DNA from: Bolinopsis microptera
Taxonomy: Eukaryota > Ctenophora > Tentaculata > Lobata > Bolinopsidae
NCBI RefSeq assembly: GCF_026151205.1
Contig: NC_087084.1
Span: 11,497,453 to 11,561,452, forward strand
Reading direction: 5' to 3'
DNA length: 64,000 bases
Below, one piece after another: positions 1 through 64,000 of the stretch. Numbering within the stretch: position 1 is the first letter of the stretch; every line of letters begins with the position of its first letter. The position numbers and the translations under genes are program-made. The notes beneath the pieces were generated by a model. That model was not told the DNA's origin and did not search any database. It worked only from the letters and a program-made list of their open reading frames with translations.

Positions 1-1650
1 AGAAAACAGTAAGAGTTATGGGGCTGATTTTTTCGGTATAGTGCCGACAAACCTCTGAACAAGCCAAATGATTAAGGTTTTTCAAATCGGCCGGTAGTAG
101 GTGGTTTAATTGATGGTTTTGTTCTGCGAATGTGATATTAAAGTGACTAACTTTTTTTCCCTCTCTCACACTCTCTCTCACTTTCTCTCCATATTTACAG
201 CTCCCCTAATTACTGCTTTGTACATAATTAGTTGATTTGGCAGTGGAGCCTATTAAAGTATTAAGTATTACTAATGGATACGTATTACGTGATGGGCGCT
301 CAGAATTAAATTTACTCTAACACGGTCGGTTTCAACTGAGCGAGTTTATACATTTGCACAATTTTTATAACTTTTGCACTGTTTATACTTTTGCAATTCA
401 ACTACGATAGTGAAGTCCCGGCCGTAGGCACGGGTTACACTATTAATATCATAATATGACCACATTATCACAGGTACTGTCCCGCTGGTGCAGCAGTGGA
501 GACCCAGTGCCCTCGATCTGGGAACGTACGGTAACACTAACAACGCCACCAGTGTGTCAAGTGTCCGGCTGGGACCTACTGCACGGGTTACATGACTAGT
601 ATATAATAATAATAAAGCTGAAGTCAGCCAGGCTGTTAAATTCGCCAAATTTTCGTCAAAAAGTACGCGAATAATTCGCCAATTTACAACTTCAAGTTTT
701 AATTTTTAGGGCTGTTAAATTCGCCAAAAAATGCGCTGAAAATTCGGTAAAAATGTGGCTGTGGGAACGCGCAGCATTTTCGAGTCTAACTCTATAATCT
801 AGTTGGATATTTGAATTGTGACGTTATAGTTCAAATCTCAAACTTACAAATCGCGACATGACAAGTAGAATAGACTGTGGAGGAAATTAAGTAATTCAAG
901 TTTATTAAGAGAAATTAGTTTACTCCATAATTGCATAACGTCTTCGGGTATGAGCTAAATTTAACCCCTTGCGATCTTGGTAGTTGGTCAGTACCCACGC
1001 TATAGTCACTGACCAGTAACGACGCACCTGTTGCGGGAAGCATATGTTTTGGCAATATTCGGATTCCACCATACAAAGCCAACTATCGTGAACATTTTGA
1101 TGCGGGCACATGATTTCCTGTTCCCGTATTTGGTATATTTTTTTACATGCGGCAATTTTCAGAGAAAAATTCGTATGCCAATTTAATTCGAATAATACGT
1201 TTAGTGCGAATTTAACAGCATTGGTCAAGTCAGCCCGACAACACCGGCATAAGTGCTCGGAAGCAATTAGGATCGTCATCGAGCTGCTGCAGTTATAATT
1301 TAAATTAAAGCATACTAGTGCACTAGTGAGCTAGTGCACTAGTACAGTGAGCTGTCAGCTGTCCAAAACGTTCCAGATAAGTTCAACATGCGAGGGTCCT
1401 AATTGTGACAGTGTGACACGCGCCTTCTAACCGTACCTACAAACAGTGATAATTACTGTAATTTATATTTATACTGTAATTTGTAGCGTTCAGGTGACTC
1501 TTAATACTGTTAACTACGAATGCAATCTGGCCGCTGGGCAGAGTTCATTTTCGACTGCTCATGCTCCTGATACGTTTATAAAGTTTCTAGATATTTAAAT
1601 TCTATATTCTAATGACAATATTATATCAAACGTAGTTTTTCAGTTTCTAA
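1..1650. other. Intergenic DNA, no supported gene
   Basis: No convincing exon is visible. A 119-codon reading frame at 920-1279 (-) starts with ATG and carries seven or more cysteines, but the opposite strand is also open there and I recognise no domain, so I do not call it a gene. A short motif, TTAAATTCGCCAAA, occurs at about 636-650 and again at 716-730, and a related sequence (GGCGAATAATTGCGAAA) lies near 14255, which suggests a degenerate dispersed repeat. A near-palindrome built from ACTAGTGCACTAGT sits at about 1313-1342. Confidence 0.5.
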
Positions 1651-1701
1651 ATTCTAACGAGTTGTCAGACTTATAAAACATCCCAGCAGGTAACATCAAA
1701 C

Positions 1702-2763
1702 ATGGCAATAATCAGTTCAGGCGGAACCTCCTACCCAGACCTCTACATATGTATCTTCCTCCTCTTTCTAACTTTCCTCTCAACTCCACTCAACCTCCTA
1801 GTTATCCGACACAACCTCCTCAAACCACCCTCCCTCCCCCGGAAACTGTTCCTGGTCCTAGCCACTGCTGACCTGCTCTCTTGTATTTACATCCCTGTGG
1901 AGTACAGTATAGGAGGGTTGGCTGGGAGAGATATGAAGGTGTGCACTGAGAGATTCACTGTAATGTTCTGTGAGGAGCATTATGGATCTATGTACAGAGA
2001 AGCTACTGTGGGGGAAATAGTGAGGACAGCCATCAGGTGGATTTTTGCTTTGACTCCTTGTTATTTGACGGGAGTGTTAGCTATCACTCGGTTTTACCAG
2101 ATAAAATTCCCTTTTGGACGTGTTAAAGAAGGACCTATACTGGGGGTCCTGGTTTTTAATTTAGGATACATCTGTATTGTGTTCATTTTGTTCTTCAGGA
2201 AGGGAGATGAGAGCAATTCATTTGCTGTTTTCTTGCCCCTCTTACAAGGCGTTTGGAATTTCGATCCCTCCTTTTTCGGCTACAGGATCCGTGTTAATGG
2301 CATGTACCTCTTCCTCATTTTCTTCGCATTGCTCCTACAAGTTCTGGCGATCGGAACTTCATTTCTTACTATCAGGGAGATGGTTCAGATGTACAAGAAA
2401 CCCATGTCAGACACAGCCAGAAGGAACAGTGTTTCTGCTAGCCTGAAAATTCTGATAACCAATTTAGGAAGTTTTGCAACTATAGTAATCTACATTGTGA
2501 AGGCCTATGTTTCCAATGCACTTGCAGAGTCAGTTTCGGTAGATATCCCCTGGGAGGATTCCACGATCCTGGCACATGAGCAGATGCCTTGGTTTCCAGG
2601 ATTTGTCATCTGTTACGCGGCAGTAGTACCAGTCCTGCTCTCCACCCTGAATCCAGTCATCTACATCATCTTTACACCGGGTTCCAGGAAGCTAGGAGGG
2701 ATCCAGAGCCCTTCGGAAAATTCTACGCTCTCCGAGCAGAGGAAAACTGTTTCTCAGGTGTAA
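1702..2763 (+). CDS. Intronless class A (rhodopsin-like) orphan GPCR
   Basis: This is a 353-residue seven-transmembrane receptor in a single exon. The sequence shows TM1 with the conserved Asn in PLNLLVI (residues ~29-35), TM2 with LATADLLS (~52-59), TM3 ending in the DRY-equivalent ITRFYQIKFP (~127-136), a TM5 hydrophobic block (~200-225), and TM7 with the canonical NPVIY (NPxxY, ~325-329) followed by a short Ser-rich tail. Seven hydrophobic spans, family length and an intact frame support a working receptor in the plasma membrane coupled to G proteins. The ligand cannot be inferred. The degenerate DRY (TRF) is common among fast-evolving invertebrate receptors. The start is the first ATG, 23-31 bases downstream of a TATAAAA-like sequence (1671-1679), which could be a core promoter element; an AG at 1688 could alternatively be a 3' splice site. 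AATAAA at 2848-2853 is a plausible poly(A) signal. Confidence 0.88.
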   Translation: MAIISSGGTSYPDLYICIFLLFLTFLSTPLNLLVIRHNLLKPPSLPRKLFLVLATADLLSCIYIPVEYSIGGLAGRDMKVCTERFTVMFCEEHYGSMYREATVGEIVRTAIRWIFALTPCYLTGVLAITRFYQIKFPFGRVKEGPILGVLVFNLGYICIVFILFFRKGDESNSFAVFLPLLQGVWNFDPSFFGYRIRVNGMYLFLIFFALLLQVLAIGTSFLTIREMVQMYKKPMSDTARRNSVSASLKILITNLGSFATIVIYIVKAYVSNALAESVSVDIPWEDSTILAHEQMPWFPGFVICYAAVVPVLLSTLNPVIYIIFTPGSRKLGGIQSPSENSTLSEQRKTVSQV

Positions 2764-2859
2764 CAAAGTGACAAGACATATCGATCACCGGACCATGGAA
2801 GTTCTTTTGAACGTTGATGTTGTTTTTCCCTTACAAATTAATATCCTAATAAAAAGGTC

Positions 2860-5530
2860 TAATAGTTATTTTCGGGGTACCATGACAGTGAAGACTGTTT
2901 GTTAAGTTTTCTTGATCGTTTTTTAGGAACATCTAAACACACTAATTGCGTGTCAGTTATAGAAAACACCAAGTGAAATAAACTCTAAGTATATCAATTG
3001 TACATAATATGTACTAAATTATGATTTTACTTAATTAATAATAATTTTACTTACTTTAAGATCAATATGTTCTGTTTATCTATGGTTATACCCGAGCGTG
3101 CTAAATCACTCTACAGTGATCGATGTTCGATTACTGTTAAAAACCAACTTGGATCGATGTATTTTCGGACGCTGATTCCGAATCACCCCCCATGACGTTA
3201 CATAGGGTTGGAGATTACTAATGACACTACACTCGACTGTCACGTGACTCTTTTAACCCGTTCTCCAACTTGGAGAACACATTAAAACATAGCTCAAATT
3301 GCGTTACTCCGAATAAAAATATTGACCAGTTACGAAGGAACGTTTTTTCATTGAATTTTAGAAACAAATCTTTTGCTTTTTGCGCGCAAAAATTAATTTT
3401 TTAAAGATTTCATGAAAGCATTAGAAAGTTAGAACACGAAAAAACACAAAACGTTGAATGTCCGGTGATAAGGGAATGCAATTGTTTGCAGAATGTTCAA
3501 ACCTGTGTGAAGTGTAGTGCATCTTTTGTGTCATCTATTTTAGCTGCTGCGGTAAAGTTCCAATTGTTTAGTTCCTGGTACCTATATGGATATGCAATAT
3601 AATATAATAATGTAATTATTACTTAGGGAATTTATGAAGATAATTTCCTATTTTATTTGCGAGACCTTCAGCAATATTTAAAGTGTTTTCATTCAATTGC
3701 CTTATATTATAAATCAAACTGCTTGTAGAATCATGTATTTGATTGTTTTGACAAACCAATTGGAGATTGAAGAGTTGAATGCGGAAATGGCATCTTTTGA
3801 ATCTCGTCCCCACCAAACGTTTTCACCGTAGCTGCCCTCTGAAAATTTTGCCTAGCGAAGAAATTCAAAAAAACCATTTCCATCAATAAAACAGTTGCGA
3901 ACGTTTCAAAGCTTAAAACGAAACTTTTGGTGACATTATGGTCATCTTAGTAATTCAAAAAATTGCAAGAATTAAACAGAATTGTCTATTTCAAAATAAG
4001 AAAATCATTTTAATTTCGTAACAGTTTGCTCACCTGAATGGGACAACTCATTTTCACGTAACATATGTTCACTCCAATGCTGAGTTGTATATTTGACCAG
4101 CTTACTACTTATCCCGTAGCAAAGGTCTGGTGTGTTCTGCAATTAGGGTAACTATATTCTACTTTCTTATACAAATTAATAAATCGCCAATTAATCAACT
4201 ATATCAATTCAGTTATCTTTATTAGAAGCAATAATTATAACATAAAGATAGCTGTCAACTCAGTAATTTATTAATATATGAAAATGTTTGACAATTAAAA
4301 TGTAACGTTTTTGGGTTCAAAATTTCTAGGTTATGCTCGACGTATCAGCTAAGTCAAAATGAATACATTATAATTGTAATTTGATTATGCATTTTAGTTG
4401 TAATTTAATTTAATTGTAATCGTGCAACCCTATAACAGCTACTAATACAAGTGAGTTGACCTGGTGGAGACGTCTATACTGATTGTGGGCATTTAACACA
4501 GCCATTTCACGCTTGTTTACTTTAGTTTTACAGATGCAGTGACCTGAAATGGTAATAATGATATCGTATTTTATATCTATTTTAAGCGGGTAATATCCTG
4601 TCCAAACCCAGGATACATAACATGAAGACTTTGCTGCAACTTTGTATGAAAAGGATTAATAATACATGGATGACAGATGCAGATCTGTCTGAAAAAATTG
4701 ATTTGCGAACTTTCAAAGGATTTTTGACATTTTTAAGTCCCACTATGTGTTTTTTGTGGCTGACCAACTTTTCCAAACGTTTCAACGTGTCTTAATATCA
4801 CTTTTTACCGCTTTTATTGTTTGCCTAATATATTTAGTTCAGAATATTGTAGAACTTCTACGATATTCTCAACTAAATATATTTCTAGTCGACTAGAAGG
4901 CTGTGGAGTGTGGATTCAGCGACTTTATTTACAGTTACAACTACAAAAATACATAAGTATCTTACTTGTGTGAACCAACAAAGTAAAGACCAAAAGTACA
5001 AACATTCCCCTGTTCATGGAGATTGGAGATCAAATCATGGAATTGAAACAGAACAGTATATGACAGAATATAAAAGAAAGAAAGAAGGCAACATAAGACT
5101 AAAATTAGAGTAACAGAGTATTATTGAAAAGTTGACATGCCATATGTTAACTTTGTTGCCCATCACTTAATGTGATTGTTCCACACTTCATATTGTAAAG
5201 ATCGGTTTCGGGTGACGGGTGATTTGTGGTTACAAACATTATTCCTTCTAATTTCATGGTTAGTCACGTAAACGGTTGGAAAAGGGAACGATAAAGTTTT
5301 GGAGCATTTACCATTTCCGGTCGCGTAGCAGTTCATTCGAGATTTTTCCATTTCCATATCTCTTTATTAAATTTGTAAAAAGAGTAGTAGGTAAACTGCC
5401 AGCTTTTTTTAGTTTTCTTTCTTTTTCTTTTGAACTACCAGCTTAATAATTTTAGTTAGTTAAGCTTTATGGAGATCAGTAAAACTGTTAAATTTTAAAA
5501 TTTTCAAAAACATTTTACTAATTATCACGC
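2860..5530. other. Intergenic DNA, no supported gene
   Basis: Short reading frames here (3619-3816, 4582-4785, 4910-5113, 5163-5357) have no recognisable domain, splice context or composition that separates them from chance. The only structure I can support is the dispersed repeat at about 4590-4665, which also occurs near 6846. Confidence 0.5.
4590..4665 (+). repeat. Dispersed repeat, copy 1 (second copy at 6846-6915)
   Basis: About 75 bases match 6846-6915 in the same orientation. Both share TATCCTGTCCAAACCCAG, then an ATGAA block and CTG(C/T)AACTTTGT, then a matching AT-rich end. This is likely a fragment of an uncharacterised interspersed element. Confidence 0.6.
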
Positions 5531-5531
5531 T

Positions 5532-6391
5532 TTAAAACATGCAGATGATTCCTTTGGCGATGTTAATGGCGATCATGAACTCTGGAGGGATCGGCAGAAG
5601 AATAGGAGCTCCGGAGCAGAGGATAGCTTTCTTCAGATCGATGCAGGCTTTGATCCATTTCTGAAACATACAAGGGATAAGTTTGTTTATCAATTTACTT
5701 ATTTTTGCTTAGAGACCGTTTAATGATTATATATAATTATAACGTAATAGGGGATGGTTTGGAAATACATACGCTATAATGTTGCTTCTACAAATCTACA
5801 CAAACACTGTGTAAAATCAAAAATGGATCCCGGATAAGAAGAAGGTATAGATGGTTTTTTTTAACAAAAAAAAAACTTATTAATATTATGTGAACGATCC
5901 CCCAGGTTCATTAATATCAATTACAATTCATCCTGGGCCGGCGCCAATACTTAATAACATTTTTTGACCAGTTTATCATATATTTGGAATTAAAAATCTC
6001 GTAGTAAAGTAACAAAATAGGTATAATTGTTCCGATGTCTTAAACATTTTTAAAGCTGAGCTTACCTGAAGTTCGTTAAAGTCAATAAACTTTACTCCAC
6101 CCTCGATATTATCGTCGATAACAGCTAACTTAGCCCTGCAAATACCATCAACAATATTAATAAGTCACAAAGTTTAGGGAAAATAGCTGAGCTGAGTAGT
6201 ACATTTTTACATTATTTTGCGATGTTTAGTTTATAACTCCCCCCTTAATTAGTGCTAAAATCATGAATTTGAAAATAATGCAAAGATTATCAATCATTTG
6301 TAACGCTATTATTGGTTAAATGTAAAAAAGTAAGTGTTACTTACGCAGCCGCAACAGCGACAAGTAAAGCTACAACCAACAGGATCTTCAT
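5532..6391 (-). CDS. Three-exon gene for an 81-residue secreted peptide
   Basis: Exons are 6391-6345, 6135-6066 and 5660-5532 (stop included). Donors are GC|GTAAG and CAG|GTAAG, acceptors are TTTGCAG and TTTCAG, and all phases agree (2, then 0). The joined product starts with a textbook signal peptide (MKILLVVALLVAVAAAA, residues 1-17). An acidic stretch follows (~21-37), then a lysine-rich amphipathic segment around KWIKACIDLKKAILC (~40-54) and a hydrophobic tail with prolines (LLPIPP) ending in GIICMF. Three cysteines (45, 54, 79) leave one unpaired unless the protein dimerises. It should enter the secretory pathway. A short host-defence or signalling peptide is possible, but no family was recognised, so function is unassigned. 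The longest exon codes for only 42 residues. A weak TATTAAAG lies about 60 bases upstream of the ATG. Confidence 0.75.
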
Positions 6392-6845
6392 GATTGAAAC
6401 TCAAAATAAACTCTTCCGAAATAATTATTACGATTTGATGTGGCAAGCTTTAATAGGGATTCAAATCTACTTCGCACCTTGATTTTAAAAGGTGGGAATT
6501 CGATCAGCTGTTGAAATTGTTAAATCAAGTTGTACCAGGTTTTGCCATCCTTTGTTCAAAAAACTGTGAAAATTCGCTATTCAATGTCATGGCAAAAATT
6601 TTAGACGCTTATTTCAATTACGGTGCGATTTAGGAGGCAACATGTGTTACCACGGTGAAAAACTTCGTTAAACGTGTGATTTAACTACATATTATAACAC
6701 GTGTTCGACGTACTGACAAATCAATCAGACTTAAATCTGCACGTTTTTATAATAATATTTTAACGAGTAAGTTGTTCGGGTATTGTCAATATAATATGTT
6801 TCAGAATTATGTAATGTAACCTAATAGAAATATTTTAAATGGGCA

Positions 6846-6915
6846 TATCCTGTCCAAACCCAGAATGCACTACATGAATAATTCGCTGTAACTTTGTTTT
6901 AAAAGCATTAATACT
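6846..6915 (+). repeat. Dispersed repeat, copy 2 (first copy at 4590-4665)
   Basis: This is the diverged second copy of the ~75-bp repeat at 4590-4665, recognised by the shared TATCCTGTCCAAACCCAG core and the following CTGTAACTTTGT. Confidence 0.6.
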
Positions 6916-7084
6916 CCAACATGGGGAATTGTACGATTATTCTTCTCCAGGACGCTCCATTTTTATACCACCGCGCTCACAATCTACATTTTGCAGTATT
7001 CAAGGTCGTTTTAATTCAGCCTCCATTTAGTATAAAACCAAAGAAATTGGGAAAATGATATTGTGCGCTATTCAGATCATGCCA

Positions 7085-8647
7085 CAGGGGTGCCATAGTG
7101 TAAAAAACTGCTGCTAACTGCAGCTAGCAGCAGTAAGCAGCAGTTAGCAGCAGTTAGCAGCAGTTAGCAGCAGTTAGCAGCAGTTAGCAGCAGTTAGCAG
7201 CAGTTAGCAGCAGTCAGCAGCAGTTAGCAGCAGTCAGCAGCAGTTAGCAGCAGTTAGCAGCAGTCAGCAGCAGTTAGCAGCAGTCAGCAGCAGTTAGCAG
7301 CAGTAAGCAGCAGTTAGCAGCAGTTAGCAGCAGTTAGCAGCAGTTAGCAGCAGTCAGCAGCAGTTAGCAGCAGTTAGCAGCAGTTAGCAGCAGTTAGCAG
7401 CAGTCAGCAGCATTTAGCAGCAGTAAGCAGCAGTTAGCAGCAGTGAGCAGCAGTTAGCAGCAGTTAGCAGCAGTCAGCAGCAGTTAGCAGCAGTCAGCAG
7501 CAGTTAGCAGCAGTCAGCAGCAGTTAGCAGCAGTCAGCAGCAGTTAGCAGCAGTTAGCAGCAGTCAGCAGCAGTCAGCAGCAGTTAGCAGCAGTTAGCAG
7601 CAGTAAGCAGCAGTTAGCAGCAGTTAGTAGCAGTTAGCAGCAGTTAGCAGCAGTCAGCAGCAGTTAGCAGCAGTCAGCAGCAGTTAGCAGCAGTCAGCAG
7701 CAGTTAGCAACAGTTAGCAGCAGTAAGCAGCAGTTAGCAGCAGTCAGCAGCAGTTAGCAGCAGTTAGCAGCAGTTAGCAGCAGTTAGCAGCAGTCAGCAG
7801 CAGTTAGCAGCAGTTAGCAGCAGTTAGCAGCAGTTAGCAGCAGTCAGCAGCATTTAGCAGAAGTAAGCAGCAGTTAGCAGCAGTGAGCAGCAGTTAGCAG
7901 CAGTTAGCAGCAGTCAGCAGCAGTTAGCAGCAGTCAGCAGCAGTTAGCAGCAGTTAGCAGCAGTAATCAGCAGTTAGCAGCAGTTAGTAGCAGTTAGCAG
8001 CAGTTAGCAGCAGTCAGCAGCAGTTAGCAGCAGTCAGCAGCAGTTAGCAGCAGTCAGCAGCAGTTAGCAGCAGTTAGCAGCAGTCAGCAGCAGTTAGCAG
8101 CAGTCAGCAGCAGTTAGCAGCAGTGAGCAGCAGTTAGCAGCAGTTAGCAGCAGTTAGCAGCAGTTAGCAGCAGTTAGCAGCAGTCAGCAGCAGTTAGCAG
8201 CAGTCAGCAGCAGTTAGCAGCAGTTAGCAGCAGTCAGCAGCAGTTAGCAGCAGTGAGCAGCAGTTAGCAGCAGTGAGCAGCAGTTAGCAGCAGTTAGCAG
8301 CAGTCAGCAGCAGTTAGCAGCAGTTAGCAGCAGTCAGCAGCAGTTAGCAGCAGTCAGCAGCAGTTAGCAGCAGTAAGCAGCAGTTAGCAGCAGTTAGCAG
8401 CAGCTAGCAGCAGTTAGCAGCAGTTAGCAGCAGTTAGCAGCAGTCAGCAGCAGTTAGCAGCAGTTAGCAGCAGTCAGCAGCAGTTAGCAGCAGTCAGCAG
8501 CAGTTAGCAGCAGTCAGCAGCAGTTAGCAGCAGTTAGCAGCAGTCAGCAGCAGTCAGCATCAGTCAGCAGCAGTTAGCAGCAGTTAGCAGCAGTTAGCAA
8601 CAGTTAGCAGCAGTTAGCAGCAGTTTCTTTGCACTATGGCACCCCTG
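7085..8647. mobile_element. hAT-like non-autonomous element with minisatellite interior
   Basis: The ends are inverted copies of CAGGGGTGCCATAGTG (7085-7100 and 8632-8647), a sequence typical of hAT termini (CAGGGGTGCC). The flanking 8-mers TCATGCCA (7077-7084) and TGATGCTA (8648-8655) match at 6 of 8 positions, as expected for an old 8-bp hAT target duplication. Between the ends there is no coding sequence, only a short inverted start (ACTGCTGCTAACTG, 7107-7120) and the decamer array 7121-8624. The inverted copy of the unit next to the array can fold back on the first repeats. The hAT assignment rests on termini and duplication length, not on a transposase. Confidence 0.78.
7121..8624. repeat. 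10-bp minisatellite, about 150 units of CAGCAGTNAG
   Basis: Every unit is 10 bases long. Over 1.5 kb the phase never shifts, so differences are substitutions only, mostly at one position (CAGTNAGCAG with N mostly T or C, less often A or G). Longer-range order is visible: the rare variant run CATTTAGCAG followed by (C/A)AGTAAGCAG at 7411 recurs 440 bases later at 7851. A second rare unit, CAGTTAGTAG, at 7621 recurs 360 bases later at 7981. This indicates block duplication by unequal exchange. No long open frame crosses it, because TAG recurs in the T variants. Confidence 0.95.
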
Positions 8648-8988
8648 TGATGCTACTAAAAAACCGAAGGGCTTTGACAAGCCGTCAGCTTCAGCCTTGG
8701 ATCACTCTAATTAAATTAGCTTGACATTCCCAATTAATTAAGATAGCATTAAAAAAACTTGTTATGCTTCTTAACTAATGTCAAGCTTATCATTTTCAGT
8801 TATTTTTTAAAACGTCGCTGTATTATCCACACTTTAAATATTTCATTTTTCCCAATCGCGATAACAAATGAAAACAATGCTATTATTTATTTGCACAAAT
8901 TCTAACAAATCAAAAAAATAAACTCAATGGGTGAGAATGTTGAATCACTCGATCACCAGGCCACGTGTTAATCACCGCAGGTCACGTA

Positions 8989-11900
8989 TTAATGACACAT
9001 GTGCTCGTGACGGCAGACCCCATCATCGCAACGGATGGTTCCTGAAGGACAGTCTCCATCGGCATCGTCATTGCAGTCTCCGCATGTTCTCGGACAAGCC
9101 TCCTTTATCAGCGAGTATTTGCAGAACTTCTCTTTGCAACCTGGAGGTGATACCAGGGGTTATATTTATGAAGGAGTCGTTTGAACATGCAGTTGACGGA
9201 ATATCAGAAATTTATGATGTTTGGCAAGCTAAACTGATGAAATGTTATAATATTATAACATGTTCCTAAAAAGACTAAAAAAGAGCATTATCACTTGTAG
9301 CAAACACGGAATAATCCGGATATTGCACAAACATCTATACCCTCAAGTAACTAAAGTAACCTGTGAAAGTCTCCACACAAGGTTCAGGATCAGGACCAGG
9401 ATCAGGTCCCTCGTCGTCCCCAGCGTTATAGTCAGTCGCCCTGTCTGATTCGTTATTGTCTTCGCTACCTCTCCTATAGGAGAGCACCGCGTATCCTACA
9501 AACCTGCGGCAATGTTGTTGTGTGTGCAGTCGTTACGAAACACTATTTCATTATATTGTGGGTTGTTTAAACTTTTAAAGGGTCAACATCAAAAAGTGCT
9601 CCAAAAAGGTAATTTACAGAAGTTTAAACGTCCCTCCATTGTAATTTCTCGCCGTCATCTCCCCAACCATTCATAACGACGTGACCTAACACGTGACCTA
9701 ACACTATGGTAGTCACGTGACACTATGGTAGTCACGTGACACTACGGTAGTCACGTGACACTCCTTATATGGTTGTATTTTATTACCTGTGGAAAGAACA
9801 CCCATCGTAGTTTCTCGCAACCTTAATGAAACCGTCATCTCCCCACTCTGATCCCCAGGAGTTCTTAATCAGGATGTATTGTTCAGTGTAGGCTACCGCG
9901 GTCAGAGCGTGGTTCGGAAAACTGGGATTAGACACGGTTAAAATACTTAACAGCTGTATTGTGCGGTCAATAAAGCTTAAATCAAAATAAAAATCCAAAT
10001 CCAATATAAACAGACTAACTAAACTGAGTGGTGGAAAAGCAAAAATAAGAAAACCTGCACATCTTACCTAGTTCTGGTATTGTCCCGGTAAATCCCGGAA
10101 GTGTAGGCGAAGAAGGAGTCACGGACATTGATCGTCACTGCTAGGGGTCTCAGAGACAGAGCACGGATTGTGTGAACTTCACCCTCCTCTATCTCAACGT
10201 AGGCCTCCACGTTAGCACCAACCATAGAGTTGGGATATTCTTCTAAACTGCAACTACCATCAGCACCTTGGTAAGGATAATCAGCAGTGCTAGCTAGCTT
10301 TCCAGCCACTCGAACTGAATCCACACCATCCCTCATCCACCCGCCACCACAACCGTCTCTTTCCGGATAGGTACAGTCCAGCATCTGCTCCTCTGCGAAG
10401 TTTCGCAGAACACCAGTCTTGAGCTTGTAGGCACCCTCTAGGGCTCCCATGGCTCCAAACGCCCAGCAGGACCCACAGCTTCCCTGGTTCTTGATCTCAG
10501 TGACCGCTCCAACTCTTATCCAGGACCTGGCAAGAGGTTCATCGTCTGCAGCTCCATCGTCTGATCCTTCATCTTCTCTTTCTTGTCTTTTCTCCATTCT
10601 CTGAACGTTGGTCACGTTCAGACCAAGGAAGGAGTGACGTTCATCATCTGTCATGTCAGCAAAGTGGTTCATGCCTTCTTTCCAGGTGGAGTCTCCGTGG
10701 TTGTGGACGGAGATTTCCTTAGGTTAGAGTAATATTAATAATATGAAGTAATATATTCTGAAGTAAGAGTAATATTTTAGTATAGTTCTTTTAAATGAGA
10801 TGGCACAGCATTTTTGTTATAATTTTTTGGAATATGGGGACCTCGAATGCTCAAAAATCGCGTTCAAAGATGATAGAAGTTGTAATTTTACGACGACGTG
10901 TTATAATTAAAACTTCACAAGCCTGGGACCACTACACAAGCCTGGGACCACTATTAGCCTAAGGGGTCATTCATAAACGAAAACTCAGACTCAAATTGTG
11001 AGATAATCTTAGATTTTGAGATCAAATTCGCTTTTGGTATTCGTAAAGTTAATATTTGCAGGGCTGAGTATTTCGTCGCTAGTAAATGCTCAGAGTTGGA
11101 ACTAGCACTCAAATCGGTATTCATAAAGTTAGTATTTACTCGTCACCCAAAACTAACTCAAGATTGGTATTCATAAAGTTAGCAAAAGATCAAAACTCAT
11201 GCTCAAAATGTGAGAACCGAATTCACATTCTCAAATCATTTTCTCACCTATTGCTCAACGACTTTTAACTTCCCTTCTAATTGATATTTTCACTTCAAAT
11301 TTTCAGGGACGACTCCTCACTGCCAGTACAAAAGCTTTAATATATTTTGTCCCAATTGGATGACGTTTTTGCAAATTTTCCCAGAAAAATAAACACGTTA
11401 GAGTATAAGCTTCCTTGTAAGTCCAATATAGATGCGACCATTACGGTTAGTTAAAGCTAAAAATGGTGTCCCCACGACATTCAGGAGCCAAGTAACGCAG
11501 ATCAGTCATCAATTCAAAAAATAGTTATAAAAAACCTCTTTGAAAGCTTTGGCTAGGACTAGCGATAAAAATTGCGTACCGAGATGATTGTAATAGGTTG
11601 AACAGTGAAAACAAACGTACACTGCTAATTGCTAATATGAAATGCAATTTCCAACCACCATTGATAGTTAACATATAATAATTTTTCATCGCCCAGAATT
11701 GAGCCGCTTGATTGAAGTCCTGAGTTGTTGTCGGGAAAATAATCCAAACATCACGTTTTGCCACAATTCTTTCTATTACATACTTCACAGTCCGTGAAAC
11801 AGTAGGTTGGGAGACGCCGACTATTTCGGAAACCCTATTTTGGAAACCCGGGTCTGAAAAATATCGGAGACAAATCTCCATTTTCTGTTTATTTGTCAAA

Positions 11901-13339
11901 GCGCCTCCTCGCGTTTCACCGGAATCAGGTCCCAAAAAATGCCTGGCCATCCAGTCAACGGACGGTTCTTCAAAGCGGAACTGGGTTTTGTAGTAAAAGT
12001 CCGTTTGGGGCTGACGTCGGGTCTTGAATGTTCTAGTCGAATGTGGGGCCGGTGGTAAAAGAGGAAGTGCCATAGAGCTCAGACTTAACACAAGCTGAGT
12101 TCAAACTTCGTCAATTAATCAATAACAAAATTAATCAATAACAAAAGACACAATCATGTCGAAAACATGCCACGAACATGATCATACAAAAGTTCAGCTT
12201 AACTTTCTATCACTGTCGGTATTGGGTTAGAATAATCTGCTAGGTAATTATTGAGCATCGATATGTATTTAATAAAGTTTGAGAAATTGACGGCAAACCA
12301 CAGTAAAACTACGGTGGGTTTCGGGAAACTACCGTGGATAAAAGAAAACTACAGTAAATCACGGTAAACCACTGTAAAAGGGACGTGAAATTACCTGTAG
12401 GGGACACAATATCGCACACGAAACATTCATTATAGATATCAAGAATGATTCTGAATTATCTTCGGAGTCAAGGGTGTTATCATTTTGCCGCCATTTCAAG
12501 ATTGCGATATCACAAATTCCATCACAGACATATGCGGTACGTGATGTGCGAATGTCGAATGTACTCGACACAAATTTCCCTCGAAAATGTTTATTTCACA
12601 TTCCTTCGATACATCGATGTACATCCGAATTTGGGTGTTTTCCCATTAACATAAGATGGCAAACAAAAGATCTGAATTAACCTGTCGTGCTTCTTAAAAT
12701 ACTGATTTGAGTATTTGAGTGCTAGTTTGAGAGCATTTTAGTGAGTATTTACTTGAATGTAAGTCATACTCACGATGAATTCAGCTTGAGTATTAGTTTT
12801 TACTGGGCAGTATATGCTCAAACTTTGTGAATACCGATTTGGAGACTCAGAAAAATCTAAGTAATTACTAGCGAGTATTTACTTAAGAAATACTTAGTTA
12901 TTATGAATGACCCCTATAGTCACAACATCTACAAAGCTGCCATATAGCCTGACTGACAATTTTCTCGACTGACTGACAATGTTTCTTCTTTTTCCCCATT
13001 TAGAATACAAAGATTAGTACATTTTGGCTTATGATTAATATTATATTTTTACCTATAGTTTACCTAGATTATGAATAGTACCAATTGAGCATCAAATTAT
13101 AAAATAAAACTGGTAATCTAAAAATTAAAGTTTTGACAAACCTGAGCATGCTTCCTAAAAGCCCTGAATCTCATGGATCTCTCTTCCTGGGAACTTCCTC
13201 GATGGTTTTTTTCCTCGAACTCAACGAAAACCTTTCCCATCTCACTCGGGTTCTGGAGCATGCTATCAAGGGTAGCATCATCCACCAAAACAGCAGCAAC
13301 TGCTGCCAGCAGGATAGTTAGCACGGATACTCGAAGCAT
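8989..13339 (-). CDS. Papain-family (C1A, cathepsin L-like) protease with C-terminal ShKT-like domain
   Basis: Five exons are supported by GT-AG sites and phase: 13339-13142, 10717-10068, 9921-9787, 9503-9361 and 9140-8989. Exon 1 gives a signal peptide (MLRVSVLTILLAAVAAVLV) and the start of an I29 propeptide inhibitor; exon 2 continues it (MNHFADMTDDE). An acidic propeptide linker follows, then the catalytic Cys in QGSCGSCWAF and the GCGGGWM motif. Exon 3 carries the catalytic His (NHALTAVAY) and Asn (KNSWGSEWGDDG), so the triad is intact. Exon 4 completes the protease fold and runs into an Asp/Glu/Pro linker. Exon 5 has a six-cysteine ShKT-like pattern ending ACPRTCGDC, then four more cysteines. 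Expect a secreted or lysosomal endopeptidase. A ShKT tail on a protease is typical of cnidarian and nematode secreted proteins. Intron 1 hosts a Harbinger element, and intron 3 a CACGTG array. AATAAA on this strand at ~8886-8891 fits the 3' end. Confidence 0.87.
9680..9762. promoter_or_regulatory. Tandem CLEAR-type E-box array in protease intron 3
   Basis: Three perfect GTCACGTGAC sites at 9712-9721, 9731-9740 and 9750-9759 are spaced 19 bases apart in a short tandem repeat (unit ACTATGGTAGTCACGTGAC), preceded by one more CACGTG near 9690. GTCACGTGAC is the known CLEAR element bound by MiT/TFE factors (TFEB, MITF), which drive lysosomal genes in vertebrates. Its location inside a cathepsin-type gene is suggestive, but binding here is inference, and the array may simply be a satellite. 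Confidence 0.5.
10963..12914. mobile_element. PIF/Harbinger transposon in protease intron 1
   Basis: Terminal inverted repeats GGGGTCATTCATAA lie at 10963-10976 and 12901-12914. They are flanked by TAA (10960-10962) and TAT (12915-12917), close to the 3-bp TWA duplication of this superfamily. Subterminal copies of GGTATTCATAAAGTTAG occur near 11116 and 11165, with related inverted sequence near 12815-12840. The interior holds a transposase N-terminal fragment (11525-12073, -). The DDE catalytic half is missing, so the copy cannot move by itself. It lies wholly within intron 1 and is presumably spliced out. Confidence 0.8.
11525..12073 (-). pseudogene. Harbinger transposase, N-terminal fragment
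   Basis: The frame encodes a HARBI1-like N-terminus: a DWMARHFLG segment, then the conserved helix-turn-helix region with EICLRYFSDPGFQ and VGVSQPTVSRTV, then an IIFP motif that usually precedes the catalytic core. After FNQAAQFWAMKN the similarity ends, and no DGT/DDE catalytic block follows in any frame up to the element end, so this is a truncated, inactive coding remnant. The first in-frame ATG (MALPLLPPAP) is near 12073. The related autonomous element would be expected elsewhere in the genome. Confidence 0.75.
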
Positions 13340-13391
13340 TTTGACACGAATACGGATTCGGATTATATTATTGGTGATGTGGATTACGGTC

Positions 13392-13399
13392 TTATATAT
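13392..13399 (-). promoter_or_regulatory. TATA box of the protease gene
   Basis: TATATAAG on the minus strand lies about 53-60 bases upstream of the protease ATG at 13339. This places a start site near 13365 and leaves a short 5' leader without need for an extra exon. Confidence 0.55.
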
Positions 13400-13419
13400 C
13401 TAAAAAGGTTCATTGTTGT

Positions 13420-16400
13420 CGGGTGCACGTTCAAGCTGGGCGCGTGGCTTTGTTTACACGTGTTTATTGTTTATGATACTCCAGGTGGGGATACCTTTTC
13501 TCTCTATACCGTTTTCTCTCCTTCGTTCGATCGTACTACTGCAGCGCAGCCTTTGTTTTCTCTCAGCTCAATACTCTCTAATTGTTTGTCTTACTATATT
13601 AATATACTATATACCAGCTGTTTTACTATAGACTATTTACTACTAGAAACCCCTCAATTTTCAGTTTTTTGCCGCTGCCGGTAAGATTTCGTCAAGTTTA
13701 AAATATAATATAGATATGCCACCTGTTCCACCATCCACCACTTCGACAACTCTCCAGATGGTATTTATTGTTTATAGGACTCCTTTATGGTCTTTCAGAG
13801 AGCTCCCTTATTGTTTATAACTGGTAGACTGAAAACCGGATGCTAAACCTGTGATGTTTCAGCGGTTCACGTGCTGTTTATTTGTCTTCATTGCACTCTA
13901 TAGTAGTAAATAAACTGCTGCTCTATGGACCGAGAACTCGAGGTAGTGCTCCAGTCCCCACCCACATCAATTGTTGAGGATCATACAATGCTTAGTGAGA
14001 GAAGCACGTGTCTGGGCAGACTGTTGAAACTTTATAGGGAAACGTAGGATCTTTTAACTTTCAGCTTCATCTCTCAGCGTTTTTAATAAATATAACGCGA
14101 GAAGATTGGGAAGCCGTGTAAAACATTAATATACCAGAGCCAACATATAAGTACGCCAAAATGTTGTGAAAAGTGCGACTCAGCACTTGCTTATAAGTAT
14201 AATTGTTTAATGTGCGGCTTAGCGGAAAATTTTGCGAATAGTGCGGCTCATGTGCGGCGAATAATTGCGAAATGTTTGGCGAATTTTCTTAAGTTAGTCT
14301 TTCTGTGTTAGAAAGCTGCCCAAACATTACCAATTACTATAACATAATGTTATTGTTAGGTTTATAATTATTCGTATAAGTAAAGGAGTCGATCACATAT
14401 TACGTAATTAGCCGATGGAGAAGGGATTTGTAAAATGAAGATTGATTACGGGTGGAGGGGATAAAAGTGCAATCGTTGGAATGTTTATCTACTCAGAAAT
14501 GTGGTGTCTTTTACTCAAAATTTACACCATTTTGATTCTCAAAATGGAATAACCATTAATCATGCTACTTTACATTTTAAAAGTTACTCAGCACTCATAT
14601 TTCATCGGAAATAGCATACATTTAGAAAATAGCGCTATATTTTATTCCATCTAGCTATGTCTTATCAAAAAAATAACTGTTTGGTGCTTTGGTCGGAATA
14701 TAATTATATAAAATATTTGGCGCTTTGGTTGGAATATATAAAATATTTGGTATCGAGCTGCTGGTAAACGATTCATTGAGTCACTAGTCAATATCTTAAT
14801 TAAGGTAGGTAAGGCACCGAAACTGTTTAATGTTTATTGCGGTAGGTACATAGGTATTGGTAAGGTACCGAATATGTGCGGTAAACGGCTTTAAGTGCGA
14901 ATATAATGTGCGTGAGATAATTCCACGCACGACGCACTTATAATATGTTCCTTTTGTAACATATTATACTGCGCCATGCATTTACTTACATACTTAAATG
15001 ACGCTATTAAAGTTTATATTATCCACAGTCTTCACTCAAGTTATAAATTTCAAATTAAAAATCGTGGCTTGAAATGCAGTGATAATTCATTCTTCAATCT
15101 GATACTGAGAAATACATAGTAAAGTTAGATTAAGAAATACATATTTAAATTAAAAATCTCCCCTTGGACCTCAATATTTCAAAAGGAAAAGTAAAGTAAC
15201 TCATATAATACGAAAACTGGAATTGTTGATAATATTGAAGTTTGGAGCATATGTAACTTTGAGCATATTTATTGTGATATAAATCGAAATTTTACCCACT
15301 TCCTGATTCGCAAATTAAAATGGCTGTAGCTCATCGACAAAAAGGGAACAAAGGCCGACGTTAAATTGAATCTCGTGACCATTAGTGTTATCTCAATACC
15401 ACTTGATCTTAATACCACGGTGTCACGTGTTCTTAATAACACAGTGCGACATGTCCGTATTCTGCACACCTCAGTCCTGGACTGCAAGCCTGTGAAAAAT
15501 GATACTTTTATGATAAATTTGTTATATTCAGTTCGTTATATTCAGTTCTCTTTCATGATACAACTGTTAGTAAATGATAAATATGTTAGCTGCAGCTGCA
15601 GAACTAATATAAAATACCAAATCTCTTTACTTGACGTATGTCAATGTGTCCATCTAATAGATGTTAAATCAAGAAACTAAAACTCAGACTTGCGTATTCA
15701 ATAAATACGCAAGTCTGAATTTTAGTTTTTTGATTTAACATATAGTATAAATACTTAAATACTATTTAAGTATTTATACATAAGTTAGATCTATCAATTA
15801 CTATAATTTATAAATCACTGTCATTAGTTATAAATTACAGAATCACAGAAATCCTCACCCCTGGGCAGAGTATCTCCTTCTCCTGAAAGTGAACTGTGGG
15901 ATTATCTGCGGATGTACTCCTACTTTTTCTTACGTTGTTATCTTTATCCAGAGAACTGCGAACTGGTACTCCAACCACTGATGTAAATAAATAGCTGCTC
16001 ATTTTAAATTTTGTTTTTTAACAGCTATTTGTTTTTCTAACTTAGAAAACATAAAATGAAAAACGGAATCATCGAATACTTGGGTTTTATATGCAAGTTT
16101 TTACTCCATAAGTTAAATTATCTAAGCACAACATCATTAATGCAGTTCTATAATCTATAAGTTCAGAAGAGGCAACATAAATCATAATCAAACATGCGCA
16201 AAAACCTGCGCTGAAATCCTAACATTAGAGAATTTGTCAGCTCAGTGCTAAAGACTAACCCAGATATGCGAGAGACACTATAAGTATTACAATAACACTG
16301 CTACATAGCCGACCCATCTCCCGTCCCTTTCAATTTGACATAAACTGATGACAAGTCTTAAATTACAAATAAGTTCAAATTCGGTGACGATGAATTGTAA

Positions 16401-16940
16401 AACTACACGATACAGGCGGTGCAAAATGATTTATTCAAAAAATAAGTAAAATCCCCCCATTGAACTACAATGTTTTCAGTTATGAATGAAAACAATCTGA
16501 TCATGGTTTCATTAAAATCAAAATTGAAGTAAAAAACATATCTAACAGAAGATATTCTGGATTTATAAACTCAAACTTAAAATAAATAGTTTTCTGGATT
16601 TATAAGTTCACCAAATTACCTGGTAATCTAACTGCTAACAGCATCTTTATCTCCGAAATTGACAAGGGTTATTTATAGTGCCTGCAGTTGATACGGTTTT
16701 AAAAGAGTGATAATGGAAGCATTTTACTCGATGGTTTTTTAGAGGAAGAAGGCTTGATGACCATTTTATCACCTGGTTAAGAGGTAATTCGCTAGACTAT
16801 GATGTAGATATGATACCTGCACCTGGAAATGTCGTTAAAGGAAATTTAACTCATTAAATACATGCTCACTGCAGCTATTTAGCAACAATGATCAGTCTCA
16901 AATATCGATTACAAATAATTACCACGCCTACTATAATAGT
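13420..16940. other. Intergenic DNA, no supported gene
   Basis: No exon with splice context or domain was found. A degenerate MITE end (GATCACATATTACGTAATTA) starts near 14391 and resembles the element ends at 22976 and 36965. A strong hairpin lies at 15664-15742, followed by a second small palindrome (AATACTTAAATAC...) at about 15748-15778. Confidence 0.5.
15664..15742. repeat. Near-perfect 38-bp inverted repeat (hairpin)
   Basis: The arm starting GTTAAATCAAGAAACTAAAA is mirrored after a loop of a few bases by a second arm ending TTTTTTGATTTAAC, with only about two mismatches in 38. ATAG occurs immediately on both sides, which could be a 4-bp duplication. A tiny foldback MITE is likeliest; a small-RNA hairpin precursor is possible. 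Confidence 0.8.
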
Positions 16941-16948
16941 ATAATTAT

Positions 16949-17033
16949 TTACTGGGCGGCGTTCAGCCTGTCATTCCGTTGCATCTGTTTATAAGGATAA
17001 AAGCCTGAGGTTCCCACTCCCCATACCAGGTAA
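16949..17033 (+). repeat. 85-bp miniature repeat, copy 1
   Basis: Starts TTACTGGGCGGCGTTCAGCC and ends ACCAGGTAA. It shares the core TCAGCCTGTCATTCCG and its length with copies at 22150-22236 (inverted), 22555-22638 and 22921-23842 (split). All copies are bounded by TTAC and GTAA. Confidence 0.75.
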
Positions 17034-17111
17034 ACAACTGTAAGACTAAGGATATCCCTTAATTTTCAAGTTTGGGTCTTGTTGTCTTAACAGGACGGTA
17101 GAATTTAGCAT

Positions 17112-17356
17112 ATGTCCCCGGGGAGGAAGAGTCCCGGGGAGGAAGAGTCCCCGGGGAGGAGGAGTCCCCGGGGAGGAGAAGTCCCCGGGGAGGAGGAGTC
17201 CCCGGGGAGGAGGAGTCCCCGGGGAGGAGGAGTCCCCGGGAGGAGGAGTCCCCGGGGAGGAGGAGTCCCCGGGGAGGAGGAGTCCCCGGGGAGGAGGAGT
17301 CCCCGGGGAGGAGGGGTCCCCGGGGAGGAGGAGTCCCCGGGGAGGAGTCCCCGAGG
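17112..17356. repeat. 17-bp GC-rich minisatellite
   Basis: About 14 units of CCCCGGGGAGGAGGAGT. Because 17 is not a multiple of 3, three units give one 17-residue peptide period, and both strands stay open without stops; the reading frames here are by-products, not genes. The unit contains the palindrome CCCCGGGG and a purine strand (GGGGAGGAGGAG) able in principle to form G-quadruplex or triplex structures. It stands out sharply from the AT-rich surroundings. Confidence 0.92.
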
Positions 17357-17641
17357 AGTATCATTCAGTAGTTCATTGTTTGCTTCTGGGTTCTGCTATT
17401 CTCTGTCTTCATAATCGGGACTCAAACAGATGTTTTCAAAACATATTCTTGGTGAAAATATCTTTGTCGTGAAACCTCCAATAAATTGATTAAATTGTTG
17501 TACAAAATTATACAATTCATTTCTTAATAAACAGATAATTTTATGGCTAGTAATCCCTTACTCTTGGTTGTGATATATCAGGAGCTTACATTTACTTACT
17601 TCGTTACTTCGTTGAGTTCATCCGTGGAGTCGGAAGGGTCA

Positions 17642-18133
17642 TCAGATATCTGACCACCTGGATGGCGAGTAGTCGACCAGTGAGTTTGACCAACTGCAGC
17701 TGTAGCCGGCGACCGGAGGGTTGTCCGGTATCAAAGCAAGAAAGTTCGACAAACTACACTTAAACATGTCAAAGGATGAATCAGCCTTTACTGTGTGAGG
17801 CACTTTGTTCCACAGCTTCGGTCCTTGAACTGCAAAAAACCTGTCGTACAGTGACTGGTTGCGTAAGGAACTTGACTTGGACAATGAGGGTATGACAGCT
17901 ACATCCCCCTGTCTTGGGGTCACCTTGAATTTGATATCACAGCAGTTTGGTACCACATTATGGAGAATCTTCCACATCATCAGGATGATATACCTCTCCC
18001 GTCTGCGCTGTAGAGACATCAATTTAAGCTGTACGAGTCTTTCCCAATAGTTGAGATGTTGAAGACCGCCAATACGACTGGTGAAATTATTAATTATTAT
18101 GTAACAAATAAAATTGATTAAAAACAGCTGCAT
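17642..18133 (-). pseudogene. C-terminal fragment of a jockey/CR1-type LINE ORF2
   Basis: The frame encodes only the distal tail of a non-LTR reverse transcriptase ORF. It has the segment YWERLVQLKLMSLQRRRERY, then WKILHNVVPN, then FAVQGPKLWNKVPHTVK and a terminal LIPDNPPVAGY...NSLVDY. These blocks are common downstream of the RT domain in metazoan jockey/CR1-like LINEs. The endonuclease and RT are absent, so it is a 5'-truncated insertion on the minus strand. The initial Met is not a true start. Confidence 0.75.
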
Positions 18134-18364
18134 AGAAAGTTTAAGTATAGTTATATTTGATAATTTTTTTCAATCTCCAACATTTTACAACTAAAATGGC
18201 GAAAAATTCCAAACGTTCCATTTCATTCCTTTCATAAAACAATCAAGAACTAGTGTCTATCTTCGAGTTCATCAGAAAGTGTTCATTGTTCTTCTCATGT
18301 CAGAGAGTTCAGTGTTCAGAGCATTCTTAGTGACAGTCGTTGATCTACTCAAATAATCATCAGT

Positions 18365-19297
18365 TTAGTCCAGCAACCTTCTTCGTTCCCCCTCTCCAAC
18401 AGAACCCTCACCAGTAGTACAGCACCTTATCAGAACGCTGGAGATCACCCTAATCCTAGATTTGAGGAACCCCCTGAAGCTGTTAAGAGTGAGTGTAAGG
18501 ATGTAGAAGTTAGCTGTTACCCCAAATAAGGAAATGCCCATCGCAAATGTATAGAGATTATTAAGGTAGGCTTTTGGGAAAATAAAGTGAGCGATGTAGT
18601 AGATAGCCGAGGGAATGCTGATGAGAGTGTGGACGGTAACAGTGAGCAGGACTGTCAGGACCCCTTGCCACTGGAGACCTCTGTCTGCAATCCTCCTAGC
18701 AACAACTAGCAACAACACACTACTTACTATAGTGATCAAAGTAAAAGTGAGCAGGGTTAATCCTATCGCGGTGCTGTAAACTGCAATTCCCGTATTCGTC
18801 CACTTGCCCCAATTATAATCGCAGTTGTAGGTATCATGATCAAAATAGACACCACTTTTATCTCTAGCAATTGCTGCAGTAGGGAATATGAAGCTGCATA
18901 CCCACATCCCACAGGCTATCATATGAGCAGTTTTACTTGGAAAGTTAAATGCTCTGAGAGGATATTTGACTATGAGCAGCTTAGAGAAAGCTATAGCAGC
19001 CATCAGTTGACATACAACCGAGGCACAGCTAGCATATACAAACAGATCTAGGTAACATAGGATGTCTCCAAGGATCCAATCATTTGCAGCCAAGGACACT
19101 ACACCGGGCAAAATACTGAACACTGTTAATAATAAATCTGCAACAGCAATGTATTGGATAAAGGTAACTATTACTTTATGAAGCTTTATCGCATTGTACC
19201 TCAGGGACCCGACCAAAATGAGCGTGTCTCCGATCAGTGAAGAAATAGAAATGAAGGATTCATATCCGATAAGAATTTGTCTTTCTCTTTTGTTCAT
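18365..19297 (-). CDS. Second intronless class A-like orphan GPCR
   Basis: A single 310-residue frame has seven hydrophobic spans. TM1 has GDTLILVGSLRY (~23-34, Asp where Asn is usual), TM2 has IAVADLLLTVF (~50-60), a Trp-bearing loop NDWILGDILC precedes TM3, and the TM3 end is AFSKLLIVKYPLRAF, in which the DRY arginine is replaced. Extracellular loop 2 has a Cys (YNCDYNW) that can pair with the TM3 cysteine. TM7 has NFYILTLTLNSFRGFL instead of NPxxY, followed by a basic tail. Length and topology fit a fast-evolving rhodopsin-like receptor. The loss of DRY and NPxxY makes G-protein coupling less certain. Start is the first ATG. It is unrelated in detail to the receptor at 1702-2763. Confidence 0.82.
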   Translation of the reverse strand: MNKRERQILIGYESFISISSLIGDTLILVGSLRYNAIKLHKVIVTFIQYIAVADLLLTVFSILPGVVSLAANDWILGDILCYLDLFVYASCASVVCQLMAAIAFSKLLIVKYPLRAFNFPSKTAHMIACGMWVCSFIFPTAAIARDKSGVYFDHDTYNCDYNWGKWTNTGIAVYSTAIGLTLLTFTLITIVSSVLLLVVARRIADRGLQWQGVLTVLLTVTVHTLISIPSAIYYIAHFIFPKAYLNNLYTFAMGISLFGVTANFYILTLTLNSFRGFLKSRIRVISSVLIRCCTTGEGSVGEGERRRLLD

Positions 19298-20575
19298 AAT
19301 GGAGCAGTCGGCAGTAAGATTCTGCCTTCAAATTCCCTAGATAATTTGAGAAATATAGTCTAGTAGTAATAGTATCACCTATTTAAAATTAGGTTTACTT
19401 ACTAAAAGTAAAATATTATGATCATTATAATTATACCACTATTATGCAACTATTGACTATACGTACGTGGACGGCTGAAAGGGGTTCACCAAAATAAAAA
19501 TAAAATGAAGCATTTCACGTTATGTTTTGGTCATGTATACCAGATGAATAGACTATATATTATAGAGATCTGAGATACATAACGGGTGATACTCGTAAAA
19601 TATTTTTTCAAATATACGGTCAAGACCGTCCGTTGACGAGTCCAAATCGGCGCGCGTCTTGACAGGTTATAAAGTTAAACCTATAATGCAATGAGATACA
19701 AACAAATAAAAAGAATACAAATAATTATACACCGTCCAAATAACTGTTACTGATCCTAAACATACAGGGTTACTCAACAGCGGAAATAATTTTCAGGAAA
19801 CTACCCGCATTGTAATTTAATATCAAATTTCATATCAAAAGGTCTAGGTGTTCTGTGGAAGAGGAGCTCCAGTGGAAGAGGCGGTCCACGCGTTATCCAG
19901 GAGAGTTGCAAACAAACAGGTTATTACAAACAAGTTATTGCAAACAAACAGGTTTAATAATACAAATACAGGTTTTTAAAACTGGTTAAAATATCGTTCC
20001 ACTAATTGATGAATTCAATAACTCTATTAATCCAATAATTTCTTTATAAATAATTCTAATAACAATAAATGTCCTTTCTGACCAATGGCTGCATTGCTCT
20101 GCAAATCTCTCCAATCAGATCTTAATCATATAAGTGATCACTTAATTCATCTTTATGAAACCCAATGCCAAAGTGAATATTTGCAATTTTACATGGTTTA
20201 TCTACCATTTTAATGATTGATTGGGGGACTGGTCCGTAGTACCAGCCAATGTTTACTCAAAAGTAATATATAATTGAAATAAGTTAAATATTCATCCCCG
20301 AGGGGCACGCAGATTATAATTGTGATGTTATCTATTAAAACTATTCGATTAAAATTTTATTGGTCGAGTCGTCTAGCCCTGATCTGCAAACATATTTGAT
20401 ATTGGTAACTTTATGATGCTGCCTCACCGCAATTAGGTGTGTTATCAGTGTAGATATGCGCTATGTGGCAGTGAAATAAGGAATGTGCTGTTAGAATGGC
20501 AGGTGGTTTGAAATGTTGTCCTGATTCAGATTGTTTAATTTGAGCTGTATGAGTTTGGTTTTGAGTGATTATTGA
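19298..20575. other. Intergenic DNA
   Basis: No gene seen. A dispersed repeat occupies about 19577-19690. A short tandem of CAAACAGGTT/CAAACAAGTTATTG lies at about 19912-19955. Confidence 0.45.
19577..19690 (+). repeat. Dispersed repeat, copy 1 (inverted copy at ~34020-34130)
   Basis: It begins TAACGGGTGATACTCG and contains GACGAGTCCAAATCGGCGCG and GACAGGTTATAAA. The reverse complement of about 34020-34130 shows the same three blocks in order, with scattered mismatches. It is probably the conserved end of a larger transposon, since the TAACGGGTGATACTC edge is sharp in both copies. Confidence 0.65.
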
Positions 20576-21853
20576 CTATGTTCTTTGTGATTTACGTAAT
20601 CCAGGTAGGTTGTGGAGTAAAAATGGTGGCCATTCGTCGTTGCAGCCAGCACTTTGCAAGTCTAGTAGTACTTTTTTTGACGAATTCTTATATATGTTGA
20701 TAGAAAATATACTGGATGGGCATGTAATGCGAGTGTTATGCTCTGAAATAGCGAGCATTGGGCCTTTATAAAAGATGCTAGATCTCAGGTCAGTCTGTGA
20801 GTAAATTGATAACCAGTCTAAGTTTTGTTCGTGTGTCGTTCCTTGTTTGGGTGTGTTAGGAGGGAAAAGTTCTGAAATCGATTTAGGTAACAAACTAGAC
20901 ATATTTCGAATTTTGTGCAGTAAAATAAGTGCGTTTTTAACGATAACCCCTTGAACGGTTAAGACCTCGTGTTCTTTAAATGCTAGTTTTGTGTGCTCTG
21001 GCAGTTTTCCGTCCTTGTAGTAGTAGTTCACATTTCCGGCCATAACTGCCCTCATACCTTGTTTTTGTTTAGCAAAAAGAGATTCTATAAGAGATTTTGA
21101 AGCAAATCCCCAGACAAGTGAGCAGAAGTTTAAATGGGACTGAACAAAACTTTGGAAAATCTGTAAACGGGCCTTCATTGGCAATTTATGTTTTATCCTG
21201 TACATCACCCCAATAAATCTTGACATCTTGCTCCTCAGTGCTTTTATGTGGCTACTCCAGTTAAGCTTTTCATCTACAATTACACCAAGAAACCGGGCTT
21301 CAGTTTTACGTTCTAATACTGTATTTTCTATTTGTACTTTAATCAATGATGGTTCTATGCGCTTTTTCGAGAAAATCATATAACACGTCTTTTTTAGATT
21401 TAGTGCTAATCCGTTGCTATTAACCCACCGTGATAATGTTTCCGTTAGTTGGTTGACCCTTAGCATTAGTTCTTGGACATTGGAACCGTTAATAATGATA
21501 TTTGCATCGTCTGCATAAAGTATGAATTTTACCATCATGTTAGAAATACCGGGAAGATTGTTGATGTATATGACGAAAAGTAAGGGACCTAGTATGCTCC
21601 CTTGTGGAACACCATGCACGATAGGCTTGTGGGACGAATGTGAATTGTTTATTGCTACATATTGGCTTCTATCACTTAGGTATGACTCAAACCACTTTAG
21701 AGCTATTCCCCGGATGCCGTAGTGCTGTAATTTATTTAGCAGTGTAGCATGATCCAGGACGTCAAACGCTTTACTGTAATCTAATAATAGCAGTAGTGAA
21801 ATTTGGTTTTTGCTAAGAGAGTGTAAAATTGTACTTTGTGCATTATAAAACAT
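20576..21853 (-). mobile_element. 5'-truncated jockey/CR1-like LINE, RT domain intact to C-terminus
   Basis: One open frame of 425 residues covers the palm and thumb of a non-LTR reverse transcriptase. It has LDYSKAFDVLDH (~26-37), GVPQGSILGPLLFVIYINNL (~81-100) and the catalytic ILYADDANIII (~111-121). A long C-terminal region follows, with FLGVIVDEKLNWSSHI and the terminal FSINIYKNSSKKVLLDLQ. The endonuclease and the first RT blocks are missing upstream of ~21853, so it cannot act alone. The frame is undamaged, implying recent insertion. It differs from the LINE at 50.6-56.5 kb, whose catalytic box reads WADD. Confidence 0.88.
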
Positions 21854-22149
21854 ATTAATAAATCTAATTTCAACTTAAAACAGCATACTGGGGTTCAACT
21901 TAACTTCTAGTTCAGAGATACTACACACGTCCCTAACAATTCACAAGAATTTTCTTAAAATTTGGGCGAGTGATTTAGTAGGAGCGCATAAACTTACAAG
22001 GAAAGTGTCCGAAAAATTTAAAGCATTTAAATTTAATTTAAAGCAATTTAAAGCATATCCTGGATATCCAACGACCAACCATCAGACATTATGTTACAGC
22101 TAAAAGCAACGTATTTTGCCCCATTTTGATCGCTATATCAACTCCGATA

Positions 22150-22236
22150 TTACCTGCCACCTGGGGACCTCAGGCTATTATGTTCATAAACATAATAGAG
22201 ATTCGGCGGAATGACAGGCTGAGCGCGGCCCAGTAA
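22150..22236 (-). repeat. 85-bp miniature repeat, copy 2 (inverted)
   Basis: Reverse orientation copy: reads TTACCTG...GGGGACCTCAGG at its left edge and GCGCGGCCCAGTAA at its right. Together with the direct copy at 22555-22638 it makes a 489-bp structure with ~85-bp inverted ends, which could be mobilised as a unit. Confidence 0.75.
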
Positions 22237-22554
22237 CTCCGATATTCACCAAATTTTTCGGACAGTTGTGAAAGCCCTACTATTGGAAGGTTGTCGCCAA
22301 TTTTCAAAATGATCTCATTCAAGGAACCGAAGATATATCCGAATAATACGACAAAAATCAACGAATTTGGTCAAATTACCCGACTTTTACAGCTACTTTT
22401 GCTCCAAAAGCCGCGCACCATCAAATATGGCACCGCTATAGGCGAAACTCACTGATCTTTCCAAAAAGGTATGACAAATTTTGTATTGTGAAAATTCTCA
22501 CAGTCTCTAGAAAACAGTGGTACAAAAATTTTTAAAATCCGAGCAAATTTATTT

Positions 22555-22638
22555 TTACTGGGCCGCGCTCAGCCTGTCATTCCGCCAAATTTTTATTTAT
22601 TATGTTAATGAACATAATAGCCTGGGGTCCTCAGGTAA
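22555..22638 (+). repeat. 85-bp miniature repeat, copy 3
   Basis: Starts TTACTGGGCCGCGCTCAGCC and ends GGGGTCCTCAGGTAA. It contains the internal palindrome TTATGTTAATGAACATAA. This is the mirror partner of copy 2. Confidence 0.78.
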
Positions 22639-22669
22639 GTTGATTTTTATCGTGCACCCCCTACTTAGC

Positions 22670-22770
22670 TTAGGGTTAGGGTTTGATCATTCATGCATAA
22701 TATGCTACAATCAGGGATTGGGTTAGGGTTAATGTTATTAGGGTTAAGTTGGGATCAGATTAGAGGGTTA
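22670..22770 (+). repeat. Degenerate telomere-like TTAGGG tract
   Basis: Several spaced TTAGGGTT/GGGTTAGGG motifs occur (about 22672-22684, 22721-22736, 22764-22770). They are interrupted and degenerate, so this is at most an old interstitial telomeric-type sequence, or chance in a TTAGG-rich stretch. Confidence 0.4.
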
Positions 22771-22920
22771 GGATTTCGAATAGTCATTTGCATTCAGGGC
22801 CACGTTGATAAAGTTTTAAAAAAGTCACGTGACAGTCGAGTGATTAATCATCATCCGTATTAAAAGGAAAGATATGAAACCTGCCTCAATTCTCAAAAAT
22901 ATTCAGTGTAAATATATATC

Positions 22921-23842
22921 TTACGGCGGCGCTCAGCCTGTCATTCCGCCGAATCTCTTATATTCTTTATGTTTAGGGGTCGTTCACATATTACGTAATC
23001 AGCCGAGGGGGGTTCCCAAATGATCACGCTAGTGTAATTTTGACATAATAGCTATTAGTCAGTGTAATAAGCGCCAAGCGCGAGCACAGAACTTTTTTCT
23101 CCGATTTCGATAAATTTGCTACCAAAAGTTGTTTAAAAATGTGAATAAAATAAATCCACCGTGTAGCAATTTTCGCTAAAAATGCTACACGTCGCTTGTT
23201 CGCCGCGCGTGCTTTTTTCGCGCAAATTTTTAGTTTTTGGCCTATAACTTTCACATTTTTAGTTATTATCACGTAATTATTATGGCATCGTAATAAGCTC
23301 ATCGAGACAAAACTTTTGGTACTAATATTTTAAGATTTAAAGGAAAATTATTTTCAAAAATTTTTAATCTGAACACAAGGGTCCCCCCTTGTGTGAAATT
23401 TTGACCAAATTTTTGAAAATTTTTGTGCTTCAAATATTATAATTTTGGTACTAAAAGTTGCGTCTGACTAAGCTCATTACGATCCTGTATGAATTATTTC
23501 AAAATATTCAATATGTTAGGAGTTATAGGCATTTTAAGCAATAAATTACCCATTTTTCGTCCTTTGTACACTCTTGCGATGCACAAAAGGCCCACATACA
23601 GCTCGACGTTATCGTGCTACACGGTGAATTTTCATTGTTCACACTTTGAGGCAACTTTTGGTACCAAATTTATCAAAATCAGAGACAAAAAATTCTGTGC
23701 CAGCTCATGGCGCTTATTACATAGACTATATGCCTATACGTGAAACTGATTACGGAAGGGGGTGGGGAATTTGTACAAAAAATGATAACGTAATATGTGA
23801 ATGACCCTTTATGAACATAATATTAATAGGGTCCCCAGGTAA
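22921..23842 (+). repeat. 85-bp miniature repeat, copy 4, split by a MITE
   Basis: The left half (22921-22975) starts TTACGGCGGCGCTCAGCC. The right half (23809-23842) ends GGGTCCCCAGGTAA. Removing the MITE at 22976-23808 and one TTA restores a continuous ~86-base copy through its central palindrome. This gives the order of insertion directly. Confidence 0.75.
22976..23808. mobile_element. Harbinger-type MITE with TTA target duplication
   Basis: Terminal repeats are GGGGTCGTTCACATATTACG on the left and the complement of CGTAATATGTGAATGACCCT on the right, flanked by TTA (22973-22975 and 23809-23811). The 833-bp interior has no transposase; the 92-codon frame at 23024-23302 is not recognised. 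It shares ends with 36965-37136 and a remnant near 14391. Superfamily assignment rests on TIR and the 3-bp TTA duplication. Confidence 0.75.
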
Positions 23843-24252
23843 ATATTTATCTTACAAATCACGTGCACACTCCTAATAGTAATGTGATTTGTCAGTTGTC
23901 ACTGAATATAGTCACGATATAACAACTGCCCGGCTCAAGCTGTTCATAGGAATAAGATTATCGTGCGATATTTGCGCTGTGGCCAAATTATATACCATCC
24001 GATAGGAAAAACGCCAAATCGGATGTCGCAAGAAAAGCGAAACCTAGCGCAGGTTCCTATAAAAAGTTATGACTAAATAACTGGTCAAAATAAATATTTA
24101 CACCGCGCAGCAAATAAAACAAACGAATATCAAAATAACATGCGCGTCGCTATTATGTATCGCTAGGCGTTACTATGGTTATGGCGTTACTATGGTTATG
24201 ACGTCACAAATGACTATATTTGGAAATGAGGGGAAGGCTCCTTTCTCGCAAC

Positions 24253-24420
24253 GGCGAGGTAGCGCAGTTGGTTAGAACACCAGCTTTGCAACCGCGAGGT
24301 TGCGAGTTCGAATCCCAATGTCTGCCTGGTTGTGGGGTGAGCGTCGTTGACGTTCAGCTAAGGATCCTGAGTGGTCTATGCAGCCCCCCGGTATACTCAG
24401 CCGAATACTCGGGAAATCGG
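24253..24420 (+). repeat. tRNA-derived SINE
   Basis: The head resembles a tRNA, with an A box (TAGCGCAGTTGG, ~24260-24271) and B box (GAGTTCGAATCCC, 24304-24316) at normal spacing. The anticodon and acceptor stems do not pair properly and a non-tRNA body follows (GTGGGGTGAGCGTCG...). This is therefore a SINE with an internal Pol III promoter, not a functional tRNA gene. The 3' limit is uncertain and may reach ~24555. Confidence 0.65.
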
Positions 24421-24559
24421 GTGTGAGGGTTAAATGAGGAGCTGCACATTGCAGCAGTCTCGGGCGAAGTAAGTATGGTACACACTACTTTAAGTTTAAC
24501 AGTCACTGGCCAAAATAAATCCTTCGGCTTCCTGCAATTGGCTGGTTGCACGTGTGTAA

Positions 24560-25990
24560 CAATGTAGCTGTTGGAATACTTCGAAGTAATATGTATAAGT
24601 GTCTTGATACAAAATTACTGTCATGTACTATTTCATATATACTGTAGTCGATCAACTTAACCGACTATACCATATCAATTATCGTATGATTATTTGTACC
24701 ATTAGTTCTGATTACCAATTCGCACTTGCAACTTGCTGGCCCAAAACTTATTCCTTGCCAAACTTTTATTTTTTCGTATTGTTTGACATACAAATGGCCA
24801 TATAATAAGAATCATTTGATTCAGCCAGTGTCATTGATAATGGTATTGGTATGTTTTATCTCTCTTTTCGTGAGATTACTGTTGAACTTGATCTCGTGGT
24901 ACATGTCTTCACATACAACCACTATACCTACGGGGGCGTTTGCATGGTTTCAGCAAGCTCTTGGCTATTTTACCAACCAGTACAATTCACAGACCAGCGC
25001 AATAAATTGTTTTAGACTATAATTAGAGTACTGCTCAAAGGTTACTATGAGTATGACATGCGATTATCAGTTCTACAAAATGTCTATTAATTAATAGTTA
25101 GATTGATAAAGTTCTTTAGATTTATTGAATAATCTCGGTCAAATTGAGTGGGTTCTTTGTTACAGCAAGACAAGAATTCAAACACATTTTATTCTATCAA
25201 TAATTCATTTCAGTCATATTCAAGATTACAGTCGAAACATCCCATGAAATGCTTACTCTAAAATCTTTAAGTAAACGGTTGTCAACATTGCAGTTCGTCT
25301 CCTAGCCATGTTTTAGAAACCTTGCAGTCATTCGATCTGCAGACACAGCTTGGCAGCGAATCCGTCGCTGTACGAAGATTCATCTGCAAGTGCAGGCCCA
25401 AAATTGTTGAATGCAATGCCCTAGCCTATAATATCTGAATTACACCATCTTAAATCAAAACTCGTCCAGTTCATGCTCTCTCTCTTCCTGATAACCTGTA
25501 ACCACCCATCAGGGGCTACTCTTCTCAATTTAAACTGGCTGCTTTGCTAGAGGAATGACAGAGATCTCCTCTCCGTGGTCTGGGTGGTCACACGATGCAC
25601 CAATTACGAAAGCGATGTCAGCTATTTTAAATAACCTAACAGTTAAGACTCGGTTTTGATATTAAAACTGTTCGTGTTACAGGGTTATGGATATACAAAT
25701 ATTGTGTCAATGAAGATCACAAATAAAAGGTACAAAATACTTTCGGATGATGCAGATAAAATGAAATCATTACAGACCTGGCTGACTATCTAATTCTCTA
25801 TTGTGTTCACAGTAGTTCAAGCCTAACATAATTGAAGATTCTAATAATTTAAGCATTGATCGTTGAAACACAGTTCAACAATGATCAAATAACCTAGCAG
25901 TCAACCTAGCAGTAAGGTTGAAATATAGTACAATCGAAAGTATAACTAAATACCAATATCATAAAACCGTAAATATCAATAATCAAATGT
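24560..25990. other. Intergenic DNA, nothing recognised
   Basis: AT-rich sequence with short chance reading frames only; I see no splice-bounded exon or inverted-repeat element. The right end abuts the C-terminus of a MULE transposase remnant. Confidence 0.4.
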
Positions 25991-25995
25991 CGAAT

Positions 25996-26915
25996 TCATA
26001 GTGCAGCAGAAACAGCAGAGAGATAATCAATGACTTCGTACTCCTGGTTATTGTAGGCTTGCATGAAGGATTCCAGAAGGGAGTCGTACCTTATCCACTT
26101 GGCAGCTCTCTGGGGTGTAGGTCTCCTCATCAGTCTTTCCGTGATCTTCTGGTCTGTTAGTCCTTGCTCTAGCTCTAGTTTGAGGGCTTCAAGGAATTTC
26201 CAGATGGTAGGATTTGAACATTGGACGAGGCTGCGGAAACCATTATGTCATCCTTCTGCAAGGTTCAAAGAGCGTGAGAGACCAGTTAGACAGCAATCGT
26301 ACTGGTTCCAGGACAGGTGATCGAAGCGAGCAGGTCTGTTTGGTGTTCCCATCCACGTGGACTCAAATTATAATGTAAAGACATCCATATCTGCGGAGAT
26401 GATAGGTCTAAGGATCTGCCATGCGTAGTGGACGTCATCAGGAGGGATGAAAGGTAGAGCTCCGATCCGTTGGAAGGCTTTCCGGATGTCGGATCCAACC
26501 ACCTGATACTCCGGAACAAGGTCGGAGCGAGCGAAGTTCCTCCATAGAGCCTGTTTGAAGTGGAAGTAGCAGCCACGTAGAGTAGTCCCGGGCCAGACAG
26601 CAGTGACACTGTTCCGTAGCCCAGCTTCATAATCGCAAAGGGCGGTGTCTGAATGGAAAGATCCAAAGCGATCCAGTTCTTCTAGTAGGTTTGTGTAGTG
26701 TTCTTGCCGCTTTCCAGGGAGAAGACCAAACGCCAGAGGAAGTCTGTAATTGTCTGGGGTGATTCCATGTACTGTCAGGAGTTGGGTGAATAGATTGGGT
26801 GCCACCTTTTTTTGTTTTGTATTGCTGCGCTGAGAGGTGTTTATGTTGGTCGGCAGCTTTCTGCTTCAATTCTGCTCTGAACTCTGCTTTCTTAGCTAGA
26901 ACTGTCTACTGCCGT
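25996..26915 (-). pseudogene. MULE transposase, broken
   Basis: The minus strand encodes the C-terminal two thirds of a Mutator-like (FLYWCH-associated MULE) transposase. An N-terminal KAEFRAELKQKAADQHKH segment is followed by LPLAFGLLPGKRQEHY, then the catalytic-region CDYEAGL and CYFHFKQALWR. After that come FESTWMGTPNRPARFDHL, WNQYDCCL and the tail WKFLEALKLELEQ. Three lesions are visible: a frame change at an A-rich run (~26806-26815), an in-frame TAA after DVFTL (~26366-26368), and TGA in place of the expected Trp codon of the EG(W)HNGF motif (~26255). It is inactive. TIRs were not located. Confidence 0.82.
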
Positions 26916-27146
26916 AACGGCAAATTTTGTCTTTCGCACGTACGTCTCCTGAGGAAAATTATTATTATTAATAGTCAAACATGAATCATAACACATAGAG
27001 GGGGGTTTGGTCGTTGATTACGTAATCAACATTTTCTTTTTTACCCTCTAGAATAATAACAATTTGACAATATTTTAATTCAAAATCCACTCAATTTCAC
27101 TCTGATAGTGATAAAATTTAGAAATTGATCGAATATCCGGCTATAA

Positions 27147-27826
27147 TACAGCAGGGTGTCATAATTATTGGCGCGTAGACAATTTTGCGTAAAATTTTAG
27201 CTTACCCAAGCTTTTAGAAACGATCATTACTTGACTTCTGAGTGTCAGTTTCCTATGGAGTCTTAATCATTCGAGAGATAATCCTTCATACTACAGTTCA
27301 GTCTAAAAATGAAGTCCGAAAGAAGTTAAATTTTGTCGATAATCACGACGAAAGAGAAAAATTTGGATTACTGGACTTAAAGCCTTCGGCTGCTTACCCT
27401 AAATTCCAGGATGAGTCCGCCTGACTATATTTTATTGCGTCAGTTAGAGGAGAAAGAAAGCTTTTATAAAATCTATAGTTTTCTATATGTTTCGCTATCG
27501 CCTGAAGAGCTGTGCACTTTAGTCTAAAGAATAATTTCAGAAAAAATTCACCGAAAAAAAATTACACAAAATCTCTTACTCCTTCGTAAATCTAACCAAG
27601 TATGGAATCGACCCTTTAAATAACGGCCTAAATTATGGGTTTTGAGGTACATCAACACAAAATTCTGAAATTAAGAAAAAGTTCAGACGATTATCTACAG
27701 ACCAGTTTTTGAATTTGGTAATTTAGATATTCAGAAGTAAAGTTATGACCCGGCGAAAAATATTGATTTCATCATAAAATACACATAAAATTTCAAACAC
27801 GCCAATAATTCTGACACCCTGCAGTA
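27147..27826. mobile_element. Tc1/mariner-like non-autonomous element
   Basis: Inverted ends CAGGGTGTCATAATTATTGG (left, from ~27152) and the complement of CCAATAATTCTGACACCCTG (right) are followed outward by GC(A/T)GTA, giving TA on both edges. CAGGGTGTCA-type termini and TA targets are characteristic of Tc1/mariner. The ~680-bp interior has no DDE/D domain. Internally deleted copy or MITE. Confidence 0.72.
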
Positions 27827-28154
27827 GTAAGTAGTTTAGAAGTTGCTTGGCCGGATATCATAACAATGATTTCGGCTCATCATCATAGCATGATCAGGGT
27901 AGCATGAAACGTAGATAAAGTGTTTTCTAGGAAAATAGTTAAGGGGGGGGGGGGTCAGGCATGATTACGTACTTTTGCTGTCAGGAGGGGGGGTTGGGTC
28001 TTGATAACGGTTGATTACGGAAGGGGGGAGGGGGGTAAAAATTTGTAAATGCGTGTATTACCGCGCGGCGCTAAAAATCTTTCAAAGTTGTTGACACTTA
28101 GGGGTTTTATCAGTATAAACAGATCGCGCTCGCCGCAGAAGATTAATCCGTGTT

Positions 28155-28187
28155 CGTGGAAACATTTGTGTCCGATTTGGAAACATG
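28155..28187 (+). repeat. 33-bp direct repeat, copy 1 (copy 2 at 30011-30043)
   Basis: Identical 33 bases beginning CGTGGAAACATTTGTGTCCG occur at 30011-30043 in the same orientation. The two copies flank the CCCCTAAAATGTCA element, but are too far from its edges to be a target duplication. Confidence 0.85.
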
Positions 28188-28339
28188 TTTTTGGGGCCCA
28201 GATTGCCGAGTTAGGGCTAAATTTACAGGGTTCTGAAGTGTCTAGGAATAATATTTAAACCTTTTTCTAGCCTGCCAAGATTTGGAAATTTGAAAATAGA
28301 ATAAGGTACAATTTTTTTGACGTTGAAATGGAGTTCGTT

Positions 28340-29729
28340 TTAAAACACCACCCCTAAAATGTCATTTCTATATGTGTGATAATTACAAAATGTACAGGAG
28401 GCCTGATTTATCTTTTGTCACTAGAACTATTTGTTTTGTCTTATTAAAACATTAAGCTACTTGAAAACATTCACTCACTAAAGGAAGTACCTCAAAACCG
28501 TAATCACCCCCTAAAATGTCACGTGCACCACCCCTAAAACTTCAGGTAAAACAGGTTGTGTAGACTAGAATTTCTCTCTGTTGAAAAAAATGGTGGAATT
28601 TAGTCAATTTACTTTTTGTGACATTTTGGGGACTTTTTTTTTGAATACCCAGAACTTACGGCAAAACAGTAACTCAGTCAACAAAATTAACACCTGTAGA
28701 TATCTAGAGTTAGATTATCTAGTTATAAACTAACAATTGGCACAAAAGAAATGGATTCAATGTGATTTTAACCTTGTGCAAATTGCATGTTTTAATTGCA
28801 TTTTTTGGGATTTTTAACATCATCCTGCATTTTGGCAATTTTAGTGACCTGTAGTTAACTACGCCAACCCAGTAATCGATCTGACCTTCTCTATAGACTA
28901 GATTTGACTGCTTTTAGCAAAATTGAATGTCAAAAACTACGGTTTTTGGTACTTACTAGTTTATGGTAAACCTATGATATGCCCCCTAAAATGTCATTTT
29001 TTTCCTCCCTTAAAATGTCAAATTTATATTTTGTTCGCATGGTGTGCGATAATAGCTCTTGTTTTGGCACTTGTTAATTATTAACATCAACTATTAACGA
29101 AATGTGAGTATGCATTGCATCTTAGGAAAAGCCTGAGTAATTTGATCAGGTTAAAATGACATTTTAGGGGGGATAATTAGACATTTTAGGGGATTTTTAT
29201 TGCGATTAATAAAATAAAACTAATTCCTTGAGCTGCCAAAGCTTTCCAATATTACCATTAGATGCTAAATATTATGTTTAATAGGCTGGTACCTCCATTT
29301 TATGGTGCTTGTAGTCTCAAAGCCAGAATCTGATAAAATGACATTTTAGGGGGCGGCCAGTTGACATTTTAGGGGAGGGTAGTAATATTGAGTAATGTAT
29401 AACTTTCCATATCTCCAGTCATATGTACAAAGTTGCTAAAATATGTAAATATCACTATCCTAGACCAAAACTGAGTTAATATTAATGAATTCCAGAGTTA
29501 TAAAATTGTGCGCTTTTTTTCAAAAGTAAAAAATTCGTACAAAGTGAAAAAAATGCCCTTATGGCATCATTTAGATTCAATTTCAGGATGTGGCAGGGTC
29601 TGAATGATATTTTTTTATGTTTAGGAGTTACAAATGATTAGGTAAGATACTTTCTAAGAAGATGGGATCCAATCAATCAAGAGTGGCGTCTAAGGGGTGG
29701 GTGACATTTTAGGGGGGGGGGGGGGGGGT
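28340..29729. mobile_element. Element with convergent CCCCTAAAATGTCA repeats
   Basis: The left half carries CCCCTAAAATGTCA or close variants at about 28351, 28509 and 28981, with a partial copy (CTTAAAATGTCA) near 29010. The right half carries the complement TGACATTTTAGGGG at about 29157, 29338, 29362 and 29701, plus a shorter form at 29179. The edges are a TTTTAAAACACC stretch and a long G run (29713-29729). No transposase is present. This layout is typical of subterminal transposase-binding repeats in a non-autonomous DNA transposon; the superfamily is not clear. Confidence 0.65.
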
Positions 29730-30010
29730 TTACCCGTATATGTCCGTAAACAGAGTTGGATTTGCCCTGGTATGATACAGTGGCTTGAGTACTAACATTT
29801 TAAGCTTCCTGTGAAATATTTCTATGGTTCATAGAATGAACGAAATGAACAAAAAATGAACATTCTCCTAGAATCGCCTAAAATGAACTGAAACCGATTG
29901 GGATCGATTTATATTGATACCACGAGTGTCCCTGAGAAGTTTGGTGGGTCTAGCATGTTCAGAAAGGGCTCTGGGCAATGTTTCCATTTTGGTGTCAGAG
30001 TAGTTGAGCT

Positions 30011-30043
30011 CGTGGAAACATTTGTGTCCGATTTGGAAACATG
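30011..30043 (+). repeat. 33-bp direct repeat, copy 2
   Basis: Identical to 28155-28187. The surrounding bases differ, so only this core is conserved. Confidence 0.85.
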
Positions 30044-30324
30044 CCCTTGTAGCCGCATTTATGCCTATTGCCTTGACTGACGAAAGTCAAATACAAGGAA
30101 ATACTTTCGAGAAAACCATAGTATATAGCTAACTTTAGCAGGGTAGCGTTGGTTATGTGCCTAACCTGGTGAGCACAGTGGATATCCTTGCTGTACGGCT
30201 AGTTAAACAAGGAATTGAAACTGTGGGGCTCCGTGCAGACCAACCTACCTGTGGCTAAAGCTCTAATATACAAAAAACAATACATTGAAATCGATCTGGT
30301 ATGGTAGAGGGTCATTTGTACTAA

Positions 30325-30575
30325 TGGACACAAGTTATAAAGCAACATAAGGTCTCCAGTGCTTCATTTTATAGACATTGGCAAAAAACTATTTTTGGCT
30401 CAGCGAACCAAAAATGGCACTGAATTTTGGTAACTTGAACTAGGAAGGTCGTAGAGACTTGAATTCTAGCTTAAAATGACCGCAAACATCATATTTATAT
30501 ACAACTTATAAAGCAATATAAGCCTTTTAATGCTTATTCGTTAAGATATTGACAAAAATCGGTCATTTTGGTTGC
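30325..30575 (+). repeat. Satellite-like dispersed repeat, copy 1
   Basis: Two diverged tandem subunits of roughly 165-170 bases, each with ATTTATATACAACTTATAAA-type and GACTTGAATT blocks. The same pair appears at 63715-64000, sharing TTTGGCTCAGCGAACCAAAA. The repeat is probably widespread in the genome. Confidence 0.75.
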
Positions 30576-30859
30576 ACGCGTGAGGAAAAATACCAAATTG
30601 GGGAACAATTGTTGGTCTTTTTTTAACAAGTTTTGTGCTCAAGTTATTAAAATGTGCTTTGCAGTTGTAGATCGGTTGTTTTCTTCCAATATGGGTTTCG
30701 GTATAAATCCGGAAGCACCCGGTTCATGGGTGATAGGGGTTAAGAACCCTAAAATGTCAGGAGATGGGCGAGACAATTGTCTGAATTTGGTTATAAAATC
30801 ACTCTTTGCTAGGGTTAGCTTTTTTCCGCTACAGCGATCCGATTTCTAACTACTAATCA

Positions 30860-33840
30860 TCCCCCTCTACATCATTCTCTTTTAGATACGTGATTTCTAT
30901 AAGTTCTTCAAGGTACATACGGCATGATGTAAAGTCTGGTGGTTACAATTCGATAAAATCAGTACAAGCAAAAAACTGCCCCAAATTTCTCCTCCGAATA
31001 TGGTTCGAAATTATAAACGTTATTGAGACAATACATTAGGGTAATTTACCACTGAGACCAGATGTAGTGATCTAGATTCAGATAAAGCGAAGAAGGTGCA
31101 TATATGAATTAAAAATCGATTTAATTGGCTATCAATTATAATAATTACCAGGCATAAGATATTTTTCCTTCAAACGATCCAATTCCACCACACTGGATTT
31201 GTGCTTCATTTTAGCATAGTTGATCTTCGCTTGAAAGATTTCTACGTCTTGTTTCTTCTAAAACCCTGCGGTTAAGATAATTTAAATTAAAGGTTTAGTT
31301 AATTGGAGAATTTAAAAGCTTACGAAATTAACTTCGGGATAACTTCTCAACTGCACAAAATATCCAAGTTAACAACCATTTTAATTTTAAGCAATTTAAA
31401 TGGTTGTGAGCAATTTAAGCGTCTATTTCTTTATCCATGGGAATGTTAGCCTTAGTTTAAGCATTTATTTACGTTCATATAAGGGTCAAAACAAATAATA
31501 ATTATAGAGTGCTACTAATGGAGCTGTTGTGACTGCCACACCGCAATTAACGTAAGAGCTACTAACTATTTTATGTCAATATCAGCATTACCAATCATCT
31601 AAGATTCTAACCACCGAATTGTTCCTGTTGCAGATATAAATCTTAGTGGGCTTAGTTAATACTCGAGAATCTGGCAAAGGTCCTGCCTTCAATGATTCTG
31701 ACCGTTCTGATGACAAAGATAAGCGTTTTTCCTAAGCGCAAAAGGATTTTCCTAACAAAAGCAGTTAACATTGCTGTGCAAAACTTTCTACTTACTAGTC
31801 ATTTCACTTTCACTGTCAAGTGTCAGGACACGTCATTTTAGTGTCATTTAAAAAACATGTCCTTAGTAGGCTGTATCAAAAACCACAAACAATAATTTAT
31901 TCACCTTCTAAATAGGTGCATTAAGTCATAGGACTCCCAATTGACATTTAAATAATTGTTAAATTGAATTTTTTGTTCAATTGAGAGATTGTCAATAAAT
32001 AGTAAAAATAGCACAGTTACCTGCATAGTTGACAAGTTCATTAATGTTGTTTCGATGAACAGGGCGTTCTTTCTCATTCATTTCGTTTCAGGCTGAATTT
32101 GATTGTCATTATATTTACGCTTATCTATAATTGTACCAATCAAAATCATGTGAAAAGCTTGTATATGTTATAATCCAAAATTAAGTCTCGCTAGACAAAC
32201 CATCTGCATCCTGTGAGAGCATCTTTGATTAGAAGATCTTTAGGGTGATCTTGGCAACTCTTTCTAAGCATAGTCTGGATCTATAAACATGTCAGCTTCT
32301 TGTGGTGATAGTAAAGTTATAATATTATTATTATTATCTAATCTAAAATATCTAATAATTTAGTTAATTATTAACAGGCCCCTTAACGTGGGCAATAATA
32401 TCCTCTTTACAAGCTGAAATATATAGTTCGGAATTAATAGTTCAGGAAAATAATAAAGGGTAGAGCGATAAAAAGGCATGTATATATCAAGCAAGAGATT
32501 AAACACAAATTTTTTTAACACAGGTACTGAAATGACTGTTATCTAAAATGAGTACCCTTAGGACACGTTAAATAGTGCATAAACCATAAATATGTTTGAA
32601 CCATAAATTAATTATCCGTGGTGGGTAAATGTGTTCACACTTCCATTGGATGATGAGTTAAGTGGTCAGTTGTACAATTGTGCAGTTCCAAATCTGAAAA
32701 CCAATACTGAAAGTAAAAAACGAGTAGGAAAACAAAATAGTTAGGATAACAAGATCCCATGAAAAAACTGCTGTATCAAATTAAACATTGATGAGACCTG
32801 TTAAATTACATGGTTAGATAGCTACTTTAAATAACATTACGGGAGACATAAGTAAATTACGAACAAAACAGAAAGGATATCGGAACATGGTCTCTCACAT
32901 TTGTGTAATGAAATGCTATGCTAATGGTAGCGCTCGATCTGTTATGCCTTTAACCGCGCGCACTGCACACGCCAATTGTCAGAGTGTTTTTCACCACCGA
33001 AATGTGCTACTCTTGTTAAATTCAAAACTTTCTTCTCACTGAAAATGCTAATAAATTTTATCGAACAGTATTTTTGGGTAAAAATATTTCCAAATGCGAC
33101 CATAAAATACCTTTAAATGTTTGCGCGCGAAAATCTATTGTTTGTAAGTTTTTTAAATGTATACTGAGAAAATTTTTAGAAATGGTTTGTGATTTCTTAT
33201 GATATTATTATAAAAAGATTTTGATTATAAAAAGTTCTACATATTGTAATGTATTAAAATGCATTATATGTGAGGCTTTTCTTCATATTTACTTGCCGAA
33301 ATTGCCTGAAACCTTGAAATGTGAAAGAAAAATAAGCATTTTGCATTTAAAATTGAGATCCATGAACCATTTGAATGTCAAAAAGATTTTAAACCAGGTA
33401 ACTTTAATATACAATTTAAAACACTTTTAAAATGGCGATGACCCACGTTAATATATAATGGTCAAAATTCCTTATAATAATAAACAGTTTTTATTTTTTA
33501 AACGATTATTGGCGGGTCGAAAAGTAATATAAAACATAAACTCTTCGATATTCAGTATTTGTTAATTATTACCTAAAGACCTCGGTAGTAAGCCTTTAGT
33601 TGTCAAAAATTATAAACACATTCAACATTAAAAATAGAGGTATGGCGGAACAAAAGGCTAAACACCGCTCAGCAGTGAGAAAGTTACAATAATTTTAAAT
33701 TTTAAAATAGTATTTTCAATGGGACACAAAACAATCAACATTTTACTCGAATTTTAGTATAATTTTAACCTGAAAAGCGTTTCGAATATTTTATTCATTA
33801 GCTGTTATCTTTAATTTATCAAACGATATGAATTAATTCA
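30860..33840. other. Intergenic DNA, nothing recognised
   Basis: No splice-bounded exon or domain was found. Short frames such as 33221-33430 lack support. A CCCTAAAATGTCAGG motif at ~30747 resembles the subterminal repeat of the neighbouring element. Confidence 0.4.
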
Positions 33841-34019
33841 TAACTTGATGCGCGGTTTCGGGTAATGTTGTGCAGCGCGCGGCCGAAATTGTGACAAACA
33901 GAAGGAAATAACTCGTCATCAAAATGTATCGCGCGAGAATGTTTTAGTAGACGCGCATGTGACGTCACAAGTGAAGAGCTCGCAGTGGGTGAACGCAGTA
34001 TTTTAGGCTTAGAACGTTA

Positions 34020-34130
34020 AAGTCGCTGACTCATGACTCAAACGATATATTGTAGGTTTATAACCTACCAGGACGCGCGCCGAGTTGGACTCGTCGACGG
34101 AACAGATATTTAATGAGTATCACCCGTTAA
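34020..34130 (-). repeat. Dispersed repeat, copy 2 (inverted relative to 19577-19690)
   Basis: Contains GGTTTATAACCTACCAGGAC, CGCGCCGAGTTGGACTCGTC and ends GAGTATCACCCGTTA, the complement of the block order at 19577-19690. The flank on the left (33840-34010) is unusually rich in GCGC and holds a TGACGTCA site near 33959. Confidence 0.65.
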
Positions 34131-34243
34131 ACGATATAATAATATAATAATCTCGTCCCTCTTACTAATAAAAATTAAGTATGTTCAGATCAGCAATCTA
34201 CTTCGATCCCACTCTTCAACAGCTACGGCCCAACAAGTTCACA

Positions 34244-34424
34244 GCAGATTCATAAAACCGTAGTACATACATATTACATTACACTGGAGCTTACACAGTG
34301 TAATTTCCTCCAGTCTACGCCGCGTACGTTTATATAGGCGCGCGGCGCAGACTGGAGGAAATTACACTGTGTAACTGTAAGCTCGATCCAGTATAATGTA
34401 ATATGTATGTTCTACGGCTTTATA
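34244..34424. repeat. Long imperfect palindrome, ~85-bp arms
   Basis: The left arm (ATTCATAAAACCGTAG...CCTCCAGTCT) is mirrored by the right arm (AGACTGGAGGAAATTACACT...CTACGGCTTTAT) around a GC-rich centre (CGCGTACGTTTATATAGGCG). Mismatches and small indels are few. Probably a foldback MITE. Confidence 0.85.
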
Positions 34425-34427
34425 CTA

Positions 34428-34500
34428 AAAAATTAATACAAAATCTGAAATGCAGGGTTTCAGTGAAACCCTGCATTTCAGAGTTTGTATTAATTTTTAT
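34428..34500. repeat. Second palindrome, ~34-bp arms
   Basis: The left arm AAAAATTAATACAAAATCTG continues with AAATGCAGGGTTTCA; the right arm TGAAACCCTGCATTTCAGAG continues into TTTGTATTAATTTTT, with almost no loop and about two mismatches. It starts only a few bases after the longer palindrome. Confidence 0.88.
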
Positions 34501-34756
34501 TTTATAATGAAGTTTTTTGTCATTTGTGAAGATTTAAAGCCGAAGTGAACATTTGTGTTGGATCCACAAACATGGTACATGGAATTGATCGGCAGGACGA
34601 GTAACAACATGAACGGTTGATATTTCGGAATGCCAGTTCGTGAAGACACCTATCGTTACCAACTCTATAAATGGTGATGCAAATAACTACTAAATGGTTA
34701 TTGGTTGGGATGAGCAACACAAATGTGACTAGACTCGACTAGCGGCAGCTATTTCT

Positions 34757-34830
34757 ATCTAACAGTCTTCGTAATATAATGTAGTTTATTTTGTATTTAC
34801 TTTACTGTGAGTTCGTAGATATTAGGATTG
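34757..34830 (+). repeat. ~75-bp direct repeat, copy 1 (copy 2 at 35886-35957)
   Basis: AACAGTCTTCGTAATATAAT and GAGTTCGTAGATATTAG-type blocks are shared in the same order with 35886-35957. The two copies bracket the 143-residue gene at 35081-35512, about 1.13 kb apart. Confidence 0.75.
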
Positions 34831-35080
34831 AGTATTTGAGTAAAGTAGATATTAAAACGAGCATTATCTTTGGTAAAAACAAAATGTAGCTATCACAGAG
34901 GCGAATACAGTATAACTATAATAATATAAAAATTGTGTTCGGTAATATGAACTAATAATACCCCTGTCAAGTTGATATAAGATAACTTCTCATTTTCGCC
35001 CTTCATAGCATCAATTCTTGTTGTCATTAGAATTCACTTGAAGACACCCGACCCGACTAATAACATGAATGGGAAGACAA

Positions 35081-35512
35081 TCAATTAGAGCTAATAGTTT
35101 TCGCGTCGAACAAGTGGAAAACATCGCCAGTTTCAGTTACAATTCTAGGGTTACTAAGATAAACCCCAATCTTTCTTAACTCAAGTATCTTCTCTTTCAA
35201 GGCGCGTACATCGTTTTGGGTAAAGGGTTGCTTCATCCCACGGCCGCGAAACTCCCATTCCGGCGAAGAGGAGGTGGAAGGAATGACAACAGAACATTTT
35301 GTGTCGTTAGCAGGAGACTCCTTATCTTTTGGTAACACTGCAACTGCTGGGGTTGTTTTAGTGGACTTCAAACTGTGCGACTGCATCAGTCTCCTTTCAC
35401 GGTTCAGTTTACTTGCACGCTTCAGCCTACTTGCACGTCTCTTCGAAACACTTTGAGGACGGGCAGGGTCGGTGAGAGAATGGTGGTATTCAGTGGACTC
35501 TACAGAACTCAT
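35081..35512 (-). CDS. Hypothetical 143-residue basic, largely disordered protein
   Basis: I do not recognise a family. The single-exon frame starts at an ATG with a good upstream TATA-like sequence (TATAAATAG, complement of ~35585-35594, about 75 bases upstream). Residues ~15-50 are rich in Arg/Lys/Ser (SKRRASRLKRASKLNRERR), which may be a nuclear or nucleic-acid-binding signal. The middle is Ser/Thr/Pro-rich, and residues ~95-143 are more ordered (TQNDVRALKEKILELRKIGVYLSNPRIV), with a predicted helix. No signal peptide or membrane span. It lies inside a 1.1-kb segment bounded by direct repeats, so it could belong to a small mobile or duplicated unit. Confidence 0.5.
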   Translation of the reverse strand: MSSVESTEYHHSLTDPARPQSVSKRRASRLKRASKLNRERRLMQSHSLKSTKTTPAVAVLPKDKESPANDTKCSVVIPSTSSSPEWEFRGRGMKQPFTQNDVRALKEKILELRKIGVYLSNPRIVTETGDVFHLFDAKTISSN

Positions 35513-35885
35513 GTTTGGAAAAACGATAGAGGAAGTAAAACTAGACGTAATTGAAACGGGGGATAATTTATCGCTGTTCTTGAGCTATTTATATGACATA
35601 AATTGCTAATTCGTAACGCAATTAATAAAGGTACTGACAGTGATTTGAGCCCTAATGAGGTCTAATAATTGTGACCTAGAACTCACAACTGGGTAACAGT
35701 CATGAATGTGATCCAATTATTGTCTTAATTATTATATATATAAATGACTTAATGAGGTCAGATGATCCGGTCTCAAATTCAGGACGTGCCCTGATCACAA
35801 GCAAGCTGGACAGCAGCAGATTAGATGGCAACTAAAATGAGACTAGACTAAGTATCATAATAGTCATTAAATCACAGTCATTTTT

Positions 35886-35957
35886 ATCAAACAGTCTTCG
35901 TAATATAATGTAGTTTATTTACTAAACTTGCACTGAGAGTTCGTGGATATTAGATAT
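35886..35957 (+). repeat. ~75-bp direct repeat, copy 2
   Basis: Matches 34757-34830 (shared AACAGTCTTCGTAATATAAT and GAGAGTTCGTGGATATTAG-like end). Confidence 0.75.
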
Positions 35958-36102
35958 GTTTTAAACTAATTACAACACTACACATCTATTACATTTATTG
36001 AGGACGTTAACAGAAGGAATTGATTTAATGTATTTGGAGGAGTCCTAACTCTCCTCACGTCCGAAAATGGCGTTTCAAAAAACGGGTTTGATAATATTTC
36101 AG

Positions 36103-36353
36103 TGTCGGGAAGAGTTTGGACTGTTTATTATCCAGGGACATGGAAACCAGCAACGTTTACGCATCATGCAGACATCTATAATCTAGATAAAAAGCACCTG
36201 AACCAGATACAGAAAAACATACCAATAACACTTCTGCCATTTATTGCTTATCTTCAGAAACGTGCTGAAAACATTCCTGCCTTTTTTTCAGTCCAGTCTC
36301 TGCCAATTAGAGACTGGAAACTTACTTTCTGGACATCTGAAGGGTCTAAGTAA
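36103..36353 (+). CDS. Possible terminal exon, unknown protein
   Basis: An open stretch of about 83 codons follows a good 3' splice site (TTGATAATATTTCAG|TG) and ends in TAA. The peptide (starting SGRVWTVYYPGTWKPATFTH and ending LTFWTSEGSK) has a balanced, protein-like composition, rich in Trp, Tyr and Pro, unlike the AT-driven chance frames nearby. No upstream exon was identified and I recognise no family, so it may be a gene relic. A TIR element inserted only ~10 bases after the stop, which would displace the original 3' UTR. Confidence 0.35.
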
Positions 36354-36363
36354 TTGTTTACTT

Positions 36364-36753
36364 GGGGGGGGGGGGGGGGGGGTTGCAACGACCATTAATG
36401 ACCATTAATGACCATTAATGACCATTAATGACAATGTCAGTTTTGTCAAAATTTCATCTACTGACATTAATGGTCATGTTTTTTCCGGCACTTCTTAGAG
36501 CGAAAAGGACGGACGCCTGCATCACTTAGACCCTACCTTAAGTTAACTAACTACAAGTATATCTTATTATTTTACATTATTTTACAGTCATCATAATTGT
36601 AAATTTCTTGGACATGTTGCTTCCAAGATAGTTCAGAATTTCAATTATTTAATGACCATTAATGACCATTAATGACCATTAATGACCATTAATGACAATG
36701 TCAGTTTTGACAAAATTCCATCTACTGACATTAATGGTCGTTGCAACCCCCCC
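36364..36753. mobile_element. 390-bp TIR element with perfect 8-bp target duplication
   Basis: Exact GTTTACTT at 36356-36363 and 36754-36761 flanks the element. The ends are a G-run then GGTTGCAACGACCATTAATG, and on the right CATTAATGGTCGTTGCAACC then a C-run. Inside, GACCATTAAT is repeated in tandem four or more times at each end (36390-36430 and 36651-36695), next to a shared ACAATGTCAGTTTT segment. The 8-bp duplication fits hAT. Its perfect preservation indicates a recent insertion. Confidence 0.88.
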
Positions 36754-36964
36754 GTTTACTTTTTAAAAAACCTCAGGCTGCATTGCCAGCAATGCGCTTT
36801 TTCACCTTTTTTTTTTTCTTCTTCTTGACTTATTAAAACAACAATTAAGATATCCTTAACACAAAATAGTTTATCTAAATTCAAATTGGAAACGTTACGC
36901 ATGTGTCGAATAAGTACTTCTCATTCGATGATATTTAACTTTAAGTTACCAGGAAATTTACTTA

Positions 36965-37136
36965 GGGGTTGTTCACATATTGCATAATCAACCGTGGGGG
37001 AGGGGGGAGGTTTCCAAATGATAACACTAGTGTAATTTTGATACAATAGCTATGTGTAAAACTGATTACGGAGGGGGGGGGGGGGGGGGGGTTAAAAATT
37101 GTTCAAAAAGTGATTACGTAATATGTGAACGACCCC
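36965..37136. mobile_element. Short Harbinger-type MITE
   Basis: Ends GGGGTTGTTCACATATT and AATATGTGAACGACCCC are flanked by exact TTA duplications (36962-36964, 37137-37139). Only 172 bp long, with a G-rich core including a ~20-base G run. Same family of ends as 22976-23808. Confidence 0.88.
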
Positions 37137-37587
37137 TTATAACATTTACAACATATATGGAGAAGGGTTCAAAGAATATAAGCGTAGTATCAAAATTAGA
37201 GGTTTACAATAAAATTGCTAGAATATAATTGTTGGGTAACAGTATTCTATTTAATTTTACATGTAATAAATACGTAACCGATCAAATCGTTTAACTTTTA
37301 ATATGTAAGTATTGTTAATGCCATTCAAATTTCAGAATTAAAACAAAATATCATAAAATATCGAATAAAGATTAGACTGCAAACTAACACCGATGCGGTA
37401 TTCAAACTCGATACAAAATTGTAATACCTTTCAAATCTTAAGTTCAATCCAATTTTCATCTATTAAAGAAAGTTGAAGCACGTCAGTTCTCCCATTATCA
37501 AAATCAATTAAGTCGTTGGATTTTTCATTAACCTCTACAACCCTCTCCTTCATCACGAGAAACACTTGGTGATGGTCACGTGTCATC

Positions 37588-40500
37588 TCAACCCTTTAAA
37601 CAGTAACAAGACAATTTAGCTGGCAGTCTATCTGCCGACACGGAGTAATGGTCCACTAGTTTGTTAATGTCAGGGAAACAGGGCCCATCCTCGATAGCAA
37701 ACCAAGGAGGGCTCCCCCCTCGCTGGGTGATCTGAAAGTGTTTCACCTGACCTCCAAACGTCATGCTCAGCACAAAGTCGCCGTTACTGGTAGCACTGGA
37801 CCGGACTAAGAAGAGGCCGTCCGTTAGTCCGTGTGAAGCGAGCAGAGCGTTAGCAGCTTCCCGGGGGATGCAGCCGTGGAACCATGGCTTCTGGGTATGC
37901 GGGGCGGCGATTTGACGGCGGGAGTTACTGCGAGGCGGCGGCGTGAGGGGCGTTGCCATCATGTTGTCGCTGGTGACGGAGATGGTATCGTCGTCGTACT
38001 GGTTTGCTAACCAGTGCTGGAGGTGCTCTGTTTTACTTGGTACGTCCTCAATGTACTCGTACATTACCTGTTAACGAGTGGTTTTAAAATCTACCGTGGA
38101 TCATGTTGTAGTTAAAAGCAAATATCCAGTATACTTGGTTGGTATTTGCTTGTAATGGTAATTTCCACAAGTGAACGTTACAAAAATCAGTATTGAGTTG
38201 ATTTAATCTAACAATAACAAGTCTTATATCCATAGAAAATCTCACCTCTTCGCTAGCGCCACTGCCTGAGCTGCCCGGATTGCAGGTGCCAGAGCGAGTA
38301 TTCAGGTTCCCAATAAGAGGAGGGGGTGTGCCCCCAAACTGGCGGGGGTGTACCCCCGGCTGTCCTACTTGTCTGATGTCGTTTATACTGACCGGCAGAG
38401 GTATTTCTCTAGGCGCTTCTGAAAGAAAAATATAGTTAATTTACAGTTTTTTAATCTGAGCTCGTGAGTTTAAGTTTTCTAGTGTAATTTTGTAACGGAT
38501 TATTAAATCATAAGATCTGGGCAACATGGTTAAAAACGGAAAGAAAAGTTGATGCGTATTAATTAATTACTATGACAATACCTTGGTGGACAGGTGAGCT
38601 GTCTCTCATTAAACTATCATGCCACCCTCCTCTAGCAGGAGAATCTCTACCCCGGGTCGCAGCTTGTGGTGGGTTAAACCTCTGGGGCGGGAAATGAAGT
38701 GGGTGTTTAGGAGCTGGATCCTGGCGATGAGGAGAGTTGTCCCTGAGGAGAGGGTTAGGCTGCCCACCGGGGAACCCACCTCGCTGGAACATCTCCGGTA
38801 TCCCATGTTCACTAGAGTTGTTTACAGTGGTCGCTGTGTTCATTGCCAGGTTCTCTCTTGAACCTCGGTGTCCGTTTCTAGAGCCAGCCCGGAGATTGTC
38901 CCTGGAGATGGTGCGGGGAGGTGGTCTGACTAAACTGGGAGGTTCCTGACTACTAGCATGACTTGCTACACTTCCTGCTCTGGCGGAGCTGCCGTGGGAT
39001 CCACCGCTTGACCCGGAGGTGGTTCGGTTCCTGGAGGCCATCAGGGAGTCTTTTCGAGAAGGAAGGGCGGGTGTGGTGTAGTTAGCAACGGGAGGGACAG
39101 CAGGAGGAGGAGCTCGCATAGGACCGCCTGGAGGTTTCACCGGAACAGGTGGTTGAGGGGGTAGGTTTGATTGCGGAACTTGAGGAGGGTTTGCTCGGGG
39201 GGCAGAAGGTGGGTTTGCTCGGGGAGCAGATTGCGGGTGTCGAGATTGAGGAGACATGGAGCTCTGCTGGAATGCTTGAGGAGGAATGTTGTTCTGTAGG
39301 AAGGGACGCGGAGCAGGAGGAGCTACACCGCTGAACTGTTTTGGAGGGGGTACTGGAGGTTGGTTAGCGTACGGAGACTGTGCCGGTAGGACCGGAGCCT
39401 GCTTCTGTTTACCCGTTAAGACCTTCGCCAGCTCAGCAGCTCGGTCCTGGACCGTGGAGGATGGAATGGGTTTTTGTGTTGCTGGTTTGGGTTGACTGGG
39501 GGGAGGCACCCTTTCCATTTGAGGACAGGTCAGAGATCTCGGCATGTTGGACATGCTGGTGCTATTGAAAGACTTCTGGGGAACAGGGGGTTGGTTTGTC
39601 AAACCGGAGGTAGTTTGAGACTTTTTCAGCGTTCTGTTCAGGATTGAGGATAGTTCGTTGATATTCCTACTGCTGGTCTCAGGTACAGGAGCTTTGTCTA
39701 CAACTACCTTATCAGGTGCTTTCTGAGGAATGTTAAGGTTCTTCACCATCTCAGATATCTTAGATCTGCTTGGTGTGATGTTAATGTCAGGTTTATCTGT
39801 CTTCACAGCAGCAACGGGAGGGCTGGTCGGGGGTGCGGGTAACAGGTCAGGAGGGGGAGGAGGCAAGGGCAGATCATCTATAGGATCCGGGAGACGGCTG
39901 ATGGGTGGTGGTTGGCGTTGTAGCTGAGCTGGAACAGCTTTTATGGGAAGTGCACCTGGAGGAGGTGATGTTATAGGTTTAGGAGCTGAAGGAGGAGGAG
40001 TCTGTTTAACACTCCCTCTCTTGATAGTACCGTTTAGAGAACGAGCCAGCTGATTTCGAGCATCTGCAAATCCTGATTTGTTGGGAGTGAACTCTTTGGA
40101 GGAGGAAGGTTCAGGATCTAGAGAGTAAACAGGGGGAGCTCGAGTAGGTGGAGGAGGCGCTGGAGTAGGTCGGATCGGCTGTGGAGTAGGTGGGTGAGAT
40201 CCACGAGAGGAGCTAGGGGAACTCATGCTGGGTTTAGCAGGAGGGACCGGCAGATGCATCTTCTTCCTGAGATCGGGTTTAGGTGAGGGAACAGGTTTGG
40301 GTGAAGGAGCTGGTTTTTGTAGAGCTGATCGGGTGGGTTTAGGGCTTGGTGGAGGGGGAGAGGGCTTCTTTAATATATCCGGTTTAGGGGACATTACTTC
40401 AAGTCTCTGAACCTTCCTTTCCTCTTCATCCTTGATTGTCTTTTCTAATTCTAGTGCCAGCTGCTCCTCCTCTTCTTTCGCTCTTATCTCTTCTTCCTTC

Positions 40501-43500
40501 GCTCTTATCTCTTCTTCCTTCGCTCTTTTCTCTTCTTGTTCTCTCTTCAAGGCATCGTCACGAGCTTTCTTCTTCTGCTCGTGGACTCGCTCAATCTCCT
40601 GAGTAACCTGAAAAAATGATCTTTCTAAATTCTATTCAGTTTCACAGAGTGATGAATGCTGAAAATTAAAGAGATCGACAAATATCTGCCTGCTGCTGCA
40701 CTGAATAGAAAACCAGAGGCATATAAATTAAAGCTAAAAGGCTAAACTAGCGGTTACGATGACCGTTTAAAATCTTTTGTCACTAGCAATTCAAAACGTA
40801 CCTCAAGTAAGACGGAGGCCCTATTCTCGGGTATTTTGTCCCCGTACTTGACCACCCTGAGGGCATGGTACCACCTCATCATGTCATCCTCCGACTCAGC
40901 CCCAACACACTTCATGTCCTTCATACTTGTGTTTCCTGTTCCTGGCTGAGTGGGGGAGATAAGAAAACTTGATGTTAGAGAGGTTTTGTGAGTACAATGA
41001 AATTAAGGTTGTATGATAAGGACTATATTAGAGACGCTCTGAGTCATGGGAACAGATTAGTCTTAAGTCTGGTGAATTATTTTGCGAAAAAAAACACCAC
41101 AAATGATCAAGGTTCAAAGCCGTAAAGTTAAGGGCAGTTGATTGTAAAGTTGAGAAAGTATTGTTAAAAATACACTGAAAGTAATGTTAACAATGTTATC
41201 AATGTTAACAAGTAGAGATTAGAGAAAGTAATGTTAACAATACCTTGAAAGAGATAGCGTGTTCAGTCGGTGACTTGTGGTCCACCTTGGCGTTCACACA
41301 GAAGTATATACCCATATCTTGTAGTGTAGTGAAACAAGCTAGGTCTTGAGGTGCCTGGAGGGTCAGGGGTTAAAGTATTCTGGGCGTGGAAAAAATGTGA
41401 GCTAGGTGTGAGAAAAGTTAAGTTTTGGGGTATAATCTAGGGGTAAAAGCTGAAAAAACGCTTTCGTAAAATTGGAAAAGTACGTTTCTATGTTAGTGAA
41501 AAACCAGAAAAATTGACAAGAAACGTACTCGACTTTTCCCCTTGGTGGAGTAATAAAGACCCGAGGAACGGAGGATGAAATACTTTCTACTCCAGTTGTG
41601 CTTCTGATCCTTGAAGTAAAGGTACCCTTCCACTGGAGGAGCTTTCTCACTGAAGTACTCCTGAAATGGATTACACAATAAAGATCTAATTTCAGAGGTA
41701 CACTAAGATAATATCGTCACTACGAAGCTACAACTAGAAGAACAACTATCTAATTAGATGACATAATAAAATTTTAAAAATTGTGAAAGTTTCTGTTAAA
41801 ATCGGTTGGCGTCCACTGAGACTTAAGCGGTTACGGTGTTGACACACCCTCCACCATTCTCATTCAATACAAGAGCCAAGTGGGACCTCAACCTATCAAA
41901 CCTAAGGGTTATCCTCATTTCTTAGCTTAATAAGGATTCCAATAACAAAACGATCACTCCTTGAACTACCCATACAGTATCAAGGGTAACGACGTCATGA
42001 TGGTTTAAGTGAACTACTCCGATATAATTTCACAGTACGGATTTAGATTTTACCCAAATTTCATCGCCAAATAAAGGCAGACCACAAACCGCCCCCGCCC
42101 TCCAGTCTCCACCCATATGTCATATTTAAAATCTATAAACACGAAACTCAAGGCCCTCCCACATTGTAAAAATTTCGAGCACAAAACATAACCAAATAAG
42201 GTAAAAATTCAGGTCTCAAGGAGAACCATTTAACGTAGAGGGTTCAAGATTACAAACCTCAGTCAGCACTTCTTCAATCTCATCTCTGGTGCGGCCACGA
42301 ACACGGTCCAAAACATTCGAGGAGAAAAACATCTGAAACATGGGGGGTCCCGAGGGTAGAAAAATAAAGTAATCACCACAGAGCTGGTAAGACTAATAAT
42401 ATTGCGAAATATATTGTGGTGATTGCGAAGGTTGGAGCAGAGGTTTTATAGAGATAACGGACGTCATAAACTGCTGGTTAAACAGTTTCTCTCTCCCTGG
42501 GTTTCGAAATTCTTGTATAATATTGACGTTTAATTTAACCGGTATCACTCTCCCTCTCTCGCTCTCTCTCTACGAGGGGTTATAAACGAAACACCCAAGT
42601 AGAGAGGGCAAAGAGATTGACGTAACGATTTGAGTGTGTATTTTAAAATAGTTATTTCAGGCCCTCGGATCAGTCTGTTGACGTATTAAGCTGGGAGAAA
42701 TTACCAGCTTTGATATTCTAATATTTCTCATGCTGACGTGAGTGATGTGAGTTGTTGTCGGTGGTGCTGGCAGTGGGTTCCGATAGTGACGCACGTGCAG
42801 CCGGGGATAATGGTGGCTGTGGTGATGATGGTTACCAGGGTAACAGCAGCTGACAAGGCTGGGAAGTGAGAGCCTTGTGTTGGAGGCATTGTTACGTTAG
42901 GGTGATCATGGTAGTGTAGCTGATGTGGTGGTCAGATTTGGTGTATGCCCCCTTAAGTGGGTATCATTCAAGTGGCGCGTAAGAGCGTGGTGATTACTTT
43001 AATTATACCATCGTCCTCTTCCAGACAAATCCACCTAAATAATTCACCAACTGATAATTCTTATCGGCACCTTAGGGCCTTCCATGCTGCTCCCGACTTT
43101 ACCACAATAAACTATGACGATGTTATAAAAACATTGAGTGAGCGAGGTGTTGCTTCTTCGTGGGTGGGCTGACTCTGAAGTGACCACGCCATATCTAGGT
43201 GGTCTCCAGGTCTTCAACGCCCACCGCCCAAGACATCTTGCGTAACAAAATAGTTTTGGTGAACAAGTTTGACTTTAGAATTCAAGTGAGGAGTGGGAGG
43301 CTGTGATTGTTGTAGATGTCACAGGAAATATTTTTAGATAATGGTGACCTTTTGTAATAAAGATACCAAGCATGGTTCATCATGAAAACACCCACGCCCA
43401 CGTAGATATCTCATAGCCCAAAAATAGTTGAAATGGAAAACTAGTTCATTCTGTTATTTAGAATGATTAACAAATTAAGTGGTGAAACCCCATAACCAGG

Positions 43501-46500
43501 TCCACGATCCCTCACACAGTCAAGAGCTAAAATTAACGGATTTTGGCCACATTTGGTGTGAACGATATTTGCTGTTTAAATGCTATGTTGGTTGTTCCCT
43601 AATAGCAGGTGATAGCGGCAGAAAAACAATTCATTTTTGCCTGTGTCACACACATGCGATAAAAAGAAATGTTTCCAACTGGGAACTACTTGGTACCATG
43701 CATGCAGGGCGATTTTAAAATTGATAACAATTTTTATGAAGGAGCAAACATACCTCCGGTGTTTCCAGGAATTGCCACTTTCTTTTGTTGTTAGTGAGAC
43801 TCAGTTTGTTCTGACTGTTGGATCCCCAGCTTTTGTACACTTTAATAACTATCTCGTGATCTTCTAACGTTCTCTCTGTGTTAATTATCATGGTAATTAA
43901 TTAATTTATTGGTTTCGATTTACTGCGGAGAATATGCATGGGGTTGTAAACTAAATGCAATGTTAATTGTTAAGTGCAGGTCAGTCAAAATGTGCCGGCT
44001 TGAAATGTGAAATAAACTGGAAACGCTCAAGTTGACGATATAAGATCGGTCGCTCATTGGGCGTTGACGTTTGTTTGCTTTGACACAGGAGAACGTTTAA
44101 CCATCAGCTTGCAGCAACGTCCGATAAAACCCGCCCATAACGTGTTAAAATAAACTGGTTTAACTTACAATACGACCATGTTTATCACGATGTTAAATGA
44201 ACATGTCATGAGAGTGCTATTTGGATGCTGCTATTTAGTGGTGGGTAAGATCTAGATTTAAATGAATATTTTTGCTGATTAGGCCCCCCCTGATTACCCT
44301 GGCAAGCTGCAAGCGCTAAGATAGTCAATGATTTTCGTCATAGAACAGCAACGCTAAGTAACGTCTAGATGAAGTCAAGTCAGAAAATAGTTTATTCTCA
44401 CGATCATTTTCACACATACATTCACGTCATAGATATTTTTATGGAGTGCATGAACATTAAAGACCTCATTTTCGCACTATTACAGGTCAGTTATCCGGCT
44501 TCTGACCGAACGGAACAAAAATCACTGATGATCAATGATAAAGGGTTTAAAATCATTGCACAATAATCACATTTGACATTCGTATCATGGTCGATGATTA
44601 AATCAACGGGCGGCGATAAGAGTCATTCATCATATTACCCTAAAATCCAGATCATTTACTCTAAGAACGCGCGTGCGCGCGAACGTACTAAGCACTAAGA
44701 GCAAAGTGCGTCCTCTACAATAATACTGCATAAACTAGCAATAGCAAGCACGCTTTCTTGCTTTATTTGTAAGAACGCGTGGGAAGAAGCGGCAGGCTGT
44801 AACACAATATGGCAACATCTGACCGATTAGGAATGGGCACTGGCGGACATAAACACAAAATCAAACTGTAAGATAAGGACGACAGCTGTCTGGGGATTGG
44901 TAATTCAGTTATGATAAGGGATGCACTGTACAGTAGAGAAAAGTAAACAGTTAAAAATAATTGTTCAATTTTATTAGATCAGACAAAATCAAGGGCGTTA
45001 CCAAATAAACACGGCTTTTTTATAGATTTGGTCCACAGAATAATGATTTGGTAAAGCATGTCAAGAATTAGAGAGGAAAGCTTTGTAACTCATATTATAC
45101 TGCTTCCGAAAAGATTGTCCAAAATTGTAAATACCACACTTTATAAGGGTTTTAGAATTCAGTCTCATAATTTCATCAGGACAGTGTTTGATTATCACAA
45201 CGACAATTAAACGACGATTACCATTAAAAATATCGAAGTAATTCTCATAACAGTGCTTTCCCAGCTTTTTCACTTCACACTACACAGCAAAAGTAACTTA
45301 CCCATAACCTCGTTTCGCTTATCTTTCTTCGTTGGTTTATTTTGTCTTTGTTTTGTCTTGTCTATTAGATAATTTAAAAAGTTTCCTTTTTGTTTTCACT
45401 CAAAAACTCTTTGAGTCTTTGTACGCAAGGTAACAGGGGGCTCAACAAACATTTTAAGTTAAATGGGCAATGTTAATTAGCATTTTGACCTGCGTTAACA
45501 TTGTATTTCCCATGACAAATACCATAAGAAATGTTGAACCCCCTGAAATCGAAACAAAAACACTCAAACATAGCCATGCCATAGTAAACATACAATAAAA
45601 ATAAAAAAACAACAGAATTTCCAACTAACCGCAGCAATTATTGACGATCTGTTCCACTAAAGTCCAATTGCCGCAGATAGGCAAGTCGCTTTTCATAACC
45701 AGGGAGAGACAGAGGTCCCAGGCTGTTTGGGTTCGTTCTACTCGCACTGTCTTTATCATGTTCCCGTCTGACATGTACACTTTTATATTTTCCTGTGGTT
45801 TAGAATAATTGTTAGTTATGTAACTTGGGAAGATGTTGGTTAAATTATTTCGGTGGCTAAATTAGTATTTTAGTGGAAGTCAAATATGCATTTTAGTAAA
45901 GGTCAATATTTTCGCCAACAAACATCATTATCATATTATATTATGTTTAAACAATAATATGTCGAAGTTATCATAGAAATCTTTGCTATTTAGGATTAAT
46001 TGTAAAGCTTAGATTTCATCCAAAACTTGAAAACCAGGTATATAATAAAATATTGTATGTCATTAAGCCTTAAAAGCTAAAGCAGCTTGGTTAAATGAAA
46101 TATTATGTAGCACGTCACTTATACATAGGGTGATGAACTAACGGTGACTAAGTACATACGAAATAGATTTAAATTGAGCGCAAAATGTAATAAGCACAAT
46201 TCATGCCTTTCATTGTGGTATATTCTTCAGAGAATGCAGGCGTGTTTAATCTACAAGACATGGTTCAGAATTTAATACAATATGTAACACTGCAACTAGT
46301 AACTACACAAAGCAGCCACACATAATATTGTTATTGCTATGGGAAAAAACTTGTGGGTATAATATGGTAACATGTTCTCTTGGTCTTTAAATGGATCGTA
46401 TTATGGCGCTGAATCGTTTAAAAGCTAACCAATCTTAGGATAACTCAGCACCTTGATATAAGTGAAAGTGAAAGTGAAGTGAAAGTGAAAGTGAAAGTGA

Positions 46501-46684
46501 AAGTGAACTAACCGAGGGAGAAGGCAGGAGAGTAAAGCTTTCCAACGTATTCTGTCTGGACAAAGTCCTCTTCCTCGACACACTCCCATCACGTGATGGA
46601 GGGGATGTCACGTGGTTTTTATCACGTGATGAAGTGTTATCTACTGAGATTTTGCGGGGTGACACTGTGTTGTCTTTTTCTTCG
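37588..46684 (-). CDS. RA-PH-proline-rich-SH2 adaptor (MRL/Grb7 superfamily)
   Basis: Ten exons with matching phases: 46684-46513, 45792-45630, 43875-43754, 42332-42258, 41660-41529, 41354-41244, 40945-40802, 40607-38582, 38418-38246 and 38067-37588; about 1,200 codons, 5' end open. In order: a Ser/Arg-rich segment; a Ras-association domain (starts ENIKVYMSDGNMIKTV, ends RERTLEDHEIVIKVYKSWG); a linker (FFSSNVLD...EEVLTE); a PH domain (EYFSEKAPPVEGYLYFKDQ to RWYHALRVVKYG); a Glu/Lys-rich helix; ~600 residues very rich in proline with many PPPP and PxxP sites; and a C-terminal SH2 (WFHGCIPREAANALL, FLVRSS, HFQI, LPAKLSCYC). RA-PH recruits such proteins to Ras-family GTPases and phosphoinositides; proline tracts bind Ena/VASP, profilin or SH3 domains; SH2 reads phosphotyrosine. 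This implies signalling to actin at the membrane. Lamellipodin/RIAM lack SH2, and Grb7/10/14 have proline motifs only N-terminally, so this order is notable. Confidence 0.87.
46456..46507. repeat. (GTGAAA)n simple repeat
   Basis: About eight units of GTGAAA with one shortened unit, starting within ten bases of the donor site of the 46684-46513 exon. On the coding strand it reads (TTTCAC)n, a pyrimidine-rich tract just inside the intron. Confidence 0.9.
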
Positions 46685-46699
46685 CTGCGTGATCTGGAG

Positions 46700-47690
46700 T
46701 TGGTTTATTGAAGCTGATAAGGAACTCATTGATTTAGATTAGGGTAGACTGAATTTTTAAATATATTTCCATTTACATTTTTTTTCTTTCGTACATTTTG
46801 GTACAAAACAAGAGCTTTTTTAGAGTAACAAAAGCATTACCATTCTACAAAAGCATTCAAATTCCACAGCAGAAATATTCACTCATAATGCTCACAATAA
46901 AAAGTTGAAAACTCAAATTAATTTTACATTATGAATTAATTAATTTCTCATACAAGATACTAGATACAAGGCTAGGTCACTCCCGGTGTTGGGATGGCCT
47001 GAGGTGCTTATCTCCTTTTCATTAACCTTAAGCCACTCTGTGCCAAGGCACTATATTAGTATACTAGCTGTAATTTCTCATACTATATAATATTAAGATC
47101 TTAAACATGACTAACCGAGCTTACAACGTGGATTATTCTAGTAGTGAACTGACTGTACAAAAACACAAAAATACAATTTTCATGTAAACATCAGTATGTT
47201 TGTTTGTAAAGTTTACACTGCAAAACACCAACAACCTGTGGTGTACACAAATAGTACATACCTTGACCACAAAGATACAGTCTACTTAGTGGTTACACGT
47301 ACATTACAATACCGCACATGTTATCGCTAAACTTTTTACTTTTTACTGGTATACTTTATAAAGTAAAAACTTATAAATAAGTTTATGTTAGATAATAATA
47401 TTCATCCATTTTGGACATGTCTTGGACGCGTCTTGTTGAGACTTGTTGATGCTATTGTTGATGTTATAACTTTATAAGACTTAATTGATTTTGTCTTTTT
47501 ACATTGTTATCATTGGATTGTAACAACCACTATCGTGCTACAAGACCGTGAATTAATTAGTTATTTGTGATAGGCGTTCAATTGTTCTTTTAATTAATGA
47601 AAGCCCATTCATTAAGCAGTACAAAATCTCTAAGTACATGAGACTTTAATAACACTTAGCAGTGATGCAATTGCCTGACCATCTCCAAAA
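46700..47690. other. Non-coding stretch upstream of the adaptor exon
   Basis: No further exon with correct phase was found, though the 46684 exon begins with one leftover base and so needs at least one upstream exon. The sequence is AT-rich with no visible inverted-repeat element. Confidence 0.4.
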
Positions 47691-47692
47691 CA

Positions 47693-48393
47693 AAAGAGCT
47701 AGTATCTCTGTCTCCACCTACAACACACAAGAGCCAGTATCTCTGTCACAACACACAAGAGCCAGTATCTCTGTCACAACACACAAGAGCCAGTATCTCT
47801 GTCTCCACCTACAACACACAAGAGCCAGTATCTCTGTCACAACACACAAGAGCCAGTATCTCTGTCTCCACCTACAACACACAAGAGCCAGTATCTCTGT
47901 CACAACACACAAGAGCCAGTATCTCTGTCTCCACCTACAACACACAAGAGCCAGTATCTCTGTCACAACACACAAGAGCCAGTATCTATGTCTTCACCTA
48001 CAACACACAAGAGCCAGTATCTCTGTCTCCACCTACAACACACAAGAGCCAGTATCTCTGTCACAACAAACAAGAGCCAGTATCTCTGTCTCCACCTACA
48101 ACACACAAGAGCCAGTATCTCTGTCACAACACACAAGAGCCAGTATCTCTGTCTCCACCTACAACACACAAGAGCCAGTATCTCTGTCACAACACACAAG
48201 AGCCAGTATCTCTGTCTCCACCTACAACACACAAGAGCCAGTATCTCTGTCTCCACCTACAACACACAAGAGCCAGTATCTCTGTCACAACACACAAGAG
48301 CCAGTATCTCTGTCACAACACACAAGAGCCAGTATCTCTGTCACAACACACAAGAGCCAGTATCTCTGTCTCCACCTACAACACACAAGAGGC
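47693..48393. repeat. Minisatellite of alternating 28- and 35-bp units
   Basis: All units share ACACAAGAGCCAGTATCTCT and then end either GTCACAAC (28 bp) or GTCTCCACCTACAAC (35 bp). The two forms often alternate, making a 63-bp higher-order unit. 63 is divisible by 3, so a 21-residue repeat (ASISVTTHKSQYLCLHLQHTR-like) runs open for about 250 codons, and other frames on both strands are open too. I treat this as a repeat and not a gene, because no flanking coding sequence or start context supports translation. Confidence 0.92.
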
Positions 48394-48429
48394 CACTATA
48401 ATATCTACCCGCCAGACCTCACACTGTAA

Positions 48430-50540
48430 CATATCTTACACGCAGTTTTAATATGCATGTAGCAGGTTAATCTTACACACTGGAAGTGCAGGGTGATATT
48501 TGTGCTTTATATTTAGTGTAGAGTGATGAACAGAGGGTGTGTGGGGTCAATATTGTGGTCTTCTGTGAGTGGACGTTACAAGGTCACGTGGGTTTATCAT
48601 AAGGTCACGTGGGGTTATTATGATATCGTGATTGGACAGTTAGGCGACTACAAGACTATTATTTTAGTAGTTGTCTACACGGAGATTGACTGCACACACA
48701 CAGCAAAATACTCTTAAATTACGCACGATCCTGACAAAATGACTTGAGATGAAAATACACACAGAAATAGTCCTGATGTAGTCCAAGAAGTGAAATTATC
48801 AATTACCCTGACGTTGGACCGGAGGATTACTGTCCATTAAAGATGACAACATCCTTCTAATGGTTGGAGTAATTACTTTAATGACGACAGTGTTTTAATG
48901 ACTGTGGTAATTACTTTAATGGCTAAACGTGTGTTTTACAATGCAGTTTACTAATGTAATATGACATAATCTCCTGAGCTGTGCTCCTCTGTTATTACAG
49001 CAAAACATAGACAAACTTTGCCAGTTTGTATAATTTATTTTAATCATGATATTATTAAATATTCATTATTTATTATCATATAGTTTAAGGTTTACTCAAA
49101 CTGTTAAAGTCACGGTACAAAATCTATCTAATATTTCCCTAAATTAGATAATCCAAGCAAGTACACGCTTTGTAAAGTGCACACGTGACGCGATGTACTT
49201 TAACTCCAGCCTGAATATTAAGTTTCTCAAAGCTTTATTTCACAGTATAAAACTATTCTCTAAAAACAGGTAGTGCCCACGTGTTTACCACGTGTTTACC
49301 ACGTGTTCACCTTACATACCAGCAGCAGTACTAGTGTTATTATCCCATGTTCGTTTACAATACAGTGCTTTACAACCTCTGAACAATTGTTACATCAATA
49401 GTCCAATACTCATCCCAGTGTGGGTTGGTTAATGAAGGAACAATACGTTTAAATATAGTACAATAAGATTACTCGAGTAAGTAAATTAATGTACAATGAG
49501 ATTACTGCTAAGTGAATTAATGTACGCATTGTATATTAATTACTACCCTTACTAGTAATTAGTATACAACCTGGATTATAATTAGTGATGTGTTGTGCGA
49601 GGTTTCATGATGAGAGGAAATCTATAGCGACACTCTTATTATAGGTACAGTACAGAACAGGTACTGCAGTGTATACTCATAACATTTACTAATGTATACA
49701 ATACAGCTTTGATATAAGGTCTATACTGTAGGTTTATCAAAGCTTTGCTAAAAGAATTCAATTAAGCTTTGCTATCTAAGTATACAATATTCATGACATC
49801 TATCTAAGGTATACAATACCGGTTTACTATTAAGTTATACTTACATTTATTGAGGATGTACCATGGAAGTCTAGAGTACCCGCAACAAGAAATGCAGCTG
49901 TAAACGACTTGGTAACGGGGTGCATGTGAGCTCTGGGGGCCAGTGGCATCAGAAGACTGGCTATCAGCCTTGGAAATAAGATGAGTTCTTTAGATTCATG
50001 TCACATCTGCACTGCATCTCCATCACAATGACACAAACACTCTCTCCTTCACTACCCTACCCTACCCTAGCCTAGCCCTACCCCTCCCTCCTTTTACCTG
50101 TTGCGGGTACTCTGGACTGCATGGACATCCTTGAATAGAGGTATTTATATAGTAGTGTTGTGGTATTATACTGTGTACATGTATATATATTCTATCCTAT
50201 ATATATCAATATATTCTATATCTATATTATATACTGTATATTTTATATACAAACTTTTCCTTACCCCCGCCTCCCCTTCCTCTACAAATTGTACTCAAAT
50301 CCCACACCCAACCTGCTATTGACTTACTAAATAACCTCTATATCTCTACATTGGGCCATAGCAGTCCTCCCCGCTCCCTTCCCCTCCCTCCCCTATTTCA
50401 CCAAGCACCAACATCTCTCCAATTCACATCATAAACTTTCATGTAATTAGATCTTGTGTTCCTTTTTTTATTTTATTTTGAAAATGATTTTGTTTAACTT
50501 TACCTCTTTACCTGATATCACTCACCCCTGTCAAAACTGT
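48430..50540. other. Intergenic DNA upstream of the LINE
   Basis: Mostly non-coding. It contains several CACGTG sites (48583, 48604, 49185, and three in a row at 49279-49306) and an inverted repeat pair at 49848-49885 and 50101-50136. A C-rich stretch (CCCTACCCTACCCTAGCC) lies near 50060. Part of the last 400 bases may be the LINE 5' UTR, but no boundary is visible. Confidence 0.4.
49845..49985 (-). other. Possible orphan exon, inverted partner at 50101-50136
   Basis: On the minus strand an open stretch reads LIASLLMPLAPRAHMHPVTK, then SFTAAFLVAGTLDFHG, ending at a consensus donor (AAT|GTAAGT). The bases for VAGTLD recur on the plus strand at 50101-50136 (TTGCGGGTACTCT(G/A)GACT), where they hit a stop soon after. 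The exon phase does not fit a direct join to the adaptor exon at 46684, so its gene is unknown. Confidence 0.3.
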
Positions 50541-50631
50541 GTTACTCTCATTATCTTATTTTCAGGCTGTTGGTTGGTTTGATGGTGCCCTGGCCCCCAT
50601 CTCATTATGTGCTCCCTACCATCTATTCTTC

Positions 50632-51717
50632 ATGCAAGACAGAACTCTTACTGAAGATAATTCTCGATCAACGAGATCGAGAAACAACTCCTCTCCCCTG
50701 GATGGAAATGTTATTGACTTTACGAAACCTATCACCATCACAACGCCCGGATGCTATGTGCTTAGCAATCCTGACTCTGGTTGTAGAATCAGTCTCTTTC
50801 AGGATGTGTTTGCAAGCCAACTGTGTGACCAATTTTCCTCTGAAATCGAAAATACTGGCACCCTTAAACAGTACAACTCAATCCATAGGCAGTCTCAGGC
50901 GCCACTTCCAAGACTCTCGTCATGGTTTGGACCCGTAGACTATGCGTTCTCAGGAATCGTAATGAAAGCTAATTCTGTCTCCCAATGTCCTCGCCTTATT
51001 GCAGCATATCAGAACATGGCCGAAAACCTCTTCACACCCAACAACATTGATTGCTCCTCTGACTGCTTTTTGATCAACCAGTATAGGACTGGACGTGATT
51101 CCTGTGGTGAGCACAGTGACAATGAGCCAGAGGTCGACCTCTCAAAACCTGTCGTTACTCTGTCACTTGGCCAACAGCGCTGCATGCTCATCAGAGAGGC
51201 TAAGAACCCTGGAAATGCCATCACAGTCCAACTCGACCAGGGTTCAGTTCTTGTAATGCATGGTACTGATTTCCAAAAGAAGTATACGCACCAAATACCC
51301 AAAGATAATGTGATCACTAATTCACGTACCTCTGTGACCTACAGGACCTGCAGCTCCACTTTCCTAAGAAACCGAAGTGCCCTATCTACACCCCTGAAAG
51401 AGATATCTATCACTCCTATACTTGCCCCCAAGACCCCTGGAGTCTCAGGCTCACCATCGCTACCTCTGCACAACAGACGTAGATCCTCCTTGTCTCTGTC
51501 TAGCTTCTCACAAGTTGACACCAGCTCAGTTGGGTCTCCAGTGGCCAGTAGTTCTCCTTCCATAACCAGCAGCAAAACATCAGTCTCTGATAGTGATACA
51601 TTGCCTCTCAGCATAGAAGCCATGCTTGAAGCCATTGATCTAATGAAAGACAAAACCTGTGAAAAGCGAACTTTCTCGCCATGGCAGCACAAACTCTGGA
51701 ACCCCTCTGGATTGTAA
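50632..51717 (+). CDS. LINE ORF1, N-terminal part: AlkB-like 2OG-Fe(II) dioxygenase
   Basis: The first in-frame ATG is at 50632 (361 residues), though the frame is open from 50539. The core matches AlkB/ALKBH2-3-type enzymes. Counting from 50539, it has PRLSSWFGP and YAFSG (residues 124-139, the substrate-lid region), then the iron site in NQYRTGRDSCGEHSD (His192, Asp194; the HSD codons are at 51112-51120). Next are VVTLSLG, a strand pair with DQGSVLVMHGTD, the distal His251 (TH) and the RTSVTYR box (Arg263 and Arg269) that binds 2-oxoglutarate. All signature residues are present. AlkB enzymes oxidatively remove alkyl groups from DNA or RNA bases; in a LINE this could repair or demethylate the element RNA or cDNA (inference). 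A Ser/Thr-rich tail follows. A splice-acceptor-like TTATTTTCAG sits at 50556-50565. Confidence 0.87.
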   Translation: MQDRTLTEDNSRSTRSRNNSSPLDGNVIDFTKPITITTPGCYVLSNPDSGCRISLFQDVFASQLCDQFSSEIENTGTLKQYNSIHRQSQAPLPRLSSWFGPVDYAFSGIVMKANSVSQCPRLIAAYQNMAENLFTPNNIDCSSDCFLINQYRTGRDSCGEHSDNEPEVDLSKPVVTLSLGQQRCMLIREAKNPGNAITVQLDQGSVLVMHGTDFQKKYTHQIPKDNVITNSRTSVTYRTCSSTFLRNRSALSTPLKEISITPILAPKTPGVSGSPSLPLHNRRRSSLSLSSFSQVDTSSVGSPVASSSPSITSSKTSVSDSDTLPLSIEAMLEAIDLMKDKTCEKRTFSPWQHKLWNPSGL

Positions 51718-52204
51718 GAAAAGACTGAAGAAAGTTGCGAAAGCATGTCACAAACGCCTGAGCACGCTTCTTGTTGAGCCTCCAGTAGTCTCAGCTGAGC
51801 CCGAATGCGTTACCCATTCCCTCCAAACTTTGGAAAACTCTGTTATTGATCTACAATCCAAAATAAGTCTACAACATAGCACCCTCCAAACACTTGTCTT
51901 ATGTTCTGACAGTAATTCCAATCAAAAAGGTAGTGTCAGCCCCCCTAACCTGTCTAATGAACTCAACACTATGGACAAGAGACTTGAAAAGTTAGAGGAT
52001 ATAATGAGCAGCATAAACGAAAAACAACATGAAACTGCTACCTCCCTTAAAGCCTTCGAAGCAGATGTCACTGCAATTAAGAACAAAGTAGATGACTCTA
52101 AGGCCTGCCTACAGTCTCTCCAGCTTAATGACCGCACCACCCCATCCAGAAAAAAGGCCATCGCCTCATCCTCAAAACCAGAACCACCCAACCCACAGCC
52201 CTAG
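51659..52204 (+). CDS. LINE ORF1, middle part: basic segment and coiled coil
   Basis: This frame (+1 relative to the AlkB segment, overlapping it by 59 bases) begins with GTG and has no ATG until MDKRLEKLEDIM, roughly 100 codons in, so it is unlikely to start on its own. It opens with a basic stretch (CKKRLKKVAKACHKRL). Heptad-like helices follow (LQTLENSVIDLQSKISL; LNTMDKRLEKLEDIMSSI; LKAFEADVTAIKNKVD), as in the multimerising ORF1 proteins of LINEs, and then a Pro/Ser linker to a double TAG (52202-52207). It is best read as the continuation of ORF1 after a frameshift or an indel. Confidence 0.75.
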   Translation: MKSELSRHGSTNSGTPLDCKKRLKKVAKACHKRLSTLLVEPPVVSAEPECVTHSLQTLENSVIDLQSKISLQHSTLQTLVLCSDSNSNQKGSVSPPNLSNELNTMDKRLEKLEDIMSSINEKQHETATSLKAFEADVTAIKNKVDDSKACLQSLQLNDRTTPSRKKAIASSSKPEPPNPQP

Positions 52205-52820
52205 TAGACAATCGCGAAAACCAAAAAAGGTTCTACTCCTACATGACTCCCAGATGAACAACTTTCTACCTGAGTCATTTTCCTCTGGGTTCAAGGTGGA
52301 AAAAATGAAAGTAGGCTCTTATACTGACATGATAAAAGACCACTGTATGAGAGATGTCATTAAACAGCCAGAGGTCGACTGTTACATTCTCCAGCTTGGA
52401 GTCAATGACTACAGATACAGAACCTGCTCTGTTAATAAAGCGATTGAGGATGCAAAATCAGTCATCGATAAACTCCTCTCGAGCTCCAGTGCAAAGGTTG
52501 TCATCTCCCTACCCACCCCAACCCCTGGATTAATCAGTGATCTTACCAACCAATTTGTCTCAGAAATAACCCAATTTGTCTCAGCTAAAAGAGGGTTAAG
52601 TGACTTTTACCGCCGCCTATATACTGTAAACAATACTGGAAACTTTTCCCGTGCCATCTCTGCTGCTGAGTCATCCCAAGACTCTCCTAACCCGTTGAAG
52701 GAGGACCAACTTCATGTCTCAGAGTATGGTTTGAAAAAACTTTGTTTGAATATTAAACTTGGCCTATACCGTGCCTTTGGTATGAGATCCCATAGAAAGC
52801 AGCCCCCTACAGAGCGTTAG
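52092..52820 (+). CDS. LINE ORF1, C-terminal part: SGNH/GDSL-type hydrolase
   Basis: Frame +1 relative to the coiled-coil segment, overlapping it by 113 bases. After a Pro/Ser linker the SGNH fold is recognisable. Block I is KVLLLHDSQM (residues 46-55, Ser53 as nucleophile; His replaces the usual Gly of GDS). Block III is LQLGVNDYR (~101-108, with the Gly-x-Asn-Asp motif). Block V is DQLHVSEYG (205-213, with Asp205 and His208 as the DxxH dyad). Esterase domains of this fold are known in CR1-type LINE ORF1 proteins and may act on membranes or acyl esters. The product is basic and has no signal peptide. The ATG at 52092 lies in the overlap, so independent initiation is possible, but fusion to the upstream coiled coil is more natural. 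Confidence 0.8.
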   Translation: MTLRPAYSLSSLMTAPPHPEKRPSPHPQNQNHPTHSPSRQSRKPKKVLLLHDSQMNNFLPESFSSGFKVEKMKVGSYTDMIKDHCMRDVIKQPEVDCYILQLGVNDYRYRTCSVNKAIEDAKSVIDKLLSSSSAKVVISLPTPTPGLISDLTNQFVSEITQFVSAKRGLSDFYRRLYTVNNTGNFSRAISAAESSQDSPNPLKEDQLHVSEYGLKKLCLNIKLGLYRAFGMRSHRKQPPTER

Positions 52821-52872
52821 ATTAACCCTAAAATTCAAGAAAAAACAAGTATCACGAGATCAAGTCGCTGTG

Positions 52873-55800
52873 ATGTCCTGGAACATCCAGGACAGCACAG
52901 GAGACGGGTCTAACAAATTTGAAAATAGCGAATTTTTGTCAATCCTCAAACAAGCTAACATTCTTTGTCTTCAAGAAACAAAGAAGCAAGTTAAGATTGA
53001 AGGATACCTCTCTTTTAATAGCAACCGCAAAAATTCACGCTCAGGAGGGGTCTGCATTCTTGCTGAAAATGACCTAAGAAAAGGTGTCTCTAGTGTGCTT
53101 TGTAATGAATCTGATGACATTATTGTTGTTAAACTGGACAAGAACTTTTTTAAACTTGATTTTGACCTATTTTTGGTATGTTATTATATTAGCCCTGCAT
53201 ACTCGTCCTATGTCAAGAAGAATCCAGATTATACTGCTAATACCTTCTCTGCTCTTGACTCTATCTGTATCAGACTACGTCAAAAGGGAGAAGTTATTAT
53301 GTGTGGCGATGCAAATGCAAGAACTGGAAAACTCCCAGACTATATCCTTTCCTGTAATGCACCTGCCATCCATGACATCTATAACGACATTGGACTCGAG
53401 CACGACATAGAAGAACCAAGAAACAATTCTGACCTTACAATATCTGAACCCCACTGCCAACACTTCCTTGACATGGTTATCAATAACCAACTCAAAATTC
53501 TTAATGGTCGTACCCTTGGGGACACCACTGGAAAAATGACCTGTCACAAATACAATGGAAGCAGTGTGGTTGACTATTTTGTAATCACCTCATGGGCAAG
53601 AGATCATGTAAACTCTCTCCAAGTAAAAGAGTTTACATCATACTCTGATCATTGTCCATTAGTCTTGAAACTCACTACATTTGAACCATTTGTCGCAAAC
53701 TTCCAGCTCCCAGACTTTTCTAACTTTCCTTGTGGCTATAAGTGGGACAGCAACACCTCCCATTCACTATTTAAAAAAGCCCTTACCTCGCCCGAAATTA
53801 TCAACAATCTGGAAAGCATTGTGACAAATGAATTTAGCAGTACTCTGGAGGCCGAGGGCAATCACGAACTGAACGATGCAGTCATAAAATGTCTCCACAG
53901 TGCTGCTGATATAGCCTTAAAAGTGAAAAAGCCTCCCAAAAATTCTGCCCGTAAAAAATGGTTCGACCCACAAGTCAACTCCTCGCGGCGGAACCTTAAT
54001 AGGCTAGCAAATCGGCTTGGTAGTAAGCACTGTAACAGTATCCTCAGACTAGAATACTTTAAGCAACGCAACAAGCATAGCAATTTTGTAAACAGTAAGA
54101 AAGTAGCTTTCCTTAAGAAGTTAAATGAAGCTATAGAAGAAGGTCACATACTCGACTGGAAAAAATTTAAACGGCTTAAACAAGAACATGACACTAGCCC
54201 CTTACTTGACAAATTTGATTTAGCTAGCTTCCATGACTTCTTTGCATCCCTTTATAAAAAACCAGACCAGGAGCCAGATCTCACTCACCACAATCACAAA
54301 CATTACCCTGAACCACCAGATCTGGATATCCTAAATAAGCTCATGTCAGAATCTGAAGTGACCTCTGCCATCAAAAATCTCAAAAAAGGTAAAAGTTGCT
54401 CAAACGACTTGATATCCAACGAGATGCTTCAGAGCGTAACTCCGCTTTGTCTCAAAGCCATCCTCAAAAACTTCAACCACTCACTGGTCTCCGGTTACTA
54501 TCCATGGCACACCAGCATCATTACTCCTATTTACAAGTCTGGCAACCCTTTCAGCCCGGACAACTACAGAGCAATAGCTGTTGGTAGCTGTATGGGTAAA
54601 CTGTTTTCTAGCATCTTACTTGAGCGTCTCCTGCACTTCAAAAAGCTCTACTGCCCTGACCCAAAAGAACAACTAGGGTTCTCGAAGGGTGCTCAAACAA
54701 ATGACCACGTTTTTACCCTTAAGACAGTCATTGACAAATATACCAAGGTTAAGAAAGCTCGTCTCTATGCATGCTTTGTTGATCTAAGAAAGGCCTTTGA
54801 CACTGTATGTAGGGACCTCCTTCTGCACAAAATCACATGCCTTGGAATAACTGGAAACTTCTTCAATTGCCTAAGTGATATGTATAGAAACTCAATAGCT
54901 CATATAAAAATCTCCAAACTCTTGTCCCCTAATATTGACATTGGAAAAGGAACAGAGCAGGGACACCCTCTATCACCGGACCTTTTTAAAATCTATATCA
55001 ACGACTTGTCATCTCTCCTGAAATCTGTTGGTGATTATCCTATTCTAGCTGACGTCCTAATATCACATCTGCTCTGGGCTGACGATCTTGTCCTACTTGC
55101 CCTAAGTCCCAAGGCCTTGCAAGACAATATAAACATCCTATTCGACTTCTGTAACTCTATGGGCCTTGAAGTAAACATTAAAAAAACCAAGATTCTCATA
55201 TTCTGCCCTCCTAAAAGAAAACAATCCTATGAAACATTCATTTTGGGAGGCCAGCCCATCCAACACACCGACAAATACTGCTATCTTGGCATTATATTCC
55301 ACAGAAATGGATCTTTTACAGCAGCAAATACTGAACTGAGGGCGAAGGCTCTCCGTGCTCTCTATGGCCTCAAAGGCAATATCGTCAAAGATGCCCTCTC
55401 TCACCGTTCTCTGAACATTCTATTTGACTCTCTAATAAAACCGATACTGCTCTATGGCTGCCAAATCTTATGTCCTCACTCAAAAACCATGAGATACCTC
55501 TCCAAAACAGATAGCAAAGCCAACCCCCAGCATACTCTCAGGTACATCTCACAAGACCACTATGAAAGATTCCACCTTAAGTTTATCAAGTGGTCCTTGT
55601 CTGTCCATTCAAAAGCATCAAATATAGGCTGCTGGGGCGAAAGTGGGCGCCACCCCCTCTTCTTTGAAGCCTGCAAACTTGCAATAGATTTCTATACTCG
55701 CCTTGAAAGCACTGAAAATGAACTTCTCTCCGCTGCATTTCACGAGCAGATTATGCTGGGCCTTCCTTGGTACACCAACATCTCTAATCTTCTCACCAAA

Positions 55801-56367
55801 TATAACTTCCCCCACTCATCCTCTTCAAAATCCAAGCTCTCTACCCAAATCAGTCACAACATGAGGGAAGAATTTGTGGATACCTGGAAATCTGCCAAGG
55901 CATCCTCACCTAAATTAGAATTCTACAATCAAATTAAACATGATTTTGAACCAGAAACATACTTAGGAGTGGTTAAGATCCCCGATGCTCGGAAAAGCTT
56001 AACAAGGTTTCGTATTAGCTGCCACAATCTTTACATTGAGAGGGGCCGTTACGAAACCCCCCTAGTACCAAGAGAACATCGATGGTGCACTTTTTGCTTC
56101 TTCAGCAAGGGGCTTAAGCCTATTGAGGACGAAATTCATGTTCTAACAGACTGTTTACTCTACTCCTCAGTTAGAGAAAAATTTAACTTCCATCCCAAAA
56201 ATATTACTGACCTAGCCGGTTTGCTATCCGATAAAACACTAGACCCTACAAAATTTACTGCCACAGCAAGAGCAATCCATTCAATTCTCTCTGTGAACGA
56301 AAATTTTACAGCCTACTATAAGAGCCCAGATTTCCACTCAAATACTGGCCAATGCATAATGCTATAG
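52873..56367 (+). CDS. LINE ORF2: APE endonuclease and reverse transcriptase
   Basis: Intact 1,164-residue ORF2 from the ATG at 52873 (the preceding GTG extends it by one codon). The APE-type endonuclease occupies residues ~1-260, with MSWNIQ, the catalytic-Glu motif CLQETKK, and SDHCPLVL at its end. The reverse transcriptase spans ~490-790: TSIITPIYKSGNP, DNYRAIAV, CFVDLRKAFDTV, GTEQGHPLSPDLFKIYINDL and the catalytic LLWADDLVLLALS (WADD in place of YADD), then KKTKILIF. Near the C-terminus a CTFC...HVLTDC motif (~1072-1094) forms a CCHC-type knuckle. It nicks target DNA and primes reverse transcription there. Spacing from the SGNH segment is 52 bases. No lesion was found. Confidence 0.95.
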   Translation: MSWNIQDSTGDGSNKFENSEFLSILKQANILCLQETKKQVKIEGYLSFNSNRKNSRSGGVCILAENDLRKGVSSVLCNESDDIIVVKLDKNFFKLDFDLFLVCYYISPAYSSYVKKNPDYTANTFSALDSICIRLRQKGEVIMCGDANARTGKLPDYILSCNAPAIHDIYNDIGLEHDIEEPRNNSDLTISEPHCQHFLDMVINNQLKILNGRTLGDTTGKMTCHKYNGSSVVDYFVITSWARDHVNSLQVKEFTSYSDHCPLVLKLTTFEPFVANFQLPDFSNFPCGYKWDSNTSHSLFKKALTSPEIINNLESIVTNEFSSTLEAEGNHELNDAVIKCLHSAADIALKVKKPPKNSARKKWFDPQVNSSRRNLNRLANRLGSKHCNSILRLEYFKQRNKHSNFVNSKKVAFLKKLNEAIEEGHILDWKKFKRLKQEHDTSPLLDKFDLASFHDFFASLYKKPDQEPDLTHHNHKHYPEPPDLDILNKLMSESEVTSAIKNLKKGKSCSNDLISNEMLQSVTPLCLKAILKNFNHSLVSGYYPWHTSIITPIYKSGNPFSPDNYRAIAVGSCMGKLFSSILLERLLHFKKLYCPDPKEQLGFSKGAQTNDHVFTLKTVIDKYTKVKKARLYACFVDLRKAFDTVCRDLLLHKITCLGITGNFFNCLSDMYRNSIAHIKISKLLSPNIDIGKGTEQGHPLSPDLFKIYINDLSSLLKSVGDYPILADVLISHLLWADDLVLLALSPKALQDNINILFDFCNSMGLEVNIKKTKILIFCPPKRKQSYETFILGGQPIQHTDKYCYLGIIFHRNGSFTAANTELRAKALRALYGLKGNIVKDALSHRSLNILFDSLIKPILLYGCQILCPHSKTMRYLSKTDSKANPQHTLRYISQDHYERFHLKFIKWSLSVHSKASNIGCWGESGRHPLFFEACKLAIDFYTRLESTENELLSAAFHEQIMLGLPWYTNISNLLTKYNFPHSSSSKSKLSTQISHNMREEFVDTWKSAKASSPKLEFYNQIKHDFEPETYLGVVKIPDARKSLTRFRISCHNLYIERGRYETPLVPREHRWCTFCFFSKGLKPIEDEIHVLTDCLLYSSVREKFNFHPKNITDLAGLLSDKTLDPTKFTATARAIHSILSVNENFTAYYKSPDFHSNTGQCIML

Positions 56368-56500
56368 GACCTCAAAAATAGTATTATATTAAACATTTCT
56401 ATTTTATCCCTACACATCTGTAAATAACTAGAATTGTGTAACCTTAAATTATTTTGAAGAATTATAACTATTGTGAATTCAATAAAATAATTATCACTTT

Positions 56501-56532
56501 TGTATCCTTGTATCCTTGTATCCTTGTATCCT
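56501..56532 (+). repeat. 3'-terminal 8-bp repeats of the LINE
   Basis: Four exact copies of TGTATCCT end the element, about 130 bases after the ORF2 stop and just downstream of AATAAA. Short octamer tails of this sort are used as the 3' recognition end in CR1-type LINEs. Confidence 0.9.
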
Positions 56533-56539
56533 ACTCATT

Positions 56540-58980
56540 AGATTTACTAAAAGTATACACTACAGGTTTGTTAAATGAATAAACGTTATGTTAACGTAAA
56601 TTACTTACATAAAGTTTACTTAATTCATATTGTAAGTAAGGATTACATAAGTTACACAAGTAAGGTTTACTTATCCCTTGAGATTTGAACTCACGAAACT
56701 CAAAGCTGGGAAACTATTATTACTTTCACTTGTCACTGTTATGGTTTACTAATAACAGATAACTTAAGTTATTCTGTTAGGCAGCACTTCTTCGTGTAAG
56801 TGATAGTTCTCGGTGGTTAAATCCTTAGAGAGAGTTATTCCGGATTCCCGTATAGTACCTTAACCCCTCACTAGTCACTATTAGTCGCTTGGTTGCGGCG
56901 GAGTCTAACAAGTGATTAGGTGAGCGGGCGGGCCGCAGCACTCTTGTTGTCGGAACCTATGATCTACAGTTACAACTATCTGTTTGGTCTACTGAGAAAC
57001 CTATTTGGTAGATCCATTGGCACTCAACAACTATGATGACGAAGTATCTTACTGTCCTGCATTGTCAAAGTTCTTTGAAATGATAGTTCAACATGGTTTT
57101 ATTCAGTACCATATAAATAGCAGGGTTGGGAATCATACCATCTTCTTCATGTGATATGTGCATTGTGATTATGCCAATGTCTAATTCTAAAGGCCTTGCA
57201 AGACGTAGTCGCCTAGTCGGTAGTACATTCCAACCATGAGGTACGTTACCTTCACCTAATCCTCTAAAGCCCTAAGTAGTAAGTACCCAAAGTACCCTAA
57301 CTATCTTTTGTACACGAACTTGACACGGTACACAATATAATAGTCCTTATCAACTGTATGTAATTAGACTAATCACCTACATTGGTCGACTAAGTACCTT
57401 GCTTTTGTATAGGAACAAGCTGGACACCAATTCTATCTGACAACACTGTAATCCCCCTGAGTCCCACATCATCACATCAACACAATACCAAATAACAGTG
57501 TGTTAACCACGTGTTCATCACGTGATAAACACGTGCTAATCACGTCTGATGACAGTTAATATAGTGTATCACGATGTAGACTTTGCACATCTACATTTCA
57601 TAGCTTGTACATACTTAATATTTAATCTATCCGCACAATCATACTTTTGTTTCTTTTTTTATATGGACATACTTTTGTTCCTTCACTGTAAACAATGGCA
57701 CGAAAGGCAAAGCGTGACATTTTGTCTGCCGGTACAATCTCGGAAGCTGTTAAAGTTGCGAGTTTTTCCTTCAGAACATTCTAAACACAGTGAACACGTG
57801 ACTAAACACGTGACTCTGTGATGAACTGAGCTGTAACAATGGAGGAGATAAAACAATGGAGCACGGTGCTCTCAAAATGTGAGACATTTTAAAAATAAGC
57901 GCGGCAATATTTGAGGCGTTCAGTGTTCTCGTTTTGAGCTCATCATACTAAGATTAGAGATTGATTAATGAGACAAAAGTATGTCTTGAGGTCGACACAC
58001 GTGCACGTGAATTGTAGATGCATTATACCCATTATATAATGACCAATACTTCGACATGAGTCTGATCATTTCTCCTCAAACTATAATCTACCAGTAGAGC
58101 TGATGAACCAGCAACAAAAGTAGTTGCTTTTTATCTCTTGCTCTCTTCATTCTAGAAGTTAACTGGAGAACAAGATAAACTCTCATTTTGTTGCTGAAAA
58201 TTCGACTCACCGTATTCTTGTGAATTAACAGCGAACTTGGTCGACTGCCAATTAAAGTTACAGAAGTAGCAGTGAATTGTAACAAGTTTCAATATACTTT
58301 TAACTTTACGCCGCTTTTGACACCTTCATGGATTTATATGGGCCTTACAGCGATCTTATAGATATATTTTACTCAGAGATCTCAATTGATGACATAGAAG
58401 TACATTTTTCGATCAATTTAACAAAATGAAAGAATATAAACTAGGTGGTCTCAGCAGTGAGTAGTGAGTAGTCAACCCACGATAACTATGAGATATACAG
58501 TTGTGGTTTACAGTGAGGAATATCTCCCAGGGGATTTGGAACGTGCGGAATGCGGAGAGTTGTGGCAAGGAGGAAACTATTTGCCAAGCTGGATATTTTA
58601 GTAATTTCTGCCAAATACTTGCTGTACTATTAACAGGATTCACAAACATTAAATACAGTAATTAATACTGTATCAATAACTTATTATTTCAATCATTATA
58701 GCTGGAAGTTCAGATTCAGAGCACACGCAAATATAATAATATGTAAATGAGCACTCGAAGTATTCTAACACTACAGCAAGATAAACACACTATTAGAATT
58801 GAAAACTCCTCCTTGTGATAGCTAACCATGACCAAGTGGACTCCAGATAGAGCCTAGCTGGTCAGCCTCTAAAACAGAGCCTGCACGATAGAGCGTGCAT
58901 AAGAGATGTTCACACAGCTAGTTCCAGCAAACTCCTCACTCAAAAGCTCAAAGAGATACCCACACTCCAGCAAACTCCTC
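56540..58980. other. Intergenic DNA, CACGTG-rich
   Basis: No exon was recognised. CACGTG clusters occur at about 57512-57536 (three), 57797-57812 (two) and 57999-58011 (two overlapping in CACACGTGCACGTG). These could be bHLH sites; no gene start is visible nearby. Confidence 0.4.
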
Positions 58981-58985
58981 ACTCC

Positions 58986-60783
58986 TCACCTACTGCCCCG
59001 CGGACTCCCAAACCGCTCGAACCTAACCGTCTTAGGTGACCGGGTCCCACTCCAGTTCCTCTCCGGTGGCTCGAACAGGTCCCCAAACACCTGTCTGATG
59101 GAGGGGCGGGACCGGCGCTCTGCACGGTAGAAGAGGGACCGACTCAGGGTGTGGCTCGCTGGCTTGAAGGCTATGACATCAGCTACGGACTGCCATTGTG
59201 CAGCTTTGCTTTTGCTAACTCTAGGTTGTTTGAGACCAGGTTAGTTGACATGGTTATGCGACCATTTGTAACTAGAAACGTTTTGTCAACAAGTTTATAC
59301 GTGTAGACTGTTATAGCTACAAACTGCACAGTCCATCATTACTGAATGGCAGATTCGTGGCAATTATAATTGTCCTTAAGTTCTCCTCAACACTTGAATA
59401 CATGATATATTGTAATACTCTAGTAACTTGAAACTAAGAATGGTTCAATTTGAAAATGGAGTTATCTTTACTTGTAGTTGTAGTGTAAAATTGTCAATTA
59501 TCTAATTTCATGTTGATGGACGTAACTCCACAACATAGAATGCGCTGCCATTATGCATTCTTATGAGCATGATCGCGAGTTAAAAACGAACATTTAAAAT
59601 ATGCTTAGAATTTATAATAATTCTTATTGATAAGAGCGGTATTTTACTTCATTACATGGCTCTCAGATAGCAATGTGATTTTCTAGTCAAATCATGAACG
59701 GTCGCTGCTGGAAGCGGTGGTCGCAAAAGTAAACTATATCATTAATGGGCGGTTCATTCAAGTTTTACACATTCCATAGTATTGCAGTCTATAAAATCAA
59801 GCATTACCTTATTGAACAGCATGACTTGGAACGGTTTAACATTTTATTTTCAATGTAAACAAAATTCGATACAGCTCGACTTTACTTTATTGAACGATCT
59901 TTAAATTCATTCATATGTCTCGCTTAGAATGCATAGCTTTACAAAAGTAAGGTCTATAGGTTTGCGAGCGTAGCAAATACATATTAACATGATTCGTTAT
60001 GCAATAGGAGCGATGTAAAATAAGCTTTAGTTTGATTTGTTCCCTGGGTTTACGCTGGAGATAAAGACTCTCCGTAGGACTTTTAACTGGTTTTAACTAG
60101 GTTTTAACGACCTATTTAGCTGTTCTGGACATTTTCCTAGAGGATAGTGAAGGACAAGCCCATGCATATTACAGGTCTAATATAGTATTGATAATATAGT
60201 ATCGGGCTATTTCTAATATCTAGTAGGTAAATATAGGGCTATTTCTAATATCTGATAGATAAATATTAAGAGAAAGTATGTGACTCCAGTCTGGCCCCCT
60301 CTCCCCCTGTATCAATATCATTAACACTGGTCTATGTGAGCTGTACAGTCTAGACTAGCAGATATTCTATCTAATATATTATACATACCTTACATATTAT
60401 CATACATTTCTAACATATTATTATTATTATATACATCTAATATAAGGAGTGTTATCAAGAACCAAGGCGTGTTCAGTGTTCGACGACACCGGGTGTGTTA
60501 ATTGTTTTGTGTCTGACTTTTTCCTCACAAACTATCCTAGATTATGCTTTTTAATACGAATTAAAACGGGGCCTTCATGTTATGGAGCCAGGGTTTGGAC
60601 TGGCTTTTACCCGCTTAAAACTTTTCCATCACGTTACATAATACTGAAATAATGAATTATGCAATCACAACATTATTATCAACAAAATAAATGTATTTGT
60701 GTATAATGAAGCTAACGAAGCTAACATACCTGAGCGATCCTCCCCGTATCAGTTGATGCGTTGTCATGGAGTCGTAGACACTC
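58986..60783 (-). CDS. Probable 3' end of an unidentified gene (two exons)
   Basis: Exon 60783-60730 is 54 bases with a clear acceptor (TAATTTCAG|GAG) and donor (CAG|GTATGT), reading ECLRLHDNASTDTGRIAQ. A GC-rich coding-like stretch ends with TGA at 58986-58988. If it begins at ~59189 the frame joins in phase 0 and continues SVADVIAFKPASHTLSRSLF, then FYRAERRSRPSIRQVFGDLF, then PPERNWSGTRSPKTVRFERF and a short basic end. The internal exon is convincing by splice sites; the acceptor of the last exon is weak (GGCAG, poor pyrimidine tract). I recognise no family. The basic, Ser/Arg-rich tail suggests a cytoplasmic or nuclear C-terminus. Upstream exons would lie beyond 60783. Confidence 0.45.
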
Positions 60784-60789
60784 CTGAAA

Positions 60790-63700
60790 TTAATATTAAA
60801 TTATTATTAATCATAATTATAATTGTATAATTATACAATTATACTATATTTGGGGTATGTTAGGTTATTAACGTAGCCTTGCTCGTCCACAGGGAACCTT
60901 AACAAAATACCTGGTGATCATATCTGCAATGCTGCATACCGGGGGGTGGGGGGGGGGGGGGTGTCTCTTGTTAAGGTTAAAGTCCAAAAGTCTGCGTTAT
61001 GATAATGTTAATATAGTAAGGTCTGTTGGACCAGACTATATATTCTTAGAAAGCACATACTCGGAATACCTGGATTGACCGGTAAATTCCAATATGATCT
61101 CCGTGTTCACAGTTTACACCTACATAACTTATATTTAAATTTGGGGTTGACATTTTCGCCATTCTCGATATTATAGCGATACATCATTCCCTCAATATCT
61201 AGACTCAGTCAGAACTCAGAGAGTTACACATTCTTCAAATATCCAACTTGACCTGTAAATTCCAGTCTCCCTGTTTACAGGCAAGGCGTATTATTCTCTA
61301 GTTAAATTGTTACAACTGTTTAAATACAGTGAGTATTGTTATGCTGGAAATGTGTAAACATATCCCTGGTTGAAATATGCACAGCAGGTATTTAATAGTT
61401 AGAACATCTCACATTTTCTTAATTCCTATTATTCCCAATACTCTAATTTTTTGCCAGGGCTTCATTTCGACAGTTTTGTACTCTACAGACTTCTAGAATA
61501 TGGAAACCTTAAACTTTCTTTTCAACTCGAGGCGGTTAGTTACAGTTTTCAATAATTTCAGAGCTTGCAGGTATCGAGGGAGATTCTCAAGACATTACAT
61601 TTATTATAACAAGTTCTCCGATAATACAACCGGTAAAATTATTGGTATTCTAGCAAATACCGTAGTGTTTGGAACTGACAAATTCTGGGGGCGATATAAT
61701 ACTGTTGCTGGGCTGATACTTGTAACATTAACAAGGGTAGGTATCCTTTTTATATCAGATACACCCTTCTGCCAGCCAGTCATTCCTTAAACGGTGACCA
61801 AAGTCGCCCCTTAAAAAACTAAAAAAAAACGTCCTTAAACTTATATCATTCGATAATACTTTCTAGAACTTCTTAATTATTGAATATTGGGCTTTAGTTA
61901 TACCCAAACTTTTAACAAATCTTAATTTCACATGTGACCAGAGACAAGATCTCAAATGCAGCAGTAGGCAGTACCAACGTCACATCATTGTGGGTTGATC
62001 TCATAATGACCACTCAAATCCTAGTTTGAGTACATTGAATTTCCCTGTAATAGCACTCAGTGCTAAGCACTGGACTTAACCATAATACCAAGAATATTTT
62101 CCCAGGAACTGTCGAGTATGTCAGAGAAGCACAAAGTAAGGAGAATCAGAATCCCCTAAAGCCTCCAAACCCAGCTTAGGACTGCAAAGCTAATAGCAAA
62201 ATTTCGGTGGTGGCATAGCTATTTTAGCCATTTTAGCCATTATCGCTGTGAAGAAAACATGAAATTTTACGATTAAATTCGTATCTCCCTTGGTAATAAA
62301 AACATATTATGTTGTATAATGAAGCTATCTCGGTACAAGAAACCTATACAAGTAGCTGGTGACAATCAGCAGATTCCACACCTCCACTTGTACATCATCC
62401 ACAGAAATATACAGCGGTGTGGTTATTATTATATCATAATTAATACGTGATATTTAGATAAGTTTTGATAATATAGTAAGATTATCGGTGGATACTGTTA
62501 TTTCGGGATAGGCTACAAACCCATATAATGTGTAATAATAATAATATAATATAATGTGTAATATATTAGCATGATTAATGTTCTGTTCTAGAACGTCGCC
62601 AGAATGGGGTTTGATAATTTCACTAACTGGAGAAGGACTTATTACTAATAAGTTATTAGTGCTAAATAATTTTCACTTTAAATTTCTTTGGGTTTTGCCT
62701 ATTTTTCATGGCGTGTAAAAACTAATATCTTGCCGACAGGACCTGTTTGAAACTTAAAAGAAAAGACGTTTGAAGATACGAAGTAACCATTGACTATTAT
62801 AGTATAGAGAAGCACACACATTAGAATACTGGATATCAATTTGGTCTAACTCAAAGTAGTATAATTGTTCTCGTGATTACATTGAAATGAATTCCTGAAT
62901 AACGTAAGTCTCAGCACTATTCTGTAGAAAATACTACCAATCGTACAAAGTTTCCAGTAATCACAGCTTATTTAAGTAAATTTCCTAAATTCCGATTAAA
63001 GGATATTCCTAAATTTTAAAACGCTTCAATAACAGAGCGTGGTATCCCACTCATTAAACTTTCGTATAACAATTTGTTGGTTTCTAACGATTTACTGGTT
63101 ATCCTGTTATATTCGGCTTCTCTTCTTTCAAGACACACACACACAACAATTAAAAAGTCACGTGACGATGACCAGGACGTGTTATTAGAGTTTGAGATTT
63201 ATAAGAGATACTCTAGTAGTGTTGACAACGAGTATTAGTTGCCATGGTTACTGGTACTGGTTGCCATGGTATGTTTGTTGAATGGAATGTTGGCTGAAGA
63301 AGTCTTTAGAACAGCTTAACTAAAGAATGAAACCTGTATAGGCTCTAAACGTGTTTAAATCATCAAACTATTTGACTCCAGACTAGGTTTCCGTCATTTT
63401 GTTGGACCTGGTTCATTTCACTGGGCTGTCTTGTTCTGTTATGGAAAATAACTGTAGGTATAAAAAGTCGAAATTAGTTATCGGAAGCTGATAACTTGAT
63501 AATAAGGGTGGAATTTTCTGAAACTGTTACTCTAGTAGCAGGGAATAGTTGAGTGTGCATTTCGATGTGTACTATTTCTGACAACACAGGGTTGTTTGTT
63601 AGGTCATTCTTAACCAAAATCGTGTGGGTGCACAATTTGTTTCGCTAGAGACAACCCTTCAGGGCAAATTTTCTAAATTACCCTCAGTCGCGTATACGAG
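60790..63700. other. Intergenic or intronic DNA, no supported exon
   Basis: An open frame at 61500-61790 (96 codons) is not recognised and lacks support. A G run occurs at ~60942-60961. Two related ~55-base stretches with GACC(G/T)GTAAATTCCA occur near 61077 and 61250. Two GTTGCCATGG sites lie at 63239-63268. Confidence 0.4.
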
Positions 63701-63714
63701 ATTTTCGTATTTCG

Positions 63715-64000
63715 GCTCCTGAAGGTCATAGAGACTTCAATTTTGACTTAAAATTACCGCAATAGCCATATTTATATACAACTTATGAAGCAACATAAGG
63801 TCTCCAGTGCTTTGTTTTATAGATATTGACAAAAAACTGTTTTTTGGCTCAGCGAACCAAAAATGGGACTGAATTTTGGTAACTTGAACTAGGAAGATCG
63901 TAGAGACTTGAATTTTAGCTTAAAATGAGCGCAAACATCACATTTATATACAACTTATAAAGCAATATAAGCCCTTTAATGCTTATTTGTTAAGATATTG
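63715..64000 (+). repeat. Satellite-like dispersed repeat, copy 2, runs off the window
   Basis: Matches 30325-30575 over almost its whole length (shared TTTGGCTCAGCGAACCAAAA, GGTAACTTGAACTAGGAAG and CAACTTATAAAGCAATATAA) and repeats internally with a period near 165-170. It continues past the end of the window. Confidence 0.8.

Follow-up and report, generated by a model that had tools for sequence, protein, structure and literature searches.

To our knowledge, the ORF1 proteins of LINE retrotransposons are little understood outside L1. A first-pass annotation of a 64,000-nucleotide stretch of the Bolinopsis microptera genome (hereafter the window) proposed that one such ORF1 encodes an AlkB-family 2-oxoglutarate/Fe(II) dioxygenase, in a frame ahead of SGNH and endonuclease-reverse transcriptase (RT) modules and with an intact, selected active site. 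Is this enzyme a genuine part of the element, and what could a retrotransposon gain from it?

Organization of the element and its ORF1

The LINE, which we designate family F1, has the features listed below. Residue numbers are those of the first-pass annotation, which follow a 392-aa frame from GTG 50539, unless stated otherwise.

49850..56532 (+), whole LINE insertion, family F1; 6683 bp from 5' end to 3' repeat tail
49850..50170 (+), 5'-terminal untranslated module that includes a long inverted repeat, its arms at 49868-49892 / 50094-50118 and beyond
50632..51717 (+), ORF1 frame 1 part: N-terminal tail, AlkB domain and Ser-rich linker; 361 aa
50815..51345 (+), AlkB domain, PF13532 match; residues 62-238 of the 361-aa frame
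51076..51084 (+), N180-x-Y182, presumed 2-oxoglutarate-binding pair
51112..51120 (+), H192-x-D194, presumed iron ligands (H192 51112-51114, D194 51118-51120)
51289..51291 (+), H251, presumed distal iron ligand
51325..51345 (+), R263 ... R269, presumed 2-oxoglutarate and substrate arginines (R263 51325-51327, R269 51343-51345)
51659..52204 (+), ORF1 frame 2 part: helical and coiled-coil region; helices in the model of the relative P0009
52227..52817 (+), ORF1 frame 3 part: SGNH/GDSL hydrolase domain with S-G-N-H present; consistent with the fold modelled for the corresponding P0009 part
52870..56367 (+), ORF2, apurinic-type endonuclease and RT; 1165 aa, open
56500..56532 (+), 3' tail, (TTGTATCC) x 4.1, an 8-bp tandem repeat

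The residue roles are our presumption, that of the iron ligands following their roles in the AlkB family. All seven signature residues checked (N180, Y182, H192, D194, H251, R263 and R269) were present. The 361-aa frame matched PF13532 (2OG-FeII_Oxy_2) with E=7.3e-22 and 79 bits against a curated cut-off of 31.2, over positions 15-194 of 194 in the profile. The top database match outside the window was a Bolinopsis microptera protein (98% identity, 65% of the query covered). By sequence and by fold, the closest solved structures are those of ALKBH3, and the LINE domain was 24-28% identical to ALKBH3 chains in the fold comparison. It has in common with the ALKBH3 and ALKBH2 repair dioxygenases the fold, the HxD...H motif, the arginine pair and the PRLxAWYG...YxYS stretch; the ALKBH3 residues preceding PRLxAWYG showed no conservation in the LINE when the alignment was inspected by eye. 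ALKBH3 and ALKBH2 are cellular enzymes, whereas the window AlkB is part of a transposon protein.

The annotated modules (AlkB, SGNH, endonuclease-RT) are all present in that order, but AlkB and SGNH belong to one ORF1 protein, of which AlkB forms the N-terminal domain. The 762-aa protein P0009 aligned to the window in three successive frames (residues 1-376 in frame 1, 373-548 in frame 2 and 541-762 in frame 3; 89-95% identity), which places frame breaks at ~51650 and between 52152 and 52198. The AlkB, coiled coil and SGNH thus lie in three frames here because ORF1 is broken in the window copy, and the same alignment rules out AlkB as a separate extra ORF. The first part is open from GTG 50539, with final residues out of register relative to its relatives, and the SGNH lies in an open frame at 52092-52820. 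With two breaks in ORF1, the window copy still has an open AlkB domain and an open ORF2. The order within ORF1 is AlkB, Ser-rich linker, helical/coiled-coil region and SGNH. At the border of linker and coiled coil, equivalent to P0009 residues 358-405, is a conserved helical patch that looks SAP-like by eye, without Pfam support.

ORF2 matched the Pfam families RVT_1 (9.3e-28) and Exo_endo_phos_2 (2.8e-8), and the SGNH frame gave a weak match to GDSL lipase (0.018). No long direct repeats indicative of LTRs were found in 49600-57000, the longest among the repeats listed being 38 nt. With an APE endonuclease and RT in one ORF2 and without LTRs, the element is an APE-type LINE, and an AlkB-bearing Ty3/Gypsy element is ruled out. 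The 8-bp 3' tail, which we take to be a CR1-like trait, and the ORF1 type are the only features that point to a CR1/L2 (Jockey superfamily) placement. Homology to the window begins at exactly 49850 in 10 of 12 other copies and later in the other two; inspection by eye revealed no clear target-site duplication.

A profile search returned 35 proteins, the window's own included. Twenty-one of these, 675-781 aa long, carry AlkB, the helical region and SGNH in one frame. Organism-named full-length ORF1s come from Bolinopsis microptera (P0010; a shorter one, P0002, was also found) and Mnemiopsis leidyi (P0012, P0024). These LINE ORF1s (P0002, LOC134820655; P0010, LOC134811101; P0012, ACHWQZ_G009106; P0024, ACHWQZ_G008545) are annotated in public ctenophore gene sets as if they were ordinary host proteins, uncharacterised or hypothetical. 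The 35 also include two short AlkBs of the cellular type (P0036, P0037) and seven proteins without AlkB annotation, six of which start within or behind the AlkB part (P0008, P0030, P0032, P0033, P0034, P0038). The seventh, the 464-aa P0035, has a coiled coil and SGNH, a different N-terminus and no AlkB match. It is possibly a natural AlkB-less variant of the window-family ORF1, and AlkB may therefore be dispensable for some elements. Neither the F1 profile nor a profile of six other ORF1s had confirmed relatives among viral contigs.

Genomic copies of F1 and selection on the AlkB domain

The host genome holds ALKBH2- and ALKBH3-like genes, from which a functionless exon might have been caught by chance in a single copy. 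Absence of the domain from all other copies, which the first-pass annotation named as a refuting condition, was not observed: 16 insertions besides that of the window (L002-L017) bear AlkB, and a one-off host exon is refuted by this copy number (at least 17 insertions) and by selection (dN/dS 0.057). Considering also the 21 full-length database ORF1s and the presence of the domain in several LINE families, we regard chance capture as having practically no prospect of being correct. Among the matches listed, 11 of the 17 AlkB loci (L001-L017) have an ORF2 match directly downstream on the same strand, with none listed for the other six. The genome contains at least 41 ORF2 matches, a lower bound from scoring 40 of 6183 candidates; 19 are full length and 16 of those stop-free.

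The Bolinopsis genome contains two F1 subfamilies, whose identity to the window protein is 97-99% and 81-83%, along with one partial copy at 93%. Divergence between them is uneven (5' module 89-92% in DNA; ORF1 frame 1 81-83% and ORF2 92-93% in protein), which may reflect recombination.

Across the 21 full-length ORF1s, mean pairwise identity was 59.3% for AlkB, 59.4% for SGNH, 37.1% for the coiled coil, and 28.0% and 15.4% for the linkers. Of the 216 AlkB positions, 48 show no variation. Between the F1 subfamilies, AlkB had a dN of 0.061 and a dS of 1.066 with a dN/dS of 0.057 (0.053-0.067; 24 pairs), and the ratios for the other ORF1 parts were 0.129 for SGNH, 0.235 for the linker with coiled coil and 0.251 for the N-terminal tail (20 pairs); with AlkB dS near 1 under the Nei-Gojobori method, all of these ratios, that of AlkB included, are approximate. 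Only full-length frames were used (L003-L007 and L009 versus L010-L013), so that the sample excludes the window, L002, L008 and L014-L017. Within subfamily A the summed ratios were 0.173 for AlkB, a higher value than the 0.092 for SGNH, and 0.242 for linker and coiled coil, resting on few changes (for AlkB 40 synonymous and 25 not, over 15 pairs); including broken-frame copies inflates the linker ratio through out-of-register tails (linker 0.88, with AlkB at 0.289). The corresponding values within subfamily B were 0.083, 0.108 and 0.252.

The catalytic residues do not vary freely. They are invariant in 26 aligned F1 sequences, the window included, and HxD...H is present in 40 of 42 mobile copies, which rules out free variation. 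Both arginines together with HxD...H are kept in 39 of the 42 distinct mobile copies; the exceptions are the fragments L017 and L025, and L035, which is cut by the end of the stretch examined. Residues were read at loci L001-L057 in frames of at least 100 aa matching AlkB at E<=1e-8 (48 rows, comprising 42 mobile copies, three host genes and three duplicate views), and degenerate or partial loci without a row, such as L018, L021-L024 and L026, fall outside the count. Computation thus shows the domain with its predicted fold, places it in ORF1 across numerous copies and finds its active site intact and purifying selection strong, and the annotated selection on that site is borne out.

AlkB in other LINE families, a Helitron and the host

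A genome-wide Pfam search gave 151 AlkB matches, three of them stand-alone genes; all listed matches were above the cut-off, one with stop codons. Most of the frames bearing them are 370-880 aa and some 1000-3400 aa long, as judged by eye. The annotated association of AlkB with a LINE is real in F1, but the domain extends beyond F1 to other LINE families, described here from representatives:

F2 (L031, L033, L036): AlkB+SGNH ORF1 then APE-RT ORF2; ORF2 broken or shortened in L031 and L033
F2b (L037): AlkB+SGNH ORF1 then APE-RT ORF2
F3 (L041): AlkB+SGNH ORF1 then APE-RT ORF2
F4 (L042): AlkB+SGNH ORF1 then APE-RT ORF2
F5 (L043): AlkB+SGNH ORF1; APE-RT ORF2 in two frames
F6 (L044): AlkB+SGNH ORF1 then APE-RT ORF2
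F7 (L047): AlkB+SGNH ORF1; APE-RT ORF2 reaches the end of the stretch examined
F8 (L048): AlkB+SGNH ORF1 then APE-RT ORF2

In F2-F8, ORF1 has a coiled coil or PHD-like finger ahead of AlkB, with SGNH last, whereas in F1 AlkB comes first. The SGNH of F4 and F5 had no Pfam match at E<=0.05 and was assigned by motif alignment. PHD-like fingers occur in ORF1 of L042, L043, L044 and L048 (PF00628, E 1e-4 to 7e-3), and L043 and L048 have them also where ORF2 begins; all are below the Pfam cut-off. With 79 of 815 candidates scored, F3 had at least 23 full-length copies at 96-100% identity, of which 22 are stop-free; a further 16 at 63-66% contain no stops, and one copy at 84% carries ten. For F3, comparison of its two subfamilies gave an AlkB dN/dS of 0.093, with dS saturated in SGNH and the N-terminus; close sub-subfamilies gave 0.168, a value based on few changes.

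ORF1 proteins are regarded mainly as nucleic-acid binders, and the AlkB fold could have been kept as a gag-like module that binds RNA or DNA and has no catalytic function. The N180 position is T or S in the copies read of F3, F4, F5 and F7 (L041, L042, L043, L047), as this reading would allow. Against it, the Fe(II)/2-oxoglutarate residues are invariant across the 26 aligned F1 sequences, and the 40 of 42 copies with HxD...H span several families; we consider a purely binding role very improbable.

The first ~40-56 of 194 Pfam positions, which we take to be the nucleotide lid, were unmatched in the F2-F8 representatives and in those of a Helitron, and this part may therefore be different. The Helitron, L038 (G000:C10:16873000-16881500), has one giant frame that begins with SGNH and continues with AlkB (E=5e-21) and Helitron_like_N (E=3.5e-22); it also has a DUF6570 match. 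Its close relative L049 (G000:C12:2464500-2472500) has an AlkB at E=3.2e-22, and the stretch read there ends before Helitron_like_N.

The F1 ORF2 is 24-32% identical to all others. F2, F2b and F3 are 49-53% identical to one another, as are F4, F5, F6 and F8 at 40-58%, with F7 at 29-37% to the latter. In the RT tree, F2, F2b and F3 form a second group and F4-F8 a third (99/99 each), F4 pairs with F5 (91/89), the branching order among F2, F2b and F3 is unsettled, and F1 sits on a long branch. The AlkB tree groups F4 with F5 (82/87) and F2 with F2b (99/98) and does not resolve F3, F6, F7 and F8. There is no conflict between the two trees, which therefore fits, without proof, one acquisition before the F2-F8 split followed by vertical descent. 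The Helitron AlkB groups among those of F2-F8 in a ten-row clade (99/97), and F1 groups on long branches with the F2-F8 and Helitron AlkBs (93/94). AU tests of alternative placements gave p 0.19 for F1 with the ALKBH3s, a grouping that is thus not rejected, 0.21 for F1 with the stand-alone gene L040, 0.042 for all LINE AlkBs without the Helitron and 0.22 for the F2-F8 LINE AlkBs without it.

The three stand-alone host AlkB genes are L039 (234 aa, ALKBH2-like), L045 (505 aa, ALKBH3-like) and L040 (288 aa), the subgroup names being assigned from motifs and the tree. L040 (G000:C5:22266000-22268200) has WFGPVDYAYS, very similar to WFGPVDYAFSG of the LINE, and lies beside L045 in the tree (88/90); it is a host gene, or possibly a donor or derivative of the LINE AlkB.

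F1 has the SGNH tetrad of the type IV (esterase) ORF1, reportedly described by Kapitonov and Jurka in 2003 for CR1/L2/RTEX LINEs. A profile of the F2b, F3, F4, F5, F6 and F8 ORF1s matched the type IV structure 4c1b with E=2.4e-9 over its SGNH half; 4c1b was absent among the 60 listed of the 64 matches of the F1 ORF1 profile at E<=1. Type IV ORF1s such as ZfL2-1 ORF1p (PDB 4c1b) likewise have a coiled coil and SGNH with an APE-RT ORF2 downstream, but the main text of the two papers describing them (PMC3905857, PMC4120745) reports no AlkB, with 'alkb' and 'dioxygenase' occurring nowhere in it, whereas the ORF1s of F1-F8 have the domain. Table 1 of PMC4120745 gives RRM, CCHC, PHD, coiled coil, transposase-22, zinc finger/leucine zipper and esterase ORF1 types and no dioxygenase, and that paper reports the esterase type in only two vertebrate subgroups of its sample.

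Possible roles of the AlkB domain

The intact, selected active site suggests that the element cleans or unmarks nucleic acid needed for its own copying. F1 ORF1p joins an ALKBH3-like dioxygenase to a coiled coil and SGNH, and we propose that its AlkB would demethylate element RNA for passage of the RT, a proposal that we consider evenly balanced between right and wrong. The AlkB would be catalytically active and, as part of ORF1p, positioned on the element's own RNA within the RNP. There it would strip m1A/m3C-type N-methyl groups from the RNA, and perhaps from first-strand cDNA too, and the cleaned template would leave the ORF2 RT unblocked in target-primed reverse transcription. A coat protein that is also a demethylase would explain the fusion to ORF1, the likeness to ALKBH3 and the strict conservation. 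The host already has this type of enzyme, which argues for the element AlkB acting in cis or on a special substrate. AlkB is used at the bench for RT passage of m1A and m3C, and elements may have reached the same solution. Both marks are reported to impede common reverse transcriptases and to be removed by AlkB treatment, which increased the capture of most 3' tRNA halves and changed that of intact tRNAs only modestly (PMC12140624).

Template cleaning does not account for the Helitron, since Helitrons have no RNA template step and this one would need a DNA substrate. ALKBH3 acts on RNA and single-stranded DNA, and a similarly broad single-strand specificity would cover LINEs and Helitron alike. 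Alternatively, AlkB could repair or unmark cDNA or target DNA, by ALKBH2/3-type repair or 6mA removal, for example keeping a new copy unsilenced. The ALKBH3 structures are on single-stranded DNA, and with a Helitron bearing an AlkB of the F2-F8 kind, a DNA substrate would unite both element classes under one function. In mice, loss of Alkbh1 is also reported to have increased N6-mA on young L1s together with silencing marks (PMC4982230). However, the host has L039 and L045, so the element copy must add something, such as action in cis, and we think a DNA-directed role unlikely.

The substrate of the LINE AlkB cannot be read from sequence, because a transposon AlkB that has been assayed, from a Phalaenopsis orchid Ty3/Gypsy element, is described as removing m6A (PMC9289625). 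The main rival to template demethylation is accordingly m6A removal as in the orchid element, in which AlkB would erase a regulatory m6A or other host mark from element RNA and thus avoid destruction or silencing by host readers. Besides the m6A demethylase activity in vitro of the orchid enzyme, the introduction of the same paper states that in mouse ES cells m6A reduces the mRNA of endogenous retroviruses; yet the eraser ALKBH5 is reported to suppress mammalian L1 (PMC7873242). Such evasion is conceivable, but our expectation is that it does not explain the domain.

The orchid element is likewise a retrotransposon with an acquired AlkB gene, active in vitro. According to the published description (PMC9289625), it is an LTR element whose AlkB occupies an extra ORF and resembles m6A RNA demethylases closely, whereas F1 is a LINE whose AlkB is fused into ORF1 with SGNH and is nearest to ALKBH3; these differences lead us to infer independent acquisition. 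Plant RNA viruses, as described in PMC2714080, also carry AlkB inside a replicating element's protein, with RNA repair proposed, a likeness by description only; unlike the LINE, they do not undergo reverse transcription. SGNH hydrolases are reported across unrelated element classes, in a platyfish Helitron (PMC4021074) and in bdelloid LTR elements (PMC5408684), the latter paper containing no occurrence of 'alkb'. We recognised no report of an AlkB-bearing LINE in the literature searched, the nearest being the orchid element; the search excluded bioRxiv, most subscription journals and Repbase, so a description that is unpublished or exists only in a database is possible. What is new is the ORF1 architecture within LINEs, AlkB cargo being known from one LTR lineage.

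That AlkB recurs in LINEs, a Helitron and, by a presumably independent route, the LTR element of an orchid is suggestive of a general pressure. More speculatively, AlkB with SGNH may be a standard mobile-element module in comb jellies, found in at least three deep LINE groups, two domain orders and a Helitron. It could serve as a self-encoded eraser in which AlkB would act on N-methyl marks or lesions and SGNH on an acyl-type mark of the element's nucleic acid; we hold this doubtful, but if true, the parasite would be equipped with its own template-cleaning, mark-removing kit. F1 provides a gag-like ORF1p with a second recognisable enzyme of defined chemistry, whose conservation is no less strict than that of the other ORF1 parts. 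This opens to simple assays the long-standing question of whether marks or damage on template RNA limit retrotransposition and whether elements counter them.

The 320-nt 5' module (window 49850-50170; L058-L068) occurs nearly in full at 24 genomic sites, 17 of them with 89-100% and seven with 80-82% identity. Three of the seven diverged modules lie directly upstream of AlkB frames, and the one read is L048 (F8), with an ORF2 only ~27% identical to that of the window; F1 and F8 thus have a shared or swapped 5' end. By eye, most of the sequence is retained in F8, though some pairs are broken, and no compensating changes were noticed in the stem. No known RNA family or ribozyme matched at the Rfam gathering score in the whole window and eight loci, and two sub-threshold matches in 49600-50800 were taken as chance. 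Elsewhere in the window, positions 47662-48429 (+) hold a 255-aa open frame of tandem repeats (SISVTTHKSQYLC...), probably no gene, and a distant reverse transcriptase fragment, the second such sequence besides ORF2, lies at 21218-21787 (-) and shares 26% identity with ORF2.
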